Source: SAR202 cluster bacterium bin87 (GTDB lineage: Bacteria; Chloroflexota; Dehalococcoidia; Lucifugimonadales; UBA3495). Taken from it: a stretch of DNA of 64,000 nucleotides. The position numbers and the translations under genes were made by a program. The notes under the pieces are model-generated. The model made no database searches, was not told where the DNA came from, and was given only the letters and a program-made list of their open reading frames with translations. Every line of letters begins with the position of its first letter. The stretch's first letter is position 1. Positions 1 to 64,000 of this stretch are shown one piece after another. Where the stretch lies: positions 178,635-242,634 of the forward strand of contig MPNC01000006.1 in assembly GCA_002238825.1 (NCBI GenBank), given 5' to 3'.

Positions 1-29
1 CACCGAGCGATTCGGGCCGACTCAGTAGC

Positions 30-169
30 CTCACGCGCACCCATTTTTCGCTCGAACTGTCATCGCGAGCGAAGCAGGGCAATCTCGTTGCGGGAGGAGT
101 CCACGCTCAGCCAGCGAGATCGCCACGCCGCTGCGGTTCTCGCGATGACAAAAACTGGGTACGCGTGAG
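30..169. repeat. Palindromic MITE-like element (outer arm CTCACGCGyrCCCA, inner core GTCATCGCGAGCGAAGC...CGCGATGAC)
   Basis: Ends ctcacgcgcaccca / tgggtacgcgtgag are inverted; flanks ctcagtagc / ctcagtaac look like a 9-bp target duplication with one mismatch. Confidence 0.8.
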
Positions 170-170
170 C

Positions 171-866
171 TCAGTAACCGGTGGCAAGGCCGGCCAGCCA
201 GTTGGCTACCGGTAGCAGCGTGAACCACAGTATCCCCGGTCGCAGCACGAAATCCGACGCCACCAATGCCACCAGCAACAGCGGCGCGTACCGCTGGAAT
301 CGCTGGTGGGCTTCCGCCACCGATTCGGGGAGCAGCGCGGCCAGCGCCCGGTAACCGGCCAGCGGCGCCAGGGGCAGCACCTGAAACACGGCTTGCATCA
401 GGTTGTAGATGATCAACAGCCCGACCACGTCGGATATGCCGGAGCGCAGGCCGCCGGTCATTACCAGGTTCAGGCTGTCCGGCGACGGGTAGGTCCAGCC
501 CAGCAGACCCGCCTTCACCGGCGACGCCAGCAGGAACGCCACCGTAACGTTGCCCAGCGGGCCGGCGGCCGACACCACGACCGACGGCCATCGTCCCTGG
601 CGTCCCGGGGGGCCCGGCAACTGGCGACCCCATCCGAAGCCCGACACCGTAGCCAGGATCACTCCGGCTATATCCAGATGACGCAGCGGATTGCCGAAGA
701 GGCGTCCCTGCGCTCGCGGGGCGGGATCTCCCAACGCGGTGGCCACCAGCGCCTGGAACCAGCCGTTGACCCAGATGGCCACGGCGCCGGAGAAAAGGCA
801 GAGCACCGCCAGACGGACGAAAGCCCCGATGTCATCGGGCAGCAGGTTCGCGGACGAAATCAGCAT
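171..866 (-). CDS. Site-2-protease (M50)-like multipass membrane protein, predicted catalytically inactive
   Basis: Pattern ALVATALGDPAPRAQGRLFGNPLRHLD...GFGW...SAAGPLGN matches the S2P/M50 family, but the HExxH position reads NGWFQ and the C-terminal PxxDG Asp is Ala (PLAPLAGYRAL). Confidence 0.75.
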   Translation of the reverse strand: MLISSANLLPDDIGAFVRLAVLCLFSGAVAIWVNGWFQALVATALGDPAPRAQGRLFGNPLRHLDIAGVILATVSGFGWGRQLPGPPGRQGRWPSVVVSAAGPLGNVTVAFLLASPVKAGLLGWTYPSPDSLNLVMTGGLRSGISDVVGLLIIYNLMQAVFQVLPLAPLAGYRALAALLPESVAEAHQRFQRYAPLLLVALVASDFVLRPGILWFTLLPVANWLAGLATGY

Positions 867-944
867 GAGCGGCGGCTATTTTACGCCATAGCCGCCGCAA
901 CGCCCGCAGTCTGGCCTGCGAGTTATGGGATCATTCAACCTGGA

Positions 945-1397
945 TCAGCCCGGCTCGACCCACTGCCAGAAGGATACGCCCCCCGTGTATTGCGCCGGCA
1001 GCAGTTCCCACAGGATGTCCAACAGCGGGCGAACGTCCTCCAGGGCATATCGGGCGCGTTCCACGTTCATATAGACTTCGTAGAAATTGCCATGCAAACC
1101 CTCCGCGGCGCGAAGGCCCCGGTCAATCGTCAGGGACTGTTCGGGCAGCTCTGCCATCAAGCCTGTGATCGAGTCCCGGATGGCCTCGTGATCATAGTGC
1201 TCCCAGCTGCGAAGGGTTGCTACGGCCTTGGTCAACTGCGCGACCGTGCCCCAGCCCTTTTCACCGGCCTGGCAGTAGTCGCCCTCCGCCAAGTGCGCCG
1301 GCCACTTGGACCAGTAATCGCGGGCCTGCTCCAAGTGCTTGGCAATGCGGGCATCGCGCCGGGCCGGGGTTTCCGGGCGTCGTATCCGCGGTGGCAT
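945..1397 (-). CDS. Small helical protein, possibly PaREP1/HEPN-like
   Basis: Internal ATG at 1397 gives MPPRIRRPETPARRDARIAKHLEQARDYWSKWPAHLAEGDYCQAGEKGWGTVAQLTKAVA; the LEQA..Y...A...L..GDY.QAGEK.WG pattern resembles PaREP1-type proteins. Confidence 0.55.
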   Translation of the reverse strand: MPPRIRRPETPARRDARIAKHLEQARDYWSKWPAHLAEGDYCQAGEKGWGTVAQLTKAVATLRSWEHYDHEAIRDSITGLMAELPEQSLTIDRGLRAAEGLHGNFYEVYMNVERARYALEDVRPLLDILWELLPAQYTGGVSFWQWVEPG

Positions 1398-1408
1398 GGT
1401 TGGCTCTC

Positions 1409-2626
1409 CTACTGCAATACGGCCGCGAGGTCGGGATGCAGGGCGCTCTCCTGCTTCTGGATGCCGACGTAGTGCAGCCGGGTCAGGTACTGGCGCACGT
1501 AGTAAGTGCGCAGGTTGTTGACCGCAGTCATGCCCTCGGTCATGCCCGCAACCGAGCCTCCGGCGATGATGGCCATGGCCTCCCACAGCACCGGGTCCTT
1601 CATCTCGCCGGCCATGTCCTTCTCGATGGAGCCCAGGATCCGGCGCAGTGACACGCCGAAGTCGACGCCTTTCACCGCCACCGTCAGCTTGAGCATGGCC
1701 ATTCCGTAGGCCATGTGCCGGGCCTTGTCCTGCAGGCTCAGGCCGAACAGTCTGCGATCAACGGCGTTGGTCGCGTAGTGCATCCCGAACCGGTACAGCA
1801 GCATCGTCATTGTGCCGCGCGCGAGGTACAGCGACACGGCGACCTCCGGCCAACCGGCCCGGGTTTCCAACATGCGCCGGCTCATCATGCCCGGCGATTC
1901 CAGGCCCAACGCGCCTCCGTTGCACAGGGCGCGGTGCCGCATCGCCTCGAAATGGCGCGCCGCGTCGAACTCCTGGGTGGCCAGGAACATCTTGGGCTCG
2001 ATGTAGGCGTAGTTCATCCGATGTAGCCACAGGCCGATGGTGTCGATCTCGGCGGTGGCGTGCTGCCCCAGTTCGGTGCACAGCTGGCACCAGGCCAGTT
2101 CCAGGGTCTCCGGCTGGTCCGGAATATCGGACCACGGAATGTCCTGCATGGCGTTCCAGCGGCGCTGGATCGCTTCCTCGTACAGCCACGCTGCGTTGTC
2201 CGACCACAACTCGTCCTTGCGGTTCACCGAGTAGTTGTCCAGACGGGGTATCCCCGGTGTGGCAAAGGACCCGCGGGGCATCCGTGTCATTTCGCGGCTT
2301 TCCTCCGGGATCTCGCCGTACAGGCCTACGTTGATCCCATCAATGGTCAGCCCGTGGGGCGTCAGCGGCGCCCGGGTCCCCCACTGGCGGGTGTCCTTCA
2401 TCCAGGGGAACCGCTCGGTCGGGGGTGGAGGAGCCTCAGGCTCGGCAGTCGACTCAACGGGCTCGTCTGCCGGAGTCTCCGAGTCTGCGCTGTCTGCTAC
2501 GTTCTGCTGGACGCGCTCCGCTGCGGAGGAGCGGTAGTTCCCGGTGGGGTTGCTGTCATCGACGGGCCCTGCCGGGTCGCTGCCGTTCTGCGGATCATTC
2601 TGTGTGGTCATGATGCTTCCCCCCAA
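1409..2626 (-). CDS. Ferritin-like/R2-like diiron-fold paralogue, ligands degenerate
   Basis: 405 aa; collinear similarity to the neighbouring 365-aa ORF, but DESRH is DAARH and DEARH is DKARH. Confidence 0.75.
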   Translation of the reverse strand: MGGSIMTTQNDPQNGSDPAGPVDDSNPTGNYRSSAAERVQQNVADSADSETPADEPVESTAEPEAPPPPTERFPWMKDTRQWGTRAPLTPHGLTIDGINVGLYGEIPEESREMTRMPRGSFATPGIPRLDNYSVNRKDELWSDNAAWLYEEAIQRRWNAMQDIPWSDIPDQPETLELAWCQLCTELGQHATAEIDTIGLWLHRMNYAYIEPKMFLATQEFDAARHFEAMRHRALCNGGALGLESPGMMSRRMLETRAGWPEVAVSLYLARGTMTMLLYRFGMHYATNAVDRRLFGLSLQDKARHMAYGMAMLKLTVAVKGVDFGVSLRRILGSIEKDMAGEMKDPVLWEAMAIIAGGSVAGMTEGMTAVNNLRTYYVRQYLTRLHYVGIQKQESALHPDLAAVLQ

Positions 2627-2692
2627 TGGAAGACGGCCCGCCGACCTCAGGACGACGGGCCGTCGGCATTTCCGTGCCGATTGTCGAGCGGG

Positions 2693-3790
2693 TTACGCAG
2701 CTGCCTGGTAGACCTCCAGCAGCGCCGGGTTGACGCGCCCGTTCTCGATGCGGTCGTCGAAGCCGCAGGACTTGAGCCGCTGGAAGTATTCCTTCACCTG
2801 ACGCTGGCGGATGGCCGCGAGGATCTTCTGGCCCTCTTCGGCCTTGTCCGCGCCGCCACCCAGCAGGATGGCCAGCGACTCGGCGGTCAGGTTGGCGCTC
2901 CGGGCTGCCGGGTTCTCGCCGCCGTTGCCGGTGGCCTGCCGGTCCTCGGCCTCGTCCAGGTAGGCGTGGATCTCTTCGCGCCGCTCCGGCGTGCACTCGT
3001 TCATGTACCGGGCGTGCAGCACGCCGAAGGCCACGTGACGCGCCTCGTCCTGCGCGGCTCGCCGGTAGATGGCCTTCTCAGCGTCGTTGTACGCCATCAG
3101 CTCGCCGAGGCGGAACAGCGTCAGCACGTTGCCCTCGCCCACGATGTGCAGACGGCTGGACATTTCAGTGAACTCGCGGGCGTTGTCGGTGCTGCCGCCG
3201 GTGACGTCGCTCACCGAGTCGATCATCCGCATCAGACCGCCACCGTTGGCCAGCGCGCGCTTGCGGAACACTTCCATGTGGCGCGACTCGTCCATCACCT
3301 GCGTGAGCAGGAACATTCGCACCTCGTGGTAGTCCGGCGACATCTGCGAAATGAACCGGCCCGGCACGTCAGCCGCGACGAACTCTACCTGCGCGAAGAA
3401 GGTGGCCAGCTGGCACTGGGCGGCCTCGATGTCATCGGGCAGCGGGCGCAGGGTATCCCACGGAATGTCGGTGGCAGATGACCACTGGCGCGAGACGGCT
3501 TCCTGGTACAGCTTGGTCAGATTGAAACCCCAGACTTCCTTCTTGTCGCGGAAGGTGTATGCGGAGAACTGCGGCACGCCCTCACGGGGAATGGCCCCGC
3601 GTGTCCGCTGGGTCTGGTTGGGCGACTCGTCCAGCAGGTCGGGGGTGTATTGAGCCAGGGTGGGGTCGTGCGCCAACTCTTCCTCGGCGCCGGGGACCTG
3701 GTCCTTGATTTGCTGGAGCCACGACAGGCTGAAGCCGTTCTGCAGCGCCTGTTCCATCTCGACAGTGGTGCGGTCTTGCAAAGTAGCCAT
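2693..3790 (-). CDS. Ferritin-like/R2-like diiron protein with intact ExxH motifs
   Basis: 365 aa; two motifs TQVMDESRHMEVF and AAQDEARHVAFG typical of a diiron four-helix bundle. Confidence 0.8.
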   Translation of the reverse strand: MATLQDRTTVEMEQALQNGFSLSWLQQIKDQVPGAEEELAHDPTLAQYTPDLLDESPNQTQRTRGAIPREGVPQFSAYTFRDKKEVWGFNLTKLYQEAVSRQWSSATDIPWDTLRPLPDDIEAAQCQLATFFAQVEFVAADVPGRFISQMSPDYHEVRMFLLTQVMDESRHMEVFRKRALANGGGLMRMIDSVSDVTGGSTDNAREFTEMSSRLHIVGEGNVLTLFRLGELMAYNDAEKAIYRRAAQDEARHVAFGVLHARYMNECTPERREEIHAYLDEAEDRQATGNGGENPAARSANLTAESLAILLGGGADKAEEGQKILAAIRQRQVKEYFQRLKSCGFDDRIENGRVNPALLEVYQAAA

Positions 3791-3959
3791 AGGTAGTCCT
3801 TCTTCGCCGAGGGCGACGGAATTATGCTGGCAATGTACCCGATGGCGCGGGGAAGCGTCAAGCGGGGTGGCTGAGCGCGCGACGCCTTACGCCTGTTGCA
3901 TCGAACCCGGTCTCCTGCTATTCTCTTTGTTAGATCATGCATTCTAATACGGGGCTGAC

Positions 3960-4862
3960 ATGGCAGTAGGTAACGCGAATCAGTTCGGAGGAACTTGGAC
4001 TCAGGATAAGCTGCAGCTCCTGCGAGGATATCTCGAACGGTATACCACCGCTTTGAAACGGCAGCATTTCAATCTAGTGTATGTCGACGCTTTTGCGGGC
4101 ACAGGTTACGTCGATATCGGATCTCAGGCCGATTCGCAAGAAGTCCCGCTTTTGGTTGCAGAGGTGGACGTTGATACTGCGGGAATGCTGAAAGGATCTA
4201 CGCGATTGGCACTCGAGGTTGATGACCGTCCGTTCGACCAGTTTGTGTTTGTGGAACAGAACCCAGCGTACGCCGCCGAGCTTCAATTCCTACAATCGGA
4301 ATTCCCCGACCGGGATATACAGGTCCAAACTGCGGACGCAAACGTATTTTTGCCTGCATGGTGCGATAGGCAAAACAGTAACCTCGGTGTACCTTGGAGC
4401 CGCCAACGTGCAGTCATTTTTCTGGACCCGTTTGCTACAGAGGTTGACTGGAACACTGTTTGGTCGATAGCCGAAACCAAATCGGTTGATCTATGGATTT
4501 TGTTCCCTCTTTCCGCTCTGACCAGAATAATGCCCACGGAGCGACAGCCTGACGAAGAATGGGCTGCTGTCTTGGACAGGGTTTTTGGAGGTCCAGAATG
4601 GCGCGATGCTCTCTATAGCACGCAAGTCCAGCCTACTCTGTTCGGCGAAGATCAGATACTGACGGTACGTAGTGATCAGCAAGCGATTGTGGACGCCTAT
4701 CTTGCCAAGCTCAGGACTGTTTTCGAAGCGGTAGCGCCCACGCCTCGGTGGTTTTTGAACTCTCGGAAATCGCCGCAGTTTGCTCTTATGTTCGCAGCTT
4801 CAAACCCTGCCGGCGCTCCTATCGCGGTGAGGATTGCAGATCACCTGTTGAGAAACTGGTAA
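3960..4862 (+). CDS. tcmP: Three-Cys-motif partner protein (TcmP-like)
   Basis: 300 aa; KLQLLRGYLERYTTALKRQHFNLVYVDAFAGTGYVDI plus adjacency to the three-Cys-motif protein. Confidence 0.8.
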   Translation: MAVGNANQFGGTWTQDKLQLLRGYLERYTTALKRQHFNLVYVDAFAGTGYVDIGSQADSQEVPLLVAEVDVDTAGMLKGSTRLALEVDDRPFDQFVFVEQNPAYAAELQFLQSEFPDRDIQVQTADANVFLPAWCDRQNSNLGVPWSRQRAVIFLDPFATEVDWNTVWSIAETKSVDLWILFPLSALTRIMPTERQPDEEWAAVLDRVFGGPEWRDALYSTQVQPTLFGEDQILTVRSDQQAIVDAYLAKLRTVFEAVAPTPRWFLNSRKSPQFALMFAASNPAGAPIAVRIADHLLRNW

Positions 4863-4865
4863 CTC

Positions 4866-5588
4866 ATGGCCGCTTCCAAAATCGAATGGACCGACGCGAC
4901 CTGGAACCCGGTCACTGGCTGCAACAAGATCAGCCCGGGTTGCAAGCATTGCTACGCCGAGCGCCTTTCGAAGCGGCTCAAGGCCACCGGTATGGACAAG
5001 TACCGGAACGGCTTCGACGTGACCCTGCACCCGGACACGCTGGATATCCCGCTACGTTGGCGTAAGCCCCGTTCCATCTTCGTCAACTCCATGAGCGACC
5101 TCTTTCACGTCGACGTTCCTGACGATTTCATCGCTCAGGTTTTCGATGTCATGGTCCGCGCTGACTGGCACCGCTACCAGGTTCTCACCAAGCGCCCGGA
5201 ACGTGCGGCCAGTTTGAACCCGCAACTACCGTGGCCGGACCAGGTCTGGATGGGCGCCAGCGTGGAATCGCAGGACTACGCCCACCGGATTGACCTCCTC
5301 CGCGACACCGACGCGGCCATCAAATTCCTCTCGCTTGAACCATTGCTTGGCCCATTGCCCAACCTGAATCTCTCGGGCATCGATTGGGTGATCGTGGGCG
5401 GCGAATCTGGCCCGGGCGCACGTCCCATGGAGGGTGATTGGGCTCGTGACATTCGCGACCAGTGCCAGGCCGCCGGCGTGCCTTTCCACTTCAAACAATG
5501 GGGCGGCGTTTTCAAGAAACGCCACGGCCGCATACTGGACGGCAGGACCTGGGACGAAACGCCTGCGGACACCTTGGTAGGGTCATAG
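4866..5588 (+). CDS. DUF5131 / phage Gp37-Gp68 family three-Cys-motif protein
   Basis: [38 protein letters not shown]; starts 3 nt after the tcmP stop. Confidence 0.88.
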
Positions 5589-5618
5589 CAAACGCCCCTC
5601 ACCTCATGGTGAGGGGCG
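5546..5618. repeat. 73-bp perfect direct repeat, copy 1 (3' end of DUF5131 gene plus terminator)
   Basis: Identical to 6410..6482, offset 864 bp. Confidence 0.95.
5593..5618 (+). terminator. Hairpin cgcccctcac-ctcatg-gtgaggggcg after the DUF5131 gene
   Basis: 10-bp perfect inverted arms 5 nt after the stop codon. Confidence 0.6.
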
Positions 5619-5676
5619 ACCATCTTCTAAAGCTGGCTCCGGCAGCCCAGTCCCGGAGTAGCCTCGTGAGAACGCT

Positions 5677-5937
5677 TTACTCCGGTGGGTCGACTCGGCC
5701 GGGAGATTCTCCGGCCTGCGCTCGGTCCCACGCGGTACGCAATTCTGATTGCCGGCTCCCCGCCCAATCGATTACAGCTCTCAAACGACGCGATGGCAAG
5801 TTACCGTGTATCACCTGGAGGTTATCGATGTTGATTTGGGCTTCCGCTTCGCCATATATGGCATGGAGGTGCGGCGGGCCATGCTCTCTGAAATACAAGC
5901 GGATTGTGATGCCGTCGAAACGGCAGACTTCAGGCAT
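5677..5937 (-). CDS. DUF4160 domain protein
   Basis: MPEVCRFDGITIRLYFREHGPPHLHAIYGEAEAQINI matches the DUF4160 signature. Confidence 0.82.
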   Translation of the reverse strand: MPEVCRFDGITIRLYFREHGPPHLHAIYGEAEAQINIDNLQVIHGNLPSRRLRAVIDWAGSRQSELRTAWDRAQAGESPGRVDPPE

Positions 5938-5941
5938 CCTG

Positions 5942-6217
5942 CTATGCCAAACGCTCAGCCGGCGCAGTCGCTCCGTCGGCATTGCTGGTTAATTCCAAAT
6001 GGAGAGAATCGGCGCACAGCTCAACCTCATCATCCCAGGCAATGGCCCGGTGGGGCGCTATGTGAACCTTCTCAAAGTAGCCCGGCTCGTCCCAAATCTT
6101 GAAAACGCCACTGCCGGCCACGTCGGAAAGGTCAATTTCCCCACTCACTCCGTCGTCGAATTCCAGCCAGATGCGGTATTTCGCCAGAGCTTGCACGTTG
6201 GTTGGACGTATCATCAA
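5942..6217 (-). CDS. DUF2442 domain protein
   Basis: YRIWLEFDDGVSGEIDLSDVAGSGVFKIWDEPGYFEKVHIAPHRAIAWDDEVELCADSLH; immediately upstream of the DUF4160 gene. Confidence 0.85.
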   Translation of the reverse strand: MMIRPTNVQALAKYRIWLEFDDGVSGEIDLSDVAGSGVFKIWDEPGYFEKVHIAPHRAIAWDDEVELCADSLHLELTSNADGATAPAERLA

Positions 6218-6409
6218 TGTTCCTCATCTAGTTGCTACGCTTCGATTGTCGATTGGAAAGGCCGAGACGCTCACGCGGGTAACGATTTGGCGTTGGACGC
6301 GGCAGGGTTTGTCGCCACGATATCTGGTTTGTAGCGCAATTATACCGCGAGAACGTGCTCGTGGCTGGGGCATATCGGTGCATAGCCCGCCGCCGCATCC
6401 TGGATGGAA

Positions 6410-6482
6410 GACCTGGGACGAAACGCCTGCGGACACCTTGGTAGGGTCATAGCAAACGCCCCTCACCTCATGGTGAGGGGCG
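6410..6482. repeat. 73-bp perfect direct repeat, copy 2
   Basis: Identical to 5546..5618, including last codons, stop and hairpin. Confidence 0.95.
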
Positions 6483-6509
6483 CTGTTTTGCTGGGTTAGG
6501 TCGCCCTAC

Positions 6510-8087
6510 TTAGTCCGGCGTGGTTCCCACCGCCGGCAGTTCTGCCTCTTCGTCGGCGGCGAGCATGCGGTTCATCGCGCTCAGGTAGGCGTGCGCGCTG
6601 GCGACGATGATGTCGGTGTTGGCGCCGCGGCCGGAGAACATGCGGCCGTTGTTTTCGATCCGGATCGACACCGAGCCGACCGAGTCGCGGCCTTCCGACA
6701 CGGCCTGCACCTGGAAGTCGGAGATCCTGGCGGTGCTGCCAATCACGCGGTCGATGGCCCGGCACACGGCGTCCACCGGACCGTTGCCCGTGGAGGCGTC
6801 GGTCTTGGCGTTGCCGTCGGGGCCAATGAGGCGGACCGTCGCTGTGGGAATGTCCTTATCCCCGCTGGTGAAGTGCACCGTCTCCAGGGAGTAGCTGATG
6901 GGCTCCGAGGCAGTCCGGTTCTCCTCGTCCATGAGGATTTCCAGGTCACGGTCGGTCACCTCGTTCTTCTTGTCGGCCAGCTCAACGAACCGCTCGTACA
7001 CGCCGGTGACTTCCTCGCGGTCAAGCGAGTAGCCCAACGCCTCGAGCCTGGCCTGCAGGCCGGCGCGGCCGCTGAGCTTGCCCAGCACCAGCTGGACGTC
7101 CGGCGGCAAGCCGACGCGCTCGGGCTGCATGACCTCATAGGTGGAGCGGTCCTTCAGCACGCCGTCCTGGTGGATGCCCGAGGCATGGCGGAAGGCATTC
7201 TCGCCGACGATGGCCTTGTTGGCCTGCACGTTCATGCCGGTGATGCGGCTGACCAGCCGGCTGGTGGGGTAGATCTGAGTGGTGTCCACGCTCAGTTCGA
7301 CGCCGAACAGGTCCTTGCGGGTGTCCAGGGCCATGATGATCTCTTCGAGGGAGGCGTTGCCGGCCCGCTCGCCGATGCCGTTGATGCAGCCCTCAACCTG
7401 CCGCGCGCCGACCTCGATGGCGGCCAGGCTGTTGGACACGGCCAGGCCCAGGTCGTTGTGGCAGTGGACGGACAGGGTCACGTTTTCGATGCCCCGCACG
7501 TTCTGCTTGATGTTGTTCAGCATGGTCTGGAAGTCCGACGGGATGGCGTAGCCCACCGTGTCGGCGATGTTGATGGTGCTCGCGCCCATCCGGATCACCT
7601 CTTCCAGCATCCGGTACAGGTAGTCGGGGTTGGTGCGGGTGGCGTCCATGGGCGAGAACTCGACGTCCTCACAGTAGCCCCGGGCGCGGGACACCATGTC
7701 CACGGCCATGGTCATCACGTCTTCCCGGTCCTTCCGCAGCTGGTGCATCTGGTGGATCTCCGAGGAAGACAGGAATACGTGGATGCGAGGCTTTTCGGCG
7801 CTCTTGATGGCGCCCCAGGCGGCGTCGACGTCGCCCGGAACCGCGCGGGATAGCGAGCAGATGACGGGGCCATGCACGTCCTCGGCGATGCGCTGGACGG
7901 CCTGGAAGTCACCGGGCGAACTGGCGGCGAAGCCGGCCTCGATGATGTCGACCTTCAGGCGGCCGAGCTGGCGCGCGATCTGCAGCTTCTCATCCACCGT
8001 CATGCCGATGCCGGCAGACTGTTCGCCGTCGCGGAGCGTGGTATCCAGAAACTTTACTTGTGCAGCCATTGGTTCCTTTCCCTCCAT
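6510..8087 (-). CDS. leuA: 2-isopropylmalate synthase
   Basis: 525 aa; KFLDTTLRDGEQSAGIGM, HCHNDLGLAVSNSLAAIEVGARQVEGCINGIGERAGN, C-terminal LeuA regulatory domain. Confidence 0.96.
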   Translation of the reverse strand: MEGKEPMAAQVKFLDTTLRDGEQSAGIGMTVDEKLQIARQLGRLKVDIIEAGFAASSPGDFQAVQRIAEDVHGPVICSLSRAVPGDVDAAWGAIKSAEKPRIHVFLSSSEIHQMHQLRKDREDVMTMAVDMVSRARGYCEDVEFSPMDATRTNPDYLYRMLEEVIRMGASTINIADTVGYAIPSDFQTMLNNIKQNVRGIENVTLSVHCHNDLGLAVSNSLAAIEVGARQVEGCINGIGERAGNASLEEIIMALDTRKDLFGVELSVDTTQIYPTSRLVSRITGMNVQANKAIVGENAFRHASGIHQDGVLKDRSTYEVMQPERVGLPPDVQLVLGKLSGRAGLQARLEALGYSLDREEVTGVYERFVELADKKNEVTDRDLEILMDEENRTASEPISYSLETVHFTSGDKDIPTATVRLIGPDGNAKTDASTGNGPVDAVCRAIDRVIGSTARISDFQVQAVSEGRDSVGSVSIRIENNGRMFSGRGANTDIIVASAHAYLSAMNRMLAADEEAELPAVGTTPD

Positions 8088-8303
8088 GGGGTTGGCGCCC
8101 GTCGTGTCCTCGGTCGAGAGGTGGGCGCGTCAGCGTTGATCGTTACGTCTTGCTAGATGGGGAAAGGCTGGGCAGGCACACGCAGTCCACCACAGCCAGC
8201 CCCGCCAGGACCAGTCTGCGATGGTGAACTGCTCTGCACAGTACCTCCATGCCCATGTGTCACCTCCTCGATTTCTCGAAGGTTGCGTTGAACGCACTCA
8301 CTT

Positions 8304-8395
8304 TGTCATTGCGAGCGCAGCGTGGCAATCTCGTTGCCATACAGGTCGTCGCCAGAGTGACGGGATTGCCACGTCGCTGCGCTCCTCGCAATGAC
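8304..8395. repeat. Palindromic repeat core between ilvC and leuA
   Basis: gtcattgcgagcgcagcgtggcaatctcg ... gattgccacgtcgctgcgctcctcgcaatgac. Confidence 0.8.
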
Positions 8396-8407
8396 AACGG
8401 TTGGTTG

Positions 8408-9418
8408 TTACTCGATTTCCCGCGGGTTCATCCACGGCATCATCTCGCGCAGGCCCCGGCCCACCTCGTGGATCCGGCTGGTGCGCGCTTCCTGGCGCAG
8501 GCGCAGGAAGTTGTGGCGCCCTTCGTCGCACTCGGACATCCATTCCTGGGCGAAGGACCCGCTCTGGATGTCGTCCAGCACCCGGTGCATGTTCTCGCGG
8601 ACGTGGTCGTCCACCACCCGCGTGCCACGGGTGAGGTCGCCGTACTCGGCGGTGTCGCTCACCGAGTAGCGCATGTAGTTGAACCCGCCCTGCTGGATCA
8701 GGTCAACGATCATCTTGAGCTCGTGCAGGCACTCGAAGTAGGCGATTTCGGGCGGATATCCGCGTTCGACCAGCGTCTCGAAGGCCAGGTTGATCAGGGC
8801 GGTAACGCCGCCGCACAGCACGGACTGCTCGCCGAACAGGTCGCTCTCGGTCTCGTCCTTGAAGGTGGTCTCCAGCACTCCGGCGCGGGCGCAGCCGATG
8901 CCGGCGGCGTAGGCCAGCCCGATGTTCTTGGCGTTGCCGGTGGCGTCCTGGTGGATCGCCAGCAGGCACGGCACGCCGATGCCCTGCTCCACGAAGTGCT
9001 CCCGCATGCGGTGGCCGGGCGCCTTGGGCGCGACCATCATCACGTCCACCGAAGGCGGCGGCACCACGAACTGGTAGTGGATGGTGAAGCCGTGGGCGAA
9101 CATCAGGGCCTTGCCCGGTCCCAGGTTGGGCTCGATCTCGTCGCGGTACACGTCCTTCTGCACGTGGTCGGGGATGGCCACCATCATCACGTCGGCCTCT
9201 TTGGCGACCTCGGCGACGCTGCCAACTTCCAGGCCGGCATCCCGCGCGACTTGGCGGCTGGCGCTGCCCTCGTACAGGCCCACCATCACCTTGACCCCGC
9301 TGTCATGCAGGTTCAATGCGTGGGCGTGACCCTGGCTGCCGTAGCCGATCATGCCGACGGTCTTGCCATTCAGGAATCCCATGTCGGCGTCTTTCTCGGT
9401 GTAAATGTTCACTGCCAT
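8408..9418 (-). CDS. ilvC: Ketol-acid reductoisomerase
   Basis: 336 aa; [70 protein letters not shown]. Confidence 0.97.
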
Positions 9419-9446
9419 GCTAGTTCATCCTTCGTTTGCGCAATTT

Positions 9447-9531
9447 CCCGTCATTCCTGCGCAAGCAGGAATCCAGGAAACTTTTTTTGCCTGTTGCACG
9501 TTTGGATTCCGGCTCAGGGCCGGAATGACGG
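9447..9531. repeat. Palindromic repeat of the CCCGTCATTCCTGCG type between ilvN and ilvC
   Basis: cccgtcattcctgcgcaagcaggaatccagg ... ggattccggctcagggccggaatgacgg. Confidence 0.75.
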
Positions 9532-9538
9532 ATCCGGA

Positions 9539-10144
9539 TTAGACTCCCTCGTAGTGCCCCGGCGCGGAGCCGACTGCCAGCTCCGCCGTGGCTCCGTTTC
9601 TTCCCATGATGAGGGCGTCGGCGCCCACGTCGTCGCTGACCCGTCCTCCGGTCTTGCCCCGCACCATGGCCACGCGCCCGGTGCGCATCAGTTCCAGGAT
9701 GCCAAACGGCCTCAGCAGGTCGTACAGCGCGTCGATCTTTTCCTCTTCGCCAGTGGTCTCAACCACCAGCGACAGGGTGCCCACATCCACCACCTTGGCT
9801 CGGAAGAGGTTGATGATCTCCAGGATTTCGCTGCGGTTGGTGGGCGTGGTCCTCACCTTGATCAAGGCCAGTTCCCGCGCCACCACGTCCTCCTCGGAGA
9901 TGTTGGACACCTTCACCACATCGATCAGCTTCTCCAGGTGGCGGGTGGCCTGCTCCACGGTGTACTGGTCACCGGTGACGACAAAGGTGAGGCGAGACAG
10001 GCCCTTCTGCTCGCTGGCGCCGACCGCCAGGCTGGCGATGTTGAACCCGCGCCGGCGGAACAGGCCGGCCACCCGGGTCAGGACACCGGGCCGGTCCTGA
10101 ACCAGCGCGATGATGGTGTGCTGTTCCCTGCTAAGCGCGTTCAA
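9539..10144 (-). CDS. ilvN: Acetolactate synthase small subunit
   Basis: ACT domain HTIIALVQDRPGVLTRVAGLFRRRGFNIASLAVG. Confidence 0.95.
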   Translation of the reverse strand: MNALSREQHTIIALVQDRPGVLTRVAGLFRRRGFNIASLAVGASEQKGLSRLTFVVTGDQYTVEQATRHLEKLIDVVKVSNISEEDVVARELALIKVRTTPTNRSEILEIINLFRAKVVDVGTLSLVVETTGEEEKIDALYDLLRPFGILELMRTGRVAMVRGKTGGRVSDDVGADALIMGRNGATAELAVGSAPGHYEGV

Positions 10145-11837
10145 AACCCACCCCCTCGGCCTCGGGCTCTTCCAGCATCTCGTGCACCGATTCCCCGGCG
10201 GGGATCATCGGGTACACGAACTCGTCCTCTTTCACCACGAAGTCCACGACCACCGGACCCGGCGTTTCCATGGCCTCCTGGATTGCCCCGGCCACGTCCT
10301 CTTCCTTGGTGACCCGGATACCCCGGATGCCGTAGGCCTCGGCCAGCTTCACGAAGTCGGGGTTGCCGCTGTAGATGGTGGCGAAGAAGTCCTTGTCGTA
10401 GAAGAAGTCCTGCCACTGCCGCACCATCCCCAGCGATCCGTTGTTAAGGATGGCGTACTTGACGTCGATATTGTTTTCCACCGCGGTGGCCAGGTCGCAC
10501 AGGGTCATCTGGAACCCGCCGTCGCCGGCGATTGACCACACGGTCTTCTCCGGCCGGCCCACCTTGGCGCCCAGCGCCGCCGGCACCTCGTACCCCATGG
10601 CTCCGCTGCCGCCCGACGTGATCAGCGAGTTCGGCTCCTTGTAGCCGTAGTGCTGCGCGGCCCACATCTGGTGCTGCCCGACGCCGGTGACGATGATGGC
10701 TTCACCGTTGGTCTCGTCCGAAATCTGCTTCATCACCTGCTGGGGCAACAGCACGTCCGACTTGCGGATGAACAGTGACGGATGCTCCGCCCGCAGGGTG
10801 TCCGTTTCCTTGATCCAGTCAAGGTGCACGTTGGATTCCACCATTGGTATGAGTGCGCGCAGGGTGGCCTTGAGGTCGCCCAGCACCGGGGCGTCGGCCA
10901 CCACGTTCTTGTTGAACTCGGTGGGGTCGACGTCGACGTGGATGATCTTGGCGCCGGGCGCGAAGTCGCTGAGGCGACCCGTCACCCGGTCGTCGAACCG
11001 TGCGCCCAGGCAGATCACCAGGTCGGAACGGTCGATGGCGAGGCTGGCGTAGGCCATGCCGTGCATCCCGGGCATTCCCAGGTTCAGCACATGCTCGGTG
11101 GACATTGCGCCGATGCCCAGCAGCGTGGTGATCACCGGGATCTGCGCTTTCTCCGCAAGCTCCTGCAACTCATTCCATGCTCTCGAGATCAGCACGCCGT
11201 GTCCGGCCAGGATCACCGGCCGTTCCGCCCGGTTTATCAGGTCGGCGGCGGCGCGCGCCTGCCGCGGATCCGGGGCTCCGGGCGGGAAGTAGCCGGGCAG
11301 ATCCACCTCGTCCGGCCACTCAAATTCGATCTTGTCGCCGGCCAGCACGTCCTTCGGCACGTCGATGAGGACGGGGCCGGGCCGGCCGGTGCGCGCGATG
11401 TAGAAGGCTTCCTTGATGGCCGGCGCGATGTCGCGCACGTCCATCACCAGGTAGTTGTGCTTGGTAACCGGCAGGGTGATGCCGGTGATGTCGGTTTCCT
11501 GGAAGGCGTCGCGGCCGATGGCGGCGCGGGGCACCTGCCCGGTGATGCAGACGATGGGCACCGAGTCCATTTGCGCGGCCATCAGCCCGGTTACCAGGTT
11601 GGTGGCTCCGGGGCCGGAGGTGGCGGAGCATACCCCCACCTTGCCCGTGGCCCGGGCGTAGCCGTCCGCGGCCATGGCGGCGGCCTGCTCGTGCCGTACC
11701 AGGATGTGGCGCAACTTGGGATAGCCGGACAGCGCGCCGTAGAACGGCAGTACAGCGCCGCCGGGCAGTCCGAATATCGTGTCCACGCCTTCGCGCAGCA
11801 GGCTTTCGCAAATGATCTCCGCGCCTGTCATTTCCAT
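10131..11837 (-). CDS. ilvB: Acetolactate synthase large subunit
   Basis: 568 aa; TPP enzyme motifs, MTGAEIICESLLREGVDTIFGLPGGAVLPFYGAL, GDGGFQMTLCDLATAVENNIDVKYAILNNGSLGMVRQWQ. Confidence 0.97.
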   Translation of the reverse strand: MEMTGAEIICESLLREGVDTIFGLPGGAVLPFYGALSGYPKLRHILVRHEQAAAMAADGYARATGKVGVCSATSGPGATNLVTGLMAAQMDSVPIVCITGQVPRAAIGRDAFQETDITGITLPVTKHNYLVMDVRDIAPAIKEAFYIARTGRPGPVLIDVPKDVLAGDKIEFEWPDEVDLPGYFPPGAPDPRQARAAADLINRAERPVILAGHGVLISRAWNELQELAEKAQIPVITTLLGIGAMSTEHVLNLGMPGMHGMAYASLAIDRSDLVICLGARFDDRVTGRLSDFAPGAKIIHVDVDPTEFNKNVVADAPVLGDLKATLRALIPMVESNVHLDWIKETDTLRAEHPSLFIRKSDVLLPQQVMKQISDETNGEAIIVTGVGQHQMWAAQHYGYKEPNSLITSGGSGAMGYEVPAALGAKVGRPEKTVWSIAGDGGFQMTLCDLATAVENNIDVKYAILNNGSLGMVRQWQDFFYDKDFFATIYSGNPDFVKLAEAYGIRGIRVTKEEDVAGAIQEAMETPGPVVVDFVVKEDEFVYPMIPAGESVHEMLEEPEAEGVGFERA

Positions 11838-11894
11838 AGTACGGCCACTCCTGTGATCTCTCCGGTTTCCGGCTCGGCCCGTTTCCAGTTTGGT

Positions 11895-12185
11895 CAGGGC
11901 ATAAAAAATCCCGACCCCGAAGGGACGGGTTGTGATTCCCGCGGTACCACCCTTCTTTTTCGCGCTCCGCTCATTGCCCGAGATATCCCTGGCGAGCGCT
12001 CAACGCGAAACTCTCTGTACACAGCCGCTATCGGAGCCGACCCGCTCGCCCTACTCACGCTATCGCGCTTCAGCCGAGACGCTCCGGGACGAGTTCAGCA
12101 ATTCCGGCCCCCGACTTCCACCAACCGTCGGTTCTCTATGCGGCCTTCCCAGCCTACTACTCCCCATCACCGCGATTTAACTGCC
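11895..12185 (-). promoter_or_regulatory. T-box leader of the ilvBNC-leuA operon, probable leucine (CUC) specifier
   Basis: Minus strand has AGGGTGGTACCGCGGGAA followed by hairpin CCCGTCCCTTCGGGGTCGGG and TTTTTT; candidate specifier in GAA-CTC-GTCCCGGAGC at 12091..12093. Confidence 0.92.
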
Positions 12186-12230
12186 GGGTATGCTATCACC
12201 CGCCAGAATCCCTGTCAATGAAACCGAGTC

Positions 12231-12370
12231 CTCGCGTGTGCCCGGTTTCACCGGAACCGTCATCGCGAGGAGCGAAGCGCGGCAATCTCGTTGGGGCAAG
12301 GAACGCTACCGAGGGAACGAGATCGCTACTTCGCTTCGCTCCTCGCGATGACAAAACGGGCACGCGTGAG
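12231..12370. repeat. Palindromic MITE-like element (CTCACGCG arm family)
   Basis: ctcgcgtgtgcccggttt ... aaaacgggcacgcgtgag with the GTCATCGCGAGG core. Confidence 0.78.
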
Positions 12371-12767
12371 GTCGTCCGCTTGTTACAGGCGTGTTCACAC
12401 CGCAGTGTCAGGAGTTTTCGCCGCCGAATCAGCGCAGCACAAGTCGCCGCATGTGCTTGAGGCAGGCGTGAAGTACCGCGCGGCACAGTTTTCGATCACC
12501 CGGTCATGGCGCTCAATCTTCGAAGTTCATTTTGCGATAACTTCACTATATCTCCACTCTTTTCAGCGGATCTTTCACAGGATATTCACAAGCTCCGGTT
12601 AGGCTTGCCTATCCGGCATACGACGTGGGCAAGGGGATAACCCTGGCCGAATAACTGCTGCCTGCGCCGACCCGGCTCGAGCGGCTTCCAAGCCCTCACC
12701 CCTCCTCCAGGCGCTTGGGAGCCCGCTCCGCTCGTGCTCCTATAACTGACTGCGGAGAGCGAAGGAT

Positions 12768-15700
12768 ATGCATTCGATTGTTGATATTTTGAAACCATTC
12801 AGGCGCATGGCTGTGGCCCTGCTCATAGTCCTGGCGTCTGTGGTAGGACTCACGGTTCAGGACCCGCCGGACGCGGCGGCTTACGCCTTGTGGATCGACC
12901 TCGAATGTACCGACAGATCAGTGACCGAAGGCGGCAGGTTCCGTCTGCACATTGTCACCGAGCAACCGCCTCATCTCGGGGCGTCAACGATCAAGGTGTA
13001 TTGGACCACTTATACGGGTACCGCCGACGAGACTGACTACCGGCCACTGCACCACGAAGGGCAGGCGAGCAATCGTTATCAATCCAATTCGGCCCGCATG
13101 GGACGTTCCTTCTACACCCAGGACGATCATTTCAGCGAGCCGGACGAATACTTCAACGTGGAAGCGGTCAATGCGTCGTCCGATTCGCGCGCTGCTGGAC
13201 AGGGCAATTGCAAGATAACCATTCACGATGACGACGGCCCGGGAGCGTCGGAGACCTGGTTCGATACATCGCCGATTGACGGCAAATACCAGCGCGGCGG
13301 CCGAATCCGCATCATGCAGCGGTTTACCGAGGAGGTGATAGTCGAGGGTGGGGAGGTCAACCTGGGCCTGCTCATCGGCCAGGGCAGCCACGTCGAGCAC
13401 AAAAGCGCCAGCTACGTCAGCGGTTCCGGGACCAATACCCTGACCTTTGAGTACACGGTCACCGGCGACGACGTCGACATCGACGGCATCGAGATCCCGG
13501 ACAGCGACTACGGCGGCGACGGCTCCATCCTCACGGAAGCCGACCGCACGGAAGTCAACAGCGAATACCGGGGCATCCCCACCGATGTCAACCGTTTGGT
13601 GTACGGCAGGACCGAAGTGCTTGAGGTCTCCGTCATCTCTTCCCCGGAAGACGGCGACACCTATAGGTTGGGGGAGCACCTGGAAATAGCAGTGCGGTTC
13701 CACCGGCCGGTTGAGGTTGACGGCAGGGCGTATATCGTTCTGCGCATCGGCGACGATGAGGAGGCATGGGCCGGCGCCTGGTACGATCGCGGTTCCGGCA
13801 CCGACACCCTGGTGTTCCGGCATGCGGTTCGGGCCGATGACGTCGACACCGGCGGGTTCCGGGTCGTCAAAGGTTACATCGGTCCGGAAGGCCAGAGATA
13901 TGGCTTCGGCGGCAGCGGGACCATCACCGACCACGGGGCGGATCACGAGGTGAGCCCCTACTACGACGGATTGATCGACCCCTCCGGTCACAAGGTGGAC
14001 GGCCGGCCCTACATCAAGAGCATCGCCGTGACCTCCACACCGGCCAACGGGACCCACTACCGGATCAACGACCGGATCATGATTTCCGCAACCTTCGACC
14101 GGGCGGTTTCGGTGCAGCCGAAACCCGCGTTCAAGGTCAGCCTGGGCGATCAGGAAGTGCTGGCTCGTTTTTATGACGGCTCTCTCACCGACACGCTGGT
14201 CTTCAGCTACAAGGTGGACGAGGGAGATGTGGACAGCAATGGCATATCCATCCCGGCCCAGGAAGGTTTCGGCGACTCCGGCAACATCTGGGAGGCCCGC
14301 ACCGAGCGACGGGTGAACGAGCACATCCCCGCCCTGGCCGACCAGGCGGGGCAAGCGGTCAAGGGTAGCCTGCCTTCCGTTGTCTCCAGCGCGATCGTCT
14401 CCACGCCCATCCACCCTCGCCAATACCATTTTGGCGAGGATATCGAAATCGCCCTGACGTTCGACGAACCCGTGGACGTGCTGGGTACGCCGTCAATACG
14501 GATCGAGATGGACCGAAGCGGCCCCCACCGTCGCGATGCGACGTACCGCCGGGGATCCGGCACCGACACCCTTGTCTTCGCCTACACCGTGCAGGGCGGC
14601 GACCTGGACCATACCGGCGTTGCTCTGGTCGAACGGGAAAGTGAAGGGTTTGACGGCACCGCGCGGGTTTACCAGGCGGGAACTGAGAATCAGGCGAACG
14701 GCAGGATACCCGGATTTTCCGATATGTCGGACCACCGGGTTGACGGTCTTCCCCACATCACGGCCAAAGCGGTGGAATCAACGCCGGCCCGGCGGGGTAT
14801 CTACCGCGCTGGTGAGTCCCTCCTGGTCTCGTTGACTTATGACCGGCCGATGGAAGTGGTAGGAAGACCGCCCATCTATCTGCGAGTCGGCGACGACACT
14901 CCTGGCGCCCGCTATCGGAGTGGGTCGGGGACCAACACCATTGTCTTCGGCTACGATGTACAGGCAGACGACCGGGACTATGACGGATTCAGCCTGCTCG
15001 ATTTTCGGGGTGGGTTCCCTCTGAATGACTATATGAAACCGGTCGGCGTTGACATACCTTTTGCGCGGCAGTTCAAGGGGTTTGGCAGCCAGGAAGGCCA
15101 CGCCGTCGCCGGCCGGGTCCACATCACCGAGATTGAGGTGATCTCCGAGCCGGGCGAGGATGGCGTATATGAAATGGGCGACGGTATCGAATTGGCAGTT
15201 GCCTTTGACGATGAGGTAACCGTGACCGGCACACCCCAACTGTCGATGAATTTGGACGGCGCCACGCAAATGGCCGCATTCCACGAAGCGCGAAACGCAG
15301 CGAGCGGCTCCAGCACGGGCCGCACCGGCGATGTGCTGGTGTTCACGTACACCGTGCAGACCGCCGATGAAGCCACCAACGGCCTGACGGTTGTCCAGGA
15401 CGCCTTCAGCCTGAACGGCGGGACCATTGTGGACCCGAATGGCAACGAGCCTGATCTGACCCATGCGGCCGGCGCTTTCTCCGACCACCCGGTGGTCGAG
15501 GTTGCGCCGGTGGTTGATAGCGTGCGGACCTCGCAGGACGGCTCGCAGGTGATCATCACCTTCAGTGAGAATGTGCAGTTGCGGCCGGACCTGCAGACGC
15601 TGAGCAGCTTCGCGGGTGTCGACGTTGGGGTTTACCTGCGGGCGTTGATCGACGTGTTCGTGGACGAACGCCGGGCTCACACCCACGGTGCCGCCATATC

Positions 15701-16193
15701 CGGGAAGGATCTGACGCTCACCCTGGACACGGCCATCACGCAGGGGCAGGATGTTGAGGTGGCCTACGACGACTTGTTTGCCCGGGATGTGCCGGGAGTC
15801 ATCGTCGACCACGCCGGGAACCCGCTGGAGCATTTCTCCAATCAAGCGGTTGCCAACGGTTCGACCTTGCCGGCCAACGTCGATGCCAACTGGCCGGTCA
15901 TCAGCGCGTACAGCCTCACCGTCGCGGAGGGTCAGACCGGGACGTATACGGTGGCGTTGGGCGCCCAGCCGGACCAGGACGTGACGATATCCCTGTCGAT
16001 TTCACCCTCGACACATCTGAGCGCCGACACGGAGACCCTGACCTTCACGCCAGTCAACTGGTCCACTCCGCAGACGGTGACCCTCACGGCGGGCACGGAC
16101 GCTGACGATATCAACTTCTGGCAGGAAATTGTTCACACCGCCGACATTGACGGGTTCATTGTAGGTCACCTGAAGGTGCTTACAAAGGAATAA
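12768..16193 (+). CDS. Secreted repeat protein with Calx-beta/SwmB-like domains
   Basis: 1141 aa; N-terminal hydrophobic segment; about six repeats of the type STPxxGxxYRxGexxxIxVxFdxPVxVxGxPxxxLxxG...GSGTxTLVFxYxV. Confidence 0.72.
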   Translation: MHSIVDILKPFRRMAVALLIVLASVVGLTVQDPPDAAAYALWIDLECTDRSVTEGGRFRLHIVTEQPPHLGASTIKVYWTTYTGTADETDYRPLHHEGQASNRYQSNSARMGRSFYTQDDHFSEPDEYFNVEAVNASSDSRAAGQGNCKITIHDDDGPGASETWFDTSPIDGKYQRGGRIRIMQRFTEEVIVEGGEVNLGLLIGQGSHVEHKSASYVSGSGTNTLTFEYTVTGDDVDIDGIEIPDSDYGGDGSILTEADRTEVNSEYRGIPTDVNRLVYGRTEVLEVSVISSPEDGDTYRLGEHLEIAVRFHRPVEVDGRAYIVLRIGDDEEAWAGAWYDRGSGTDTLVFRHAVRADDVDTGGFRVVKGYIGPEGQRYGFGGSGTITDHGADHEVSPYYDGLIDPSGHKVDGRPYIKSIAVTSTPANGTHYRINDRIMISATFDRAVSVQPKPAFKVSLGDQEVLARFYDGSLTDTLVFSYKVDEGDVDSNGISIPAQEGFGDSGNIWEARTERRVNEHIPALADQAGQAVKGSLPSVVSSAIVSTPIHPRQYHFGEDIEIALTFDEPVDVLGTPSIRIEMDRSGPHRRDATYRRGSGTDTLVFAYTVQGGDLDHTGVALVERESEGFDGTARVYQAGTENQANGRIPGFSDMSDHRVDGLPHITAKAVESTPARRGIYRAGESLLVSLTYDRPMEVVGRPPIYLRVGDDTPGARYRSGSGTNTIVFGYDVQADDRDYDGFSLLDFRGGFPLNDYMKPVGVDIPFARQFKGFGSQEGHAVAGRVHITEIEVISEPGEDGVYEMGDGIELAVAFDDEVTVTGTPQLSMNLDGATQMAAFHEARNAASGSSTGRTGDVLVFTYTVQTADEATNGLTVVQDAFSLNGGTIVDPNGNEPDLTHAAGAFSDHPVVEVAPVVDSVRTSQDGSQVIITFSENVQLRPDLQTLSSFAGVDVGVYLRALIDVFVDERRAHTHGAAISGKDLTLTLDTAITQGQDVEVAYDDLFARDVPGVIVDHAGNPLEHFSNQAVANGSTLPANVDANWPVISAYSLTVAEGQTGTYTVALGAQPDQDVTISLSISPSTHLSADTETLTFTPVNWSTPQTVTLTAGTDADDINFWQEIVHTADIDGFIVGHLKVLTKE

Positions 16194-16352
16194 CAAACAA
16201 CAAGACGCCCGTAAAACGCCACCATTTGCCTTATCGTTGACACTGCGCCGGCCTGCTGGTACGGTGTTGCGGCAAACTGTGAGGCGAGGCCGGCGCATGC
16301 CGCAAACAGCTATGCTGCCAGCCGCGCAAATCGCAAATTCGAGGGGGAACCT

Positions 16353-18779
16353 ATGCAGAATTCACGCAGATTGCGGCTCTTGCCTGCGGCTTCGCTGCCG
16401 TGGCGAGCGATCTTCGCCGCGGGCGCCGTCGCCGCGCTGATGACGGTGGTTGCCGCGTGCGGAGGCGGCGAACCGGCGCCGGCCGCGCCGGCTGCTGCAC
16501 CGGCCGCCGGCGAGCAACCCACCGCTGCCGCTCAGGCTGCCGCCCCGGCCGCGCCCACGCAGGAAGCGATCACCCTGCAGGTGGTATGCATCAACCGCAC
16601 CCTTCGCCCCTGTGAATTGATCCGCGATTTCTACGCGCCCAACGTCAGTGAGCGCACCAACGGCGAGGTCACTATCGAAATCTCGTCGTACCCCGAGCTC
16701 GGTCTGGCCGGCCCCGACACCATCCGGCTGGTCAACGACCAGACGCTGGAGTTCGCCGAGATCTACTCCGGTTACGTGGGCGGTGACCTTCCTATAATCG
16801 ACGTGGGCAACCTCTGGGGCCTCTCCCCCAGCAATGACGCCCACCTGGCCCTCACCGACGCCATCGAGGATGACATGATCCGCATCCTGCGGGACTCCAC
16901 CGGTGGCGAGCCGATCTTCCGGGCCTATTATCCCAACCAGTACGTCTTCAGTCGCGAGCCTCTGCCCGACCTGGCGTCCTACAAGGACAAGAACATCCGC
17001 CAGCACAGCACCATCCTGGGTGACCTGCTGGCCGGCCTCGACGCCGAGGGTCAGTTCGTGGCCTTCGCCGACGTCTACACCGCCCTGGAGCGCGGCGTCC
17101 TCGACGCGGGCATCACGGGCGGCACCCCCGGCTACGGCCAGCGCTGGTACGAGGTCACCGACTACCTCTACGGGCCGATAGTCGGCTCCATCGGCGTGAC
17201 CTACGTCACCGTCAACAGCGAAAAATGGAACGCCCTGAGCGCTGAAAATCAAGCCATCCTCAAGGAACTCGGCAAGGACTACGAAGCCGAGAACCTCCGC
17301 CTGCTCAAGGCGGACTGGGACCCGGCCGGCATCAGCCTCAACGTCGAAGAGGGAATGGAATACTCCGACTTCCCGGACGACGTGAAGGCGAGGATGCGCG
17401 AGACTGCCCTGAACTCGATCATCCCCAACTGGGTGGAGCGCGCCGGCGGCGCCAGCTCCGAGGGCGTCCAGATCTTCAACGAGAAGGTTGGCCCCATCGT
17501 CGGCGTGGTCATCAACCCTGATGGCACTGCCAGCGAGACCGAGGCCATGATGATGATGGACGAGACCGATTGCGGCGATGACCGCGGCGTCGGCGAAGTC
17601 TGCATCAGCATCGTGGACTCGCCCACCGGCGAGAAGGAAGCCATTGCTTCCACGCAATGCGACGGCGAAACCGCCGCCAGCGTTCCGGACAGCCACGGCG
17701 GCGGCAGCCCCTCCGGCTGGTCCTGCGGCGTGGAGAGCGGCATCAACTTCAACCTGACCCCGCTGACCTCCTCCGGCGAAAGCTTCGAGTTCCAGATGGC
17801 CTGCATCAACCGCACCCTGGTCGACTGTGGCCTCGCCATCGGCAACTACGCCGAAACCGAGGACATCGGCTTCGTGGAACGCGTCAAGCGTCGCACCAAC
17901 GGGCAGGTCGTTTTTGAAATCTCATCCTTCCCCGAACTGGGCATCGCCGGTCCCGACTCGCTGCGCCTCATTGAGGACGGCACGCTGGACTCCGCCCAGA
18001 TCTACTCCGGCTACGTCGGTGGGGACTTCCCCATCATGGACATGAGCAACCTCTGGGGCCTCTTCGCCACCCAGAAGGACCAGTTGGACGTCATTGACGC
18101 CATCCAGCCCAAGATGGCTGAGGTCACCGCTGAAAACGGCGGGATCCAGATTGCCTACATGATGACGGCCCACAACTACATCTTTGCCAAGCCTCAGGTC
18201 GAAGGGCTCGAAGACCTCCAGGGTCTCAAGGTCCGCAGTCACAGCACCGTGCTCAGCGACCTGCTGTCCGGCATGGGCGCGGACCCGCAGTTCATCGCCT
18301 TCGCCGACGTGTACACCGCCCTGGAGCGCGGCGTCATCGACGGCGCCATCTCCTGCGGCTCCTGTGGACACGGCCTGCGCTGGTATGAGGTGTCCGACTA
18401 TCTCGTCGGCCCCATCGTTTCCGTGGGTCACAGTTGGTTCGCGGTCAACGCCGAACGCTGGAACAAGATGCCCAAGGACCTCCAGAACATCGTTCTTGAG
18501 GAGGGAGGACGCCACGCCTACCTGAACCGCCAGCTCCTCTTCGAGCACTTCGCTCCCAATGCCATCGCGCAGAACGTGGAGCAGGGCATGCAGGCAGTGC
18601 CGTTCACGCCCGAGATGCAGGCTGCCCAGCGTCAGTCCGCCATCGAGAACGTCGTTCCGGGCTGGGTAGATCGTGTCGGTGGTCCCACCTCCGAAGCGGC
18701 CACCATCTTCAACGAAGTCGTGGCCCCCATCGTCAAGGTGAAGATCAACCCCGACGGCACAGCGTCGGCAACCGAATAG
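16353..18779 (+). CDS. Double-domain TRAP transporter (DctP-like) solute-binding lipoprotein
   Basis: 808 aa; two copies of the block CINRTL..C......ERTNG.V.IEISS.PELG.AGPD..RL...TL..A.IYSGYVGGD.PI.D..NLWGL. Confidence 0.8.
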   Translation: MQNSRRLRLLPAASLPWRAIFAAGAVAALMTVVAACGGGEPAPAAPAAAPAAGEQPTAAAQAAAPAAPTQEAITLQVVCINRTLRPCELIRDFYAPNVSERTNGEVTIEISSYPELGLAGPDTIRLVNDQTLEFAEIYSGYVGGDLPIIDVGNLWGLSPSNDAHLALTDAIEDDMIRILRDSTGGEPIFRAYYPNQYVFSREPLPDLASYKDKNIRQHSTILGDLLAGLDAEGQFVAFADVYTALERGVLDAGITGGTPGYGQRWYEVTDYLYGPIVGSIGVTYVTVNSEKWNALSAENQAILKELGKDYEAENLRLLKADWDPAGISLNVEEGMEYSDFPDDVKARMRETALNSIIPNWVERAGGASSEGVQIFNEKVGPIVGVVINPDGTASETEAMMMMDETDCGDDRGVGEVCISIVDSPTGEKEAIASTQCDGETAASVPDSHGGGSPSGWSCGVESGINFNLTPLTSSGESFEFQMACINRTLVDCGLAIGNYAETEDIGFVERVKRRTNGQVVFEISSFPELGIAGPDSLRLIEDGTLDSAQIYSGYVGGDFPIMDMSNLWGLFATQKDQLDVIDAIQPKMAEVTAENGGIQIAYMMTAHNYIFAKPQVEGLEDLQGLKVRSHSTVLSDLLSGMGADPQFIAFADVYTALERGVIDGAISCGSCGHGLRWYEVSDYLVGPIVSVGHSWFAVNAERWNKMPKDLQNIVLEEGGRHAYLNRQLLFEHFAPNAIAQNVEQGMQAVPFTPEMQAAQRQSAIENVVPGWVDRVGGPTSEAATIFNEVVAPIVKVKINPDGTASATE

Positions 18780-18806
18780 CCGGAGCGCCGGCTACTTTCG
18801 GCATAC

Positions 18807-18837
18807 GCGGGGGCGGTTCACGAACCGCCCCCGCAGT
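18807..18837 (+). terminator. Hairpin gcgggggcggttcacgaaccgcccccgc
   Basis: Perfect GC-rich inverted repeat just downstream of the 16353..18779 CDS; no strong U tract. Confidence 0.5.
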
Positions 18838-18996
18838 ATTTAGTTACGAATCATGGAATTGCCTTTACGCTATCTGTTAACGGTATCCTGCATCTATTTG
18901 CTATATTATTGCGATTGACAGCCCTATATCATTGCCATAAACTCTGACGCCGGTCGCCAAGCGCCGAAATATGCACGAAAGTGCACTCGTCAGCAG

Positions 18997-21291
18997 ATGG
19001 CAATGCAATCAACTGGAGGGAGTATGTATTCTCGAATCAACGATATATTCTCCGGAGTTGGAATTGGCAAATATTTGATGGGCGCCATGCTCTGCGTGCT
19101 GATCGGCGCCCTGGCCGCCTGCGGTGGTGGCGGTGAGGTCGCCGCGCCGGCCGGTTCGGGCGATAGCGGTGCCGGGGCTGCGGCTCCGCAACCCACTGCG
19201 ATGGCGGCCGCGCCGGCCTCGACCGGTGGTGGAACGCAGCTGGAAACCCAGGGCCAGAGCTTCGAGTTCCAGCTGGTCTGCATCAACCGCAGCGTGGCGG
19301 CGTGCGAATTGGTCAACAGTTTCTTTGTTCCTGAAGTGGCCAAGCGCACCGACGGCCAGCTGCAGTTCGTGATCTCCTCCTTCCCCGAGTTGGGCATCGC
19401 CGGAGGCGATACGCTTCGGTTGGTGGCGGACAACACCCTGGAGGTAACCGAAATCTACAGCGGGTACGTGGGCGGCGATCTGCCCCTGCTGGACATCGGA
19501 AACCTGTGGGGCCTGTCCCCCAGTGAGGAGGCCCACCTCGAGCTGTCGGACGCCATCCATGAGGACCTGATCCAGGTGTTGAAGGACACCACCGGCGGTC
19601 AGCCCATCATGCGACAGTACTATCCCAACCAGTTCATCTTCAGTCGGGACGAGCTGGACGCGTTGGAACAATTCGACGGCAAGCAGATCCGTCAGCACAG
19701 CACCATCTTGGGTGACCTGCTGGCCGGGCTGGGCGCCGAGGGCCAGTTCGTCGCCTTCGCCGACGTGTACACCGCCCTGGAGCGGGGCGTGCTGGACGGC
19801 GGCGTGACCGGCGGCGAGCCGGGACACAGCCAGCGCTGGTACGAGGTGACCGACTACCTGTATGGCCCCATCGTCGGGTCCGTGGCGGTGGCGTACTACA
19901 CCATGAGCAGCGATTCCTGGAACCAGATTCCACCGGACATGCAGCAAATAGTCCTGGAGGTTGGGAGAGAGTACGAGGAGCTGGCCCGCAAGACGCTCAT
20001 CGAGGAGTGGAACCCCTTCAGCGTCTCCGCCAACGTCGAATCGGGCATGATCCACCGGCCCTTCAGCGACGAGGTGCAGGCCAAGATGCGCGAGGTGGCG
20101 CTCAACACCATCCTGCCCAACTGGGTGGAGCGCACCGGCGGCCCCAATAGCGACGCCGTTCAGCTCTTCAACGAGAAGGTCGCCCCCATCATCGGCGTGG
20201 CGGTGAACCCGGACGGCACCGCCAAGGAACTCGACGGGGCCATGATGATGGAGGGCAAGGAAGAGGCCAAGCTGGTCTCCCAGGGCGAGGATATCGAAAT
20301 CCAGCTGGTCTGTATCAACCGCACCGGCAACCCCTGCACCCTCATCTACTCCACCGAAGAGCAACAGGGCATCGACGGCTTCATCGAGCGCGTCCGCGAC
20401 CGCACCGAGGGCCAGGTGGAGTTCCAGATCAGCTCCTTCCCCGAACTGGGTCTTGCCGGTCCCGACTCCCTGCGTCTCATCGAAGACCGCACCATGGAAC
20501 TCGCCGAAATCTACTCCGGATACATCGGCGGTGACCTGCCCATCATCGATGTGGCGAATCTCTGGGGGCTCTACCCCGACTCGGAAACGAACTTTGCCGT
20601 CATTGATGTCACCCGGGACGATGTCCATCGCATCATCGAGGAGCAGTCCCACGGCATAGTGATAATGGAAAACTATTACGAGAGCAACTACTACTTTTCG
20701 TCGCGGCCGCTCAACACCCTGGAGGACTTCAAAGGCCTGAAGACCCGCAGCCACAGCACGGTGCTCAGCGATCTGCTCAGCGGAATGGGAGCCGACCCGC
20801 AGTTCATGGCCTTCGCCGACGTTTACACCGGCCTGGAGCGTGGCGTCCTGGACGCTGCCGTGTCCTGTGGAACCTGTGGCTCCGGTGTGCGCTGGTACGA
20901 GGTCACTGATTATATGGTCGGCCCCATCGTGGCGATCGGTGTCACCTGGATCACCATGAACAAGGACGTGTGGGACTCCATCCCGCCGGATCTGCAGGCC
21001 ATCATCAAGGAAGAGGGCGACCGCCATCAGCGCACTTCCCGCGACTGGGTCGAGACCATTTGGGCACAGGAAGGAATTGACGAAAACACCGAGGGTGGCA
21101 TGGAGTACATCGAGTTCTCGCAGGACATCAAGGACGCGCTGTTCCAGGCCGGCCGCAACAACGTCCTGCCCCGCTGGGTGGAGCGTACCGGCGGCCCCAA
21201 CAGCGAGGCAGTCCAGATCTACAACGAGAAGGCCGCTCCGATCATTGGCGTCCGCGTCGGCGCCGACGGTCAGGCGGAGGACATCAAGTAG
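18997..21291 (+). CDS. Second double-domain TRAP (DctP-like) solute-binding lipoprotein
   Basis: 764 aa; lipobox-like LIGALAACGGG; same duplicated domain architecture as the upstream gene. Confidence 0.8.
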   Translation: MAMQSTGGSMYSRINDIFSGVGIGKYLMGAMLCVLIGALAACGGGGEVAAPAGSGDSGAGAAAPQPTAMAAAPASTGGGTQLETQGQSFEFQLVCINRSVAACELVNSFFVPEVAKRTDGQLQFVISSFPELGIAGGDTLRLVADNTLEVTEIYSGYVGGDLPLLDIGNLWGLSPSEEAHLELSDAIHEDLIQVLKDTTGGQPIMRQYYPNQFIFSRDELDALEQFDGKQIRQHSTILGDLLAGLGAEGQFVAFADVYTALERGVLDGGVTGGEPGHSQRWYEVTDYLYGPIVGSVAVAYYTMSSDSWNQIPPDMQQIVLEVGREYEELARKTLIEEWNPFSVSANVESGMIHRPFSDEVQAKMREVALNTILPNWVERTGGPNSDAVQLFNEKVAPIIGVAVNPDGTAKELDGAMMMEGKEEAKLVSQGEDIEIQLVCINRTGNPCTLIYSTEEQQGIDGFIERVRDRTEGQVEFQISSFPELGLAGPDSLRLIEDRTMELAEIYSGYIGGDLPIIDVANLWGLYPDSETNFAVIDVTRDDVHRIIEEQSHGIVIMENYYESNYYFSSRPLNTLEDFKGLKTRSHSTVLSDLLSGMGADPQFMAFADVYTGLERGVLDAAVSCGTCGSGVRWYEVTDYMVGPIVAIGVTWITMNKDVWDSIPPDLQAIIKEEGDRHQRTSRDWVETIWAQEGIDENTEGGMEYIEFSQDIKDALFQAGRNNVLPRWVERTGGPNSEAVQIYNEKAAPIIGVRVGADGQAEDIK

Positions 21292-21365
21292 CGCGCAGCC
21301 CCGTTTCGGGGCCTCCCGCCTCCAGGCCTGCCTGGTAAACACCCCACCCGATCGCGGCGCTTTTC

Positions 21366-21783
21366 GTAACTGTTCAGGATTCAGGAGGTTGTCATTGCGA
21401 GCGCAGCGCGGCAATCCCGCTCCGGGAGCATGACTGATACGGGAAAGGATTGTTGCATCGACGGGATTGCCACGTCGCTTCGCTCCTCGCAATGATTTCG
21501 GAAGGCTCTTGCGTACCCAGTTTCACTGAAACCGTCATTGCGAGCGAAGCGTGGCAATCTCGTTGGGGCAAGGAGCGCTGCTGCGGGAACGGGATTGCCA
21601 CGTCGCTCCGCTTCTCGCAATGACTTTGGAAGGCTCTTGCGTACCCAGTTTCACTGAAACCGTCATTGCGAGCGAAGCGTGGCAATCTCGTTGGGGCAAG
21701 GAGCGCTGCTGCGGGAACGGGATTGCCACGTCGCTCCGCTCCTCGCGATGACAAAATGGGTACGCGTGAGCTTTGGAAGGGCC
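21366..21783. repeat. Compound array of palindromic elements (nested insertion plus 128-bp tandem duplication)
   Basis: Three GTCATTGCGAGCG cores; second and third offset by 128 bp; left end gtaactgttcaggattcaggagg; element 21634..21770 bounded by ctttggaagg on both sides. Confidence 0.85.
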
Positions 21784-21903
21784 CTGGTTGGACCGGTGGA
21801 GCAATTGACGCTTGGCCGCCACCGCCGTGGGCGCGTTGACTTGACCGCCCGGCTGCGCGGACAATGCTCGGAGCGCATCAAGTCATTGTCCAGGAGTTCA
21901 GGG

Positions 21904-22623
21904 ATGAATCAAGATCCGGAACCGGCGGAACGCGAGGACGAGGAGGCGAAAATCTCCACGGCGGAGGAACTGGCTACGTACCTGAACGAAAACCGGCATC
22001 TCGCGGCGGCGCTGGTCAGCGAACTGGCGGATGAGATCGAAACTGAAGGTCACGACCCGATCAATGACATACTGGAAAAGGGATACGAGGACTCGTTCTA
22101 CGTGGAAGACCTGGTGGGGTTCGGCGAGGAATTCGAGGCCATCGTGGTCACGCCGATGATCGAGGTTGGGACCGATTGGGACCAGCCATTCGACAACCAC
22201 GATTTCGGTACGAGCGTAGACAGCGCGCTGGAAGTCGAAGGGGTCGATGAAGAGCTGGCGACTGAATTCAGACATTGCCTGCTACAGGAGTGCCTGAGCC
22301 TGGTGGAAACAATGGGGCGAGCCAGGCCGGATTCCGGCTTTGTCGACATATTTGGCCTGAAGGTCTTCGAGGCCTATCAACCTCTGCGGTCAGCGTTGCA
22401 AGAGGAGCTGACGATGCGGCTACAGCATGAGGACGAGGATGGTTGGGGCTACGGTTCAGTCGGCGAATTATTGCGGGATGCCTTGGAGCGGGCGATCGAA
22501 AGGGCTGCGCCCAGTATCGCGGAGTGGATGGCGGAAACCATCCAGACAGATGGAGAGACGCTGGCGTTCAGCGCCCTGCAAAGGATGATTGCTCAACACG
22601 GGGGCGACACACGCGACGCCTAA
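21904..22623 (+). CDS. Hypothetical acidic protein
   Basis: Internal ATG 21904 (MNQDPEPAEREDEEAKISTAEELATYLNENRHLAAALV) after a plausible ribosome-binding site; upstream part of the ORF lies in repeats. Confidence 0.6.
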   Translation: MNQDPEPAEREDEEAKISTAEELATYLNENRHLAAALVSELADEIETEGHDPINDILEKGYEDSFYVEDLVGFGEEFEAIVVTPMIEVGTDWDQPFDNHDFGTSVDSALEVEGVDEELATEFRHCLLQECLSLVETMGRARPDSGFVDIFGLKVFEAYQPLRSALQEELTMRLQHEDEDGWGYGSVGELLRDALERAIERAAPSIAEWMAETIQTDGETLAFSALQRMIAQHGGDTRDA

Positions 22624-22941
22624 CCGTCTCCGTGCGCGCCGACCGGTTGAGCGGGAACCGCACGGCGGCCGGGCAGTGGGGCGTTCACCGCGACAGGCCC
22701 GGCGGCCACGGATCTCCAGGTTGCGTTGGCGCTGGCGATCTCTTGACGCAGGCCAGGGTGAGTTCCGGTCGGATCCATTGGGCTGGAGGCCGGAATGATT
22801 GGGTTGGTTATGATGGGAGCACGGCTCTGGACCGTTGCCGACGTCGTGTCGATTTGCGGGCGAACGGGATTTGCGGGATGATGGGCGGGCCGGTGATACG
22901 GCGTCCGGATTGAACATGAGAAACGCACGGGAGGCAGAGAA

Positions 22942-23877
22942 ATGAGCGACCTGGTATTGCGCACCGCCGTGGGCAACTACGGGCACACGACGCCGTTGAA
23001 GGATGGGACGATCACGTCGCCGGCGTTCAGCATGGAGCACATCGAGGTATCGCCGGTGACCAGCATCTTCCGACGGATGGTGCGGGAGCTGGAGTTCGAC
23101 GTGGCAGAGATGGCGCTGTCCACGTACCTGTGCGCCCGGGCGCACGGCAAGCAGTTCACGGGGGTGCCCATCTTTCTGACGCGGGCCTTCTACCACGGCG
23201 GCATTGTGGTGAACCGCAAGAGCGGCATCGAGACGCCCAGGGACCTGGAGGGCAAGCGGTTCGGGGTGCGCAGCTACACGCTGACACCTGGAGTATGGAC
23301 GCGGGGCCTGCTGCAGACGGAGTACGGCGTGGATCTGGACGCGGTGACGTGGGTGCTGTCGGGAGACGAGCACGTGGCGGAGTACGTGGCCCCGGCCAAC
23401 GTGGTGTCTTCGCCCAACAACAACCTGGGCGAGATGCTGGTGTCGGGGGAGATCGACGCGGCCATCGGGGTCGGGCCGGTGGACTCGCCGGACGTGCGGC
23501 CGTTGTTCGACGAGCCGGACGCCGCCGACGCCGCGTGGCACCGGAAGACGGGCGTCTATCCCATCAGCCACATGCTGGTGGTGAAGAACGCTGCGCTGGA
23601 CGCCAACCCCGACCTGGCGGGCGAGTTGTTCGAGACGTTCAACACGGCGAGGGCCCTCTACCTCGGCAAGCTGCGCTCAGGAGATGCCGCCGCGCCGGAG
23701 GACCGGCCCTACCACCAGATGGCGGACGTGGTGGGCGAGGACCCGATCCCCTACGGAGTGGCGAGCTCGCGGAAGACGCTGGAGACCTTCGTGGGCTTCA
23801 ACGTGGAGCAGAAGGTGATACCGGAGGCAGTGGACGTGGAGGAGCTGTTCCCGGAGGCGACGCTGGGGCTGGGGTGA
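22942..23877 (+). CDS. Periplasmic-binding-fold protein, 4,5-dihydroxyphthalate decarboxylase-like
   Basis: LRTAVGNYGHTTPLKDGTI...ALSTYLCARAHGKQFTGVPIFLTRAFYHGGIVVN...DLEGKRFGVRSYTLTPGVWTRGLL. Confidence 0.72.
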   Translation: MSDLVLRTAVGNYGHTTPLKDGTITSPAFSMEHIEVSPVTSIFRRMVRELEFDVAEMALSTYLCARAHGKQFTGVPIFLTRAFYHGGIVVNRKSGIETPRDLEGKRFGVRSYTLTPGVWTRGLLQTEYGVDLDAVTWVLSGDEHVAEYVAPANVVSSPNNNLGEMLVSGEIDAAIGVGPVDSPDVRPLFDEPDAADAAWHRKTGVYPISHMLVVKNAALDANPDLAGELFETFNTARALYLGKLRSGDAAAPEDRPYHQMADVVGEDPIPYGVASSRKTLETFVGFNVEQKVIPEAVDVEELFPEATLGLG

Positions 23878-23946
23878 GATTGAACAGAGCACTCTCCACA
23901 TGTTGCTGACATTGTTGGCTCGATTTAGTGAGATACAGCAATTACA

Positions 23947-24471
23947 ATGTTACGCGACATGGACGCTTTGCTAGCGAACACCGGCAGTTGGGCCAGCATA
24001 TCGGGAGCGGCAATATCAACCGTTGGACTGATCGCCACCATCATCGTGGCGTGGGGCGCGAGATCAGCGTCGCGAGCCGCGCGAACAGCTGCAATTGCTG
24101 CCAACAACAGCATCGAGCGTCATCTACAAGCGATAGACTTGGAACGGGCCATTGGGTTGATCCAACGTATCAAGCTGTTGCACGATACAGGCAGATGGGA
24201 AGCTGCCATGGAGCAATATCAGGCTTTGAGGATGATGCTCTCGGATATCATGGCACGTTGCTCCGAAGACCAAAGCGAAACCCGACAGGGATTGGCCACG
24301 GCCAGGGCAGATATCAGGTACCTGGAGGACACCGTTGGAGAGAGCATAGGCAACGCAATCGACGCAAGCACCCGATCGCGATTCAATCGCAGGTTGAATA
24401 ACGTGCAGAGCGTCCTGGAAGAATTGGCCAGCACCATGGGCTTCGGGGATCAATTGGGGGAGACAAAATGA
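23947..24471 (+). CDS. Single-TM, helical hypothetical protein
   Basis: 174 aa; N-terminal TM ISGAAISTVGLIATIIVAWGA followed by a helical region. Confidence 0.6.
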   Translation: MLRDMDALLANTGSWASISGAAISTVGLIATIIVAWGARSASRAARTAAIAANNSIERHLQAIDLERAIGLIQRIKLLHDTGRWEAAMEQYQALRMMLSDIMARCSEDQSETRQGLATARADIRYLEDTVGESIGNAIDASTRSRFNRRLNNVQSVLEELASTMGFGDQLGETK

Positions 24472-24794
24472 GCCAGTTGGAACGGGTCATGGAAGGGCTG
24501 CATCGCCGAACGGCCGAGGGCAGGTTGAAATGGGAGCCCACGGTCGCGGAGGGCCAGTTCGTGACTGCCGTAGATGCGATTGCGGTGGCAATCCAGGAAA
24601 CGAAGTGGCCACGCCCGAAAGGCTGCCGACTAGAGATACTTGACGAGGAAGGGCGTCTGGCCGAAGTCCTCGACCACGGGAATACCTCCGCAGACCAATA
24701 CGAGGCTTTGGAGCGTCTATATGCTGAAGCTCGTCGTTCTGCACTGAGTTCCCAGATAACCCTGGAGAAACTAGCCAAGGCACTTGAGGCTTAA
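24468..24794 (+). CDS. Small hypothetical protein, translationally coupled to the preceding gene
   Basis: ATGA overlap at 24468..24471; MSQLERVMEGLHRRTAEGRLKWEPTVAEGQFVTAVDAIAVAIQ. Confidence 0.65.
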   Translation: MSQLERVMEGLHRRTAEGRLKWEPTVAEGQFVTAVDAIAVAIQETKWPRPKGCRLEILDEEGRLAEVLDHGNTSADQYEALERLYAEARRSALSSQITLEKLAKALEA

Positions 24795-24836
24795 CCGGCC
24801 GGCTGCGGCCCGGGAACCGGCGACGAAAAATTCAGA

Positions 24837-24869
24837 ACGGGGGCGCAATCGCTGCGCCCCCGCTTCTTT
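24837..24869. terminator. Hairpin cgggggcgcaatcgctgcgcccccg between convergent genes
   Basis: Inverted repeat gggggcgca-atcgc-tgcgccccc followed by cttcttt. Confidence 0.6.
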
Positions 24870-24890
24870 GGGTCCGTGCGTAGCTCACGG

Positions 24891-25778
24891 CTACACGGCC
24901 ACGGCCTGTTCGTAGGTGACGCGGCCGACCTGGCCCTGGGGGAAGATTTGCCAGTCGAGCATCCAGCGGTGGGTGCGGTCGAACATCTCCCTGGTGTAGG
25001 GCTCGAAGACGAGGCGCTCGCCGATGCCGGCGCGGCGGTGGTCGAACAGCGGATGGTAGCGCTCCGGTAGCTCGTTCAGGAAGTAGCGCTGGTAGCGCTC
25101 CTTGGCGGCGTCGATCTCGCGCTGGGCGCGCTGCAGGGCGTTGAAGTAGGCCCGCAGCTGATCGTCAGATGCGTCGCCGTTGATGAGGAAGCCGATCATG
25201 AAGCTGGTGTCGACGAGCTTGCGGAAGCCCTGCTGCTCCAGCACGTAGCCAGGCGCGCCGAAGACGTTGGCCGCCGGGACACGGCGATCAAGGGCCAACT
25301 GCAGGCGATCGAGGGGGCCGCCCACGAACTGGAGGCTGATCCGCTCCCGGGGCAGGATGCTCTCCAGGGCCTGGAGGGCGGAGAAGTGGCTGCCCGAATG
25401 CCAGCCGACGGCGACCTCGACGCCGGCCAGGTCTTCGGGGGTCTGCAGCGGAGACTCGGGGGCGACCCAGATGCCGCTGGGGGTGACGGAGTAGGCGTGG
25501 CCCCACATGCGGCCGTGGGTGGCGCTGGCGGCCATGCCCACCGCCCAGTGGCAGGCGGAGCTGATCTCGCAGGCACGGCCGGCCTCCATGGACTCGAAGG
25601 CGCCGCGCTTGATCTCCATGGGCGCGCCCTCGGCGGAATCGACAGAAGGGTTGAGCGGTTCGCTGGGCCGGTTCGAGGCGACGAACTCGTAGTCGAGGCC
25701 CTCATCGGCGAAGAACCCCTTCTCCTCGGCGACCCATTCCTGAAGCCGGCCGTGGGGGACGATACGAAACTTGGACAT
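24891..25778 (-). CDS. NitT/TauT-like ABC substrate-binding protein
   Basis: MSKFRIVPHGRLQEWVAEEKGFFADEGLDYEFV...SPLQTPEDLAGVEVAVGWHSGSHF. Confidence 0.68.
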   Translation of the reverse strand: MSKFRIVPHGRLQEWVAEEKGFFADEGLDYEFVASNRPSEPLNPSVDSAEGAPMEIKRGAFESMEAGRACEISSACHWAVGMAASATHGRMWGHAYSVTPSGIWVAPESPLQTPEDLAGVEVAVGWHSGSHFSALQALESILPRERISLQFVGGPLDRLQLALDRRVPAANVFGAPGYVLEQQGFRKLVDTSFMIGFLINGDASDDQLRAYFNALQRAQREIDAAKERYQRYFLNELPERYHPLFDHRRAGIGERLVFEPYTREMFDRTHRWMLDWQIFPQGQVGRVTYEQAVAV

Positions 25779-25906
25779 GGCGGGCCTCCGCTGCGGGCGT
25801 TTTCGTAGCGGGATTATCGCCGATGCCGACTCTTGTTTCAACTTCGCGTTGGCAATATGATGACCGCCAAGCGTGATCGACAATTCATACAGGAAGGCGG
25901 TATCGG

Positions 25907-26824
25907 ATGGTCAAGTACTCGTTCCGGTTGCCTAACGCGGACTACCTGGGCTTCCCGGCGTCGGCGAAGGGCATTCTCGACACGGCGATCAAGGCCGAAG
26001 AACTGGGGTTTGACGCGGTGTTCGTCAACGACCACGTGATCGTGGACGACGGGGCGCGGAGCGAGCCGTGGCGGCAGGTGTACGACCCGCTGATGTCGCT
26101 GGCCTACGTGGCGTCGCGCACGTCGAGAATCGGGCTGGGCACATCGGTATTGATCATGCCCTACCGTAACCCGGTGGTGACGGCCAAGATGGTTGCCACG
26201 CTGGACCAGATGTCCGACGGGCGGGCCATCGTCGGCGTGGGATCGGGCTGGAACGAGATCGAGTACGCCGCGCTGGACGTGCCGCACCGGGAGCGGGGAG
26301 CGCGCACCAACGAGTACCTGCGGCTGTGGAAGGCCTGCTGGGAGCCGGACCCGGTGTCGTTCAGCGGGCGGTTCTTCTCCTTCGACGGCCTGCACACCAG
26401 CCCCAAGCCGGTGCAGCAGCCGCACCCGCCCATCTGGATCGGCGGCTCCAGCCACGCCTCGCTGCGGCGGGCGGCGCGGTTCGCTCAGGTGTGGCAGCCG
26501 ACGCCGACGCCGCTGCCGACCCTGGTTAGCAACTGGCAGTACCTGAACGACGTGTCGGCGGAGATCGGACGGGACGAGCCCCCGCGGGTGCGGATGAGCT
26601 TCCGGGTGAACATCAGCAGCATCTCGGGGCACTCCGTCTCGGACAGCGACCGCCCGACGGGCTATGGCACGACCGAGCAGATCGTGTCGGACCTCAACCG
26701 CTACCGACAGGAGTCCGGCCTGGACGAGTTCCAGATCAATTGCCACGACTGCGGCGACCTGCAGCAACTGCTGGACACGATGGACGCGCTGGTGCAGGAC
26801 GTATTTCCCAAGGTGGATGATTGA
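25907..26824 (+). CDS. LLM-class F420-dependent/flavin oxidoreductase
   Basis: 305 aa; AEELGFDAVFVNDHVIV, RIGLGTSVLIMPYRNPVVTAKMVATLDQMSDGRAIVGVGSGWNEIEY. Confidence 0.88.
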   Translation: MVKYSFRLPNADYLGFPASAKGILDTAIKAEELGFDAVFVNDHVIVDDGARSEPWRQVYDPLMSLAYVASRTSRIGLGTSVLIMPYRNPVVTAKMVATLDQMSDGRAIVGVGSGWNEIEYAALDVPHRERGARTNEYLRLWKACWEPDPVSFSGRFFSFDGLHTSPKPVQQPHPPIWIGGSSHASLRRAARFAQVWQPTPTPLPTLVSNWQYLNDVSAEIGRDEPPRVRMSFRVNISSISGHSVSDSDRPTGYGTTEQIVSDLNRYRQESGLDEFQINCHDCGDLQQLLDTMDALVQDVFPKVDD

Positions 26825-26948
26825 AACGCGAATTTGTCAGAATCGAGATTAGCCGGATTCTAGGATTTTCAGGATTGTGGGGTTCTGATCCACTCGACGG
26901 CTCCGATCCTGCTAATCCTCAAAGGAGTTACGCGCTTGAGATTACAAA

Positions 26949-27054
26949 CCCGTCATTCCTGCGAAAGCAGGAATCCATAGACTTTACAGTGAACTAATCT
27001 GGAACATAATTAACGATTTCGGCTACTGGATTCCCGCTTCCGCGGGAATGACGG
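26949..27054. repeat. Palindromic repeat of the CCCGTCATTCCTGCG type
   Basis: cccgtcattcctgcgaaagcaggaatcca ... tggattcccgcttccgcgggaatgacgg. Confidence 0.75.
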
Positions 27055-27110
27055 CTGTTACGCTGCCCAACTGGGTAAGTCCTATGACGTATGCGCGTGA
27101 GCGACCCACG

Positions 27111-28289
27111 ATGAACGGATTTCCCTACGACCGCACCGAAAAGCATCGTGTCCTGATGGACGCGGTGGAGAGTGTGCGGGCGACGCTGGAGGCCGGGGCG
27201 GAGGAGTCGGAGCGGATTGGCACGCTGGCGCCGGCTTCGGTGGACGCGCTTTACGAGTCGGGGTTGCTGCGGCTGAAGACGCCCCACGCGCTGGGCGGCG
27301 CCGAGGCGGACGTGGTGACGCAACTGGACGTGCTGGAGGCGGTGAGTCACATCGATCCGGCCTCGGGCTGGTGCCTGATGATCGGCGCGGCGAGCCTGGG
27401 AAGCCTCGCCGCGTTCCTGCCCGACGAGTCGATCGAGGAGATATTTGTCGGCGGCAAGCCACCCAAGGTCGCCGGAGCGGCCGCGCCCTCCGCCACCGCA
27501 ACGCGGGTGGACGGCGGATACCGGGTGACCGGGCACTGGCGGTTCGGCAGCGGGATCATGCACGCCGAATGGGTGTCTGCCGGCGCGCGCGTGGTTGCGG
27601 ACGAACCGGCCGACCATCCGCGGCAGGTCCGGATGGCGATGCCCAAGCACAAGGTCAAGGTGCATGACAACTGGCAAGTGATGGGCCTGCGCGGCACCGG
27701 AAGCTGCGATTTCTCAGTGGATGACCTGTTCGTGCCGGACGGGTTCGCGTGGGACTCGACGCTGACGGAGCCGAAACGGGGCGGCGCGCTGTACCGCCTG
27801 GGCCGGCCGGGTTTTGTTACCAACGAGCACTCGGCCTTCGCGCTGGGCGTGGCGCGGCGGGCGCTGGACGCGGTGACCGAGGCGGCGGCGTCCAAGACGC
27901 GGGGGTACAACTCGGTGAACCTGCTGGCGAACCGGGCGACGTTCCAGCGGGCGCTGGGCGAGTGCGACCTGCGCTTGCGGGCGGCCCGCTCCCTCAACGT
28001 GGAGATCCTGGAAGAGGCGTGGCGGTCGGTCTGCGCGGGTCACACGCCGCCGCCTCCGCTGCAGGCCCAGATGCGGAGTTGCGCCACCTACACCACCGAC
28101 GTGGCCGCGGACGTAACGGCGCAGGCCTTCCGCTACGGCGGTGGCGAGGCGCTGTTCACGCCCAATATCCTGCAGCAGTGCCTGCGGGACATCAACGCGG
28201 CGGCGCAGCACCAGATGGTGAGCGACACAGCCTACGAGAACCACGGACAGTTCCTGCTGGGGCTGCCCGACGCGCGGGTGATGGAATAG
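27111..28289 (+). CDS. Acyl-CoA-dehydrogenase-fold flavoprotein (HsaA/HpaB-like monooxygenase component possible)
   Basis: GLLRLKTPHALGGAEADVVTQLDVLEAVSHIDPASGWCLMIGA...VMGLRGTGSCDFSVDDLFVPDGFAWD. Confidence 0.8.
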   Translation: MNGFPYDRTEKHRVLMDAVESVRATLEAGAEESERIGTLAPASVDALYESGLLRLKTPHALGGAEADVVTQLDVLEAVSHIDPASGWCLMIGAASLGSLAAFLPDESIEEIFVGGKPPKVAGAAAPSATATRVDGGYRVTGHWRFGSGIMHAEWVSAGARVVADEPADHPRQVRMAMPKHKVKVHDNWQVMGLRGTGSCDFSVDDLFVPDGFAWDSTLTEPKRGGALYRLGRPGFVTNEHSAFALGVARRALDAVTEAAASKTRGYNSVNLLANRATFQRALGECDLRLRAARSLNVEILEEAWRSVCAGHTPPPPLQAQMRSCATYTTDVAADVTAQAFRYGGGEALFTPNILQQCLRDINAAAQHQMVSDTAYENHGQFLLGLPDARVME

Positions 28290-28291
28290 CA

Positions 28292-28430
28292 GGGCTGCCA
28301 AAGTAGCCTTTGTCATTGCGAGCGCAGCGCGGCAATCTCGCTCTGGCAGCATGACCTGTACGGGAAAACCATGTTGCATCGACGGGATCGCCACGTCGCT
28401 TTGCTCCTCGCGATGACTTTGAAAAGGCCC
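28292..28430. repeat. Palindromic element (GGCCTTTCCAAAG arm family)
   Basis: gggctgccaaagtagcctttgtcattgcgag ... cgatgactttgaaaaggccc. Confidence 0.75.
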
Positions 28431-28573
28431 TATTTACGGGATTTCAGGATTTGACAGGATTGGGAGATCTTCATCAAGGAACGGTTCCAATCCTGATAAT
28501 CCCAAAATCTTGAAAATCCTGTTTCTGACGACCTACGAAAGTGGGTACGCGCGAGAATAGTGGAGGTGTTGAG

Positions 28574-29605
28574 ATGGCTACCTATCTGTACGTATCGCTG
28601 CAGGGGGACGACGTCATCGCCCGGTACGATCTGGATCCGGCCACGGGCGGGTTGACGGGGCGGACCGAGTTTGCGCTGGCGGGCATGCCGGCGCCGATGG
28701 CGACGGATCCCGGGAAGCGTTACCTGTTCGTGGGACGGCGGCGGCCGGGGGAGTTCGGGCTGACGTCGTACAGCATCGACGGCAGCAATGGCGACCTGGC
28801 GCGGATCAACGACATCGACCTGGACGGCAATCCGGTGCATCTCTTTGTCGACCGCACCGGGAACTACCTGCTGTCGGCCTACTACTACCAGTCGCGGGTG
28901 GGCGTGCACGGCTTCGACGACGGCGGGCGGCTGGACGCCACGCCCATCGAGTGGCGGGAGACGGGCATCGGCGCGCACTACGTGCAGACTGACGCGTCCA
29001 ACCGCTATGCCTTCGTGCCGCACATCGCCGAGGGGTCGCAGACCGGGCCCAACGCCATCTTCCAGTTCCGGTTCGACGAGTCGACAGGCCGGCTGACGCC
29101 CAACACGCCGGACCGGGCCAACCCCACGTCACCCGAGGGGCCGCGGCACATCTGCTTCAACCCCAACCTGGACGTGGTGTACGCGTCCAACGAGCAGGGG
29201 TGCAGCGTCACCGCCTACCGTTTCGACGCCGACGCCGGTACGCTGTCGCCCTTCCAGACCGTGCCGACGCTGCCGGAGGGTTTCACGGAGCGGAACACCT
29301 GCTCGCAGATCCAGATCACGCCGTCAGGGCGGTTCCTGTACGCGCCCAACCGGGGGCACAACAGCGTGGCCGGCTTTGCCGTGGACCAGAGCGACGGCAG
29401 CCTGACCGCCATCGGGCGGGTGTCCACCGAGGCGGTGCCGCGGGCCTTCAGCCTGGACACCACGGGCAGCTACCTGTACGCGTCGGGCCTGGATACCGGG
29501 CGGCTGGCGTCCTACCGGGTGAACCAGGACAGCGGGGAACTGGAGCCGCTGGAGGTGTATGACATCGGGCGGGAGCCGATGTGGGTGCTGATCATCGACC
29601 TGTGA
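28574..29605 (+). CDS. Lactonase family beta-propeller protein (6-phosphogluconolactonase-like)
   Basis: ATYLYVSLQGDDVIARYDLDPATGGL...GPRHICFNPNLDVVYASNEQGCSVTAYRFD. Confidence 0.82.
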   Translation: MATYLYVSLQGDDVIARYDLDPATGGLTGRTEFALAGMPAPMATDPGKRYLFVGRRRPGEFGLTSYSIDGSNGDLARINDIDLDGNPVHLFVDRTGNYLLSAYYYQSRVGVHGFDDGGRLDATPIEWRETGIGAHYVQTDASNRYAFVPHIAEGSQTGPNAIFQFRFDESTGRLTPNTPDRANPTSPEGPRHICFNPNLDVVYASNEQGCSVTAYRFDADAGTLSPFQTVPTLPEGFTERNTCSQIQITPSGRFLYAPNRGHNSVAGFAVDQSDGSLTAIGRVSTEAVPRAFSLDTTGSYLYASGLDTGRLASYRVNQDSGELEPLEVYDIGREPMWVLIIDL

Positions 29606-29765
29606 GTAACTGTTCAGACTTGCGGGGAAAATGTCATTGCGAGCGCAGCGCGGCAATCCCGTTGGGGCAATAGATTCCTTCGGGACAGGCGCGGCTGCTA
29701 CGGCGTCGAGATTGCCACGGCGCAAGCGCCTCGCAATGACAACCTCCTGAATTCTGAACAGTTAC
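29606..29765. mobile_element. 160-bp MITE, copy 1 (TIR GTAACTGTTCAG)
   Basis: Ends gtaactgttcag / ctgaacagttac; 8-bp target duplication ACCTGTGA on both sides. Confidence 0.93.
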
Positions 29766-29857
29766 ACCTGTGACGGCGCATGGCCGGCAATCGCGGCTGG
29801 GTGGTAGTATGGAAGGGTGGTCGACGCGGCCGCCGCTGGTCCATAGGGGCCTCGCGT

Positions 29858-29932
29858 GGGGGCTTAGCTCAGTGGGAGAGCACCTGCTTTGCAAGCAGGG
29901 GGTCACGGGTTCGAATCCCGTAGCCTCCACCA
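29858..29932 (+). tRNA. tRNA-Ala (TGC anticodon), CCA encoded
   Basis: GGGGGCTTAGCTCAGTGGGAGAGCACCTGCTTTGCAAGCAGGGGGTCACGGGTTCGAATCCCGTAGCCTCCACCA folds as a cloverleaf. Confidence 0.96.
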
Positions 29933-30060
29933 TTTTCCTTCTAGAACCTCATATGCACAAACGGCGTTTTGTGTCGGGTTGTGTTGCCATCCTCGCCCCG
30001 AGAACGTCGGAGATGACTGGCCAACAGTCATCGTGTGAACCAAACCGGGCATCAATGCTG

Positions 30061-30220
30061 GTAACTGTTCAGAGTTGCGGGGAAAGTGTCATTGCGAGCG
30101 CAGCGCGGCAATCCCGTTGGCGCATGAGAGTCCTTCGGGACAGGCGTGGCTGCTACGGCGTCGAGATTGCCACGGCGCAAGCGCCTCGCAATGACAACCT
30201 ACTGAATTCTGAACAGTTAC
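30061..30220. mobile_element. 160-bp MITE, copy 2
   Basis: gtaactgttcag ... ctgaacagttac; 8-bp target duplication CAATGCTG. Confidence 0.93.
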
Positions 30221-30253
30221 CAATGCTGGCCCAAACTATACGAACAACGGGGA

Positions 30254-30553
30254 CTAAATCGATAATAGCCGAGTGTACGCCTCCCTTGCTCTGACCATTA
30301 CCTCATCCGGGGTTTTCATGTATTCCTCCCACACCCGGTAGGTCAAACCAGCTCGGTTGCTAAGCCCCCTACCTTGTACCCGAGAATCTAAGGCGTCAAA
30401 ATTTCTTTTCCGCATGCACAACGCCGCATGCGTCCTTCCCATGGTTTCAGCCAGACGTTGAACATCTGGATGCCGGTCGAAAGCGCGGCCATGGGTAATC
30501 TTTCCGTAGAGCACTGCAAGGTCTTGTTCGTATGTCCAGTTATTGCGTGGCAT
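30254..30553 (-). CDS. Stand-alone putative DNA-recognition domain (resembles N-terminal domains of some HNH endonucleases)
   Basis: NWTYEQDLAVLYGKITHGRAFDRHPDVQRLAETMGRTHAALCMRKRNFDALDSRVQGRGLSNRA. Confidence 0.5.
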   Translation of the reverse strand: MPRNNWTYEQDLAVLYGKITHGRAFDRHPDVQRLAETMGRTHAALCMRKRNFDALDSRVQGRGLSNRAGLTYRVWEEYMKTPDEVMVRAREAYTRLLSI

Positions 30554-30590
30554 GAAATGTCTCCAAGGGGTCTGCTCGTGGTTGGCTACT

Positions 30591-31508
30591 TAGAGCATAT
30601 CCTAATAACCCGGCGGCCCTGATTGTGATGAGGGCGTAGGCGAAATGCAGAAAGGCGATGTAGTTTTCGGGGGACTTGTCCCAGCGTACCAGGATACGCC
30701 GGAAACGGTTCAACCAGCTATGAGTGCGTTCCACCACCCAGTGCCGAGCCTTGAAACCGGCCTCCCGTTTGATGGCCTTCGCTTCCTCGCCCCGACTGCG
30801 GATGTGGGCGGTGAAGCCGAACTCATCCAGGGTGCGGCGCACCTCGGCGAAGTCGTAGCGTTTGTCCAGGCACATCCCCTGGGGATGGTCCGGATCTGGG
30901 CGTTGGCCGCGGTATGGGCAAGCTGTCCACCGTGGCCCGCACCAGCTTCATGTCGTGGTGGTTGGCCCCATCCACCGCCCGGGCGACCGGAATGCCCGAG
31001 GCCTCAGTCAGCAGGCTGCGCTTGACGCCCCCTTGCCTCGGTCGGTGGGGTTGGGGCCGGTTTTTCCCCCCACCCAGGGGCGATTTGGTCATGGCGCCGT
31101 CCATGCTCACCCAACTCCAGTCCAGTCCCCTCAGTTCGTCCTAGCGTTCCAGCCCCACCCGCCACAACTCCAGGAACACCCCAGCGGCCACCCATTCCTG
31201 AAAGCGCAGGTGGGCGGTGGACCCGGAACAGATGCCGTTGGCGCAGGTGCGGTCGGGAACCCGGGGACGGCCGCCGCCGAACGGATGGGTGTTCACACGT
31301 TCGGGGATCAGGGGCTGCAGCACTTCCCAGAGCTCGTCGGAGATCTGGAAAGCGCCGGTGGTGGGATTGGTCCTGGAGGCCGGGCCAGCCCGCTTGGGAC
31401 GCGGGGGCTTGGGCTCTCTCGCTTTGGTCGTTGCCCCAGTCTAGATGCAACCCTGGCCTGACTTCCCGGAACGGGACCGCGCGTTTTCACCAGCTATTAG
31501 GATAGGCT
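30591..31508 (-). pseudogene. Decayed IS5-family insertion sequence inserted in an ISAs1-type element
   Basis: TIR gagcatatcctaata / tattaggataggct; transposase pieces GFKARHWVVERTHSWLNRFRRILVRWDKSPENYIAFLHFAYALI in broken frames. Confidence 0.85.
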
Positions 31509-31963
31509 CTTAGGGTCTTGCCATCGATTGCCACCACCTCTCCCTGGGCCAGCGCGTTCACCGAACGTACCCAGTCCATGAAGCAGGTGGAGAACTGCTC
31601 CGGATCGAGCAGCCGGAGCACCCGACCGAAGGTGTCATGGGATGGTATCCCGTTGGGCAGTTGCAGGAACTGGCGGAACCAATCCTCCCTGGCCTTGCCG
31701 AACTCCCCAATCTCCACCCAGTTGTCGGCGCCGCAGATCACGGCGCACAGGGTGATGACGATGATGTCCAGCAGTTCATGCCTTTTGGCATGTCCGGTTC
31801 TCGGGTCTTCCAGTATTCCAGACCGTTCCGCAATCGAAAGCGGTACATTGTCCATCGCTACCACGCACCCCAGACAATCGGATCGTGACAACAGTTCAGC
31901 CCTATTTTTAGAATGATCTGAAATGCGATTGCCCTGGTGAGGGTTCCGCTCCACTTGACACAA
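31505..31963 (-). pseudogene. ISAs1-family transposase, N-terminal remnant truncated by IS5
   Basis: LEDPRTGHAKRHELLDIIVITLCAVICGADNWVEIGEFGKAREDWFRQFLQLPNGIPSHDTFGRVLRLLDPEQF...VAIDGKTLR. Confidence 0.88.
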
Positions 31964-32018
31964 ATTGGGCGGACACTTAAACTTGTTGCCAACTTACCAA
32001 GCTAATGGAATCCCGGTG

Positions 32019-32110
32019 AGGCAGGAGGAGCGGCTGATTATGAGCGCCCCTGAATCAATCGAAACCTACCGCCCAAGCGCCACGGCCGCAGCCGTGGCGT
32101 TTTTTTTGGC
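32019..32110 (+). promoter_or_regulatory. SD-ATG-terminator mini-unit 1
   Basis: ggaggagcggctgattATGAGCGCCCC... followed by gcgccacggc-cgca-gccgtggcg-tttttttt. Confidence 0.6.
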
Positions 32111-32125
32111 CAACGCCGTACCGGG

Positions 32126-32220
32126 CGACGGCAAGGAGGGGAACGATAATATGATCGCCCCAGATATCGCGCAATTGCCCACCCTGGGCGCCACGACCGA
32201 AGGTCGTGGCGCTTTTTTCT
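32126..32220 (+). promoter_or_regulatory. SD-ATG-terminator mini-unit 2
   Basis: aaggaggggaacgataatATGATCGCCCC... followed by gcgccacgac-cgaa-ggtcgtggcgc-ttttttct. Confidence 0.6.
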
Positions 32221-32377
32221 TGCCTGAACCCAGAGACTGCCCGGCGGAGCTCATCGCCAACGTTCCGCCGGGTCCGCTGCGATCGGGTATCGCGATGGGA
32301 TGCGGGCCTCAGGTGGCTTCAACCTGAACGTTTGCGTCCGCCAATTCAAAGACTGTCGCGTTACACAGGAGGTTCCC

Positions 32378-33139
32378 ATGGCGGCGATAATGCAGGACTA
32401 CCGTGCAGTCTTCATCAGCGATACCCACCTTGGCTTCAAAGGTTCGCGAGCCAAGGCGTTGACCGCATTCCTGGAGAGCCACCACAGCGAACACCTATAT
32501 CTCGTCGGCGATATCGTTGACGCCTGGCGCATGCACCGCAAGGTCTATTGGCCCAGGCACCACACCCGCGTCGTCAGCGAACTGCTGGCCAAATCCAACA
32601 ATGGCACCACGGTTCACTACATCGTCGGCAACCACGACGAGACATTTCGCAGCTGGCTCGATTGGGGGCTGAGCCTGGGCAAAATCAGGTTTTCCAACGA
32701 ACTGGACCATTACGGTCTGGACGGTAAACGGTACCTGGTAATCCACGGCGACCTCTTCGATGGGCTGATGCACAGCGGCGTCGGGCGCATGGTCATGTTC
32801 CTGGGAACGTGGGGTTACGACGTGCTGCTGTCGATCAACGGGTACACCGACTGGGTGCTGGGCCTGTTCAACATGCCGCCCCGCAGCCTCACCTCGCTTG
32901 CCAAACGCCGTACCAAATCTGCCGTTTCCTACGTCCTCAAGTTTGAATCGCTGCTTTCCGAACACGCCCGACGACACCGGTACGACGGCGTAATTTGTGG
33001 GCACATCCACACGCCCGAAATCAAAAAGATCGACGACACCATCTACATGAACTGCGGCGACTGGGTGGAAAACTGCAGCGCCCTGGTAGAGCATCACGAC
33101 GGCAGGTGGGAATTGGTCAAGTGGCATGAAGACGAGTAA
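32378..33139 (+). CDS. UDP-2,3-diacylglucosamine-hydrolase-like metallophosphoesterase
   Basis: FISDTHLG, VGDIVDAW, IVGNHDE, VIHGD, ICGHIHTPE metallophosphoesterase motifs. Confidence 0.85.
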   Translation: MAAIMQDYRAVFISDTHLGFKGSRAKALTAFLESHHSEHLYLVGDIVDAWRMHRKVYWPRHHTRVVSELLAKSNNGTTVHYIVGNHDETFRSWLDWGLSLGKIRFSNELDHYGLDGKRYLVIHGDLFDGLMHSGVGRMVMFLGTWGYDVLLSINGYTDWVLGLFNMPPRSLTSLAKRRTKSAVSYVLKFESLLSEHARRHRYDGVICGHIHTPEIKKIDDTIYMNCGDWVENCSALVEHHDGRWELVKWHEDE

Positions 33140-34175
33140 TCGACCGCGCCTTGCGCTGGTAACCGACGCCTGGTCGCCCCAGGTCAACGGAGTGGTAACC
33201 ACCCTTTCGAATCTGGTTCGGCTGGTGCGGGCATCGGGCATCGACGTGACGGTGGTCGAGCCCTCCATGTTCCGCTCCATCCGGCTGCCCGGTTACGCCG
33301 AGGTGCGTGTGGCTGCCGCTCCGGTAGCAGTCTACAAAACCATAGGCGCGCTCCGGCCCGATTACGTTCACATCGCCACCGAAGGCCCCTTGGGCGCCAT
33401 CGCCCGGTTCTGGTGCCGGCGGCGCAGTTTCCCGTTTACCACCAGCTACCACACCCAATTTGACCAATACGCCAAACGAGTGTACGGCATCCCTCCGGCG
33501 CCGGTAACCGCCTACATGCGCTGGTTCCACGGCACCGCCGAGAAAACCCTCGTCCCCACTCCCAGCGTGGCCCGGGAGCTGGAATCCACTGGCTTTCAAA
33601 ACCTGGTGGTCTGGTCCCGCGGCGTCGATTCCGCCTTATATCACCCCTCCGCCAGGGACGCCGACTGGTACGACACCGGCAACCCCGACGCTCGCGTGCT
33701 CCTTTACGTGGGCCGAGTCAGCAAGGAAAAGAGCGTGGAGGACTTCTGCCGGCTGGCTCAAAGCCCTGGTTACTCGTGCTGGGTGGTTGGCGACGGCCCC
33801 CACCGCCGGGAACTGGCGGAACGCTACGGGGATCGCGTCCGCTTCGTCGGGTACAAATACGGTGAGGAACTGGCCAGGTTTTACGCCTCCGCCGACGTCA
33901 TGGTGTTCCCCAGCCGCACCGACACATTCGGCAACGTGATGACCGAGAGCATGGCCACCGGAACTCCCATCGCCGCCTACCCGGTTACCGGCCCCATCGA
34001 CGTGGTGGCCGACGGATATTCCGGCGCCCTGGAAGAAAACCTGGCCGCCGCCGTGGAAAGAGCGCTGGCGTGCGACCGGGACCAAGTGCGTGAGTACGCC
34101 ACCCGCTTCTCTTGGGAATCCTGCGCCCAGACCTTCATCGAATCCCTCGCCCGGCCGGACACTGACAAAGCTTAA
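33126..34175 (+). CDS. Glycosyltransferase, GT4/GT1-like (MgtA/PimB-type)
   Basis: RLALVTDAWSPQVNGVVTTLSNLVRLVRASGIDVTVVEP...TTSYHTQFDQYAKR...VFPSRTDTFGNVMTESMATGTPIAAYPVTGP; overlaps the upstream CDS. Confidence 0.9.
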   Translation: MKTSNRPRLALVTDAWSPQVNGVVTTLSNLVRLVRASGIDVTVVEPSMFRSIRLPGYAEVRVAAAPVAVYKTIGALRPDYVHIATEGPLGAIARFWCRRRSFPFTTSYHTQFDQYAKRVYGIPPAPVTAYMRWFHGTAEKTLVPTPSVARELESTGFQNLVVWSRGVDSALYHPSARDADWYDTGNPDARVLLYVGRVSKEKSVEDFCRLAQSPGYSCWVVGDGPHRRELAERYGDRVRFVGYKYGEELARFYASADVMVFPSRTDTFGNVMTESMATGTPIAAYPVTGPIDVVADGYSGALEENLAAAVERALACDRDQVREYATRFSWESCAQTFIESLARPDTDKA

Positions 34176-34207
34176 CTCAACGAACCCCCATCCGCCGGGG
34201 TGGTTAA

Positions 34208-35575
34208 CTATCCGGCCAAACCCGGTCCCACCAGTTGAAGTGGGCCGGCCTCCGGTAAACTGCTGCGCACTGAGCCCCGACCCACTCCAAGGTACTCAAA
34301 CCCCAGGCGATCCATCTCCATCGGGTCCAGCGCGTTGCGCCCGTCGAACACGTACCGCGGCGGCAGCATGCAGCGGGCCACGATCTGCCAGTCCGATTGA
34401 ACGATCTGGTCCCACTCAGTCAGCAGTACCAGCGCCTGGGCCCGATTGGCCGCCTCCGCCACGCTGGGCACCAGGTCGACCGACGGCGGCAGGTGGGGTC
34501 GTGCCGACTCCGAGGCGTGGGGGTCGAAGGCCCGAATGCCGATCCCCTCGTCCACCAGAGCCCGGATGAGGTCCAAGGACGGGGCATCCCTCACGTCGTC
34601 GGTTTCCGGCTTGAAGGACAACCCCAGGATGCCCACCCGCAGACCGGACAACGCGCCGTCGAACCGGCGCCGCAATGCGTGCAGCGGCAGCACCCTCTGC
34701 CGGTTGTTAGTGTTGATAACGGACCGCAGCAGGTCGGCGTTTGCCCCGCTGGTCAGGGCCAGGTAGTCCAGCGCCCGTACGTCCTTGGGGAAGCACGACC
34801 CGCCATACCCGACACCGGCGTATATCCTGGCCCCCGTGCGGGAATCCATGGCCAGACCTTCGCTGACCGCATCTATGGACGCCCCCACCGACCCGCAAAG
34901 CGCAGCTATCTCGTTGATAAAGGATATGCGGGTGGCGAGGAAGGCGTTGGAGGCGTACTTGATCATCTCCGCGCTGGTCACGTCGGTGACTATGTGCGGC
35001 GCCTCTATCCCGACATGCATCCGTTCCGCCAGCTCCACCGTTGCATAGTCTTCGGCCCCAACCACGATGCGGTCCGGCGCGTCCCAGTCCCTCACGGCCC
35101 GTCCCTCCCGCAAAAACTCCGGGTTAGAGACGTACCGGATGCCAGTTCCCGTCAATTCGTGCTCAATAATCCGGCGGCCCGTGCCGGGGGGAACCGTGCT
35201 TTTCATCACCACCACCAGGCCGGGACGCCCAACGGCTTTGATCCACGAAACCGCAGCCATCACCTGGTTCAGGTCGGCGCCGCCGCCGTGGGTGGTAGGT
35301 GTTCCGGTGGCGATCAACGCCGCTTCGCCCAGATCTTCCACCACGTCATCCCGGTGCCGAAAGCACAGCAGACCACTGGCCAACCCCTCCGCAACCCTCG
35401 CTTCCAGGCCCGGTTCGTAGAGGGGAACGCGCCCTTTGTCCAGGGCTTCGATACGGACGCGGTCGATGTCGACGCCCAGGACCTCATGCCCCCCCGCCGC
35501 CAACCCGGCCGCCGCCACGGTGCCCACGTATCCCATACCAACTACGGTGATCTTCAATTCCGATCCTCCTGCCAT
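34208..35575 (-). CDS. UDP-glucose/GDP-mannose 6-dehydrogenase family protein
   Basis: KITVVGMGYVGTVAAAGLAAGGHEVLGVDID, GYGGSCFPKDVRAL. Confidence 0.92.
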   Translation of the reverse strand: MAGGSELKITVVGMGYVGTVAAAGLAAGGHEVLGVDIDRVRIEALDKGRVPLYEPGLEARVAEGLASGLLCFRHRDDVVEDLGEAALIATGTPTTHGGGADLNQVMAAVSWIKAVGRPGLVVVMKSTVPPGTGRRIIEHELTGTGIRYVSNPEFLREGRAVRDWDAPDRIVVGAEDYATVELAERMHVGIEAPHIVTDVTSAEMIKYASNAFLATRISFINEIAALCGSVGASIDAVSEGLAMDSRTGARIYAGVGYGGSCFPKDVRALDYLALTSGANADLLRSVINTNNRQRVLPLHALRRRFDGALSGLRVGILGLSFKPETDDVRDAPSLDLIRALVDEGIGIRAFDPHASESARPHLPPSVDLVPSVAEAANRAQALVLLTEWDQIVQSDWQIVARCMLPPRYVFDGRNALDPMEMDRLGFEYLGVGRGSVRSSLPEAGPLQLVGPGLAG

Positions 35576-35784
35576 GCGACCGCTCGTATTCAGCAGCCGG
35601 CATCGCGCGCCTTATCTGGATGATGGAAGTGAGACGTCCGCCCGCACCCGGTGCGGGTATGCGGGTGACCCACGACGAATATAACACGACGATGTGCGAC
35701 ACGGGGACGCCGGAACGTAAACCAGTAGCGGGGTTATAGATCCTTGAATCGCTCCAGTTGGCAGGCCAGTTCTCCAGGGTTGGC

Positions 35785-35957
35785 AGCGCGGGGTTCCTGC
35801 AACTGCCCAACGGGATACCATCCCATGACACCTTCGGTCGGGTGTTCCGGCTGCTCGATCCGGAGCAGTTATCCACCTGCTTCATGGACTGGGTACGTTC
35901 GGTGAACGCGCTGGCCCAGGGAGAGGTGATGGCAATCGATGGCAAGACCCTAAGGGG
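35785..35957 (+). pseudogene. ISAs1-family transposase fragment (second copy, inverted relative to 31505..31963)
   Basis: FLQLPNGIPSHDTFGRVFRLLDPEQLSTCFMDWVRSVNALAQGEVMAIDGKTLRG. Confidence 0.85.
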
Positions 35958-36526
35958 CTATCTTAATAACCCGGCGGCCCTGAGTGTGATGAGGGCGCAG
36001 CGAAACGCGGAAAGGCGATGTAGTTGTCGGGGGACTTGTCCCAGCGTACCAGGATGCGCCGGAAACGGTTCAACGAGCTACGGGTGCGTTCCACCACCCA
36101 GCGCCGAGCCTTGAAACCGGCCTCCCGTTTGATGGTCTAGGCTTCCTCGCCGCGACTGCGGATGTGGTCAGTGAAACCGAACTCCTCGAGGGTGCGGCGC
36201 GCCTCGGCGTAGTCGTAGCCTTTGTCCAGGCACATCCCCTGGGGATGCTCTGGGATGGGCGCCGGTCGGGAACCCGGGGACGGCCGCCGCCGAACCGATG
36301 AGTGTTCACATGCTCTGGGATCAGGGGTTGCCGCACTTCCCAGAGTTCATCGGAGATCTGGAAAGCGCCGGCGGTGGAATTGGACCTGGAGGCTGGGCCA
36401 GCCCGTTTGGGACGCGGGGCTTGGGATCTCTCGCTTTGGTCATTGCCCAGTCTGGATGCAACCCTGGCCTGGCTTCCCGGAACGGGACCGCGCGTTTTCA
36501 CTAGTTATTGGGATAGGCTCTACGTA
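35957..36526 (-). pseudogene. IS5-family remnant with internal deletion
   Basis: Ends gggctatcttaataacccgg and tattgggataggct; only about 570 bp versus about 910 bp in the other copy. Confidence 0.82.
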
Positions 36527-36838
36527 GTTATCGAGTTCGCGCAGCACCACCATCGGTCGGCATCTACTGACCCGGCGACGCCGCACGAACCTCTCACCAC
36601 ATCCACGTTATTCCGCGGATGACGTGGAACCCACCGACTGGTCGGACAGTCCCATGTCAACGTCTTATTTGACGCAGCACATTCAGGTTAGCGCACCGAT
36701 GTGAAAAGGCCGTGAATTATCGGCCCGTTTCTGTGAAGATTTGATGAAAGCCGGCCACGCCGACCAGCCGTCGGTCGCCGAAAAACTGGCAGCAACCTCC
36801 GCCCAGCGACGCCGAGAGCTGTCAGCATGCCTCTTCTC

Positions 36839-36962
36839 CTCACGCGTACCCAGTCTGTCATCGCGAGGAGCGTAGCGACGTGGCGACCCCGTTGCTGAAA
36901 GAGACCCTGGGCGCCATCACCAGATTGCCACGCTTCGCTCGCAACGACTGTTCGTCGGAAGC
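36839..36962. repeat. Degenerate palindromic element (CTCACGCG arm on left side only)
   Basis: ctcacgcgtacccagtctgtcatcgcgagg ... gattgccacgcttcgctcgcaacgac. Confidence 0.55.
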
Positions 36963-37038
36963 ATCGACGGCATCAGCCGAGCTCCGGATGACCCGAGGGG
37001 TCATTGGATCGCCGCCGATTGGCTCAAGGCCTTTTCCC

Positions 37039-37198
37039 GCAACTGTTCAGACTTGCAGGGAAAGTGTCATTGCGAGCGAAGCGTGGCAATCTCGTTGGTG
37101 TACGGGAGTCCTTTAGGACAGAGGTTGCTGCTACGGTATCGAGATTGCCACGGCGCAAGCGCCTCGCAATGACAACCTCCTGGATCCTGAACACTTAC
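37039..37198. mobile_element. 160-bp MITE, copy 3
   Basis: gcaactgttcag ... ctgaacacttac; 8-bp target duplication CTTTTCCC. Confidence 0.92.
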
Positions 37199-37485
37199 CT
37201 TTTCCCGACCGCAACGCCGGCCGCGCCTGCCGGCTAGGATTACTGCGGTCATGTCGGATGCGACGCTTTGGTGCATGGGGTTTCTCCGGCCGTTGACGGG
37301 GGCAACGCCGCGATACCATCCGGTAGATACGCGATGGGTACGCCGATGGCTCGCCGGTTACAGCGGGGTAACGCCCGGTTAATTTCGCGTTAATGAAAAG
37401 GACACCTTTCTTTTACACCTCCGAAAAGTCAGCGCAATAAAGGGCCTCTACCATCATTCCTGATGTTCCGTAAAGGCCAAACACG

Positions 37486-39633
37486 TTGACCACCGACACC
37501 ACAACGCCACCCACCCTGTCGCTCCAACCGACCGCGACCCATTGCCCCTATTGCGCTTTCCAGTGCGGCATGACGTTGTCGGTGGACGATGTCGGCGACG
37601 TGGGGATTGCCGGCAACCCGGCGTTTCCCGTGAACCGGGGGTCGCTGTGTGTCAAGGGGTGGACGGCGGCTGCCGCTCTGAATCATCCCGAGCGGCTCAC
37701 CACGCCGCTGGTGCGGGACGCCGACGGCATGCTGAGGCCGGCCTCGTGGGATGAGGCGCTGGACCGGGTGGTGGAGGCCATTGAGCGGGCGCGGGAACGC
37801 CACGGCAATGACGCCGTGGGCGTGTTCGGCGGCGGCTCGCTGACCAACGAGAAGAGCTATCTGCTGGGCAAGTTCGCCCGGGTGGCGCTCCGGACGGCCA
37901 ACATCGATTACAACGGCCGCTTCTGCATGTCATCGGCGGCGGCGGCGGGCATCAGGTCGCTGGGAATCGACCGGGGCCTGCCCTTCCCGGTGGAGGATAT
38001 CGCCGGCGCCCAGGTGGTTCTGCTCATGGGCGACAACCCGGCGGAAACCATGCCGCCCATGATGCAGTACTTTGACGAGCAGCGCGCCAACGGCGGGCGG
38101 TTGATTGTCGCGGACCCCAGGCTGACCCCAACGGCGCAGCGCGCGGACCTCCACCTGCGTCTGAGGCCGGGAACCGACGCCGTCCTGGCCAACGGCCTGC
38201 TGCACATTCTCATCCGCGACGGGATGGTTGACGCGGAGTACGTGGCGGAACGCACTGAAGGATTTGACCGGGTGCGGGCAGAGGTTTTGACCTACTGGCC
38301 GGAACGCGTGGAGCGGATCACCGGCGTGGCTGAGGCAGAACTGACCCGGGCGGCCCAACTGCTGGGAGCGGCCGGCACGGCGATGATTCTGACCGGGCGG
38401 GGCGCGGAACAGCAGGCGCAGGGTGTCAACAATGTTTCGGCCTGCATCAACCTGGCGCTGGCGCTGGGCCTGCCGGGCCGGCCCCACAGCGGTTACGGCT
38501 GCATCACCGGACAGGGCAACGGTCAGGGCGGACGCGAACATGGTCAGAAGGCGGACCAGCTGCCCGGATACCGGCGCATCGACGACCCCGCGGCGCGCCG
38601 GCACGTTGCCGCTGTTTGGGGAGTGGACGAGTCCTCGCTGCCCGGCCCCGGCAGGTCGGCCTACGAACTCCTGGACAGTCTGGGACAGGAGGGGGGTGTG
38701 CGGGCGCTGCTGGTGATGGGTTCCAACGTGGCGGTGTCCGCGCCCCACCTCAACAACGTGGCCGAGCGGCTGGCGTCGCTGGACTTCCTGGCGGTGTCCG
38801 AATTCTTTCTGTCCGAGACCGCCATCCTGGCCGACGTGGTGCTGCCATCCGCCCAATGGGCCGAGGAAGAGGGCACCATGACCAACCTGGAGGGCCGGGT
38901 GATCCGCCGGCGCCAGGCCTGCGAACCCCCGTCCGGCGTCAGGGACGACGTCGCTGTGATCTGCGAACTGGCCCGGCGGCTGGGCAGCGGACGCCACTTC
39001 GAATACGCCAGCGTCGAGGAGATTTTTGAGGAGTTGGGCAGAGCGTCGGCCGGCGGCCCCGCTGATTACTCCGGCATCACCTACGCCGGGATCGACGCCA
39101 ACGACGGCGTGTTCTGGCCCTGTCCCGGTGAGGGGCACCCGGGCACGCCCCGGCTGTTCACCGACGGTTTCCCCACGGCCAGCGGACGGGCGCGGATGTT
39201 TGCCGTGCGCCACCAGGAACCCGATGAAGCGCCCGATGAGGAGTATCCGCTGTTCCTCACCACGGGCCGCAATCTCGCCCACTACCAGTCTGGCACCCAG
39301 ACGCGGCGCGTCCCCGAGCTGGCGGAGATGACCCCCCAACCCATGGCCGAAGTCCATCCGTCCACCGCCGGACGTTACGGGCTGCGGGACGGCCAGGCCG
39401 TCCGGCTGAGCACCCGCCGGGGACGGGCCGACTTCCAGTTGAAGGTGACTCGCGGGATACGGGAGGACACGGTGTTCGTCCCATTCCACTGGGGCGGCCG
39501 GCAGGCCGCCAACCGGCTCACCAACCCAGCGCTGGATCCCACCAGCCGGATGCCCGAGTTCAAGGTCTGCGCCGTGCGCATCGATGGCGCGGAAAACACC
39601 GCCGATGACACCACAACCACAACGGAGCGTTAG
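37486..39633 (+). CDS. nasA: Assimilatory nitrate reductase catalytic subunit-like molybdopterin oxidoreductase
   Basis: 715 aa; N-terminal CPYCAFQCGM...GSLCVKG 4Fe-4S site; GYGCITGQGNGQGGREHGQKADQLPGYR; adjacent to nirB and narK. Confidence 0.87.
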   Translation: MTTDTTTPPTLSLQPTATHCPYCAFQCGMTLSVDDVGDVGIAGNPAFPVNRGSLCVKGWTAAAALNHPERLTTPLVRDADGMLRPASWDEALDRVVEAIERARERHGNDAVGVFGGGSLTNEKSYLLGKFARVALRTANIDYNGRFCMSSAAAAGIRSLGIDRGLPFPVEDIAGAQVVLLMGDNPAETMPPMMQYFDEQRANGGRLIVADPRLTPTAQRADLHLRLRPGTDAVLANGLLHILIRDGMVDAEYVAERTEGFDRVRAEVLTYWPERVERITGVAEAELTRAAQLLGAAGTAMILTGRGAEQQAQGVNNVSACINLALALGLPGRPHSGYGCITGQGNGQGGREHGQKADQLPGYRRIDDPAARRHVAAVWGVDESSLPGPGRSAYELLDSLGQEGGVRALLVMGSNVAVSAPHLNNVAERLASLDFLAVSEFFLSETAILADVVLPSAQWAEEEGTMTNLEGRVIRRRQACEPPSGVRDDVAVICELARRLGSGRHFEYASVEEIFEELGRASAGGPADYSGITYAGIDANDGVFWPCPGEGHPGTPRLFTDGFPTASGRARMFAVRHQEPDEAPDEEYPLFLTTGRNLAHYQSGTQTRRVPELAEMTPQPMAEVHPSTAGRYGLRDGQAVRLSTRRGRADFQLKVTRGIREDTVFVPFHWGGRQAANRLTNPALDPTSRMPEFKVCAVRIDGAENTADDTTTTTER

Positions 39634-39635
39634 CC

Positions 39636-42113
39636 ATGATGAATGCCTCAGAAAAGCAGAAACTGGTGGTGATAGGCAACGGCATGGCCGGCGCCCGATT
39701 CGTCGAGGAAATGGTGAACCTGGGCGGCCAGGATACCTACGACATCGCGGTCATCGGCGAGGAATCCTGCGGCAACTACAACCGCATCCTGCTCTCCGGC
39801 GTGCTGTCGGGCTCCCACGACCCCAACGACATCTTCATCAATCCACTGGACTGGTACGCCGAGAACAACGTGACCCTGCACTCGGGAGTGCGCGCCATCG
39901 GCATAGACCGGAAGGGCAAGATGGCCTACGGTTCCGGCGGGCTGCTGCTTCCCTACGACAAGCTGGTCATAGCCACCGGCAGCAGCGCCTTCGTGCCGCC
40001 CATGGACGGCCTGTATGACGACGACGGCGATTTCAAAAAGGGCGCCTTCGTATTCCGCACGCTGGACGACTGCTCCGCCATCATCAAACACGCGGAGGGC
40101 GCGCGCCGGGCGGCGGTAATCGGCGGCGGGCTGCTGGGCCTGGAAGCCGCCCGGGGACTGATGAACCGGGGGCTCGAGGTTGACGTGGTCCACCTGATGG
40201 GCTGGCTCATGGATACGCAGCTGGACTCCCTGTCCGGACAGCTCCTCCAGCAGAGCCTGGAAGAGCTGGGCGTGCAGTTCCACCTGGAGAAGCTGACCAC
40301 CGCCGTGCTGGGCGATGATCGTGTGACGGGCCTCCAGTTCAAGGACGGCGACACGCTGGACTGCGATCTGGTGGTGATGTCGGCCGGCATCCGCCCCAAC
40401 GTGGACCTGGCGCGGATGGCGGGTCTGCACGTGCGCCGCGGCATCCTGGTCAACGACGGGCTCACCTGCCGCAACGACCAGGACATCTACGCCATTGGCG
40501 AGTGCGCCGAGCATCGCAGCCAGGTGTACGGACTGGTTGCGCCCCTGTGGGAGCAGGCCCGCGTCCTGGCCGAGAGGCTCACCGAGCGCAACGCCGACTC
40601 CGCCTACGTCGGCTCCCGGATCTCCACCAAGCTCAAGGTGATGGGAGTGGAGCTGGCGGTGGCCGGCAGCAAGGACCCGCTGGACGACGACGACGAAGTG
40701 GTGACCTACGTCGAGCCCAACCGCAACGTGTACAAGAAGGTCATCGTTCGGGATGGCAAGGTAACCGGCGCGATTCTGTTGGGCGACGGCCTGACCATGC
40801 CGCGCATCCTGCAGGCCTTCGACCGGGGCGAGGCCCTCCCCGAGAACCGCTCGGAACTGCTGTTCCCCCTGGCGGCCGATGCCGGTCCGTCGCTCAACGT
40901 GGAGGATATGCCCGACGACGCCCAGATCTGCAACTGCAACGGCGTGACCAAGGGCAGGATCATCGCGGCTGTGGACGGCGGATGCCGCAGCCTGAAGGCG
41001 GTATGCGACGCCACCCGCGCTGGAACCGGCTGCGGCTCCTGCAAGATGCAGGTTCAGGCGGTGCTGGAACTGGCGGCCGACGGCCTGGTGGCCGACGACC
41101 CATCGGCCCACTACTACGTGCCGGGCATTCCCCTCACCAAGCCGGAACTGGTGGGCGCCATCAAGGCCATGGAACTCAGGAGCGTTTCCCGGGTGTTCGA
41201 GGCGCTGGCCGGCGGCAGGGAGGACGCGGGCAGCAAGCACGGGCTGGCCTCGCTGCTGCGGACCATCTGGGGCGCGGAGTACGAGGACGAGCGGGACGCC
41301 CGCTTTATCAACGACCGGGTCCATGCCAACATTCAGAACGACGGGACGTTCAGCGTGGTGCCCAGGATCTACGGCGGCGTCACCACGCCCGACCAGCTTC
41401 GCCGTATCGCCGACGCTGCTGAGAAATACGAGGCCAGAATGGTGAAGATCACCGGCGGCCAGCGCATCGACCTCCTGGGCATCCCCAAGGAGCACCTGCC
41501 CGCAGTGTGGCAGGAGGTTGGGATGCCGTCGGGCCACGCCTACACCAAGGCGTTCCGCACCTGCAAAACCTGCGTGGGAACCGAGTTCTGCCGGTTCGGC
41601 GTGGGCGACAGCACCAAGCTGGGCGTCCAGATCGAGCAGCGGTTCCAGGGCATCGAGAGCCCCCACAAGATGAAACTGGCCGTGTCGGGCTGCCCGCGCA
41701 ACTGCGCCGAGTCGACCACCAAGGACGTGGGCGCCACGGCCATTGAAGGCGGGAAGTGGGAGGTGTACATCGGTGGCGCGGCGGGCTCCCGCGTGCGCAA
41801 GGGGGATGTGCTGTGCGTGACCGATACCCACGACGAGACCCTTCTGATTATGGGCAGGTTCATGCAGTACTACCGGGAGAACGCCCGCTACCTGGAACGC
41901 ACCTACGACTTCGTGGAACGAACGGGTATCGAGCGGCTGCGTCAGATCCTGGTGGAGGATGGCGAAGGCATCTGCGACCGGCTGGATCAGGACATGCAGG
42001 CCGCCGTGGATGCGTACCAGGACCCCTGGCTGGAGGCCGGCGACCCGGTGCATCCCAATCAGTTCGTCACAACGCCGGCTGAATTGACCGCGCCGGCGGC
42101 CGCAGCGAGGTAG
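39636..42113 (+). CDS. nirB: Nitrite reductase (NAD(P)H) large subunit
   Basis: 825 aa; FAD/NAD domain VVIGNGMAGARFVEE, BFD CNCNGVTKGRI...GTGCGSC, siroheme motifs TCVGTEFCRFG and SGCPRNCAESTTKDVG. Confidence 0.95.
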   Translation: MMNASEKQKLVVIGNGMAGARFVEEMVNLGGQDTYDIAVIGEESCGNYNRILLSGVLSGSHDPNDIFINPLDWYAENNVTLHSGVRAIGIDRKGKMAYGSGGLLLPYDKLVIATGSSAFVPPMDGLYDDDGDFKKGAFVFRTLDDCSAIIKHAEGARRAAVIGGGLLGLEAARGLMNRGLEVDVVHLMGWLMDTQLDSLSGQLLQQSLEELGVQFHLEKLTTAVLGDDRVTGLQFKDGDTLDCDLVVMSAGIRPNVDLARMAGLHVRRGILVNDGLTCRNDQDIYAIGECAEHRSQVYGLVAPLWEQARVLAERLTERNADSAYVGSRISTKLKVMGVELAVAGSKDPLDDDDEVVTYVEPNRNVYKKVIVRDGKVTGAILLGDGLTMPRILQAFDRGEALPENRSELLFPLAADAGPSLNVEDMPDDAQICNCNGVTKGRIIAAVDGGCRSLKAVCDATRAGTGCGSCKMQVQAVLELAADGLVADDPSAHYYVPGIPLTKPELVGAIKAMELRSVSRVFEALAGGREDAGSKHGLASLLRTIWGAEYEDERDARFINDRVHANIQNDGTFSVVPRIYGGVTTPDQLRRIADAAEKYEARMVKITGGQRIDLLGIPKEHLPAVWQEVGMPSGHAYTKAFRTCKTCVGTEFCRFGVGDSTKLGVQIEQRFQGIESPHKMKLAVSGCPRNCAESTTKDVGATAIEGGKWEVYIGGAAGSRVRKGDVLCVTDTHDETLLIMGRFMQYYRENARYLERTYDFVERTGIERLRQILVEDGEGICDRLDQDMQAAVDAYQDPWLEAGDPVHPNQFVTTPAELTAPAAAAR

Positions 42114-42117
42114 CGTC

Positions 42118-42489
42118 ATGGTTCTGATCACGAAAGCGCCGGATGTGTTTGCGGTGAGCGATATGTCATCTTACGGGACCCATATTCTTGGCAGCGCCGC
42201 GCAGATACCCATCGGCGAGGGGCGCCGGTTCGAGATCGGCGGTATGGCGATCGCGGTGTTTCGCAGCCGCCAGGGAAGGGTGTACGCCACCCAGGCAGAA
42301 TGTCCCCATCGCGCCGGCCCGTTGGCCGATGGATTGCTGGGCGGTGAAGCATTGGTCTGCCCGCTGCACAACTTCCGATTCGACGTCGGTACCGGCGAAC
42401 CGCTGGGCAACGACTGCCCTGCGTTGCGCACCTACCCGGTCTCTGTGAACGAAGCCGGGGAGATTCTGGTCGCGATATCCGGGTCGTAG
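42118..42489 (+). CDS. nirD: Rieske [2Fe-2S] protein, nitrite reductase small-subunit-like
   Basis: ECPHRAGPLADG...VCPLHNFRFDVGTGEPLG. Confidence 0.85.
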   Translation: MVLITKAPDVFAVSDMSSYGTHILGSAAQIPIGEGRRFEIGGMAIAVFRSRQGRVYATQAECPHRAGPLADGLLGGEALVCPLHNFRFDVGTGEPLGNDCPALRTYPVSVNEAGEILVAISGS

Positions 42490-42521
42490 CCGACCCGTTC
42501 CAGCCCTTCGGAGTTGAGAAA

Positions 42522-43883
42522 ATGAGCCTGCTGAATATCGCCGCAGACGGCGGAAAAGCCACCCGGATACGCCTGTTCAGCCTGGCGGCCCCGCAGATGC
42601 GGACTTTCCACATCACCTGGTTCGCCTTCTTCTTGTGCTTCTTCGGATGGTTCGGCATCGCCCCGATGATGGCGGTGGTGCGTGAGGACCTGCTGCTGAG
42701 CAAAGCGCAGATCGGCAACACCATCATCGCGTCGGTTGCCATCACCATCGTGGCCCGCCTGGTCTTTGGATGGCTGTGCGACCGCATCGGCCCCCGCCTG
42801 GCCTACAGCGGCCTGCTGATCGTCGGCTCGATACCGGTCATGTGCATCGGGCTGGCCCAGAACTACGAGACGTTCCTGCTGTTCCGTCTGGCCATCGGCG
42901 TGATCGGCGCATCCTTCGTCATCACCCAGTACCACACCTCGGTGATGTTCGCGCCCAACGTGGTGGGAACCGCCAACGCCACCACCGCCGGATGGGGCAA
43001 CCTGGGCGGTGGCGTCACCCAGATGGCGATGCCTCTGATATTCGCCGGCGTGCTGATGTTCGGCGTCGGCGAAGTCCTGGGGTGGCGGATCGCCATGGTG
43101 ATACCCGGCGTGGCCCTGCTGTTGGTGGGAGTGGCCTACTACTTCCTCACCCAGGACTGTCCGCAGGGCAACTATCGCGACCTGCGCGCCCGTGGCCTGA
43201 TGTCGGGTTCGGCCGGAAGCAAAGGCTCATTCCTGGAAGCGGCCCGGGACCCCCGCGTGTGGGCATTGTTCGTCATCTACGGGGCCTGCTTCGGCGTGGA
43301 GCTGACCATCAACAACATCGCCGCGCTGTACTACTACGACCGCTTTGAGCTGAACCTCGCCACCGCCGGAATCATCGCCGGCACCTTCGGCTTGATGAAC
43401 ATTTTCGCCCGCACCCTGGGTGGGTTTTTCGGCGACAAGATGGGCATCCGGTTCGGCCTCAGGGGACGTGTGATGTTCCTGGGCGCGGTGCTGCTGGTCG
43501 AAGGATTGGCCCTGATCCTGTTCTCCCAGATGGCGACGTTGTTCCTGGCCGTGGGCGCGATGATCGTGTTCAGCCTGTTCGTGCAGATGTCGGAGGGAGC
43601 GACGTTCTCGGTGGTCCCGTTCGTCAACCGCAAGGCGCTGGGTTCCGTGGCCGGCATCGTGGGCGCGGGCGGCAACGCGGGAGCCGTGGCCTTCGGGTTC
43701 CTGTTCCGCTCGGAGAGCCTGACCTACGCTGACGCCCTGCTCATCGTGGGCGTCGCCGTGGTGGTCGCGTCATCGCTGGTGCTGGCGGTGCGGTTCTCGC
43801 CTGAGACCGAGCGGGAGGAAAGGCACGCCCTGGATCTCGCCCTCGCCGAGCGGTCGGGCATCGCGCCGGCAGCGGCCGACTGA
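42522..43883 (+). CDS. narK: MFS nitrate/nitrite transporter, NarK-like
   Basis: 453 aa MFS; ITWFAFFLCFFGWFGIAPMMAVVREDLLLSKAQIGN, GWGNLGGGVTQMAMPLIF. Confidence 0.92.
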   Translation: MSLLNIAADGGKATRIRLFSLAAPQMRTFHITWFAFFLCFFGWFGIAPMMAVVREDLLLSKAQIGNTIIASVAITIVARLVFGWLCDRIGPRLAYSGLLIVGSIPVMCIGLAQNYETFLLFRLAIGVIGASFVITQYHTSVMFAPNVVGTANATTAGWGNLGGGVTQMAMPLIFAGVLMFGVGEVLGWRIAMVIPGVALLLVGVAYYFLTQDCPQGNYRDLRARGLMSGSAGSKGSFLEAARDPRVWALFVIYGACFGVELTINNIAALYYYDRFELNLATAGIIAGTFGLMNIFARTLGGFFGDKMGIRFGLRGRVMFLGAVLLVEGLALILFSQMATLFLAVGAMIVFSLFVQMSEGATFSVVPFVNRKALGSVAGIVGAGGNAGAVAFGFLFRSESLTYADALLIVGVAVVVASSLVLAVRFSPETEREERHALDLALAERSGIAPAAAD

Positions 43884-43964
43884 ACCCCGGCCAACGTCCT
43901 GACGGTCGTGTTCTCCCAGCCATTGTGCGGGCGGATACCCAGAAAGCCAGGGCCGACGGCTTGC

Positions 43965-44045
43965 CAGGATATCCTGGCATCAGGGAGTCCCGTTCCGTGG
44001 ATCGACTCCGGAAGTGCATCGAGTTGTCCTGGCTGCCGCGCCCGG
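43965..44045 (-). pseudogene. Fragment of a WD40 gene (paralogous to 50756..51844)
   Basis: HFRSRSTERDSLMPGYPGKPSALAF versus HFWRRSTERDSMMSGYPGKPSALAF. Confidence 0.8.
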
Positions 44046-44065
44046 TCGGGCCACCGAAGCGAGTA

Positions 44066-44977
44066 TCAGCCCCCCGGCCGCACCGTGCGAGGGTCGAGCA
44101 GATCCCGCAGGCCGTCGCCCAGCAGGTTGAAACCCAGCACGGCGAGGAATATGGCGGCTCCCGGCAGCAGCAGCAGGCGGGGCGCCGTCTGCAGGTGAGG
44201 CCGGGCGTCGTTGAGCATCGCTCCCCACTCCGGTGTGGGCGGCTGCGCGCCCAGCCCCAGGAAGTTCAGCCCGGCGATTCCCAGGATGATCCAGCCCACG
44301 TCCAGTGACGCGATCACGATGATCGGGCCGAGGATGTTGGGAGCGATGTGCCGGAGGATGATGCGCAGGTTGCCGGCTCCGGCAGCGTGCGCCGCAGTCA
44401 CGTATTCCATCTGTCGCGCTCCCAGGGTGACGCCGCGAATGATGCGAGCGTGACCCACCCACCAGACCGCGCCGGCCGCTAACAGCACGTTGAACAGGCC
44501 CGGCCCCAGCGCTCCCGCCACGGCCAACGCCAGGATCAGCGAGGGAAACGCCAGCAGCAGATCCACGACCCCCATCAGCGCCGTGTCCGGCCAGCCGCCG
44601 TGGTATCCGGATAGTATCCCCACCGTCAGCGCGATGGTCATGCTCAGGGCCAGGGTGACGGCGGCGGCCAGCAGGGTCAGGCGCGCGCCGTGAACGACAC
44701 GGCTGAAGGTGTCGCGCCCGAGATGGTCGGTGCCCAGGAGGTGCTCCGCTGATGGTGGCAGCAAGCGGTCAGGCAGGCTGATCTCGGTGGGGTCATCCAG
44801 GGGAAGCCAGGGCGCCAACAACCCCGCCAGCAGCAGCGACACCACCAGGAACAGCCCCAACGCGGTTCCCGGCTCCCGTACCAGCGCAGTCCACTGGTGC
44901 CGACGGCGCCGCCGGGAACTGCCGGCGACGGTCGGGACGGGGACACGTCCCCCGGAGCGCTGTGCCTCAACTGTCAT
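44066..44977 (-). CDS. Oligopeptide/nickel-type ABC transporter permease (DppC-like)
   Basis: HLLGTDHLGRDTFSRVVHGARLTL...RQMEYVTAAHAAGAGNLRIILRHIAPNILGPIIVIA. Confidence 0.93.
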   Translation of the reverse strand: MTVEAQRSGGRVPVPTVAGSSRRRRRHQWTALVREPGTALGLFLVVSLLLAGLLAPWLPLDDPTEISLPDRLLPPSAEHLLGTDHLGRDTFSRVVHGARLTLLAAAVTLALSMTIALTVGILSGYHGGWPDTALMGVVDLLLAFPSLILALAVAGALGPGLFNVLLAAGAVWWVGHARIIRGVTLGARQMEYVTAAHAAGAGNLRIILRHIAPNILGPIIVIASLDVGWIILGIAGLNFLGLGAQPPTPEWGAMLNDARPHLQTAPRLLLLPGAAIFLAVLGFNLLGDGLRDLLDPRTVRPGG

Positions 44978-44983
44978 TGGCAG

Positions 44984-45931
44984 CTACATCCCGTCCCGTC
45001 CGAAGCGCAGGCGCGGGTCGGCGATGCGCAGAGCAACGTCGGCGACCAGGTTCACGAGCAGCACCACCACCGCGATGTAGGTCACGAACCCCTGCACCAC
45101 GGGGTAGTCTCGAGTCAAAGCCGCGCCCACCATCAACTGCCCCAACCCGGGCCAGGTGAAGATGGTTTCCACTATGACCGCGCCGCTGAGCAGGTAGCCG
45201 AGGTTGACGCCGGTGGCCCCGATGGCCGGCAGCAGCGCGTTGCGAAGGGCGTGCCTCGCCGATACGACCTGTTCAGACAGTCCCTTGGCTCGCGCCGTTC
45301 GAATGTAGTCCTGGCCCAGGGTCTCCAGCATGCTGGCGCGAATCAGACGCATCAGTTGCGCCATCGGCGCAAGAGACAGGGCAATGGCCGGCAGCACGAC
45401 CTGGGCGGGCGAACCGTAGCCCAGGGCCGGCAGCCACGACAGCTTCACCGCAAACAGGATTATCAGTCCGTATGCCAGGACGTAGGATGGAGCCGCCGCG
45501 CCCACCAGCGCCGTCAGTCGCGCGATGGTATCCACCGGGCTGCCGCGTCGCCGGGCCGACAGGATGCCCATGGGCACCGCGACCAGCAGCGCCAGGATCA
45601 ACGCGGCCGTGGTGAGCAAAGCGGTCGGTACCGTGCGGCGCGCCAGCTGCGCGGCCACCGGCTGTTCGGTCACGTATGACCGGCCCATGTCGGCCACCAG
45701 TGCCCGCGTTACCCAGCGGGCGTACTGAGCCGGCAGGGAGGCGTCCAGGCCAAGCTCGATGCGCATGGCCGAGACCTCCGCCGCGCTGGGCATCTGGCCG
45801 GGATTGCGCTGGCGCAGCACAATCTCGGCGGGATCTCCCGGCGCCAGGTTCAGCAGCGCGAAGCTGACCGCCGAGATGCCCAGCAGAAGCAGCGGCAGCG
45901 TGGCCAGCCGTCGGGCCAGATATGCTCCCAT
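44984..45931 (-). CDS. Oligopeptide/nickel-type ABC transporter permease (DppB-like)
   Basis: MGAYLARRLATLPLLLLGISAVSFALLNLAPGDPAEIVL...GQDYIRTARAKGLSEQVVSARHALRNALLPAI. Confidence 0.93.
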   Translation of the reverse strand: MGAYLARRLATLPLLLLGISAVSFALLNLAPGDPAEIVLRQRNPGQMPSAAEVSAMRIELGLDASLPAQYARWVTRALVADMGRSYVTEQPVAAQLARRTVPTALLTTAALILALLVAVPMGILSARRRGSPVDTIARLTALVGAAAPSYVLAYGLIILFAVKLSWLPALGYGSPAQVVLPAIALSLAPMAQLMRLIRASMLETLGQDYIRTARAKGLSEQVVSARHALRNALLPAIGATGVNLGYLLSGAVIVETIFTWPGLGQLMVGAALTRDYPVVQGFVTYIAVVVLLVNLVADVALRIADPRLRFGRDGM

Positions 45932-45973
45932 TCCGGCGGTCCGCTAATAGGGCCGGTTATCCCGATACCTCGC

Positions 45974-47665
45974 TCACTCGGTCAGGCCGATGCGGTGGTC
46001 GAAGATATACACCCGGTGCGGGTGTGGATCGAACCCGGTGACCCGCTCACTGAGACCGTACACCATGTAGGCGTGAGCCACCGGGAGGACCGCGATCTCT
46101 TCAGTGACGACTGCCAGCGCCTCGCAGGCAATCCGCTTCCGCCCCTCCAGGTCGGACACGGTCCCGGCCGGGGCGACGATGTCCACCAGTCCGGAATTGT
46201 CGTAGTGCCCGAAGTTGTTGGCGGCGCTGCTCTCCGCGTCGGCTTCGAGGCCGACGAACTTGCTGACGTTCAGAACGGGGTCACCGGCGTCGACGACGTT
46301 GTTGTACCAACCGAAGAGGTCCCAGGTCGGTTCTTTCACCGTGGACCATTCGGTGATCTGCACGTCGGCCCGGATGCCCACGTCGGCCAGCATCGCCTGG
46401 GCGGCCTCGGCCATGATGGGAAGCTGGAAGCGTTGCGGATAACCGCCGATGACAATCTCCAGGGGTTCACCGGCCTTGTCGACAAACCCGTCGCCGTCGG
46501 TGTCGGCGTAGCCGGCCTGGGCCAGCAATTCACGGGACCGGGCCGGGTCGAAACTTGGTCCGGTCACGCCCGGGCAGGTCGCCAGGGCTTCCGGCAGCAA
46601 CGTATCTGCGTAAGATCCGGTTCCCGCCGGCGCTACCAGGCCAGCGATGCTCTCCCGGTCAATGGCTAGGGCAACCGCTCGACGGACCAGAGGGTCGGCC
46701 AGCGTACCGCGCTCGAAGTTGACCCACCACATCACCACCGAGGTGCCGATGCCGGCGGTCTGGCTGCGGAGGTCGAGTTGGGCGTCGATGACGCCCACGC
46801 CCTCTGGAGAGAGGTTGATTGCGAAGTCGATGTCGCCAGCCTGCAGGGCCAGCTCCCGGCTGTTGGTATCGGGGATGGCAATGTGATTGATGCCGGCCAG
46901 CGGGGGCGTTCCTCCCCAGTAGTCGTCGTAAGCTACACTTTCCAGGCGTTCTTCGATGACGTAAGAGGTGGGCATGTACGGCCCGGTCAGGGCGCCGGCG
47001 TCCAGGAAGTTGCCCTCGCCGGCGGCGTCGGCTGCCGCCGCGTCGGTGACTGCGGTGGCGGGAGCCGTCAGCAGTCCGGGCAACGTGGGTCGGGGTTCGA
47101 GGGTGGTCAGGATGATCGTCTGCTCATCTTTGACGGAGACGGTGTCGATGTTCAGCGAGTCTGCCGACGCCGGTGACAGGCGGATGACCCTCTCCAGGGA
47201 CGCCTTGACCGCCTCGGCGTCCATCACCGCGCCGTTATGGAAGGTGACTCCGGTCCGGAGCCCGATCTCCCACGTCAGCGGGTCGACCTGCACGGCGCCC
47301 GTGGCCAGCCAAGGTTCGGGGCTGAGGTCGGACGCAGACAGGCGGAACAGGTTCTCCGACATTCCCGACTGGCTCGTAACCCAGCCGCTCTCGACGGGAT
47401 CCAACGGTGTGCTGAGCCAGATGACTCCGGCGTTCAGCGTGGGACGTTCCGTTTCGGCATCGGCGACCGCAGCAGGTTGCTCGACCTGGGTGGGTGGCGT
47501 CGCGGGCTGCTCCGATGCTGCGGCCCCTTGAGACGGTTGTTGCGGAACCGCCGTGGCAGCCTCGAGCGCCGGTGCTTCGGTGGCGGCAGGCGACGGGGCA
47601 TTTTCCGTGCTGGCGGCTGGCGCCCCGCAGGCAATGGCCAGGGCTAGCCAAAGCCCCAGTGTCAT
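45974..47665 (-). CDS. ABC transporter substrate-binding lipoprotein (SBP family 5)
   Basis: MTLGLWLALAIACGAPAAS lipobox if started at ATG 47665 (ORF track extends to 47707); SASDLSPEPWLATGAVQVDPLTWEIGLRTGVTFHNGAVMDAEAVKASLERVI. Confidence 0.88.
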   Translation of the reverse strand: MTLGLWLALAIACGAPAASTENAPSPAATEAPALEAATAVPQQPSQGAAASEQPATPPTQVEQPAAVADAETERPTLNAGVIWLSTPLDPVESGWVTSQSGMSENLFRLSASDLSPEPWLATGAVQVDPLTWEIGLRTGVTFHNGAVMDAEAVKASLERVIRLSPASADSLNIDTVSVKDEQTIILTTLEPRPTLPGLLTAPATAVTDAAAADAAGEGNFLDAGALTGPYMPTSYVIEERLESVAYDDYWGGTPPLAGINHIAIPDTNSRELALQAGDIDFAINLSPEGVGVIDAQLDLRSQTAGIGTSVVMWWVNFERGTLADPLVRRAVALAIDRESIAGLVAPAGTGSYADTLLPEALATCPGVTGPSFDPARSRELLAQAGYADTDGDGFVDKAGEPLEIVIGGYPQRFQLPIMAEAAQAMLADVGIRADVQITEWSTVKEPTWDLFGWYNNVVDAGDPVLNVSKFVGLEADAESSAANNFGHYDNSGLVDIVAPAGTVSDLEGRKRIACEALAVVTEEIAVLPVAHAYMVYGLSERVTGFDPHPHRVYIFDHRIGLTE

Positions 47666-47680
47666 CAGAGCAGTTGATCT

Positions 47681-47695
47681 GATACTATGTATCAA
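47681..47695. promoter_or_regulatory. Candidate Fur/Zur-geometry operator TGATACTATGTATCA
   Basis: Perfect 6-3-6 palindrome in the leader of the SBP gene; near-identical site upstream of the COG0523 gene. Confidence 0.5.
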
Positions 47696-48090
47696 TTGTT
47701 TTGGCACAATGATTCTCCTGGTGGGTTTCGATGGTTAAAAAATCGCTCTACCGGCTCCGGTCAGGTGCGGTGAGCGAGTGGAGCCGAATTAGGTTTGGCC
47801 GCAACGTGGGCGACAAGTCTCAAGCCGGTGGTGGATCGACGCAACCCAGGCGACCACCCATCAACGCGGCAAGGCCCACGTCGAGCCACTGCGTTGACAA
47901 GGTGAGCGTGCGGCATCGCCACAGTCGGCTCTTCCGCGCGCACCCAAATTTCGGGTGAAGCGCCGCTTACCACCGTCGATGGCCGGCGGCGCCGCAAGAA
48001 CGCACAGGTGTTTGGTCGGCACGCGTGAACATAAGACGGGGGAATGTAGCAGGGCCTCCCGCGGTTGTCAACAACAATGCCGCATGCAAC

Positions 48091-48234
48091 ATGGCCTTTC
48101 CAAAGTAGCTTTTGTCATGGCGAGCGCAGCGCGGCAATCGCGCTCCGGGAACATGACACATACGGGACAGCGTTGTAGCATCGACGGGATTGCCACATCG
48201 CTCCGCTCCTCGCGATGACTTTGGAAAGGCCCGG
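48091..48234. repeat. Palindromic MITE-like element (GGCCTTTCCAAAG arms)
   Basis: ggcctttccaaag ... ctttggaaaggcc with 10-bp flank duplication CGCATGCAAC. Confidence 0.85.
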
Positions 48235-48297
48235 CGCATGCAACCCAACCAGGGAGACGTAGCGCGGTCCGATGCCCGGGACTCCGTCCCGTGTATG

Positions 48298-48500
48298 CAG
48301 GTTGCTTGCGAATCTCACCCGGCGCGATTGCTCGATGGTTGGGCGGAAAATCAGCCGCCCCCCGAACCGGGGCGCCGCTCTGCGCGGGGAGGCGGCTGAC
48401 CCGGCCCGTGGTTGGTCCAGTCCGCCAAACCGTAACGCCACCCCGCGCGTCGAGGGCAGCAAGCCCACCCCCGTCGGGTCGCCAGTATAATTCGGCCACT
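48298..48500 (-). pseudogene. 3' fragment of a WD40 gene plus downstream spacer
   Basis: VAELYWRPDGGGLAALDARGGVTVWRTGPTTGRVSR versus VAELYWRPDGGGLAALDARGGVTVWRIGPTKGRISR in 50756..51844. Confidence 0.85.
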
Positions 48501-48508
48501 CAGCCCGG

Positions 48509-48836
48509 CGGCCGTGGTGAGCAAAGCGGTCGGTACCGTGCGGCGCGCCAGATGCGCGGCCACCGGCTGTTCGGTCACCTATGACCGGCTCATGTCGGCC
48601 AGCAGCGCCCGCGTTACCCAGCGGGCGTACTGAGCCGGCAGGGAGGCGTCCAGGCCGAGTTCGATGCGCATGGCCGAGACCTGTGCCGGGCTGGGCGGTT
48701 GGCCGGGGTTGCGCTGGCGCAGCACAATCTCGGCCGGGTCGCCCGGCGCCAGGTTCAGCGGCGCGAAGCTGACCGCCGAGATGCCCGGCAGAAGCAGCGG
48801 CAGCATGGCCAGCCGTCGGGCCAGATATGCTCCCAT
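48509..48836 (-). pseudogene. Truncated DppB-like permease
   Basis: MGAYLARRLAMLPLLLPGISAVSFAPLNLAPGDPAEIVLRQRNPGQPPS..., near identical to the N-terminus of 44984..45931, then truncated. Confidence 0.88.
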
Positions 48837-48877
48837 TCCGGCGCTGCCGTCTTATTCCAGACCACTGCCGCGCCGAA

Positions 48878-50617
48878 TCACTTGGCGAGCCCAATGCGAT
48901 GATCGAAGAAATAGAGATTGGTCGGGTGGGGCTCGAAGTGGGCGATCCGATCGTTGACTCCGTACACCAGGAAGGCGTGCGCTACCGGCAGGAGCGCGGT
49001 TTCGGATGCAACGATGTCCAGCGCCCGGCAAGCTATTTCCTGGCGTTGCTGAGTATCTGAGACCTCGGCTGCGCTTGCGATGATGCTCTCCAGCTCCGGA
49101 TGGGCGAAGTGGCCGTAATTGTTGGCGCCACTGCCGCTGGCGTCGGCGCTGACCCCGACAAACTTGCTGATGTTCAAGATGGGGTCTCCAGTATCCACGA
49201 CGTTGTTGTACCACCCGAAGAGATCCCAGCCGGGTTCCTTGACCACCGACCATTCGGTGATGAGCACCTCAGCCTTGATGCCCACGTCGGCCAGCATCGC
49301 CTGGGCGGCCTCGGCCATGATGGGCAATTGGAACCGTTGCGGATATCCGCCGATGACAATCTCCAGGGGTTCACCGGCCTTGTCGACAAACCCGTCGCCG
49401 TCGGTGTCGACGTAGCCAGCCTCGGCCAGCAGGTCGCGGGCTTGCCCGGGGTCGTAACCGGGAGCGCTGACGCCGGGGCAGGGCACCAGGGCTTCCGGCA
49501 GGAGGAGTTCCGCAAAAGACCCCGAGCCGGCCGGGGCCACCAGCCCGGCGATGCTCTCTCGATCAATGGCAAGGCTCAATGCCCGACGGACCAATGGATC
49601 GGCCAGCGCGGGCCGCTCGAAATTGACCCACCACATCACTGCCGCGGTGCCGAATCCCCCAGTGCGAGTCTGCAAGTTGAGATGGGCGTCGATGGTCTGC
49701 GCGCCTTCCGGCGATATGTTGACTGCTACATCAATGTCGCCGGCCTGCAGCGCCAGTTCCCGGCTGTTGGTGTCGGGGATTGCGATGTGTTCGATACCGG
49801 CCAGCGGCGGCGTCCCGCCCCAGTAATCGTCGTTGGCCACGCTGCCGAGGCGTTCCTTCTGGAGGTACTCGGTGGGAACGTAAGGTCCCGTCAGCGCGCC
49901 CGCATGCAGGAAATTGCCCTCGCCGGCGGCGTCGGCAGCGGATGCATCCGTGATGGCAACTGCGGGGGTGGTCAGCAGGCCCGGCAGCGTGGGCCGCGGT
50001 TCCAACGTGGTGATGGTGATGGTGAGCGGGTCGTTCACCACGATGTTATCGATCCCCAGAGCGTCCGCGGACGCCTCAGACATGCGAATCGTCCTTTCCA
50101 GCGACGCTTTAACCGCCAGGGCGTCCATTGCCGCGCCGTTGTGGAATTTCACGCCTGAGCGCAGCTCAATCTCCCAGGTCAGCGGGTCAATCTGTTCGGC
50201 GCCCGTGGCCAGCCACGGTCCGGGGCTGAGGTCGGACGCAGACAGGCGGAACAGGTTCTCCGACATACCCGATTGACTGACTATCCAGCCGCCCTGCACC
50301 GGGTCCAGCGGGCTGTCCAACCAGATAACGCCGGCTTTCAGCGTGGGCCGATCCAGGACATTGGCAGCGGCTGGGGCCGCCGGCTGTGACGCCGCGGACG
50401 ATCGCTCAGATCGATGGGCCGGAGCGACAGTTACAACCGGTTGCTGGGGAACGGCGGCGGCCGGCGCGGTTGATCCCGGATCGCTGCCGGTCGCGGAGGG
50501 AGTCATCCCGCTGGGGGCGGCGGGAGCGCCGCAGGCCAGCGCCAGCAGCAGCACGAGACCAAACGCCGCGGCCATTTTGTGTTTGAGACGGTATTTCAAT
50601 AACATTTCCATATCCAT
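48878..50617 (-). CDS. ABC transporter substrate-binding lipoprotein, paralogue of 45974..47665
   Basis: 579 aa; lipobox LLLALACGAP; highly similar sequence throughout. Confidence 0.88.
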   Translation of the reverse strand: MDMEMLLKYRLKHKMAAAFGLVLLLALACGAPAAPSGMTPSATGSDPGSTAPAAAVPQQPVVTVAPAHRSERSSAASQPAAPAAANVLDRPTLKAGVIWLDSPLDPVQGGWIVSQSGMSENLFRLSASDLSPGPWLATGAEQIDPLTWEIELRSGVKFHNGAAMDALAVKASLERTIRMSEASADALGIDNIVVNDPLTITITTLEPRPTLPGLLTTPAVAITDASAADAAGEGNFLHAGALTGPYVPTEYLQKERLGSVANDDYWGGTPPLAGIEHIAIPDTNSRELALQAGDIDVAVNISPEGAQTIDAHLNLQTRTGGFGTAAVMWWVNFERPALADPLVRRALSLAIDRESIAGLVAPAGSGSFAELLLPEALVPCPGVSAPGYDPGQARDLLAEAGYVDTDGDGFVDKAGEPLEIVIGGYPQRFQLPIMAEAAQAMLADVGIKAEVLITEWSVVKEPGWDLFGWYNNVVDTGDPILNISKFVGVSADASGSGANNYGHFAHPELESIIASAAEVSDTQQRQEIACRALDIVASETALLPVAHAFLVYGVNDRIAHFEPHPTNLYFFDHRIGLAK

Positions 50618-50755
50618 TCTTCAGGACGTTTCGGTGAGTTGCCGGCGAACACCACCGTTCCGTGCATGCGGGGTTGCATTCGAATCGCACCCGGAACGGG
50701 CTCAAGCGCAACCGGTGTGATCGCTCGATGGGTGGATGGAGGGTCAGCCGCTGCC

Positions 50756-51844
50756 CTAATCAGGGGGCTGCTCGGCACGAGCGCGGCTAATTCGGCCCTT
50801 GGTCGGTCCGATCCGCCAAACCGTAACGCCACCCCGCGCGTCGAGGGCAGCAAGCCCGCCTCCGTCAGGCCGCCAGTACAATTCGGCCACTGTGTCCCCC
50901 ACATCCTCGGCCCCTATCGGACTGCCGTTTCCATTTCTCTGCAGCGTCCACACAACCACGGCGCCATCGCGACCTCCCGATGCCAGGCGCCTCGCGCCGG
51001 GAGCGAAGGCAAGCGTCGTTATGGGTTCAAGATGAAACTCCAGAACGCCGGGCTGCGTGCCTTCGGGACCCTTTTTCCGGAAGCTCCAGACCGTCACCGC
51101 CTCCCCCCCGCCGGTGGCCAAAAGGGTGCCGGCGCTATCGAAAGCCAGGGCCGACGGCTTGCCGGGATATCCTGACATCATGGAGTCCCGTTCCGTGGAC
51201 CGACGCCAGAAGTGCACCGTGTTGTCCTGGCTGCCGCAGGCGACGATATCCCCGTTCGGGCTCAACACCATCGACACCAGGGACCCCTGCCACTCCATCT
51301 TCTGGCGAAGCGAGCCGGTGGAAGGCTCGAAGAACGCCACTCGGCCGTAACAGGCCGTCGCCAGCTCCTCTATGCTCGACCAGGCGATGGCGCTGACGGT
51401 GCTGGGGTGATCCTCGGACCGCCAAACCTCCGCTCCGTCCGCGTCATACGCACAAACCTGCCGGGAGCACGAGGCCGCCAACAATTGGCCGTCTGGCGAC
51501 CACGATACGTTTTCCACCCAACCGCCGCCGACGTCGATAGAACGGGTTACCTGACCTTCGGCGGCGCTCCAGATCAAGACTCGCCCGTCCTGGCCGGCCG
51601 TAGCGAACTCGGTCCCACTCGGGTGGATCGCCATCGCGAGCAAACCATCTTCGTGAACCTTGTGTTGCTCCCAGACGGCCGCGCCAGACTCGCCGTCAAA
51701 GGCATAAATGCCACCCTCGGCATCGCCGACCACCAGCGCCTCACCGCCCAAGGCCCAACCACCGGCGATAGCGTAGTCGCCGACCGTCGCAGACCAGCCT
51801 CGGTCAAGAACGCCCGTTGGACTGCCGGCATTTAGATCAGACAT
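50756..51844 (-). CDS. WD40-repeat protein
   Basis: Repeats such as LLAMAIHPSGTEFATAGQDGRVLIW, VSMVLSPNGDIVACGSQDNTVHFW; internal ATG 51844 overlaps the end of the COG0523 gene. Confidence 0.88.
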   Translation of the reverse strand: MSDLNAGSPTGVLDRGWSATVGDYAIAGGWALGGEALVVGDAEGGIYAFDGESGAAVWEQHKVHEDGLLAMAIHPSGTEFATAGQDGRVLIWSAAEGQVTRSIDVGGGWVENVSWSPDGQLLAASCSRQVCAYDADGAEVWRSEDHPSTVSAIAWSSIEELATACYGRVAFFEPSTGSLRQKMEWQGSLVSMVLSPNGDIVACGSQDNTVHFWRRSTERDSMMSGYPGKPSALAFDSAGTLLATGGGEAVTVWSFRKKGPEGTQPGVLEFHLEPITTLAFAPGARRLASGGRDGAVVVWTLQRNGNGSPIGAEDVGDTVAELYWRPDGGGLAALDARGGVTVWRIGPTKGRISRARAEQPPD

Positions 51845-53253
51845 GCTTCGAATTCCTCCCGCATACTCTGTCCATCGAGGTTGCGGCCGATGAAGACGAG
51901 CTGATTGCGTCGGGGCGCGTCCCCCCATTCGCGGTCCGGCTGGCCGTCAAAGAGCATGTGAACGCCCTGGAAGACGAAACGACGCGACTCTCCCGCAACA
52001 CTGATGAATCCCTTCATTCGGAAGATGTCCACGCCACGCTCGCTGAGCAGTTTGCTAAGCCACCCGTTGAGCTTTTGGGGATCGCAGTCGCCGTCTACCT
52101 CGATAGAGATCGATCCCACCTCATCGTCGTGCTCGTGCTGGGCGACCCAGGTTCGCTCAGCTTCGACAGGAACCAGCGCTCCCTTGATGCGTGGTGTCTC
52201 CTCTACGCAGTCCGGCTCGGCGCAAAAATTGCCCCCCAGCTTGAAAGCCTCTCCATCCGCGTTCTTCAGTTGGAGATCGAATTCCTCCGCGAGGTGCTGG
52301 GCATAGAGGCCAACCCGCCCCGGCGCATCAACCTCAAAGAAGAAGGACTTGCGCCCTGGAGAATCAAGCCGGAGGCTCACATGCTTTCCGGCAGGAATCT
52401 CCTCCCCGGGATGAATGATCTCCGCAGGTTCAGCGTACTGCCGTACACACCACTCGGCGCCCTCTCGAAGGGCAGCGTCATCCGTGCCCTGGCCCGACAC
52501 GACGACGAGCGACATCGCCGGATCAGGTCCCTCGGCAAGGTTGAGCTCGTAGCGGCCGGTATCCAGCGAATAGACTCCCGTCCATTCGAAGGGGTACTCC
52601 GGCTCGAGGAAAGTGGGACGACGCTCGAGCACCTGGTCCAGGTCGAAGGCGCTGAGGTCGAGTACCGTGTCGACGGGTACGTTCGCCCGCTCGCTGCGCA
52701 CGACTTGCGCCATTCGGTTCATGCCGCGGAGGCGAGCTTCCAGACTGTCAAGGGCCTCGCTGTTGACGAGGTCCGTCTTGTTGAGCACGAGGACGTCGGC
52801 GAACGCGATTTGTTCCGTGCTCTCGTCGCTCCGGCCGAGCTGCTGCTCGATGTGAGCGGCATCGACGAGCGTGACGATCCCGTCAAGGGCATATTCAGCG
52901 CGCAGTTCGTCGTCCATGAAGAACGTCTGTGCGACCGGGCCCGGATCGGCCAGCCCGGTGGTCTCCACCAGCACATAGTCGAACTTGTCGCGGCGCTTAT
53001 TGAGATTGTTGAGTACGCGAATCAGGTCTCCGCGCACCGTGCAGCAGATGCAGCCGTTCGACATTTCGAAGACTTCCTCGTCAGCGTTGATGACGAGGGC
53101 CTGATCGATGCCGACCTCCCCATATTCGTTCTCGATCACGGCGATGCGCTTGCCGTGTTCCTCAGTCAAGATCCGGTTGAGCAGGGTCGTCTTGCCAGAG
53201 CCGAGAAAGCCGGTGAGGATGGTAACGGGTACTTTGCGAGGCATGTTCATCAA
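51832..53253 (-). CDS. COG0523/CobW-family metallochaperone GTPase
   Basis: VTILTGFLGSGKTTLLNRIL, NGCICCTVRGDL, ETTGLADPGPV, VLNKTDLV. Confidence 0.93.
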   Translation of the reverse strand: MMNMPRKVPVTILTGFLGSGKTTLLNRILTEEHGKRIAVIENEYGEVGIDQALVINADEEVFEMSNGCICCTVRGDLIRVLNNLNKRRDKFDYVLVETTGLADPGPVAQTFFMDDELRAEYALDGIVTLVDAAHIEQQLGRSDESTEQIAFADVLVLNKTDLVNSEALDSLEARLRGMNRMAQVVRSERANVPVDTVLDLSAFDLDQVLERRPTFLEPEYPFEWTGVYSLDTGRYELNLAEGPDPAMSLVVVSGQGTDDAALREGAEWCVRQYAEPAEIIHPGEEIPAGKHVSLRLDSPGRKSFFFEVDAPGRVGLYAQHLAEEFDLQLKNADGEAFKLGGNFCAEPDCVEETPRIKGALVPVEAERTWVAQHEHDDEVGSISIEVDGDCDPQKLNGWLSKLLSERGVDIFRMKGFISVAGESRRFVFQGVHMLFDGQPDREWGDAPRRNQLVFIGRNLDGQSMREEFEACLI

Positions 53254-53270
53254 AGTTCCTCCTTGAGAAG

Positions 53271-53293
53271 ATATTGATACGAAGTATCGATAT
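53271..53293. promoter_or_regulatory. Candidate operator ATATTGATAC-GAA-GTATCGATAT upstream of the COG0523 gene
   Basis: 10-bp arms with one mismatch; contains TGATACGAAGTATCG, cf. 47681..47695. Confidence 0.5.
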
Positions 53294-53346
53294 TACACAC
53301 AGGAAGGCTACACCTCCGGTGGTGTCGCTGTCAACCAGGCGACTTG

Positions 53347-53483
53347 CTCACGCGCACCCAATTGCACTGGAACCGTCATGGCGAGCGAAGCGTTGCAATC
53401 TCGTTGGGGCAACAAACACCATACCGGCAACGGGATCGCCGCGTCGCTGCGCTCCCCGCGATGACAAAATGGCTACGAGTGAG
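53347..53483. repeat. 137-bp palindromic MITE-like element (CTCACGCG arms)
   Basis: ctcacgcgcaccca ... tggctacgagtgag; same length as 62315..62451 and 21634..21770. Confidence 0.82.
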
Positions 53484-53534
53484 GGGGAATTGACGGCAAG
53501 AGTTCCGATCTGCTGAGGTGAATTAGCGGAAAGG

Positions 53535-53830
53535 CGCGGAACATCCTGCAGGCCACCTTCGCTTTCGGCTTGCGCTACACGATCGAGCCAACGCTCCAGA
53601 ACATCACTCACTCAGCAGTGGCCTCCAGCCGGATCGAGGGCGAGTACCCAGACCGGACCGGGGTACGAGAGACCGTCGCCAGAAGCCTTTGAGCGGACGC
53701 GGCAATCGGACGGGATTGGCTGCAACGCTACCCAGCTCACCACAGCCTCAACGCCCGGCTGAGGCAGATGGTGGATCGCCTGAACCGGGACCGGGAAGGC
53801 GACACCACGACCGCACAGTGCTGTTATTAA
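53535..53830 (+). pseudogene. Possible remnant of a Fic-family (DUF4172-like) protein
   Basis: Frame reads SAVASSRIEGEYPDRTGVRETVARSL then stop; resembles the Fic N-terminal VVxSSxIEGExLxxxxVRxSIARRL block. Confidence 0.35.
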
Positions 53831-54212
53831 AGCAAATCATATAGATAAACTTATATTTATAACCACAAATAATACATATGTCATAGATGTGACGATGTAA
53901 CCTGCAGCCCGGGTTTCGTTCTGTGCAGAGCGCAGTGGACGGGACCGGTGGCGGCGCTGTGCCGGACGAAAATCTGGAGACAGCCTGCCCGCCGCCGGCG
54001 CCACCTGCAGGCCCTCAGCGAATTTTTCGTCAAGGCATTGGACGGGCCTGGCCCGTCGCCGGCGGATGGTGCACCCAGAGAACCTATCGCGGGGCATCCG
54101 GTGATGTATCCGTCTGAATCAAGCCCATGGTCTGGCGCAGCCGTACGCCAGGAGTAAAATACGCGCCGGTCATGGTTCGCTCAAATCGCATCTTGAATGA
54201 AGGATAGACATC

Positions 54213-56438
54213 ATGGCGTTTCCTAAATCCCGGACGTGGTGGGTTGCGCTTGCGGCGTCGTCTGTACTGGCGATTTCGGCGTTCATCCTGGGATGCGGTC
54301 CTGCCGATCGAAGCATGGCGACGATGGATCCCGAAGCGGTTTCGGCGACCCCAGAAGTTGTGTCACCGCAATCCGGAGATGACCCGGAGCAGTCCATTCT
54401 GCCGCCGCTACCACCGAAGGAACCACCGCAGTATCCGAATCTGGATTCCAACCTGAACCGACTGGCACAAGTAGCCTCCTCAACGCTAACACCAGCCGGC
54501 ACGGACGCGCCCCGATCACGTCAGGATGACGAGCCCGTCCTGGTTACGTTCTACATCGAGGCGGGCCGTGTGGACGGCGTGCGAGAGTACCTGGAGGACA
54601 ACGGAATATTCGTCCGCAACGTGGGCGAAGACTACATTGAGGCCCATGTGCCGCCATCCCAGTTAGGCGCAGCGTCCGAGCAAGCGGGGGTGTTGCGCGT
54701 GGACACCGTGATTCCCGCGTTACCGCCGCGCCCCACATCATCCAACCGGGCCAACCCTGCCGTCATCAGCGACGGGGTCAACATACACGGAGCCGACGCC
54801 TGGCATGGGGCCGGGTTTCGCGGGGAAAACGTCAAGGTTGGCGTCATTGACTCCGGGTTTGAAGGTTTTGCCCAATTGCAGGGAACCCAATTACCGCGCA
54901 ACGTGGTGGCCCGGTGTTACTTCGCAGCGGCGCGGGCTCCATCCTCCGCGCTGGCTGATTGTGAGGTGGATGGAAACCACGGCACGACAGTGGCGGAAAC
55001 GCTGTCGGATGTCGCGCCGAACGTGACGCTCTACATCGCCAATCCTCTAACTGCTGGGGACCTCCAATCCGCCGCGGATTGGATGACGGGTCAGGGGGTG
55101 ACCGTAATCAATCACTCGCTGGGTTGGTTGCCCAGTGGCCCGGGCGATGGGACGACGCCCTTCGGCAACTCACCCCTGAAGACGGTTGACCGAGCGGTTG
55201 CCGGAGGATCTGCGTTCATCACCGCCGGCGGCAATAGCGGGCGCAAGGTGTGGTTCGGGACCTTTGCCGACCCTGACGGTGACCGCTGGCACAACTTCGA
55301 CGATCAAGTTGAGGCCAATCAGTTCACCGTTACGGAGAGCAAGAAGGTCTCCGCTTTTGTGCGTTGGGAAGGCGATTGGGGAAGGGCGGATTGTGACCTC
55401 GATTTGGCGCTTGTTCGGGTTGACACGAGCACTCCGACTCTCATATCCGTCGCTGAAGACCTTCAGGATGGTCTCGCAAACCGATATCCCGCCGAATATG
55501 TGGAGGCGAACGTCGCGCCCGGCGTGTACAGCCTGTCGCTTTGGAACGCCCGATGCGCCACCATGCCCGCTTGGATTCAGCTCTTTTTGTGGGACACCGA
55601 AGGTGGTTCCGAGGAATTGCTGTATCACTCGCCCGGTCGTCACATGGCAGAACCGGCGGAGGGTCGAAACCCCGGCATGATGGCGGTGGGCGCAACCCAC
55701 TGGTGGGACACCCAACAGGTCGCTGAATACAGTTCCCGCGGGCCGACCATCGACGGCCGGGTCAAACCGGACATCACTGGTATTACCTGCAATCCCACGG
55801 TTGCCAATCCGCCTGTGGCCTCACCCGACGGCAGCACCCTTCATCCGACTTGCGGCACATCGCACGCAGCTCCTCATATCACCGGCCTTGCCGCGCTGGT
55901 GAAGCAGCGGTTTACGAATTACCGCCCTAACTTCGTCACCCATTACCTGAAGCAGAACGCCGCTGAGCGGGGGTCTGTTGGAGCCGACAACACCTGGGGC
56001 TACGGGCTGGCCGAGTTGCCGGACCCGTCGTTGGCCGCGGTCAGCGTCGCGGCTGGGCCGGCAGGCAACATCACTGCCGTCAACGGGCGTAACACCGGAG
56101 AGGCAGTCATTGCCTGGGACGCAGCTCCGGGCGCGACCCATTACCGGATTGGGTGCGTGAACATGGAGCGCGACTACCCCAGGGCCAAGGCGAGCCACAC
56201 CGGCAACTGGCGGGAGGCGTTCCCGTATTTTGACGTAGATGCCCAGAATCTCGACCCCATTCGCCCCACCTACACCTTTCCCGGCCTCCAGGAAGGCGTC
56301 TACCACGCCTGCACGGTATTGAGCAACAACTCCCGGTACGGCCAACCGACGTGGCCGGACGCCCCAAATTATTGGCAGTATCTGACCATCACCAATCGCG
56401 GCGGGGCGTGCCCGATCTGCGCCGCGACATCGCCGTAG
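54213..56438 (+). CDS. S8 subtilisin-like serine peptidase lipoprotein
   Basis: Lipobox AISAFILGCG; VGVIDSGFEG (Asp), DGNHGTTVAET (His), GTSHAAPHITGLAAL (Ser). Confidence 0.9.
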   Translation: MAFPKSRTWWVALAASSVLAISAFILGCGPADRSMATMDPEAVSATPEVVSPQSGDDPEQSILPPLPPKEPPQYPNLDSNLNRLAQVASSTLTPAGTDAPRSRQDDEPVLVTFYIEAGRVDGVREYLEDNGIFVRNVGEDYIEAHVPPSQLGAASEQAGVLRVDTVIPALPPRPTSSNRANPAVISDGVNIHGADAWHGAGFRGENVKVGVIDSGFEGFAQLQGTQLPRNVVARCYFAAARAPSSALADCEVDGNHGTTVAETLSDVAPNVTLYIANPLTAGDLQSAADWMTGQGVTVINHSLGWLPSGPGDGTTPFGNSPLKTVDRAVAGGSAFITAGGNSGRKVWFGTFADPDGDRWHNFDDQVEANQFTVTESKKVSAFVRWEGDWGRADCDLDLALVRVDTSTPTLISVAEDLQDGLANRYPAEYVEANVAPGVYSLSLWNARCATMPAWIQLFLWDTEGGSEELLYHSPGRHMAEPAEGRNPGMMAVGATHWWDTQQVAEYSSRGPTIDGRVKPDITGITCNPTVANPPVASPDGSTLHPTCGTSHAAPHITGLAALVKQRFTNYRPNFVTHYLKQNAAERGSVGADNTWGYGLAELPDPSLAAVSVAAGPAGNITAVNGRNTGEAVIAWDAAPGATHYRIGCVNMERDYPRAKASHTGNWREAFPYFDVDAQNLDPIRPTYTFPGLQEGVYHACTVLSNNSRYGQPTWPDAPNYWQYLTITNRGGACPICAATSP

Positions 56439-56698
56439 TGTCGCGCGTCGAGCAGATGGTGACGACGGTTGGGTTACGTCGTCCGCGACCGCTGGCTGTC
56501 GGATCGGGCGACGGGGCACATGGTCGGGCCAGGCAAGCGCAGTCTCGTTGCGGGAAGCGGAGTTTGGGAGCCTGATTTTCAAACGAATTCACCGCCCGTC
56601 ATCCTCCCCGGTTTTGCAACCGTTGCGATCCTCATCCTCGCGAACACAGCGTCTCGGTAGGTCTGTTTGCTGCGGCTAGCCACGTTCAGGGAGTCCCC

Positions 56699-57067
56699 AT
56701 GAGCGACGCACCAGAAAACCCAGATCAATATTTGGAACCAACCCTGAACCTGTTCGACCAGTTGGGGGCCATTTTAGATCACTCCGACACTTCCATTGAC
56801 CAAAAGCTGGAAAGCATCGTTGAAACGCTCGACGACCTGAATACCCAACTACTGAAAGCGGTATCCAAGTTCAGCGCCGACGAAATAGAAGAGGCCTTCG
56901 ACAAATTCCTCACACCCCGAGAGAACGACGAGAAAGTCCAACTCCAAAACTTGCTGATCGCGATCGCGTGCGCCGCCGAGTTCAAAAGACGGGCCGATCA
57001 AATCGGACTCACGGCGCTGGAGTACGCTCGCCGGATCCGAGTGCGCCGGGAGCTGGACAATCTCTAA
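56699..57067 (+). CDS. Hypothetical small acidic protein
   Basis: 122 aa ORF with GTC-free in-frame ATG and plausible composition; no recognised domain. Confidence 0.5.
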   Translation: MSDAPENPDQYLEPTLNLFDQLGAILDHSDTSIDQKLESIVETLDDLNTQLLKAVSKFSADEIEEAFDKFLTPRENDEKVQLQNLLIAIACAAEFKRRADQIGLTALEYARRIRVRRELDNL

Positions 57068-57433
57068 ATTCGATTCACCCCTCTCCCGATCTGGGTCAGT
57101 TGGACCCGGTTCGTCCCTTTGAATCCGCTCAATTTCCGTTCCCGAGCCCCCCGTAAGGGGGACCACAAGTCCTTCGGCTGCCAACTCCGCCGTGGCCTCC
57201 CTCCGCATCCACCTCCCGGGCCCGACGCGGTTACCATACAGCATCACATTAAGCGCTTGGGCCGCAGCGACGTCGAACGGGTGCGACGGGCAAACGGTCT
57301 TATCCACGCCAGCCAGCCCAGGCGCCCGATCATCGTGATTCATCACGGCATCCGGGATACTCGGACGGAGTGTATGACATTTGTCGGCAGTGGAATCCTG
57401 ACCGACTGGAAGGGGCCCAATGTCGAGACGCTC

Positions 57434-57700
57434 CTACGTGGAGGGCGGACTGTCGGGGTGCCCGCCGCGTAGTATTTGAGCGCGCCTGAGTTCTATGGCG
57501 TCCTGCAGCAGGTCGGAGCCGTACCGCTCCAGGATGTCGATGTCCCTCCGCATGATCGGATCCGACACCTTGACCTTGTTCTCGGCCTGTCGCAGTTCCG
57601 TCAGGTCGCTGCCCCTCGCGCGGCGGACGTTTCGCCTTCCATAGAACCAGAACGCCAACGCGATTGCGACCACGATGGCCAGTCCAACGAGATATGGCAT
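57434..57700 (-). CDS. Small single-TM hypothetical protein
   Basis: MPYLVGLAIVVAIALAFWFYGRRNVRRARGSDLTELRQAENKVK. Confidence 0.55.
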   Translation of the reverse strand: MPYLVGLAIVVAIALAFWFYGRRNVRRARGSDLTELRQAENKVKVSDPIMRRDIDILERYGSDLLQDAIELRRAQILRGGHPDSPPST

Positions 57701-58211
57701 TTTGCTAACTCTCGGCGCGTCCGATTGACACAATCGGGAATAAACGCCCAACATCAGTTGCGGCGACGCAAGTTTACACCGTGCGCAACCCGTCCGCAGC
57801 GTACCGCTCTGGATGCCGGTGACCGGCCGGATTGGAGCGCGCCGTTACTGCTACGGGTGTCGCGCGAAGTCGAGCCCGGAAATGCACTCTCCGACGGACG
57901 AGGGTTTGGCCGCCTGATCCCGCGCATCTCTTCGTTGCGTTGTCGCCGATGGCGGCTGCTACCAGGGGACGGAGCAAATGGAGGACGGTAGCAACACGAT
58001 TGCGATGGCCGACGCCGGGCCTAACAGCGACATGAGCAAGCCGGTGTTCGACCGCCCCGCCGGTTCCGTGAGATGCGCTGGGGCTGCGGATCGCAGCGCG
58101 CCGTTCTGGCTGTCGAACGCGACGACGAAACCGAAGTCAATCGCGGAATCTGGCGCTGGCTCGGCAGCCGCGCCGTCCGCCAGGACTTCCTGTCAAAGGA
58201 CAACCCCGCGA

Positions 58212-58371
58212 GTAACTGTTCAGAGTTGCTGGGGAGGTGTCATTGCGAGCGCAGCGCGGCAATCTCGTTGGCGCCCGGGTGTCCTTCAGGGCAGACGTTG
58301 CTGCTACGATATCGAGATTGCCACGGCGCAAGTGCCTCGCAATGACAACCTCCTGAATTCTGAACCGTTAC
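58212..58371. mobile_element. 160-bp MITE, copy 4
   Basis: gtaactgttcag ... ctgaaccgttac; 8-bp target duplication CCCCGCGA. Confidence 0.93.
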
Positions 58372-58444
58372 CCCCGCGACCACGGGTTGCCGGATCAGCG
58401 ATTACCCGCCGTTTGCGCCGGGGCGCCTGGCCTGACCAGGCCGT

Positions 58445-58846
58445 TCAGTCGGCCCCGACCCCCAGCGAAGCCGCCACCTTCTCCCGCAACTCCCGGAAGT
58501 TCACCGGCTTCACCACGAACCCCTGCGCCCCGCTCTCCTCGGCACGCCTGGCGTTCTCCTCATTCCCGTAGGCCGAAACCACCATCGACGGCAACTCCGG
58601 CCGCTGCTCCCCCAGCGCGTCCAGCAACTCCCACCCGTTCATCTCCGGCATGTTCAGGTCCGTAATGACCAGCTCTATGTCCGGATGCTCTTCCAGCACC
58701 TCAAGGGCGTGCCGCCCCGAAAGGGCGAACAGAAACTCGTACCGACCGGCCCTGACCTCGCGACGCATCTGCTGCCGGAACATCGGCTCCACGTCGGGCT
58801 CGTCGTCCACCACCAGCACCTTCCTGGCGCCCACGGTTTCACTCAT
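58445..58846 (-). CDS. Stand-alone response-regulator receiver protein
   Basis: KVLVVDDEPDVEPMF...IELVITDLNMPEMNGWELLDAL...MVVSAYGNEENARRAEESGAQGFVVKPVNFRELREKV. Confidence 0.9.
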   Translation of the reverse strand: MSETVGARKVLVVDDEPDVEPMFRQQMRREVRAGRYEFLFALSGRHALEVLEEHPDIELVITDLNMPEMNGWELLDALGEQRPELPSMVVSAYGNEENARRAEESGAQGFVVKPVNFRELREKVAASLGVGAD

Positions 58847-59198
58847 ACTGCAATCCTTGTCGTTCCAATGTGCGCACATCGTCTGCTGCATCTGTGCGGC
58901 GAACCTCTGCCATGTTACCACCCTCCAACATATCGGCGGCCTGCTTGATTTCACCAGTGGCGTGGAATGCCACGCCCGCTGTCTCCTCATCGACGCCGAT
59001 TGCGGGCCCCTGCTCAGGCCATGCCGGGTTCATCCCGACTGCCCCATCCCACCTCCAGTATAGTCCACAGGCCTCGGTTTCGGCCGCGTGGTTCGCTTTC
59101 ATACGGGGAAACCAGGGTGCCAAATTGCCATGGGCCAATTCAGCCAAACCGTCATGATTTTGCAGCCAGCAGATTGGGACGGGAAGTGGTTGAAGAAT

Positions 59199-59387
59199 CT
59201 CACGCGTACCCAGTTTGACGACGACGGGAGCAAATTTACATCGATAAACAGGATCGACAGGATGATGGCGTGCGGGTGGGGCGTTCAATTTTTCAGCATC
59301 GTCAAGAGCGCGGGAGCGTTCACAATAATCAATCAAATCCTGTTCATCCTGTGCATCGATGTAAAAGACAAAATGGGTACGCGCGAG
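59199..59387. mobile_element. 189-bp palindromic element with CTCACGCG outer arms and a different inner core
   Basis: ctcacgcgtacccagttt ... aaaatgggtacgcgcgag; inner aaatttacatcgataaacaggat / atcctgtgcatcgatgtaaa; 10-bp target duplication GTTGAAGAAT. Confidence 0.9.
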
Positions 59388-59651
59388 GTTGAAGAATTGA
59401 TCGTGCCCGAAAGTTCGGGGAGCGGCTTTTTCGTGGTTGCTGCTCCACGTTCGAACCGCCATTGCGCGGTGTGGCGCCGGCCACCAGCGGCCGGCACGCG
59501 CAAGCGAAGCCCTGACAAGTCGCCGGAGCCGCCAAAACCGCCCTGGCATGGTGCTGGCCGGCGCATAGCGCCAGGGTCGCGCCGTCTGCAGTCGGCCCAT
59601 GCCGACCAGAATCCAGCGGCGCCGCGCTGCCGGCTTCGGGGACTGGCGCGC

Positions 59652-60983
59652 CTACGCCGCTTCAACCGCCAGCGGGGCCGGTCGCTCCGGACGCCGCGCC
59701 ACCGCCATCAGGAGCATCCCGCACCCCTGGGCAACCGCCGAGAACAGGATCAGGATGGTGTAGCTGCCCGTCAGGTCGTACACCACGGGTCCCACGATCT
59801 GCCCCAGACCCAGCCCGCCGGCCTCGAAGGGACGCATGGCTCCGGCGATGGCGCCGTAGGAGTTGCGGCCGAAATAGTCCGCCAGCACCATGTACATCAG
59901 CACCTCAAGCGCGCTGTGGAACAGCCCCCAGAACACCCCGTAGGCGTACGCCGCCGCCAGCGAGTTGACCTCCAGAAGCGCCAGCGTCGCCAGAGTTGAC
60001 ACCGCCATGGCCGCGACGATGCACCAGCGTGGCGTGAGCTTCCCCGCCACCTGTCCCCACACGAGGCTGCTCAGCGCCAGGAACGTGCTCACGCTCAACA
60101 CCCCCGCCGCCTGCGGCGTGCTCAATCCCGCAAACTCGTGCAGATAGGGCACCAGGCTGAACCCCAGGCCGGAACTGCCCGTCACGTTCAGAAAGGCGAC
60201 CATCGACACCATCCAGAAGGCTTTGGTCCGCATCGCCTCCCGGGATGTCCAGCTGGCCTCTGCCGGAGCCGTTTCCTGTGCCGCCGCCCGACCGCCTCGC
60301 TGCGTCGCACTGGAGCCGGATGATCCGGTCGCCGCCGAGGCCCGCGCGCCGTCGGGCAGCAGCCCGATGTCCTCCGGCCGCCGGCGCATGATGATGATCA
60401 TGGGGATGGCCAGGAACAGGCTGAAGAACCCCAGCAGCCGGAAGGCCGTGCGCCAGTCCGCCAGCAGGGTGATCAGCGCGAACGCCTGGATGATCAGCGC
60501 GCCGCTGATGGGACGGTAGATGCCGGTGAGGGCCAGCGCGATGTTGCGGCGGCGGTTGAAGAAATTGACCGCCATGGTCCGCGGCACCACGCCGATGAGG
60601 AAGGGCTGGCTGATGGCCCGCCCGATCACCGCGGCGATGAAAAACTGCCACGCCGTGTGCACCCCGCCGATGGACACCATGGACACGCCCAGGACGATCA
60701 CCCCAACGGGCATCAGCCATCGTGGTCCGTACCGGTCTGCCAGCCGTCCCGCGAAGGGGGCGAAGACCCCCGACAGCCACACCCCGCAACTGGACGCCAG
60801 CCCGATGCTGGTGCGGGGCCACAGGGTGTCTTCCAGGATGAAGCTCTGCACTCCGCCCAGCACCACTCCCGCCACCGCCGTGGCCACGAAAGCCCCGGCG
60901 CCCGAGAGACCGAGCACCAGCCAGCCGTAGTAGAAGGGGGTGTTGGGACGCCAGTCGAGGAGAGCCGAAAGAGAGGACGCCAT
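59652..60983 (-). CDS. MFS transporter (monocarboxylate-porter-like)
   Basis: From internal ATG 60983: LDWRPNTPFYYGWLVLGLSGAGAFVATAVAGVVLGGVQSFILEDTLWPRTSIGLA...; 12-TM pattern. Confidence 0.85.
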   Translation of the reverse strand: MASSLSALLDWRPNTPFYYGWLVLGLSGAGAFVATAVAGVVLGGVQSFILEDTLWPRTSIGLASSCGVWLSGVFAPFAGRLADRYGPRWLMPVGVIVLGVSMVSIGGVHTAWQFFIAAVIGRAISQPFLIGVVPRTMAVNFFNRRRNIALALTGIYRPISGALIIQAFALITLLADWRTAFRLLGFFSLFLAIPMIIIMRRRPEDIGLLPDGARASAATGSSGSSATQRGGRAAAQETAPAEASWTSREAMRTKAFWMVSMVAFLNVTGSSGLGFSLVPYLHEFAGLSTPQAAGVLSVSTFLALSSLVWGQVAGKLTPRWCIVAAMAVSTLATLALLEVNSLAAAYAYGVFWGLFHSALEVLMYMVLADYFGRNSYGAIAGAMRPFEAGGLGLGQIVGPVVYDLTGSYTILILFSAVAQGCGMLLMAVARRPERPAPLAVEAA

Positions 60984-61036
60984 GCGCCTGACACTTGTAT
61001 CAGACCGCCGCCATCGGTACAAGCCGCCGCACGCAC

Positions 61037-61225
61037 TCACGCATACCCACCCCGCACCGGCAATCGTAAATTGCATGGATGGACACGGATAAACGGGATT
61101 GATTTGGTCCACAACCGCCGAGTTTGAATTTACACACCGGCCCGCCTCCGTGACGCCGTTCCTGCTCCTGTCCGGATCCGGTTGTATCCAGTGCATCCTG
61201 GGTATACATGCGAATTTGACCGGCG
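61037..61225. repeat. Degenerate palindromic element with CTCACGCA left arm and the cATGGATGgACACGGATAAA core
   Basis: ctcacgcatacccac; aaattgcatggatggacacggataaacgggatt / atccagtgcatcctgggtatacatgcgaattt. Confidence 0.55.
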
Positions 61226-61331
61226 CCCGCTCGGTGCGTTGCCGGGCGTGTCGGCCGCGTCTATACTTCGCGCAGGATAAGCATCCGCGACACCGCCCAT
61301 GCGAGTATGGGCACGACCGCCGGGAGGTGGG

Positions 61332-62147
61332 ATGATGGCTACTGCTAAGGTGAACGGAGCCGAGATTTATTACGAAGAGACGGGCAGCGGACCGCCGATC
61401 ATTCTTTCGCCGGGCGGCCTCCAGGGCAATGCCAACAGCTACCACCCCGTGATTGAAGCGCTGTCCCAGGAGCACCGGGTGGTGGTGTACGACCGCCGCT
61501 TCGGCGGACAGTCCCGCAGCCCAATGGTGGTGCAGACCTGGGACATGGTGTGCGACGACGTGTTCGGCCTGATGGACACCCTGGGCATCGAGCAGGCCTA
61601 TCTCGGCGGCGGATCATTTGGGGCGGCCATCTCCCTGGGCTGCGCCGTGCGCCGTCCGGAGCGGGTTCGGGCCATCTTCCCGTCCAACATCGCCGGCGGC
61701 ACTATCTGCGACGCCTACCTGGCGGCCAAGCTGTTCAAGAGCATGGACTGGGCCGAGAACCGCGGCATCGCGGCAATCGTGGACGCCTTTGACCCCGACG
61801 ACCGCTTCTCACCATTCAGCCCCGAGCTGGCGCAGACCGACGCTGACTACCGGAAGTCCCTGGAGTCCATGGACACCGAGGACTTCATCCAGGTGATGCG
61901 CGACACTATCCACGCCCTGTTCGACGGCCCCTACAAGACCCTGGGCATGACCGAAAAGGCGCTGAAGAGCGTGTCCGTCCCCGCCATGGTCATGCCGGGC
62001 AACAACGACGTGCATCCCCGCGGCCTGGCCGAAGCCGTCCACCGCCTGGTCCCCAACTGCCGCTGGGCCGAGGTCCGCCCCCACAGCGAGGAGCCGGAGA
62101 AGTACACCAAGCGCGTGCTGGGCTTCCTGGCAGAGGTCGAGGGGTAG
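61332..62147 (+). CDS. Alpha/beta hydrolase
   Basis: INGAEIYYEETGSGPPIILSPGG-type start, YLGGGSFGAAISLGCAVRRPERV, VPAMVMPGNNDVHP. Confidence 0.88.
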   Translation: MMATAKVNGAEIYYEETGSGPPIILSPGGLQGNANSYHPVIEALSQEHRVVVYDRRFGGQSRSPMVVQTWDMVCDDVFGLMDTLGIEQAYLGGGSFGAAISLGCAVRRPERVRAIFPSNIAGGTICDAYLAAKLFKSMDWAENRGIAAIVDAFDPDDRFSPFSPELAQTDADYRKSLESMDTEDFIQVMRDTIHALFDGPYKTLGMTEKALKSVSVPAMVMPGNNDVHPRGLAEAVHRLVPNCRWAEVRPHSEEPEKYTKRVLGFLAEVEG

Positions 62148-62314
62148 GAGCGGGAGTGGGTTGGGCATACACCCGGCGCCCACTCATTTTGGGATCGGGG
62201 GAGTAGCGTGATGGTCTCGCCAGGGTAGGACAACAGGAAGTCGAAAAACGGGACGGGGAAAGAGCAGACCTGTGCTTAGTGAAGTTTCGGCCGCTTTGCG
62301 ACCTGTTGGACGGC

Positions 62315-62451
62315 CTCACGCGTACCCAGTTTCACTGGAACTGTCATTGCGAGCGGAGCATGGCAATCTGGTTGGGGCAGTAGGGTCACCTGCAGCAATG
62401 AGATCGCCACGTCGCTACGCTCCTCGCGATGACAAACTGGGTACGCGTGAG
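62315..62451. mobile_element. 137-bp palindromic MITE-like element (CTCACGCG arms, GTCATTGCGAG core)
   Basis: Perfect 10-bp target duplication GTTGGACGGC. Confidence 0.92.
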
Positions 62452-62662
62452 GTTGGACGGCGATTTGCGATGGGGGACTTCCGTTTACGGTTTGACTTCC
62501 TCAGTCGTCTGTAGACGCTTCGGCATGTGTCAATCCGCTCCCATATTGAGCTCCATACACGCAGTACCCTCTATCGTGCGTTTCGATTTGAGTTTCAACT
62601 GCGGGCACGACTCGCTAACCAGCGGAACACGCGATTGAGCTAGTCAATGATGGGTAAACTTT

Positions 62663-63548
62663 TCAACCATAGTAGTATGCCGACTTGGGATTCGCAACCG
62701 CGTTTGCGCCGTAAGCCCTCACAGCGCTCCTCAGTAATTTACTCATCCGAAGAAAACTTGGTACGCTCAAATCCACGCCGTTGACCTTGAGACCGACCAA
62801 GCCAGCCCTATCGCAATTATGTGGAGCGGGCAAAGAACTCGCACCGAGTTTCTTCAATAGTTTTGCCCGACGCCTAAGGGCCAAATAGATTGTCGTTACC
62901 AACCATCCATCAAGATTTTTCAAAAGCTCGTCGTCGTCGACCGCTGGGAAGAAGCTCATGAAGCCCCGATAATGAATATTTGGAACCGCCCTAGAGAGGT
63001 ATTTGCGTAGTTCATCCTCACGAAGATTACCATACAAATAACGACGTATCTGACTAATTAACACTGAGTAATCCCTGTCGAGTCCGCTAAAGCGATTCCA
63101 ATCTACATGGCCTTCTAGTGGTTCTTGGAGAAGATTGGCAAAGATCAATTGACTTAACCGCTCCTTTGCTCTGGCGACTAGTGTGTCGCCCATGCTGATA
63201 CGTTCTGCATCTATCTTGTGACCTATAAACGAGACTGTCTCTTTACCAGCTATTTCTCTTGGCGCGTCTACAGGGGTAAGCAATTTCACACCTTCAGACT
63301 TTCCATAATTGATGCTGAGACCCATGTCCCCTGCCACACCTGAGATCATTTTGGCTGCTTGAGCGATCTTTTCATACGTGTCTGACCAAACAATGCTATC
63401 GTCGGAATAAAAGGCGAAACCGACACCCAGTTTTTCCAATTCCTCGGCAATCGGGTAGGTTATGAGATTGGCAACGAAGAGGGAAATTGACGTCCCCTGC
63501 GGAAGCCCCCTCGTACTTTGAAGAGAAGAAGCGCCTTGATATGCACTA
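62663..63548 (-). pseudogene. Reverse transcriptase, N-terminally truncated (catalytic half retained)
   Basis: Reading upstream of the track ORF: QSTRGLPQGTSISLFVANLITYPIAEELEKLGVGFAFYSDDSIVWSDTYEKI, i.e. RT motifs QGxS and YSDD; cut by adjacent IS. Confidence 0.85.
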
Positions 63549-63624
63549 GCAGCCCGTCCGAGAAAAACGGTAGTTGGGCAGTTTGGGCTATGATGGGTTG
63601 AGCATCAGATTGGAGGAGTGGTCA

Positions 63625-64000
63625 ATGAGCAAGACCTACCTTCCCTACGACCCCGACCAGCAGTTGCTGCTGCCACAGGCCCTGCAGGAGTGGCTGCCCG
63701 AGGATCACTTGGCCTATTTCATCTCCGACGTCGTGGATCAATTGGACATCTCGGAGATCATGGCCCGCTACGAGCAGGAGCGGCGGGGCGGACCGCCCTA
63801 CCATCCGCTGATGATGGTCAAGGTGCTGCTCTATGGCTACTGCGTGGGAGTGGCGTCATCGCGCCGGATGGCACAGCGGCTGCACGAGGACGTGGCCTTT
63901 CGGGTACTGGCAGCGAACAACACGCCTGATTTCCGCACCATCTCCGACTTTCGCAAGGATCATCTGGAGGCGTTGTCGGGGCTATTCTTGCAGGTGCTGA
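63625..64000 (+). CDS. IS1182-family transposase, 5' part (runs off window)
   Basis: MSKTYLPYDPDQQLLLPQALQEWLPEDHLAYFISDVVDQLDISEI...RGGPPYHPLMMVKVLLYGYCVGVASSRRMAQRL...TPDFRTISDFRKDHL. Confidence 0.93.
   Translation, partial: MSKTYLPYDPDQQLLLPQALQEWLPEDHLAYFISDVVDQLDISEIMARYEQERRGGPPYHPLMMVKVLLYGYCVGVASSRRMAQRLHEDVAFRVLAANNTPDFRTISDFRKDHLEALSGLFLQVL

Follow-up and report, generated by a model that had tools for sequence, protein, structure and literature searches.

An R2-type protein with a complete dimetal ligand set and its ligand-poor paralogue, conserved as neighbours in Chloroflexota, as the probable subunits of a heteromeric oxygenase

Two paralogous genes lie next to each other in the window, a 64,000-nucleotide stretch of the genome of the Chloroflexota member SAR202 cluster bacterium bin87, one encoding a protein with a complete R2-type dimetal ligand set (P0002) and the other a protein of the same predicted fold that has lost all the acidic ligands (P0001). 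The two appear to have been co-inherited since one ancient duplication, so that they most likely constitute one two-part enzyme. The explanation that we consider probable is a heteromeric dimetal-carboxylate oxygenase of the R2/R2lox/VlmB class, in which P0002 would be the metal-bearing subunit (alpha) and P0001 a pseudo-subunit (beta), assisted by an accessory protein of about 145 aa. In such an enzyme alpha would bind two metals (Fe2 or Mn/Fe) through E136, E168, H171, E219, E249 and H252 and would activate O2. Beta would have arisen from alpha by one ancient tandem duplication, giving up its own metal site, and would probably take the place of the second protomer in the ancestral R2-type homodimer, stabilising alpha and perhaps gating the access of substrate or electrons. 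In most lineages the empty site of beta has apparently been refilled by an ion pair, formed by a new Glu and a Lys or Arg standing where a ligand was lost, and the third protein would serve all the pairs of a genome.

On the minus strand the 365-aa gene lies upstream and the 405-aa ORF downstream (Table 1). The two products share 28% identity across 313 residues (E=3e-39). The downstream ORF opens with TTG and has an in-frame ATG five codons further on (MTTQND, at residue 6), so its product is probably 400 aa long. The sequence-only reading had described the longer protein as a paralogue in which the Glu of both ExxH motifs, the helix-1 Glu and the third-helix Glu are lost, while the histidines and the overall helices are kept, and the alignment bears this out in every particular: both ExxH Glu residues are replaced (E168 by A222, E249 by K301), the helix-1 Glu is aligned with an Ala (E136 with A190), the third-helix Glu with a Gly (E219 with G271), and both histidines are retained (H171 as H225, H252 as H304). 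As to the helices, AlphaFold2 models computed for the single chains with the alignment of relatives are confident R2-type bundles for both proteins (pLDDT 85.7 and pTM 0.79 for P0001; 84.0 and 0.81 for P0002).

Table 1. Positions, in the window, of the paired genes, of their spacer and of the codons at the lost ligand positions
Feature	Position	Strand	Description or basis
Active subunit P0002, 365 aa	2693..3790	-	Ferritin-like R2-type dimetal-carboxylate protein, ligands E136/E168/H171/E219/E249/H252
Pseudo-subunit ORF P0001	1409..2626	-	405 aa from TTG; probable ATG at 2611, giving 400 aa
Intergenic spacer	2612..2692	-	Strong 12-bp GC-rich hairpin, RNA MFE -43.5 kcal/mol, z -2.7
Pseudo A190 codon, replaces helix-1 Glu ligand E136	2057..2059	-	Alignment
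Pseudo E193 codon, pseudo-specific Glu one turn past lost ligand 1	2048..2050	-	Alignment
Pseudo A222 codon, replaces first ExxH Glu E168	1961..1963	-	Alignment
Pseudo G271 codon, replaces third-helix Glu E219	1814..1816	-	Alignment
Pseudo K301 codon, replaces second ExxH Glu E249	1724..1726	-	Alignment

The loss of ligands is a property of a whole family of proteins. The active members read EEHEEH at the six ligand positions in 60/60 well-aligned rows, whereas at ligand 1 of 50 ligand-poor paralogues A, G, S or Q is found (with one E), and none of them has E at ligand 2, 4 or 5. Their signatures are fixed within lineages and differ between them (AxHGKH, GAKKSH, ALHDR, xxHTLH, AYHTLQ, ADADKH, G-[AGS]-[ML]-D-[LI]-H and others). 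Since lineage-fixed signatures run through the 50 paralogues while the active proteins keep the set, the loss is not the decay of one genome; the A/K-type substitutions seen in the window are thus not local, and homologues of the longer protein that keep ExxH are not the rule. The D and R of both DExRH motifs are retained in 47-50 of the 50 pseudo members despite the missing Glu. The first His is not conserved among the pseudo lineages, being replaced by K, L, M, Q or A in 14/50.

Relatives were sought first in 60 related genomes and then in a phylum-wide sample of 400 Chloroflexota genomes. In the former, the two genes are neighbours in the same-genus matches and in many genomes of the same family; the latter added tandem members from other families of the class and, beyond the class, from a single family (f98). 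There are 47 adjacent pairs in Chloroflexota and in all of them (47/47) the active gene comes first, on the same strand as its partner. In a maximum-likelihood tree of 361 columns, built with the six ligand columns blanked, the pseudo members form a clade of 40 rows (100/99), sister to a clade of 41 active rows (99/98), and the two clades have matching internal groups in mirrored order. Topologies holding together the pseudo and active members of one lineage were rejected by the AU test, both for the window lineage (p 4e-6) and for another (3e-4). At the level of the tree, these results show that the pseudo clade in all likelihood goes back to one ancient duplication, with independent duplications rejected; long-branch attraction could inflate the apparent shared ancestry, an effect that the AU tests and the mirrored order speak against. 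An N-terminal motif that had been considered a derived trait of the pseudo clade was discarded as such, because active proteins of other families carry it too. The distances among pseudo members follow those among their active partners (mirror-tree r=0.96, with 0/2000 permutations as high), and both genes are under purifying selection (omega 0.09-0.19 for the pseudo gene, 0.04-0.06 for the active gene), the rate of the pseudo gene within the genus being roughly double that of the active gene. Three genomes in which the locus is split (L081/L083, L084/L087 and L088/L090) keep both members, in matching clades. One genome (G335) has an extra active gene (L085) with no partner detected nearby, which suggests that the active subunit may sometimes work alone. 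A further possible ligand-less partner (QYHNTH; L114:7222-8571, plus strand) adjoins an active gene and the third gene; it is placed, with uncertainty because its branch is long, apart from the main pseudo clade, and it may represent a second, independent loss of the ligands.

The proposal, made from the letters of the window, that the pair forms a heteromeric oxidase with a pseudo-subunit gains support from the pair order, the mirrored trees and the purifying selection, since an obligate heteromer predicts all three. Co-inheritance and adjacency could also be accounted for by a shared pathway, and they fit equally well a pseudo protein that is a separate regulator, chaperone or metal-insertion partner and sits on the active enzyme only transiently. 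Such a role has a precedent in yeast Rnr4, which is without the key diiron residues and may act as a chaperone beside its structural role (PMC3824934), and the faster evolution of the pseudo gene within the genus points the same way. In the pseudo protein, however, the fold is complete, with the two helices of every ligand pair present and the second-shell DxxR retained, and this better fits a permanent partner standing in for the second protomer; we regard the transient association as rather unlikely.

The emptied site itself has a recognisable pattern. Three residues after ligand 1, where 59/60 active proteins have Ala, a Glu is found in 38/50 pseudo members (E193 in the window), and the lineages with this new Glu have Lys or Arg at one former ligand (one ALHDR member has Ala). 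Where the same position is instead a Lys, ligand 4 is Asp, and the lineages that are neutral at this position have neutral former ligands too. This Glu/Lys covariation was spotted post hoc among related lineages and is treated as a lead only. Because the new Glu tracks Lys or Arg at the lost ligands, an ion pair is suggested rather than a metal, and, from the aligned residues, an ion pair or a neutral core seems to have taken the place of the metal site of the pseudo-subunits. The alignment lends no support to a rebuilt metal site and the Glu/Lys pattern argues against one, though in the window lineage a site of two His and one Glu may exist.

These residues also bear on the idea that the pseudo protein is itself catalytic, either through a metal-free radical, as in class Ie R2, or through a mononuclear site formed by E193, H225 and H304. 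Class Ie R2 proteins have three of their Glu ligands replaced, including by Lys in the QSK and VPK variants (PMC11846895); they are also among the top structural matches of P0001, and the Glu in 38/50 members could serve as a ligand of the mononuclear site. In 50/50 pseudo proteins, however, the column of the DOPA-forming Tyr holds F, M, L, W or C, the His pair is not conserved (the first His being replaced in 14/50), and the association of the new Glu with Lys or Arg suggests an ion pair, so that a catalytic pseudo protein is quite improbable. That the pseudo gene is a functionless, decaying duplicate, as the loss of all catalytic carboxylates might suggest, is refuted by its omega of 0.09-0.19, by open frames preserved across dozens of genomes and families and by its retention since the ancient duplication.

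In Foldseek searches the model of P0002 matched best R2lox (E=8.5e-5), ribonucleotide reductase (RNR) R2, VlmB, Protein 60 and the soluble methane monooxygenase (sMMO) hydroxylase (sMMOH), and that of P0001 matched best RNR R2 and R2lox, with class Ie R2 in the top set; the TM-scores are moderate, mostly 0.4-0.6. P0002 has both the R2-type four-helix fold and the E, ExxH, E, ExxH ligand series, P0001 the fold only. By sequence, P0002 scores 17.7 bits against the Pfam model Ribonuc_red_sm (PF00268; cut-off 33.6), which P0001 does not match, and 32.8 bits (4e-8) against the NCBIfam R2lox model (curated cut-off 194), so that it falls short of both thresholds; P0001 has no assignment in Pfam or NCBIfam. 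Among the PDB sequences the best match of P0002 is the VlmB homologue 6d9f (E=2.5e-4), with R2lox matched weakly. Membership of R2lox was rejected, as the positions of its Val-Tyr ether cross-link are A (59/60) and L or M (58/60) in the active proteins. Membership of the pseudo proteins in class Ie R2 was likewise rejected on the DOPA-forming Tyr column given above. With the cross-link residues and the DOPA Tyr both missing, ordinary membership of these two families is excluded. The position of the radical Tyr, seven residues after ligand 2, is Phe in 59/60 active proteins, which is compatible only with an R2c-like arrangement. The phenol hydroxylase model PF02332 found nothing in the window genome, its controls being equally silent, and a plasmid collection gave one distant Xenorhabdus ferritin-like match and nothing else.

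Among the closest known systems is that of yeast, where a metal-bearing R2 and a paralogue without the key diiron residues (Rnr2 and Rnr4) form a heterodimer (PMC3824934), a make-up like the one proposed here. Unlike Rnr2/Rnr4, the pair described here is bacterial, stems from its own duplication and co-occurs with a third protein, and it is not an RNR, P0002 scoring only 17.7 against the Ribonuc_red_sm cut-off of 33.6. In the hydroxylase of sMMO, likewise, a diiron alpha is joined to a beta that is its paralogue and has no diiron site, and sMMOH chains are matched by P0002 in Foldseek (E=7e-4), but there is no clear sequence relation and no reductase, MmoB or gamma genes were recognised near the pair. 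A conserved, paralogous, metal-less partner beside a metal subunit, as in Rnr2/Rnr4 and in MMOH alpha/beta, is what was found here; the pair resembles both systems and belongs to neither family. R2lox, the best structural match of P0002, is set apart by the wide distance to its curated cut-off and by its cross-link residues, and we know of no pseudo-subunit for it. The azoxy synthase VlmB and Protein 60 (8wvr, 6d9f) have the same ExxH ligand arrangement as P0002 (23% identity in the fold search) but are only distantly related to it, and to our knowledge neither has a paired ligand-less paralogue. Class Ie R2 resembles the pseudo protein in that Glu ligands of an R2 fold have given way to other residues, Lys among them (PMC11846895). 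The pseudo protein, by contrast, is without the DOPA-forming Tyr and has lost four carboxylates instead of three, and no R1 or NrdI context was seen adjoining the pair.

The third protein, of about 145 aa, has the motifs FPSxEWF ... HTLNTLDL ... FRxNQSLQxFFD and, in the majority of 20 loci drawn from several families, is encoded directly 3' of the pseudo gene; it has no match in Pfam or NCBIfam. In the window's genus its gene is unlinked to the pair (G000:C42:291682-292110), with no other pairs adjoining it. It is present in 19/19 genomes with a pair and absent from 20/21 pairless genomes (Fisher p=3e-10 overall and 4e-6 outside the genus, values that are indicative only, the genomes being related), and it is found in 15/15 of the more distant pair genomes. 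Genomes with outgroup members only are without it in 7/8 cases, the exception (G369) having the third gene together with solely an unpaired outgroup-type active gene (L107). A second genome (G008), whose assembly is 86% complete, has the third gene and no pair was seen in it. Nearly all pair genomes, including those with two or three pairs, have a single copy, so that the protein is probably a shared accessory; two copies are present in G413 and G040, in the latter adjacent to each other (L038:8986-9983). In that role it may be a substrate carrier, a coupling factor or an assembly factor. Its identification as an SCP2 sterol carrier was tried and rejected: PF02036 gave no match, a Thermus SCP2 was reached only at E=1.1, and the comparison with Chloroflexota SCP2 by hhalign (P=0.045, probability 1%) leaves a resemblance that is suggestive only in register. 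This third component and the depth of conservation of the pair go beyond the sequence-only reading. A wider proposal, to which we give slightly less than an even chance, is a three-component oxygenase with several alpha/pseudo-beta pairs per cell, each for a different substrate, with one shared accessory and with buried ion pairs repeatedly replacing the metal.

As to the reaction, it would be an oxidative one, and there is a hint of a hydrophobic substrate. Recurring neighbourhood clusters are mostly shadow ORFs of the pair itself and the true neighbours differ by lineage; in some lineages they are thiolase, short-chain dehydrogenase, CoA-transferase and luciferase-like monooxygenase genes. 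The hint comes from these neighbours and from R2lox, which binds a fatty acid (PMC6399176). If the substrates are lipophilic or recalcitrant, as the neighbours hint, the pair would be part of an unrecognised oxygenase system in the carbon degradation of Chloroflexota. Our literature search found no paper describing the pair; neither ferritin-like nor diiron proteins come up in the SAR202 pangenome paper. Few heteromers combining a live with a dead dimetal subunit are known to us, namely those of yeast RNR and of the sMMO-type monooxygenases. The bacterial family offers tens of natural pairs, with dead sites rebuilt in about ten ways from what would be one ancestor, and the role of a metal-free subunit thus becomes testable by comparison of lineages and by partner swaps.

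The spacer between the two genes has features of its own. Its hairpin (Table 1) might determine how much of each subunit is made relative to the other, or might terminate transcription weakly. Several close relatives have cargo inserted in this spacer, read by eye from the translations: a HigB/HigA-looking toxin-antitoxin pair in two loci (L023:4178-4998 and L033:4171-4995), an ORF that may encode a membrane protein in another (L032:4081-4893) and a PaREP1/HEPN-like gene in a fourth (L024:4544-5010). In the window, a divergent segment (3960-5588, plus strand) encodes the three-Cys-motif partner protein TcmP and a DUF5131 protein, the latter resembling radical SAM mobile pair protein A with a score below the cut-off. 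Directly 3' of the pair (945-1586, minus strand) lies a gene of the PaREP1/PaREP8 family (HEPN-like; Pfam PF05942), to whose product the protein encoded inside the pair at L024 looks similar.
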